DNA of 9,155 nucleotides from Nitrososphaerota archaeon. GTDB lineage: Archaea; Thermoproteota; Nitrososphaeria; Nitrososphaerales; UBA183. The stretch lies in assembly GCA_029785235.1 (NCBI GenBank), contig JAFMAA010000039.1, positions 1 to 9,155 on the forward strand, in the 5' to 3' direction. A model generated the notes under the pieces. The model saw nothing but the letters and a program-made list of their open reading frames with translations. It made no database searches and had not been told where the DNA came from. A program made the position numbers and the translations under genes. Of this stretch, positions 1 through 9,155 are shown one piece after another (the stretch's first letter is position 1; each line of letters opens with the position of its first letter).

Positions 1-36
1 AAATATCTAAATCGCCACACATAGTCGAAAGCCCGG

Positions 37-327
37 TTGGAAGCCGTTGATGTAGGGAGGGCTTTGAAAAGCCAGACGCGTGTAAACATTATGAAGATTC
101 TATCTGGTCGGAAGCTGCGCGCCATTGATGTGTTCAACGAATACAGACGCAAATTTCCCGAGAAACCGAGGCATCGCGAATCAATTTAAACCGAGCTAGA
201 ATTATTGCTCGAGCTTGGAATGCTAAACAAGGCATATGAAATCAAGAGAAAGGGGGTTGTTTACTCGCTAAAGGCACAGGTGATTAAGGTAGATTTGGGC
301 AGTGCGAGCGTTTTGGCTGAGAAATGA
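37..327 (+). pseudogene. ArsR-type winged-helix regulator interrupted by an in-frame TAA
   Basis: From a TTG at 37 the plus strand reads in one frame to a TGA at 325-327 (97 codons including the stop), broken only by a TAA at 187-189. The first half (about 50 residues) contains LKSQTRVNIMKILSG, typical of the first helices of ArsR-like winged-helix domains. The second half contains TELELLLELGMLNKAYE and KGVVYSLK, typical of the recognition helix, turn and wing. The TAA falls where such proteins often have Tyr ('R-x-SIY-x-E-L'), so one base change from TAT/TAC would explain it. A TAG at 22-24 closes the frame upstream. An AT-rich stretch at 2-9 could be a TATA box. A shorter ATG start at 91 would drop part of the domain. 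It is convergent with tbp, 33 bases away. The intact form would be a DNA-binding transcription regulator. Decay or a sequencing error cannot be told apart here. Confidence 0.6.
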
Positions 328-360
328 ATTCGATTGGAATAGAGGTTCCAGATCATGACA

Positions 361-891
361 CTAGTAGAGATACTTCTCGATGGTATGAGTGAATAATTCG
401 ATAGCACGACTGGCTGTTTTCGCGTCCTTCGCTGCAATAACGGTCTTGCCTTGCGCGAAGACTAGCGCACATGCCTTTGGGTCAATCATGCGATAGATCG
501 CCCCCGGGAAGATTTCAGGCTCGTAGACTACCCGTTCCACCTCTGCAACGAATCTCCCGATGTCGACATTCTGACGGAAATTCAGAGCAGTCACTAGATT
601 CCTTGGTTCTGGCCTTAGCACAGTCGGTCTTGCCAATCTTGACTTGGCCAGGTAACGCACCGTGTTTTCTAGGTCCTTGGTAGCCTGAGATTCGGATTTT
701 GCACCGACACTGATGAGTTTGCCAGAGTGGAAGACTGTTACTTTACCCGACATGCCAGGGAGCTTGATGTAGGCTGCTGGATACACGTCAGGGTAATACT
801 GACCATACGTCAATTGACCAACACCCTGCAAGTCGATTTCCTGTTCCAAGTCGGCAGTCACGACGACATTTACAACTTCTGACTCGAGCAT
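361..891 (-). CDS. tbp: TATA-box-binding protein, divergent
   Basis: TBP is the archaeal general initiation factor that binds promoter TATA boxes and recruits TFB and RNA polymerase. The 176-residue product has the two-fold repeat of the family, about residues 6-86 and 96-176, close to the usual archaeal length. The DNA-contacting Asn of each repeat is present (N8 in VNVVVTADL, N98 in RNLVTAL), as is GAKSE at 63-67. Of the four Phe positions that kink DNA, three are kept (F54, F128, F145). The first is Tyr (Y37 in YPAAY). The repeats are noticeably diverged from typical archaeal TBP and the second lacks the GAKSE copy, so this may be a paralogue rather than the main TBP. It follows the rad50-like gene by 36 bases. 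The ATG at 891 sits about 28 bp after an AAATAAA box, so it may have its own promoter with little or no leader. Confidence 0.88.
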   Translation of the reverse strand: MLESEVVNVVVTADLEQEIDLQGVGQLTYGQYYPDVYPAAYIKLPGMSGKVTVFHSGKLISVGAKSESQATKDLENTVRYLAKSRLARPTVLRPEPRNLVTALNFRQNVDIGRFVAEVERVVYEPEIFPGAIYRMIDPKACALVFAQGKTVIAAKDAKTASRAIELFTHTIEKYLY

Positions 892-913
892 TAGTGAATT
901 GCGCTGCTTGTGT

Positions 914-923
914 GGTTTATTTG
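914..923 (-). promoter_or_regulatory. possible TATA box for tbp
   Basis: On the minus strand the short gap between the rad50-like stop and the tbp ATG reads ACAAATAAAC. Its centre (about 919) is 28 bp from the ATG at 891, the spacing expected for an archaeal TATA box driving a nearly leaderless message. No clear Shine-Dalgarno sequence precedes the ATG, which fits leaderless translation. The motif is short and A-rich, so this is only suggestive. Confidence 0.35.
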
Positions 924-927
924 TCCT

Positions 928-3240
928 TTAGGGGTCTCGATCAAGCCCTCCGACAGATTTCCCATTTTCAAGTCTAATCACGGATGGGGTCATCTCTTCG
1001 AGCCCTCCCACATGACTGACTATGAAGATCTGAGTGAACGACTTGGAGAGACCCGTAGAGAGATATTCAATGATCCCCAACCGTCTGAGCTCGTCTGAGC
1101 TCCCGAGAGGCTCATCAAGCCAAAGAAAATCTGGGCGGATCCCCTTGGCCTCCGGGATAAGCGAGAGGACGAAGGCGAGCCTCATCGCGAGGAGGAACTG
1201 ATCGTCAGTGCCCCCGGAGAAGACATCTCTGGGACGGTACTCCCCCGCTTCCTGGTCGAAAACCTTCACCCCGAAGTCCTCGTCCAGAAGGGCCATCCTG
1301 TACCTTCCCTGAGTTAGGGAGGGGAGGATCTCCCCCATGTGCCTCTGGACCCCCGGCTTGAACCTTGCCTTGATTGCTTCGGCCGTCTGTTCGACCCCCT
1401 CCTTGGCAAGCTTTGTGACTAAGAGCTGGCGCTCGAGTTTCCCGACCAGAGCCTCCTGATGCGCCAGTCTTCCATCGATTCCCTCGTTCTCTGAAAGGAA
1501 TTCCTGGTTCTCGATGATAGCCTTCTTGTCGGATCTGACCTTCTCTTCATTCGTCGAGATCTTGCCCCGAACGTCCTCTTTGTTCTTCGAAGTGGACATC
1601 ATAAGGCCCTTCGAAAAGACAAGGCCGTCCGGGAGGGAGGGGAGCGACAGCCTGGTAGCCTCATGCCAGCAGTTCTCTATCTCTCGGGCCGTCTTCTCTT
1701 CGTCGAGCTGGCCCCTGAGGTCCTCCAAGCTGCGCTTCATCTTGTCGAGACTGTCGTCCTTGGTGCTGAAGGCGGTGGAGTCCTCACTATGTTTCTTGAC
1801 AAGTGCCATTGCCTTCTCGATGGGTGTCCCCTCTCGAGTCAGTGACCTGTAGTAAGGAATCGAAGCGATTGCACGTTCAAGCTCTCCCTCCTTCTGAACC
1901 TGTTCCTTCTCAGCGGTCTCGAGCTTGCCTTGGAGATCGGTGAGCTCCACTTGGGCGTCTCGGTACCGTCTGTACTTGGCCCCCTTTTCCTGTAGACTGA
2001 CAATCCCAGACATAGAGCTTATAGTTCTTGCTAGGAGAGCGGCGAACACGGCCCCCGCTGCGGCAAGCACCCACGGGACGATAGGGAACGCGAAGAAGTA
2101 CGACGCAGCTGCACCGATGCTTGCGACTAGGAGACCTGCGGCAGGCAACTTCGGAGACCTCTTTCTCTCAAGATTCTTCAGGACCTCCGGATCAAACCCC
2201 CCCACCTCATTTTCGAGCTGTTCAACTTCATTCTCCTTGGATTCCGCAGTTTGTTTCGCCTGTGCCACCTTGCGGGCCGCCCGGTCTGCGCTCTCCAATG
2301 CGAACGACACCCTTCCCACCTCCTCATTCGAGGGCATCCCCCGATATTGGACGAGCTCCGCCTCGAGTGCGTGGACCTTGGGCTCAAGGGATGAGACCGA
2401 TTTCCTGTGGTTGTCCAGGAGTTCCTGCTTGCTATTCGCTTCTCTGGTTAGCTCCCCCTTCTTTCTCACCGTCTCATCGTAGTCCCTCAAGGTGCCTTCA
2501 AGGTCCTGCAGCTTCGAGTATTCCGCCTCGAGGGTCGCGTTCTCCTTTGTGATACTCTTGATTTCTCCATCCAGCTCGGCGTTCTCCTTGCTGCGCTTAT
2601 GGAATTCATCCGAGATCTGCTTCAGCCGCATGAGCTCGTCCTTTGCAGTGTTGATCGTTCCAGGCCTGAGAGGTCCTCCTGTCCCCTCAAGGTCGTTTTT
2701 CTCGTCGTTGAGTTCCTTCGAGACCTCGGTGAAACTCTCAAGGTGGAGGAAGGCGTTGATTACCTTCCACCTGTCCGTTTTGGAATCGACGAGCCTCCCT
2801 AGGTCCTTCTGGGCGACCACGTTGCTGCTCAGCATCTCTTCGAAGGAGATTCCACCGAGGAGGTCCTCGACCATGCCCGTCACGTCCCTGCTCTTCGCCG
2901 CAAGTTCGCGCCATCCCCCATCTCTGACGCGCTTGTAGAGCCGTGCCCTGTTCGTTCCAGTCCGGCTGATTTCTCTCTCGACTCGGTAGAATTCCTCACC
3001 TATTTCGAACTCCAAGATTACTACGCTCCTCTTCGCTTGGTACGCCAGTAGGTCCTCGTCCTTCACGTGCCCCGGAGGCCTCGTGACTCTCCCGAAGAGG
3101 GCATAGAGGACGGCGTCAAGTATAGTAGATTTCCCCGCCTCGTTCAGTCCTGAGATGACCGTAACCCCGGGCTTGAACTTCAGCGGAGAGTCGAAGTTCA
3201 GCCTCTTGAAGTTGGTTGCGGAGAGAGAAACGAGTTTCAC
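928..3240 (-). CDS. rad50: Rad50/SbcC-like ATPase with a hydrophobic hairpin instead of a zinc hook
   Basis: Partner ATPase of Mre11 in DNA break processing. The 770-residue product has Walker A GLNEAGKST (31-39), an AQKDLG stretch in the N-terminal lobe that could supply the Q-loop, ABC signature SGGTDDQ (675-681), Walker B FLWLDEP (705-711), a D-loop-like GSSD and a switch His (SH, 742-743), so the ATPase head looks complete. The middle is charged coiled coil (about 185-360 and 415-660). Where Rad50 has a CxxC zinc hook, this protein has a strongly hydrophobic stretch (365-404) with a central F-P-I-V-P, resembling two membrane helices joined by a tight turn. The only Cys is C524, so no zinc hook is possible. 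It is shorter than most Rad50 proteins (often 850-1300 residues). Bacterial YhaN-type ATPases paired with YhaO nucleases also carry central membrane segments, making them a useful comparison. The GTG start overlaps the mre11 stop as GTGA. Confidence 0.88.
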   Translation of the reverse strand: MKLVSLSATNFKRLNFDSPLKFKPGVTVISGLNEAGKSTILDAVLYALFGRVTRPPGHVKDEDLLAYQAKRSVVILEFEIGEEFYRVEREISRTGTNRARLYKRVRDGGWRELAAKSRDVTGMVEDLLGGISFEEMLSSNVVAQKDLGRLVDSKTDRWKVINAFLHLESFTEVSKELNDEKNDLEGTGGPLRPGTINTAKDELMRLKQISDEFHKRSKENAELDGEIKSITKENATLEAEYSKLQDLEGTLRDYDETVRKKGELTREANSKQELLDNHRKSVSSLEPKVHALEAELVQYRGMPSNEEVGRVSFALESADRAARKVAQAKQTAESKENEVEQLENEVGGFDPEVLKNLERKRSPKLPAAGLLVASIGAAASYFFAFPIVPWVLAAAGAVFAALLARTISSMSGIVSLQEKGAKYRRYRDAQVELTDLQGKLETAEKEQVQKEGELERAIASIPYYRSLTREGTPIEKAMALVKKHSEDSTAFSTKDDSLDKMKRSLEDLRGQLDEEKTAREIENCWHEATRLSLPSLPDGLVFSKGLMMSTSKNKEDVRGKISTNEEKVRSDKKAIIENQEFLSENEGIDGRLAHQEALVGKLERQLLVTKLAKEGVEQTAEAIKARFKPGVQRHMGEILPSLTQGRYRMALLDEDFGVKVFDQEAGEYRPRDVFSGGTDDQFLLAMRLAFVLSLIPEAKGIRPDFLWLDEPLGSSDELRRLGIIEYLSTGLSKSFTQIFIVSHVGGLEEMTPSVIRLENGKSVGGLDRDP

Positions 3241-4391
3241 CAGGCTCCTGCCTCCTGAAGCTTTGACCGGCTGACCTGAAGGGCCTCCCTCAGGACAGCC
3301 TTCCGGTCATCGCTTGCTTCCTCAATCCTCCGTTGGAAGTAGGCGTCCAGCTCAGCGAGGGGTGTGGTGCGGGGGCCGAGATTGACCTCCGCAGGCAACT
3401 CGGCGTCGATGTCTTCGTCCACGAAGCAATGGAATACCTTCCCTTGAGCAAAGGTGATTACGTCAGCCCTCCTGTATCCTGAGAGGTTAACTGGGTCCAC
3501 TCTCCCTGAGAGCCGCACTCTAAGTATGACTTGAGGGTCGAACGACCTGGCGACCTCGCCCTTTATGACCTCAAGTGGCTTTGGGACGTTAGGAAACTGG
3601 AGCTCAACGGTCTCGTACTTCCTCGCCGAAGTAGGAATGAACTTGGTCGAGACCGAGCCGTCCTTGGAGAGCTCCGCCCAGACGAACCCCTTCTTCTCGT
3701 CCTCCTCCTCGCCTGCATCGACCCTCTCCGTGCTCCCAGGGTAGATGATCTCGGTCTTTCCGGACCTCTTCTCCTGGTGGTCGTGGAAGTGCCCCACTGC
3801 GAGTAGGTTGACCTGCGGAGGAATCGCAGAGGGCCTGATTATCGGCTCGTCCCCAGTCCACCCAGTGAACCCCTGGACCGGGGCGTGGGCAATGACGATG
3901 TTGAAGTCTCCCTCGAGGCCCTTGGGGACCGAGTCCATCGGGTCGTTCCCGAGCTCGTGCAACGGGTTGTGCCCCACCCCCGTGACGGTGACGAAGAACC
4001 CCCTGTAGTCGAGGCTAACTGTCTCGGGAGAGGTCGGGTCGCGGAAATAGTGAATGTATCCTGAATTTCCGTACACCGCAAGCGGAGAGGTCCCCTCTAA
4101 CCTACTCTTGGGGGTGTCGTGGTGCCCGCTTACAGCGAAGACCTTCACTCCCGCCTCGTGAAGGGCTCGGAAGTCTTTCATGGCCGCGGCCCTAACGTGA
4201 TTGCTCGGCCACATGTTGTCGAATAGGTCTCCGCCCATCAGGAGGATGTCTGGTTTTTCCTTCCTCGCGTAGTCCACCATCTCCTCGAAGCACTTCAGGA
4301 AGTCGTCCTTCCTCTTCCATCGGTCCAGGCCGAAGTTGTTCAGCGGAGGGTCGAGATGGTTGTCTGCTGTTATGATAGCCCGGACATTCAA
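3237..4391 (-). CDS. mre11: Mre11-type DNA repair nuclease with variant motif III
   Basis: Calcineurin-like metallophosphoesterase, the nuclease of the Mre11-Rad50 complex that trims DNA ends with two Mn ions. In the 384-residue product the motifs run D10-x-H12 (ADNHLD), GGDLFD (D55), SGHHD (89-92), IAHAP (H169) and GHFH (H201, H203), followed by IYPGSTERVD as in known Mre11 proteins. Motif III is normally GNHD, with Asn bridging the metals. Here it is GHHD (CAC CAC codons), so a metal ligand is changed from Asn to His while the catalytic His91 is kept. The C-terminal part, about 240-384, would hold the DNA-capping and Rad50-binding region and ends in a charged helix. The start is TTG at 4391, sharing TTGA with the herA stop. 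No ATG or GTG lies near, and the next residues already form the first beta strand. The rad50-like gene follows with a 4-base overlap. Confidence 0.93.
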   Translation of the reverse strand: MNVRAIITADNHLDPPLNNFGLDRWKRKDDFLKCFEEMVDYARKEKPDILLMGGDLFDNMWPSNHVRAAAMKDFRALHEAGVKVFAVSGHHDTPKSRLEGTSPLAVYGNSGYIHYFRDPTSPETVSLDYRGFFVTVTGVGHNPLHELGNDPMDSVPKGLEGDFNIVIAHAPVQGFTGWTGDEPIIRPSAIPPQVNLLAVGHFHDHQEKRSGKTEIIYPGSTERVDAGEEEDEKKGFVWAELSKDGSVSTKFIPTSARKYETVELQFPNVPKPLEVIKGEVARSFDPQVILRVRLSGRVDPVNLSGYRRADVITFAQGKVFHCFVDEDIDAELPAEVNLGPRTTPLAELDAYFQRRIEEASDDRKAVLREALQVSRSKLQEAGAW

Positions 4392-6013
4392 TCGAAGCCG
4401 CCCTTGAAAGGTTCCCTCTTCGACTTCACCCTAGCCATCTCATCGTCAATTCCAGCTGCTCTCCTGGCTTCTCCAAGCTTTCTCACGATGTCGATATCGG
4501 CTCCCCCTTCCTTTGTCACCCTCGGCCTCACCTTTACCATCACCGGGGCCCTGGTCACCTCGCCTACCACGACGCACTCACCTGGGTTGAGCCCGGGAAG
4601 GTCGTTCAGAAGGTCTTCGCTTAGCCGCTCCGAGCTGTTCTCCACGGCCATCTGGTCTTCTGGGTTGGTCAGTTTCATAATCAGCTGGCTGTTGCACTGG
4701 CTGAGGCTGTCAGGGTTCACCTTGGACGGCCTCTGAGTTATCAGGCAGAGGAAGACACCGAACTTCCTCCCTTCCGCTGCGATCTTGTTGACGATCGAGG
4801 AGGCATAGGTAGGGGTCTTGGGCGGGACAAACTTGTGCGCCTCCTCCACTACCACGAAGACTGGGAACTCACAACGACCGCTGAACGCCTCCTCGTAGGC
4901 GTCCTTCAGGATTCTGCTGGCTATGTAGTTCATCGCCCTATCATCCAGGCCTGAAAGGTCGACGATAGAGAGGTTCGATGGCTTCAGGAAGCGGTCAATC
5001 TTGGTGGTCGTCCTTCCAAAGACCCTGAGCGTGGCAAGGTCCCTGATGTACTTGGCAGCGCTTCTGGCCGAACCGCGCATTTGCCTATCTGGAACGGAAT
5101 TGCCGTCCTTGTCCTCTTTCACCGCCCACTTAGGGTCCTCCAAAGCTGCGAGAAGGTCCTCTGGGGCATTGAGGTTGTTTCCTAGGGACTCCGTCGCTAA
5201 CCTCACGGCCTCTCGGATGTTCCCCCAGTCCTGGCCAATCCCGGCTATGTTGCAGATGTCGTCGTCCGATAGGTCAGAAAAAGCCACCTCGTAGCTGACG
5301 ACACTTCCGAGGTCCTTTGCCCTGCTCGTGCTCGATGGGTTCCGGAAAATCGTTACTCGGTCAGTGAAGTCGTGCCTGCCCCCGTCCCCCTTTTGCGACA
5401 TATGGACGTAGTCGGCATGGGGATCAATCACGATGACGGTCGCCCCCTTCCTGATCAGCTCTTCAATCAGGACTCCGGCGGTGTACGACTTGCCGGCTCC
5501 TGTCTGCGCTATGATTGCCAAGTGCCTCCTGAATCCCTTGACCGACAGGGAGACTGGGACATCGGCCCGAGTGATCAACTCCCCAAGGTGCAAGCCCTCC
5601 TCCTCGGGGAAGGAATAGAATTTGGCGAGGACGTCGTCCGGCGCAATGAAGACGGTCTTTCCAGGATTTACCGCTCGCCTCGCTTGCAGTATCTTCCCAT
5701 CTGCTTCCGAGAGGAACCCGAGGACCCTGGCCTGCCCCCAGGTCCTGACATCCTCAATCTGCGCCTGGATAATCTTCTTCAGCGCTTCCATCTCCGTTCC
5801 CTTCGTGAGGGCGTCACTTACCGATGCTATCCTCTCGACCTGGGCGACGACCGGAACCTCCTCTAGCTTCTCGTTAACCAGCTCCCTTGAGTATACCACA
5901 AGGTACTCCCACTTGGGCGGGTACTCCTCATTCTTGGAAGCGAAGAAGAACTCGTTGGAGCTCGCCTCCCCGACGACTATGCCAGCCTCGGTCAGGTTAT
6001 GGGTATTTGACAC
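4388..6013 (-). CDS. herA: HerA DNA translocase (FtsK/HerA-type hexameric ATPase)
   Basis: Hexameric ring ATPase that pumps DNA and works with NurA in break resection. Numbered from the chosen start, the N-terminal HAS-like beta-barrel domain covers about 5-130, followed by Walker A AQTGAGKSYT (169-178), VIVIDPHADY (the usual family form is DPHGEY), Walker B FVVVEEAHKF (386-395) with two acidic residues, a probable arginine finger in AAEGRKFG, and ITQRPSKV (425-432), a sensor-like motif typical of HerA. The product is 541 residues, a normal length. I chose GTG at 6013 because it is preceded by AGGGGGT and gives the expected N-terminus (VSNTHNLTEAG); it overlaps nurA by 17 bases. The frame stays open upstream to 6088, but those residues are low-complexity, overlap the nurA end and are unlikely to be translated. 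Confidence 0.95.
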   Translation of the reverse strand: MSNTHNLTEAGIVVGEASSNEFFFASKNEEYPPKWEYLVVYSRELVNEKLEEVPVVAQVERIASVSDALTKGTEMEALKKIIQAQIEDVRTWGQARVLGFLSEADGKILQARRAVNPGKTVFIAPDDVLAKFYSFPEEEGLHLGELITRADVPVSLSVKGFRRHLAIIAQTGAGKSYTAGVLIEELIRKGATVIVIDPHADYVHMSQKGDGGRHDFTDRVTIFRNPSSTSRAKDLGSVVSYEVAFSDLSDDDICNIAGIGQDWGNIREAVRLATESLGNNLNAPEDLLAALEDPKWAVKEDKDGNSVPDRQMRGSARSAAKYIRDLATLRVFGRTTTKIDRFLKPSNLSIVDLSGLDDRAMNYIASRILKDAYEEAFSGRCEFPVFVVVEEAHKFVPPKTPTYASSIVNKIAAEGRKFGVFLCLITQRPSKVNPDSLSQCNSQLIMKLTNPEDQMAVENSSERLSEDLLNDLPGLNPGECVVVGEVTRAPVMVKVRPRVTKEGGADIDIVRKLGEARRAAGIDDEMARVKSKREPFKGGFD

Positions 6014-7331
6014 GCCTGTACCCCCTACTGTGGATGATTGTAAAGCCGAGCTCCCGTTGGAGGGCGGCCTCGTAGATCTTGTCCACAACTTCGTTGGTGA
6101 GCTTCACTTTCTCGTCGACCCTCTTCAGCCAGACGTTGTAGTCCTTCAACCCTCCGTATCCGCTGAGAAGGAGGCTCACGAAGGGGTTCACGTTCACCAA
6201 GAGGTCCCGCCCGCCGCTGAAATCTGAGATTGTGGTGTCCCTATTGAACGTCCAGCTTGGGGTATCGACCCTGACGGGGGTATCCCTCCTATCGAGCATC
6301 ACGTGGAAGGAAACCATGGCAGGGAACCCCGGTATCTCTGTCAGGACCTCTTTGGCCCGCCTCGTGAACGCTTCTGGGTCGGAAGCTTCCAGTAGTGCCT
6401 CCTTGAAGTGCCTCGACACGTACCCTTCGGGCCCCTCCTGAATTTCCTTCATCAGAACATAGGACCTTCTAGAAAGACTGAGTTCGATTGGGATGGTGTG
6501 CCCAGGGGAGTCGACGAAACTCCTGATAAGCTGGTGATCGGTCCGGGCAGAGAAAGCCTCCCAAAAGATCAGCTCCACCTTCCGAAGAGCATCCCCGTGC
6601 TCCCCCTTCAGCCTCTTTAGGGACGCGAAGGCCCACTCAGGTCTGTCGAAGACGTCGGGGAGAAGCCTGACAATCTCGAGCTTCGTCGCTTCAGGGATTC
6701 CAATACTCTTCAGCTCCTTCTCAAGGATCTCGTTGAGTAGATAGTCCCTCAGAAAGCTGGAACGGCTGTCCTTGCTCACCCCGAGGAGGAGGATTTCCCT
6801 TTCTTTGCAGAGAGATAGAAGTTCATTGAAAGTCTCGAAGTACTCGACCATGAACCCCCTCATCCCCTCTGCCGGAGAGTCCCGAGGCAAGTGGACCATT
6901 CTTCCGAAGAGGGACCCGTCGATGAGTACCGCTGCGTTCGAGATGTTCCCCTCCTGAATGGCCTTGATTGCGGCGGCAAATTCCGACCACTCCATTTTCC
7001 TGGTTATGAAGGTCTGGATGTCGGTCGACTTCCCCTTGCTCATGAAGGCATCTACTTCGAGAGTCCGGAATGATTTTCCTCGAGTGATTGCCAAAGCTCT
7101 AGCCACGTAGAAGACAGCCCCGGAGGCATAGGGTCTGATTCCCCTGCTCCCGTCGACCGCGACTATTTCCTTGTCTGGAGGGGCCACTTCCACGACAGGG
7201 TGCCAGTGCCTGAGGAGTGCTTCCCCCAGCTCAGAATCTAGCTCCGACTTCCTTCCATGGACGATCTTGTCTCTCAGAGAATCCCTCTTCGCTCTGACCT
7301 GGCCTATCAGTTCATCTAGATATTCTGGAAT
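5997..7331 (-). CDS. nurA: NurA 5'-3' nuclease, start codon unclear (ATT proposed)
   Basis: Nuclease partner of HerA that degrades DNA at breaks. Numbering from the proposed start, the RNase H-like fold shows IVAVDGSRG (D60, metal ligand), AAVLIDGSLFG (D138), GVSKDSR (K187), and a C-terminal IIHSRG (H434), all typical of the family. The first NTG start is GTG at 7193, which would leave only 13 residues before the catalytic Asp; archaeal NurA usually has around 50. The frame is open back to a TGA at 7338-7340, and the extra residues (for example YLDELIGQVRAKRDSLRDK) look like a genuine NurA N-terminal helix. No ATG, GTG or TTG exists there. An ATT at 7331 lies six bases after GGTGGTGA, a strong ribosome-binding-like match, so I use it (444 residues). 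Alternatives are GTG 7193, another non-standard start, or read-through from the preceding small ORF, which is in the same frame. Confidence 0.9.
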   Translation of the reverse strand: MPEYLDELIGQVRAKRDSLRDKIVHGRKSELDSELGEALLRHWHPVVEVAPPDKEIVAVDGSRGIRPYASGAVFYVARALAITRGKSFRTLEVDAFMSKGKSTDIQTFITRKMEWSEFAAAIKAIQEGNISNAAVLIDGSLFGRMVHLPRDSPAEGMRGFMVEYFETFNELLSLCKEREILLLGVSKDSRSSFLRDYLLNEILEKELKSIGIPEATKLEIVRLLPDVFDRPEWAFASLKRLKGEHGDALRKVELIFWEAFSARTDHQLIRSFVDSPGHTIPIELSLSRRSYVLMKEIQEGPEGYVSRHFKEALLEASDPEAFTRRAKEVLTEIPGFPAMVSFHVMLDRRDTPVRVDTPSWTFNRDTTISDFSGGRDLLVNVNPFVSLLLSGYGGLKDYNVWLKRVDEKVKLTNEVVDKIYEAALQRELGFTIIHSRGYRRVKYP

Positions 7332-7337
7332 CCGGAT

Positions 7338-7345
7338 TCACCACC
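7338..7345 (-). promoter_or_regulatory. Ribosome-binding-like GGTGGTGA before nurA
   Basis: The minus strand reads GGTGGTGA directly before ATCCGG and an ATT codon. It resembles the archaeal Shine-Dalgarno core (GGAGGTGA, complementary to the 16S 3' end) and has proper spacing of six bases to ATT at 7331. The same bases encode the last Trp-Trp-stop of the small upstream ORF, which would couple termination of that ORF to nurA initiation. It is the main argument for placing the nurA start far upstream of the first GTG. Confidence 0.5.
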
Positions 7346-7493
7346 ATAGCCCCTTCTGGGACTCGAACATCCGCTGCGCCATCCTCTGGGAGTGGACCAG
7401 GACCTGGGACGTCATCCGGGAATGAAGCACCGCATAGACAACAAGGGAGCCGACGACCAGGCCGGCCACCAGGGCGGGGACCTCGTAGCTCAC
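7338..7493 (-). CDS. Small single-helix membrane protein leading the nurA-herA-mre11-rad50 unit
   Basis: A 51-residue ORF, not recognised as a named family. Residues about 5-22 (VPALVAGLVVGSLVVYAV) form a clear membrane helix, followed by a short basic and amphipathic helix with HSRMTS, HSQRMAQRMFE and a final QKGLWW. The layout, one N-terminal helix then a helix ending in an '(A)-x-x-(M/L)-F-E' pattern, recalls the N-terminus of archaeal membrane-anchored Holliday-junction-resolvase-like predicted nucleases, but the nuclease domain is absent. I chose GTG at 7493 because it lies 26 bp after the TATA box at 7515-7523, giving a leaderless message. A GTG at 7529 would extend it by 12 residues but would put the TATA box inside the gene. 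Its TGA stop is in the same frame as nurA, so a single codon change would fuse the two. It may be a real small protein or an anchor read through into NurA. Confidence 0.5.
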   Translation of the reverse strand: MSYEVPALVAGLVVGSLVVYAVLHSRMTSQVLVHSQRMAQRMFESQKGLWW

Positions 7494-7514
7494 GCCCCGG
7501 TGATGCGGGCGAGG

Positions 7515-7523
7515 GCGTATAAG
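7515..7523 (-). promoter_or_regulatory. Likely TATA box of the resection operon
   Basis: The minus strand reads GCTTATACG here. Its centre is about 26 bp upstream of GTG at 7493, the distance from TATA box to transcription start in archaea, which suggests a leaderless transcript starting at or near that GTG. The gap between 7494 and 7583 is the only sizeable non-coding stretch upstream of the nurA-herA-mre11-rad50 unit, so this is the best candidate promoter for the whole set. Confidence 0.5.
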
Positions 7524-7540
7524 CGCCACGGGGGTCCGAT

Positions 7541-7550
7541 AATAGAAAAA
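7541..7550 (-). terminator. Possible T-tract terminator after the zinc-ribbon gene
   Basis: On the minus strand, 34 bases beyond the stop of the zinc-ribbon gene, the sequence reads TTTTTCTATT. Archaeal RNA polymerase stops at short T-tracts without needing a hairpin, so this could separate the upstream gene pair from the resection operon. It is a single five-T run, so support is modest. Confidence 0.3.
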
Positions 7551-7583
7551 GGCGGAGGATATACAATAAGCCGCGGGTCTCTA

Positions 7584-8138
7584 TCAGTCAAGACGACGAT
7601 ACTCGCAACTCAGACAGAACGCGCCTGCAGGGAAGAACCTGTGTCCATGATCTTGTGCTCTCTTCTGGACGTAGAGTGTAACGAGGGTTCTCTGTGCATC
7701 TTTTGGGCAGGAGCCGAGGCGCCTTCCACTCAGGGACTCGAAAGCCATCTCAGTGGCATCCCTGAGCGCTTCCGCCACAGTCCCGTTAGCTTTCAGGTAC
7801 TCCAGTGCCGTCTTCACCTCAGACTTGAAGACGTGGCTGGTCTCGGGAGTCCTGTTCCGTCTCAGGTCCGCCAAGAGTTGGTTGAAGGCGAGAGGTCCCT
7901 TCCCCAGGGCTCTGACGATTGCACCCCTGGATGCCGAAGGGAGAGCTGAGGATGGAAGCGCCAGGCTATATTCCTGGACGACGACATGGCTCGGTGTCTG
8001 GCACCTTGTGCAGGCCCAGAGGAGCGGGATCCACCTTCGCCTGCCATCGAGTGTCACCTGGGCGTAGAAGGTCCTGTGATGGGTCATGACGTGACAGCAG
8101 GGGCAGTAGCGGCTCTTCAGCCCGAGGAGTTTGGGCAT
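7584..8138 (-). CDS. Hypothetical protein with zinc-binding cysteines at both ends
   Basis: Not recognised as a named family. The 184-residue product begins with a zinc-ribbon-like arrangement: CPCC (12-15) and CTRC (43-46) flank a short aromatic/basic segment. A central helical region, about 68-130 (GAIVRALGKGPLAFNQLL, then SEVKTALEYLKANGTV), has the look of a winged-helix DNA-binding domain: GPLAFNQLLADL would be its second helix and VKTALEYLKANGTV its recognition helix. The C-terminal end has C144, H164, H166 and CLSC (175-178), a possible second metal site. A role in DNA or RNA binding, perhaps regulation, is inferred from this architecture only. The ATG at 8138 follows the ArdC-like gene by 21 bases, so the two are probably co-transcribed. 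A T-tract follows the stop. Confidence 0.75.
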   Translation of the reverse strand: MPKLLGLKSRYCPCCHVMTHHRTFYAQVTLDGRRRWIPLLWACTRCQTPSHVVVQEYSLALPSSALPSASRGAIVRALGKGPLAFNQLLADLRRNRTPETSHVFKSEVKTALEYLKANGTVAEALRDATEMAFESLSGRRLGSCPKDAQRTLVTLYVQKRAQDHGHRFFPAGAFCLSCEYRRLD

Positions 8139-8159
8139 GAAACGGCGGTGGCTGGGCCG

Positions 8160-8990
8160 CTATAACGGGGCTGAGAGGTAGACCAGGTCCAGGACCTTCT
8201 TCGCCCTGTCAAGGACGCGCATGCAGACGCGCCCTACCTGCTGCGGGGAGCTAGATTGCGCCTGGCTTGCGATGTAGGTCCATGAGAAGCCGTCGGCTGG
8301 CCTTCCATACACCCGGGAAAGGGTCGCGGCCACCAGTTGCGCGATGGTCTCGGCTTCGGGCTCCTGCCCGTGCCCTGTCTTTGGCTCGAAGGACCTGTGG
8401 ATGGCATGGGCGAGCTCGTGGAAGAAGACCGTCCAGTCTTCTGTGGCCAGGGTGATGATGCTCCTTTCGTAGTCGGTGAGGCCGTAGATCCCGGCAGAAA
8501 GGCGGAGGTAGTTCACCTTCATCCCGAACCGCTCGGCTAGATCTAGGAGAGGGGGAGGGTCCCTGGGCTTGTAGATCGGGAGTTCCGCCCCCTCCGTGTC
8601 CTCGTATCTGAAGACGGGGATTGCCCTGAACCCGACAAGGACGTCAACCTCTTCCTTGGAGCCGTCGCCTTCGAGGTTCTTCTTGACGAAGACAGGCCCA
8701 AGGATCCTGAACGCCCTGGCACCAGCCTTGACTTGGCGCCCGACGTCCTGCCACTGCCTGTATCCGCGTGCGTCCATTGTCCCTGCCAGGAGCACGAGGA
8801 GCTGGTTCCCGAGGGACCACTTCGAGGAGGGTTTCTCCGGTGCGTTGATCAGGGCGGCTGCGCACAGGTCCGGGAGCTGTGTCGTGGAGAAGAGCCGGAT
8901 TATCTTGTCCAGCTCGACGTTGGCGCGCTCCCTCCATGAGGCCTTTGGTTCCTGGTCTACAGCTTGCGCTGGGTTTTCTGTCGCTTGCAT
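8160..8990 (-). CDS. ArdC-like protein: N-terminal ssDNA-binding-type domain plus HELAH metallopeptidase
   Basis: The 276-residue product matches the ArdC antirestriction layout. Residues about 18-130 resemble the ArdC N-terminal (DUF1738-type) domain: an early helix, a GNQLLVLLAG stretch, then DARGYRQWQDVGRQVKAGA and a strand-rich FRILGPVFV. The C-terminal part is a zincin of IrrE/ImmA type, with HELAH (191-195) supplying two zinc ligands and the catalytic Glu192, and E214 in EAETIAQLVA as the probable third ligand. ArdC proteins are mostly plasmid- or phage-borne, bind single-stranded DNA and protect incoming DNA from restriction. In a cellular archaeal setting the role could differ, for example proteolytic control of a DNA-bound partner. 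The ATG at 8990 follows the preceding gene's stop by 18 bases, with AGGGG just upstream as a plausible ribosome-binding site. Confidence is good for the metallopeptidase and fair for the ArdC label. Confidence 0.82.
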   Translation of the reverse strand: MQATENPAQAVDQEPKASWRERANVELDKIIRLFSTTQLPDLCAAALINAPEKPSSKWSLGNQLLVLLAGTMDARGYRQWQDVGRQVKAGARAFRILGPVFVKKNLEGDGSKEEVDVLVGFRAIPVFRYEDTEGAELPIYKPRDPPPLLDLAERFGMKVNYLRLSAGIYGLTDYERSIITLATEDWTVFFHELAHAIHRSFEPKTGHGQEPEAETIAQLVAATLSRVYGRPADGFSWTYIASQAQSSSPQQVGRVCMRVLDRAKKVLDLVYLSAPL

Positions 8991-9008
8991 GCCTGAAAAC
9001 CCCTGCGC

Positions 9009-9155
9009 CTAGCTGCTCTGTCCGTTGACGGGGTAGCGCTTGAGGAACTTCCCCCTCAGGCGGTACTTGTAGCACCCGACGACCAGGTCTTCGCCGTTCC
9101 CCAGCCTTTCCAGGAACTCCTTGGCGGGCTCCAGTTCGGCCACCGTGGACCCGTC
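9009..9155 (-). CDS. C-terminal fragment of an unrecognised protein (runs off the window)
   Basis: The minus strand is open from the window edge to a TAG at 9009-9011, giving 48 residues that begin DGSTVAELEPAKEFLERLG and end in a basic stretch (YKYRLRGKFLKRYP) followed by VNGQSS. The composition is normal for a coding region, and the next gene starts 18 bases later, which suggests an operon with the ArdC-like gene. Too little is visible to assign a function. Confidence 0.6.
   Translation of the reverse strand, partial: DGSTVAELEPAKEFLERLGNGEDLVVGCYKYRLRGKFLKRYPVNGQSS

What the first reader, a model, noticed from the sequence alone, without database searches (positions are those of the whole stretch)
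1980..2160. Rad50-like ATPase with a membrane-type hairpin in place of the zinc hook
Residues 365-404 are almost entirely hydrophobic with a central F-P-I-V-P turn, positioned between two coiled-coil arms exactly where archaeal Rad50 has its CxxC hook. The protein has one Cys in 770 residues, so hook dimerisation is excluded. The ATPase motifs are intact and the gene sits in the standard mre11-rad50-herA-nurA set. Two such arms joined in a membrane would be a different way to tether DNA ends. Bacterial YhaN-type proteins with central membrane segments are the nearest known idea; finding this in the archaeal operon is striking.
Basis: partly seen in the sequence, partly recalled or inferred. 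Interest (0 to 1): 0.8.

Follow-up and report, generated by a model that had tools for sequence, protein, structure and literature searches.

The report
Membrane-anchored archaeal Rad50 DNA-repair ATPase
Several groups of archaea carry a version of the DNA-break repair protein Rad50 in which the usual zinc clasp at the tip of its long arms is replaced by two helices that look built to sit in the cell membrane, which suggests that broken DNA may be held and trimmed at the membrane.

Summary
The 770-aa gene at 928-3240(-) is a Rad50-type ATPase whose apex (residues 365-404, nt 2029-2148) is a 40-residue stretch without D/E/K/R/N/Q/H, and it has no CxxC. It is no local oddity: the 120 listed family members (own protein included) all carry the hairpin, none CxxC. 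Over 300 listed proteins from three searches the two features nearly exclude each other (244 hairpin only, 54 CxxC only, 1 both, 1 neither). Trees of the ATPase heads, apex left out, separate sampled hairpin from sampled hook proteins by one branch; Mre11, HerA and NurA of the same loci split alike. Named carriers include Thermofilum pendens, Caldarchaeum, Bathyarchaeia and Nitrososphaerales MAGs. A source-named YhaN protein falls on the hairpin side; B. subtilis YhaN is SbcE, reported in break repair. Best reading: an Mre11-Rad50 anchored in the membrane, often within a nurA-herA-mre11-rad50 module parallel to the zinc-hook one; many Bathyarchaeota loci have only mre11 beside it. Insertion, hairpin pairing and tethering are inferred, not shown. 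Ten searches of an open library, which omits most subscription journals, gave no paper describing it.

The parts
928..3240 (-). Membrane-type Rad50 (770 aa): ABC/SMC-type ATPase with apex hairpin in place of the zinc hook; its GTG start overlaps the mre11 stop (GTGA)
   Evidence: overlap read from the sequence
2029..2148 (-). Apex hydrophobic hairpin, residues 365-404; model helices 364-382 and 388 onward, turn F-P-I-V-P-W
3124..3150 (-). Walker A, GLNEAGKST, residues 31-39
   Evidence: G31, N33, E34, G36, K37, S38 invariant
1207..1221 (-). ABC signature FSGGT, residues 674-678
   Evidence: S675 G676 G677 invariant
1108..1128 (-). Walker B, FLWLDEP, residues 705-711
   Evidence: D709 E710 invariant
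2203..2658 (-). Ascending coiled-coil arm, residues about 195-346
   Evidence: helices 195-299 and 305-346 in the model
1315..2028 (-). Descending coiled-coil arm, residues about 405-642 (the second hairpin helix runs on into it)
   Evidence: model helix 388-459 and following helices
3237..4391 (-). mre11-type nuclease; D-x-H, GDLFD and GHFH motifs present, GHHD where many relatives read GNHD
4388..6088 (-). herA helicase (listed TTG start is probably too far upstream; matches to L001, L002 and L011 begin at residues 19-20)
5997..7193 (-). nurA nuclease (frame open to 7337, so the true start may lie upstream)

Best explanation
The gene is the Rad50 subunit of an archaeal Mre11-Rad50 complex whose arms end in a two-helix membrane anchor instead of a zinc hook. 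ATP-binding heads and Mre11 nuclease lie in the cytoplasm; two coiled-coil arms (about 150 and 240 residues in the model) reach to the inner face of the membrane, where a tight hairpin, both ends inside, inserts. In an M2R2 complex the two hairpins would sit side by side in the membrane and close the ring at the apex, the job that dimerised hooks do elsewhere, while confinement to the membrane brings complexes that hold different DNA ends together. HerA-NurA from the same operon would then resect the ends. Shown here: ATPase motifs, hairpin, its conservation, absence of CxxC, operon partners, and parallel splits of the four gene trees. Inferred: insertion in the membrane, pairing of hairpins, DNA tethering, repair function.
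For: Hairpin columns 365-404 over 48 aligned sequences: mean hydropathy 2.07, polar/charged letters 0.9%, majority identity only 0.45, net charge +1.9 and +2.0 in the 20 residues before and after. Insertion energy on a recalled scale: the two helices sum to between -3.8 and 4.1 kcal/mol in the 120 listed family members, against 13.4 to 32.4 in 54 hook proteins at their most hydrophobic place. Small-xxx-small pairs exceed shuffles (236 against 201, 3.7 SD, related sequences not corrected for). AlphaFold2 places the hairpin at the coiled-coil apex; the best PDB match of the model is a chain of the Chaetomium Mre11-Rad50-Nbs1 complex. Mre11 directly upstream in 25 of 26 loci of the close family, the exception being cut at its edge. 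One-branch split hairpin/hook for Rad50 heads (62 against 52 rows, support 98; 40 against 33 rows with a mixture model, 100/94), Mre11 (30 against 18, 100/100), HerA (17 against 15, 100/99) and NurA (16 against 13, 96/93).
Against: The window protein's own hairpin is alanine/glycine-rich and marginal: 1.8 and 1.5 kcal/mol, sum 3.3, near the unfavourable end of the 120 (75th percentile 0.8, maximum 4.1). Hairpin confidence in the models is modest: pLDDT about 60-76 in the window protein, about 71-82 in Thermofilum. pTM is 0.49 in both, and the best PDB match has TM-score 0.43, so arm geometry is not reliable. herA lies near mre11 in only 5 of 26 close-family loci; in 12 others at least 4 kb upstream of mre11 was held and no herA or nurA was found. 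The parallel splits of four genes may largely reflect species descent, since they travel together. No experiment shows membrane location.
Confidence: 0.75

Rival explanations
1. The apex hairpin is a water-soluble hydrophobic dimerisation module: two hairpins from two Rad50 copies bury each other as a four-helix bundle in the cytosol, replacing the hook without any membrane.
For: A hook can be swapped for another dimerisation module: yeast Rad50 with the MukB hinge works (PMC6969161, start of abstract and passages seen). The window's own helices are marginal for insertion and small-xxx-small pairs are enriched, which also fits a tight bundle.
Against: There is no polar face: 0.9% polar or charged letters over 40 columns in 48 sequences; a soluble bundle would be expected to keep one. 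Two stretches of about 18-20 residues with net positive flanks on both sides fit an in-out-in hairpin.
Confidence: 0.15
2. The module is not mainly for chromosomal break repair but works on DNA that enters or leaves across the membrane (uptake, conjugation, or destruction of foreign DNA); the anchor places the nuclease next to the entry site.
For: B. subtilis SbcE (YhaN) is reported in break repair and competence (title only, seen in a reference list). In some Thermoproteales rad50 and herA lie beside DNA-import genes (passages of PMC9905601); I did not test which Rad50 type those are. Profile matches to defence ATPases, best LmuB: 85 bits over residues 14-748 of the window protein and 120 bits for Thermofilum, against 110 bits for the best Rad50 model on the window protein.
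Against: The gene sits in the nurA-herA-mre11 set that in other archaea serves break repair. No hook Rad50 turned up in 14 of 17 carrier genomes in the matches I followed, so this copy would have to cover the housekeeping role there. Mre11 and NurA match no defence model. That the LmuB match reflects the shared head and coiled-coil plan is my inference.
Confidence: 0.25
3. A one-off artefact: a frame error or a degenerate hook turned hydrophobic in one metagenome contig.
For: No genome is held for the window and its protein is known from one contig.
Against: The other 119 listed family members share the feature, and so does Thermofilum pendens on a contig of 1.8 Mb.
Confidence: 0.01

Closest known systems
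Archaeal Rad50 with zinc hook (Mre11-Rad50; Pyrococcus, Methanocaldococcus, Sulfolobus)
   Same: ABC heads with the same motifs, antiparallel coiled coil, mre11 next door, often herA and nurA
   Different: CxxC hook at the apex in place of the hydrophobic hairpin; other side of the Rad50, Mre11, HerA and NurA trees; another gene order in 12 of 13 hook loci with all four genes
Bacterial SbcE / YhaN
   Same: A protein so named by its source has a central hydrophobic segment, no CxxC, an AAA_27 match, and lies on the hairpin side (P0214)
   Different: Longer (937 aa) and on a separate branch within the hairpin side; gene neighbours not examined here. I had no sequence of B. subtilis YhaN itself
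ASRP / coalescin (archaea-specific SMC-related proteins)
   Same: SMC-type ATPase of archaea; 54-bit match to the NCBIfam model
   Different: Vast majority carry a zinc hook (PMC9389158, passages seen); far below the 300-bit cut-off
SMC, MukB and Wadjet/Lamassu ATPases
   Same: Head and coiled-coil plan; LmuB (Lamassu) model matches at 85 bits
   Different: Hinge or other apex (recalled); no mre11 partner gene of this type (recalled)

Membership tests
Rad50 (zinc-hook Mre11-Rad50 complex) | ABC ATPase heads: Walker A, Q-loop, signature, Walker B, H-loop | tested here: met
   key residues invariant or nearly invariant in the 48-row alignment; Rad50 heads are the best PDB sequence matches
Rad50 (zinc-hook Mre11-Rad50 complex) | CxxC zinc hook at the coiled-coil apex | tested here: not met
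   no CxxC, one Cys; none in the 120 listed family members
Rad50 (zinc-hook Mre11-Rad50 complex) | Mre11 partner gene adjacent | tested here: met
   adjacent in 25 of 26 related loci
Rad50 (zinc-hook Mre11-Rad50 complex) | NCBIfam Rad50 equivalog cut-off | tested here: not met
   NF003034 110 bits against 700; the other Rad50 models score lower
Rad50 (zinc-hook Mre11-Rad50 complex) | Groups with hook Rad50 in a tree of heads | tested here: not met
   other side of one branch, (unrooted)
SbcE / YhaN type (membrane apex) | Central hydrophobic segments in the coiled coil, no hook | tested here: met
SbcE / YhaN type (membrane apex) | Pfam AAA_27 above cut-off | tested here: met
   25.2 bits against 22; narrowly missed by Thermofilum (21.9) and Caldarchaeum (21.6) relatives
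SbcE / YhaN type (membrane apex) | Close grouping with a YhaN-named protein in a tree | tested here: not met
   same side, different branch: the YhaN-named row groups with P0221, P0230 and P0188, then with the short proteins L031-L034
SbcE / YhaN type (membrane apex) | Shown membrane location | not testable with these tools
   needs fractionation or imaging
nurA-herA-mre11-rad50 operon | All four genes together on one strand | tested here: met

The most novel reading that the evidence does not exclude
Rad50 has two ancient forms, hook and membrane, each with its own co-inherited Mre11, and in several archaeal groups (Bathyarchaeia, Caldarchaeum and kin, Thermofilum and kin, some Nitrososphaerales and Asgard-labelled genomes) DNA-end resection by Mre11-Rad50 and NurA-HerA takes place at the cell membrane, with hairpin pairing in the lipid layer closing the Mre11-Rad50 ring in place of zinc.
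Probability: 0.4. Interest if true: 0.9.

Novelty: new variant of a known kind. Interest (0 to 1): 0.75.

Why it matters
Rad50's hook is described as highly conserved through evolution, and as mainly a dimerisation module (PMC6969161, passages seen). A whole clade of Mre11-Rad50 systems with a membrane-type hairpin instead, and with no hook Rad50 found in most carrier genomes followed (14 of 17), would give a natural experiment on what the apex is for, would place archaeal break repair at a defined cell site, and would tie an archaeal repair operon to the bacterial SbcE/YhaN proteins. It is directly testable by expression in a laboratory host.

Tried and rejected
The first genome-contig scan with the single protein found no relative; an alignment as query did. 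The viral-contig scan found none. Hydropathy of one window alone was dropped as proof, since shuffles reach it. A first insertion-energy scan that sought a second helix only outside the single best segment gave a poor second helix (mean 3.6 kcal/mol, under 2 in 36% of 120); it was replaced by joint choice of two helices. Defence function was considered because of LmuB, mad3 and PbeC matches; kept inside rival 2. Frame error or degenerate hook was rejected by the homologues. Whether hook or hairpin is ancestral was left open: the trees are rooted at the midpoint for drawing only.

Results that weaken the picture. PF04423 (zinc hook) as a census tool is insensitive: it rang in only 4 of 14 control genomes, so its absence is weak evidence, and some of its matches lie in short frames that are no Rad50. 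In one search I computed a test with 1 of 20 carriers over the PF04423 cut-off; the match list is cut, and the rows of four more carriers (G011, G062, G186, G247) are not shown, so that count is only a lower bound and I do not rest on it. Some carriers seem to have a hook Rad50 as well: G011 (CPLC, 875 aa, with mre11), a contig-end fragment with CPIC in G013, a 665-aa frame with CPRC in G017, and G192, which holds a complete hook operon and a complete hairpin operon; completeness and contamination are not given for these genomes, so mis-binning is possible. Eight of the 16 secondary regions held another SMC-like frame without CxxC that I did not identify. No mre11 was found by my profile near L027-L030.

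Rows dropped: the tree used 118 of 125 chosen sequences (L015 lacked a P-loop by my pattern; P0172, P0196, P0208, P0211, P0216 and L069 lacked a recognisable signature); only 19 of the 120 close-family proteins were put in, as representatives. One search, an earlier and stricter selection, dropped 23 and built no tree. One search left out 21 loci by a list made by hand (loci re-fetched from the same genes, and loci judged near-copies or partial), and loci without both genes. One search used only a chosen set of loci with enough flank. One search fetched 16 regions chosen from the secondary matches, not all of them; two of the 16 (L075, L076) turned out to be the hairpin gene again.

Full report
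What is in the window. Five genes lie head to tail on the minus strand: nurA (5997-7193), herA (4388-6088), mre11 (3237-4391), the Rad50-like gene (928-3240) and TBP (361-891); assignments are from Pfam and NCBIfam. Stop and start codons overlap between mre11 and the Rad50 gene (GTGA) and between herA and mre11 (TTGA), as read from the sequence, which suggests translational coupling. The 770-aa protein has the Rad50 ATPase motifs, and its best solved relatives by sequence are Rad50 heads.

The apex. Residues 365-404 contain no D, E, K, R, N, Q or H; there is one Cys (524) and no CxxC. A run of 40 exceeds anything in 3000 shuffles (maximum 25). In 48 aligned sequences (relatives 34-87% identical to the window protein) these columns have mean hydropathy 2.07 and 0.9% polar or charged letters, although majority identity is only 0.45, and both flanks carry net charge of about +2. 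This pattern, hydrophobicity kept while letters change, with positive flanks, is that of a membrane hairpin. With a recalled insertion-energy scale, the 120 listed family members all have two adjacent helices whose energies sum to between -3.8 and 4.1 kcal/mol, while 54 hook proteins give 13.4 to 32.4 at their most hydrophobic place. The window's own pair (1.8 and 1.5) is near the weak end. AlphaFold2 puts a helical hairpin at the tip of the coiled coil in the window protein (mean pLDDT 81, hairpin blocks about 60-76, pTM 0.49) and in Thermofilum pendens (mean 83.8, hairpin blocks about 71-82, pTM 0.49). The best PDB match of the window model is a chain of the Chaetomium Mre11-Rad50-Nbs1 complex (E 7.5e-23, TM-score 0.43); that it is the Rad50 chain I infer.

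Conservation and exclusivity. Of 231 matches to the window protein 120 were listed, the window's own among them; all 120 have the stretch and none has CxxC. Three searches, each cut at 120 listed, together gave 300 different proteins: 244 with a central hairpin and no central CxxC, 54 with CxxC and no hairpin, one with both (P0259, a CIAC at 460, outside the hairpin), and one with neither (P0194). All three searches started from hairpin proteins, so the proportions say nothing about abundance, but the near absence of both-or-neither suggests that the hairpin stands in for the hook. Named members: Nitrososphaerales and Bathyarchaeia MAGs, Thermofilum pendens, T. adornatum and Infirmifilum, Caldarchaeum and Calditenuaceae HR02, the latter deposited as a putative Rad50 ATPase, and loci labelled Asgard group and Njordarchaeum. 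A few MAGs with bacterial labels also carry close members (Angelobacter; Acidoferrum; 'bacterium' L016); whether these are true or mis-binned I cannot tell. More distant hairpin relatives: 575-583-aa proteins beside mre11 in an uncultured archaeon, Methanoperedens, Pacearchaeota and Nanoarchaeota (L031-L034), 624-639-aa proteins in Leucothrix and relatives (L027-L030), and a Chloroflexota-named protein of 1267 aa (P0178).

Two sides, four genes. A tree of ATPase heads with the apex left out (118 of 125 chosen sequences) puts all 62 hairpin rows on one side of a single branch and all 52 hook rows, with 4 rows that have neither, on the other (support 98). A second tree with a mixture model (74 rows: 40 hairpin, 33 hook, 1 neither) gives the same branch at 100/94 and in all of 200 bootstrap trees. 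A protein its source names YhaN lies on the hairpin side, on a separate branch. Mre11 from the same loci splits on the same line (30 hairpin-linked against 18 hook-linked and 2 linked to neither, 100/100), and so do HerA (17 against 15, 100/99) and NurA (16 against 13, 96/93). Gene order differs too: of hairpin loci with all four genes, 16 of 17 read nurA-herA-mre11-rad50, against 1 of 13 hook loci. Against a strict four-gene module: of 26 close-family loci, mre11 is adjacent in 25 but herA is found in only 5 and nurA in 4; in 12 others, mostly labelled Bathyarchaeota, at least 4 kb upstream of mre11 was held without either. Part of the agreement between trees is expected if the genes simply descend together within lineages; the genome G192, where each type occurs with its own partners, argues for two true modules unless that bin is mixed.

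Is it the only Rad50 of its carriers? In 17 genomes reached through hairpin loci, the 16 secondary regions I followed showed one full-length hook Rad50 with mre11 (G011), one hook-bearing fragment at a contig end (G013) and one 665-aa frame with CPRC (G017); in the other 14 no hook frame turned up, though not every secondary match was followed. Eight of the 16 regions held another SMC-like frame with an SGGER signature and no CxxC, not identified; G004 also has a Rad50-like protein beside mre11 with neither hook nor hairpin. Among 299 genomes of the phylum of G001, 20 matched the family at E up to 1e-60 (55 at 1e-24, the added ones being weaker partial matches). The hook model matched at E up to 0.01 in 5 of these 20 against 203 of the other 279 (Fisher p 2.7e-5). 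The hook model is insensitive (4 of 14 controls) and also rings in short frames, so this is a trend and not proof of absence.

How it likely works. Heads and Mre11 process DNA ends in the cytoplasm; the arms reach to the membrane, where the hairpin inserts with both ends inside. Two hairpins of one complex, rich in small-xxx-small spacing (236 against 201 expected, 3.7 SD, relatedness not corrected for), could pair and close the ring as hooks do. Yeast Rad50 with a foreign hinge in place of the hook still works (PMC6969161, start of abstract and passages), so another apex that dimerises could serve. Insertion, pairing and tethering are inferred. The main rival for the apex is a soluble hydrophobic bundle, made less likely by the lack of any polar face. 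A second rival keeps the anchor but gives it a role at DNA entry or defence, prompted by the reported competence role of B. subtilis SbcE (YhaN) (title only) and by an LmuB match of 85 bits.

Literature. Ten searches of the open library listed no paper that, by title and abstract start, describes a membrane-type apex in Rad50 or in an archaeal herA-nurA operon. I opened passages of four papers. The library omits most subscription journals; the SbcE paper and the herA-nurA operon paper were not held, so prior mention there cannot be excluded. The survey of archaeal SMC-related proteins (PMC9389158, passages) has no occurrence of 'transmembrane', 'Thermofilum' or 'Bathyarchaeota' in its main text.

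Verdict.

Noticed in passing
window 3237-4391: Mre11 here and in the other window-type loci examined (and L048) reads GHHD, where the remaining hairpin-linked Mre11 read GNHD; the position aligns with N of GNHE in a solved Mre11, so a metal-site residue (recalled) may be changed.
   Followed up: partly
window 8160-8990: 276-aa gene with a weak match to the N-terminal domain of anti-restriction factor ArdC (19.2 bits, under the 22.6 cut-off) and an HELAHAIH motif of metallopeptidase type.
   Followed up: no
window 7584-8138: 184-aa ORF with CPCC and CxxC pairs like a zinc ribbon, no Pfam match.
   Followed up: no
L127 and L135 (both genome G192): One genome bin holds a complete zinc-hook operon and a complete hairpin operon; either both forms coexist or the bin is mixed.
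   Followed up: partly
L140 (genome G241): Hairpin-type module with another gene order (mre11-rad50-nurA-herA) and very long branches for HerA and NurA.
   Followed up: no
L031-L034: Short (575-583 aa) hairpin-type proteins directly after an mre11 gene in an uncultured archaeon, Methanoperedens, Pacearchaeota and Nanoarchaeota contigs, on a branch with the YhaN-named protein.
   Followed up: partly
L037 / L071 (genome G004): A 778-aa Rad50-like protein beside mre11 with neither hook nor hairpin, in the same genome as a hairpin-type Rad50.
   Followed up: no
   Followed up: partly
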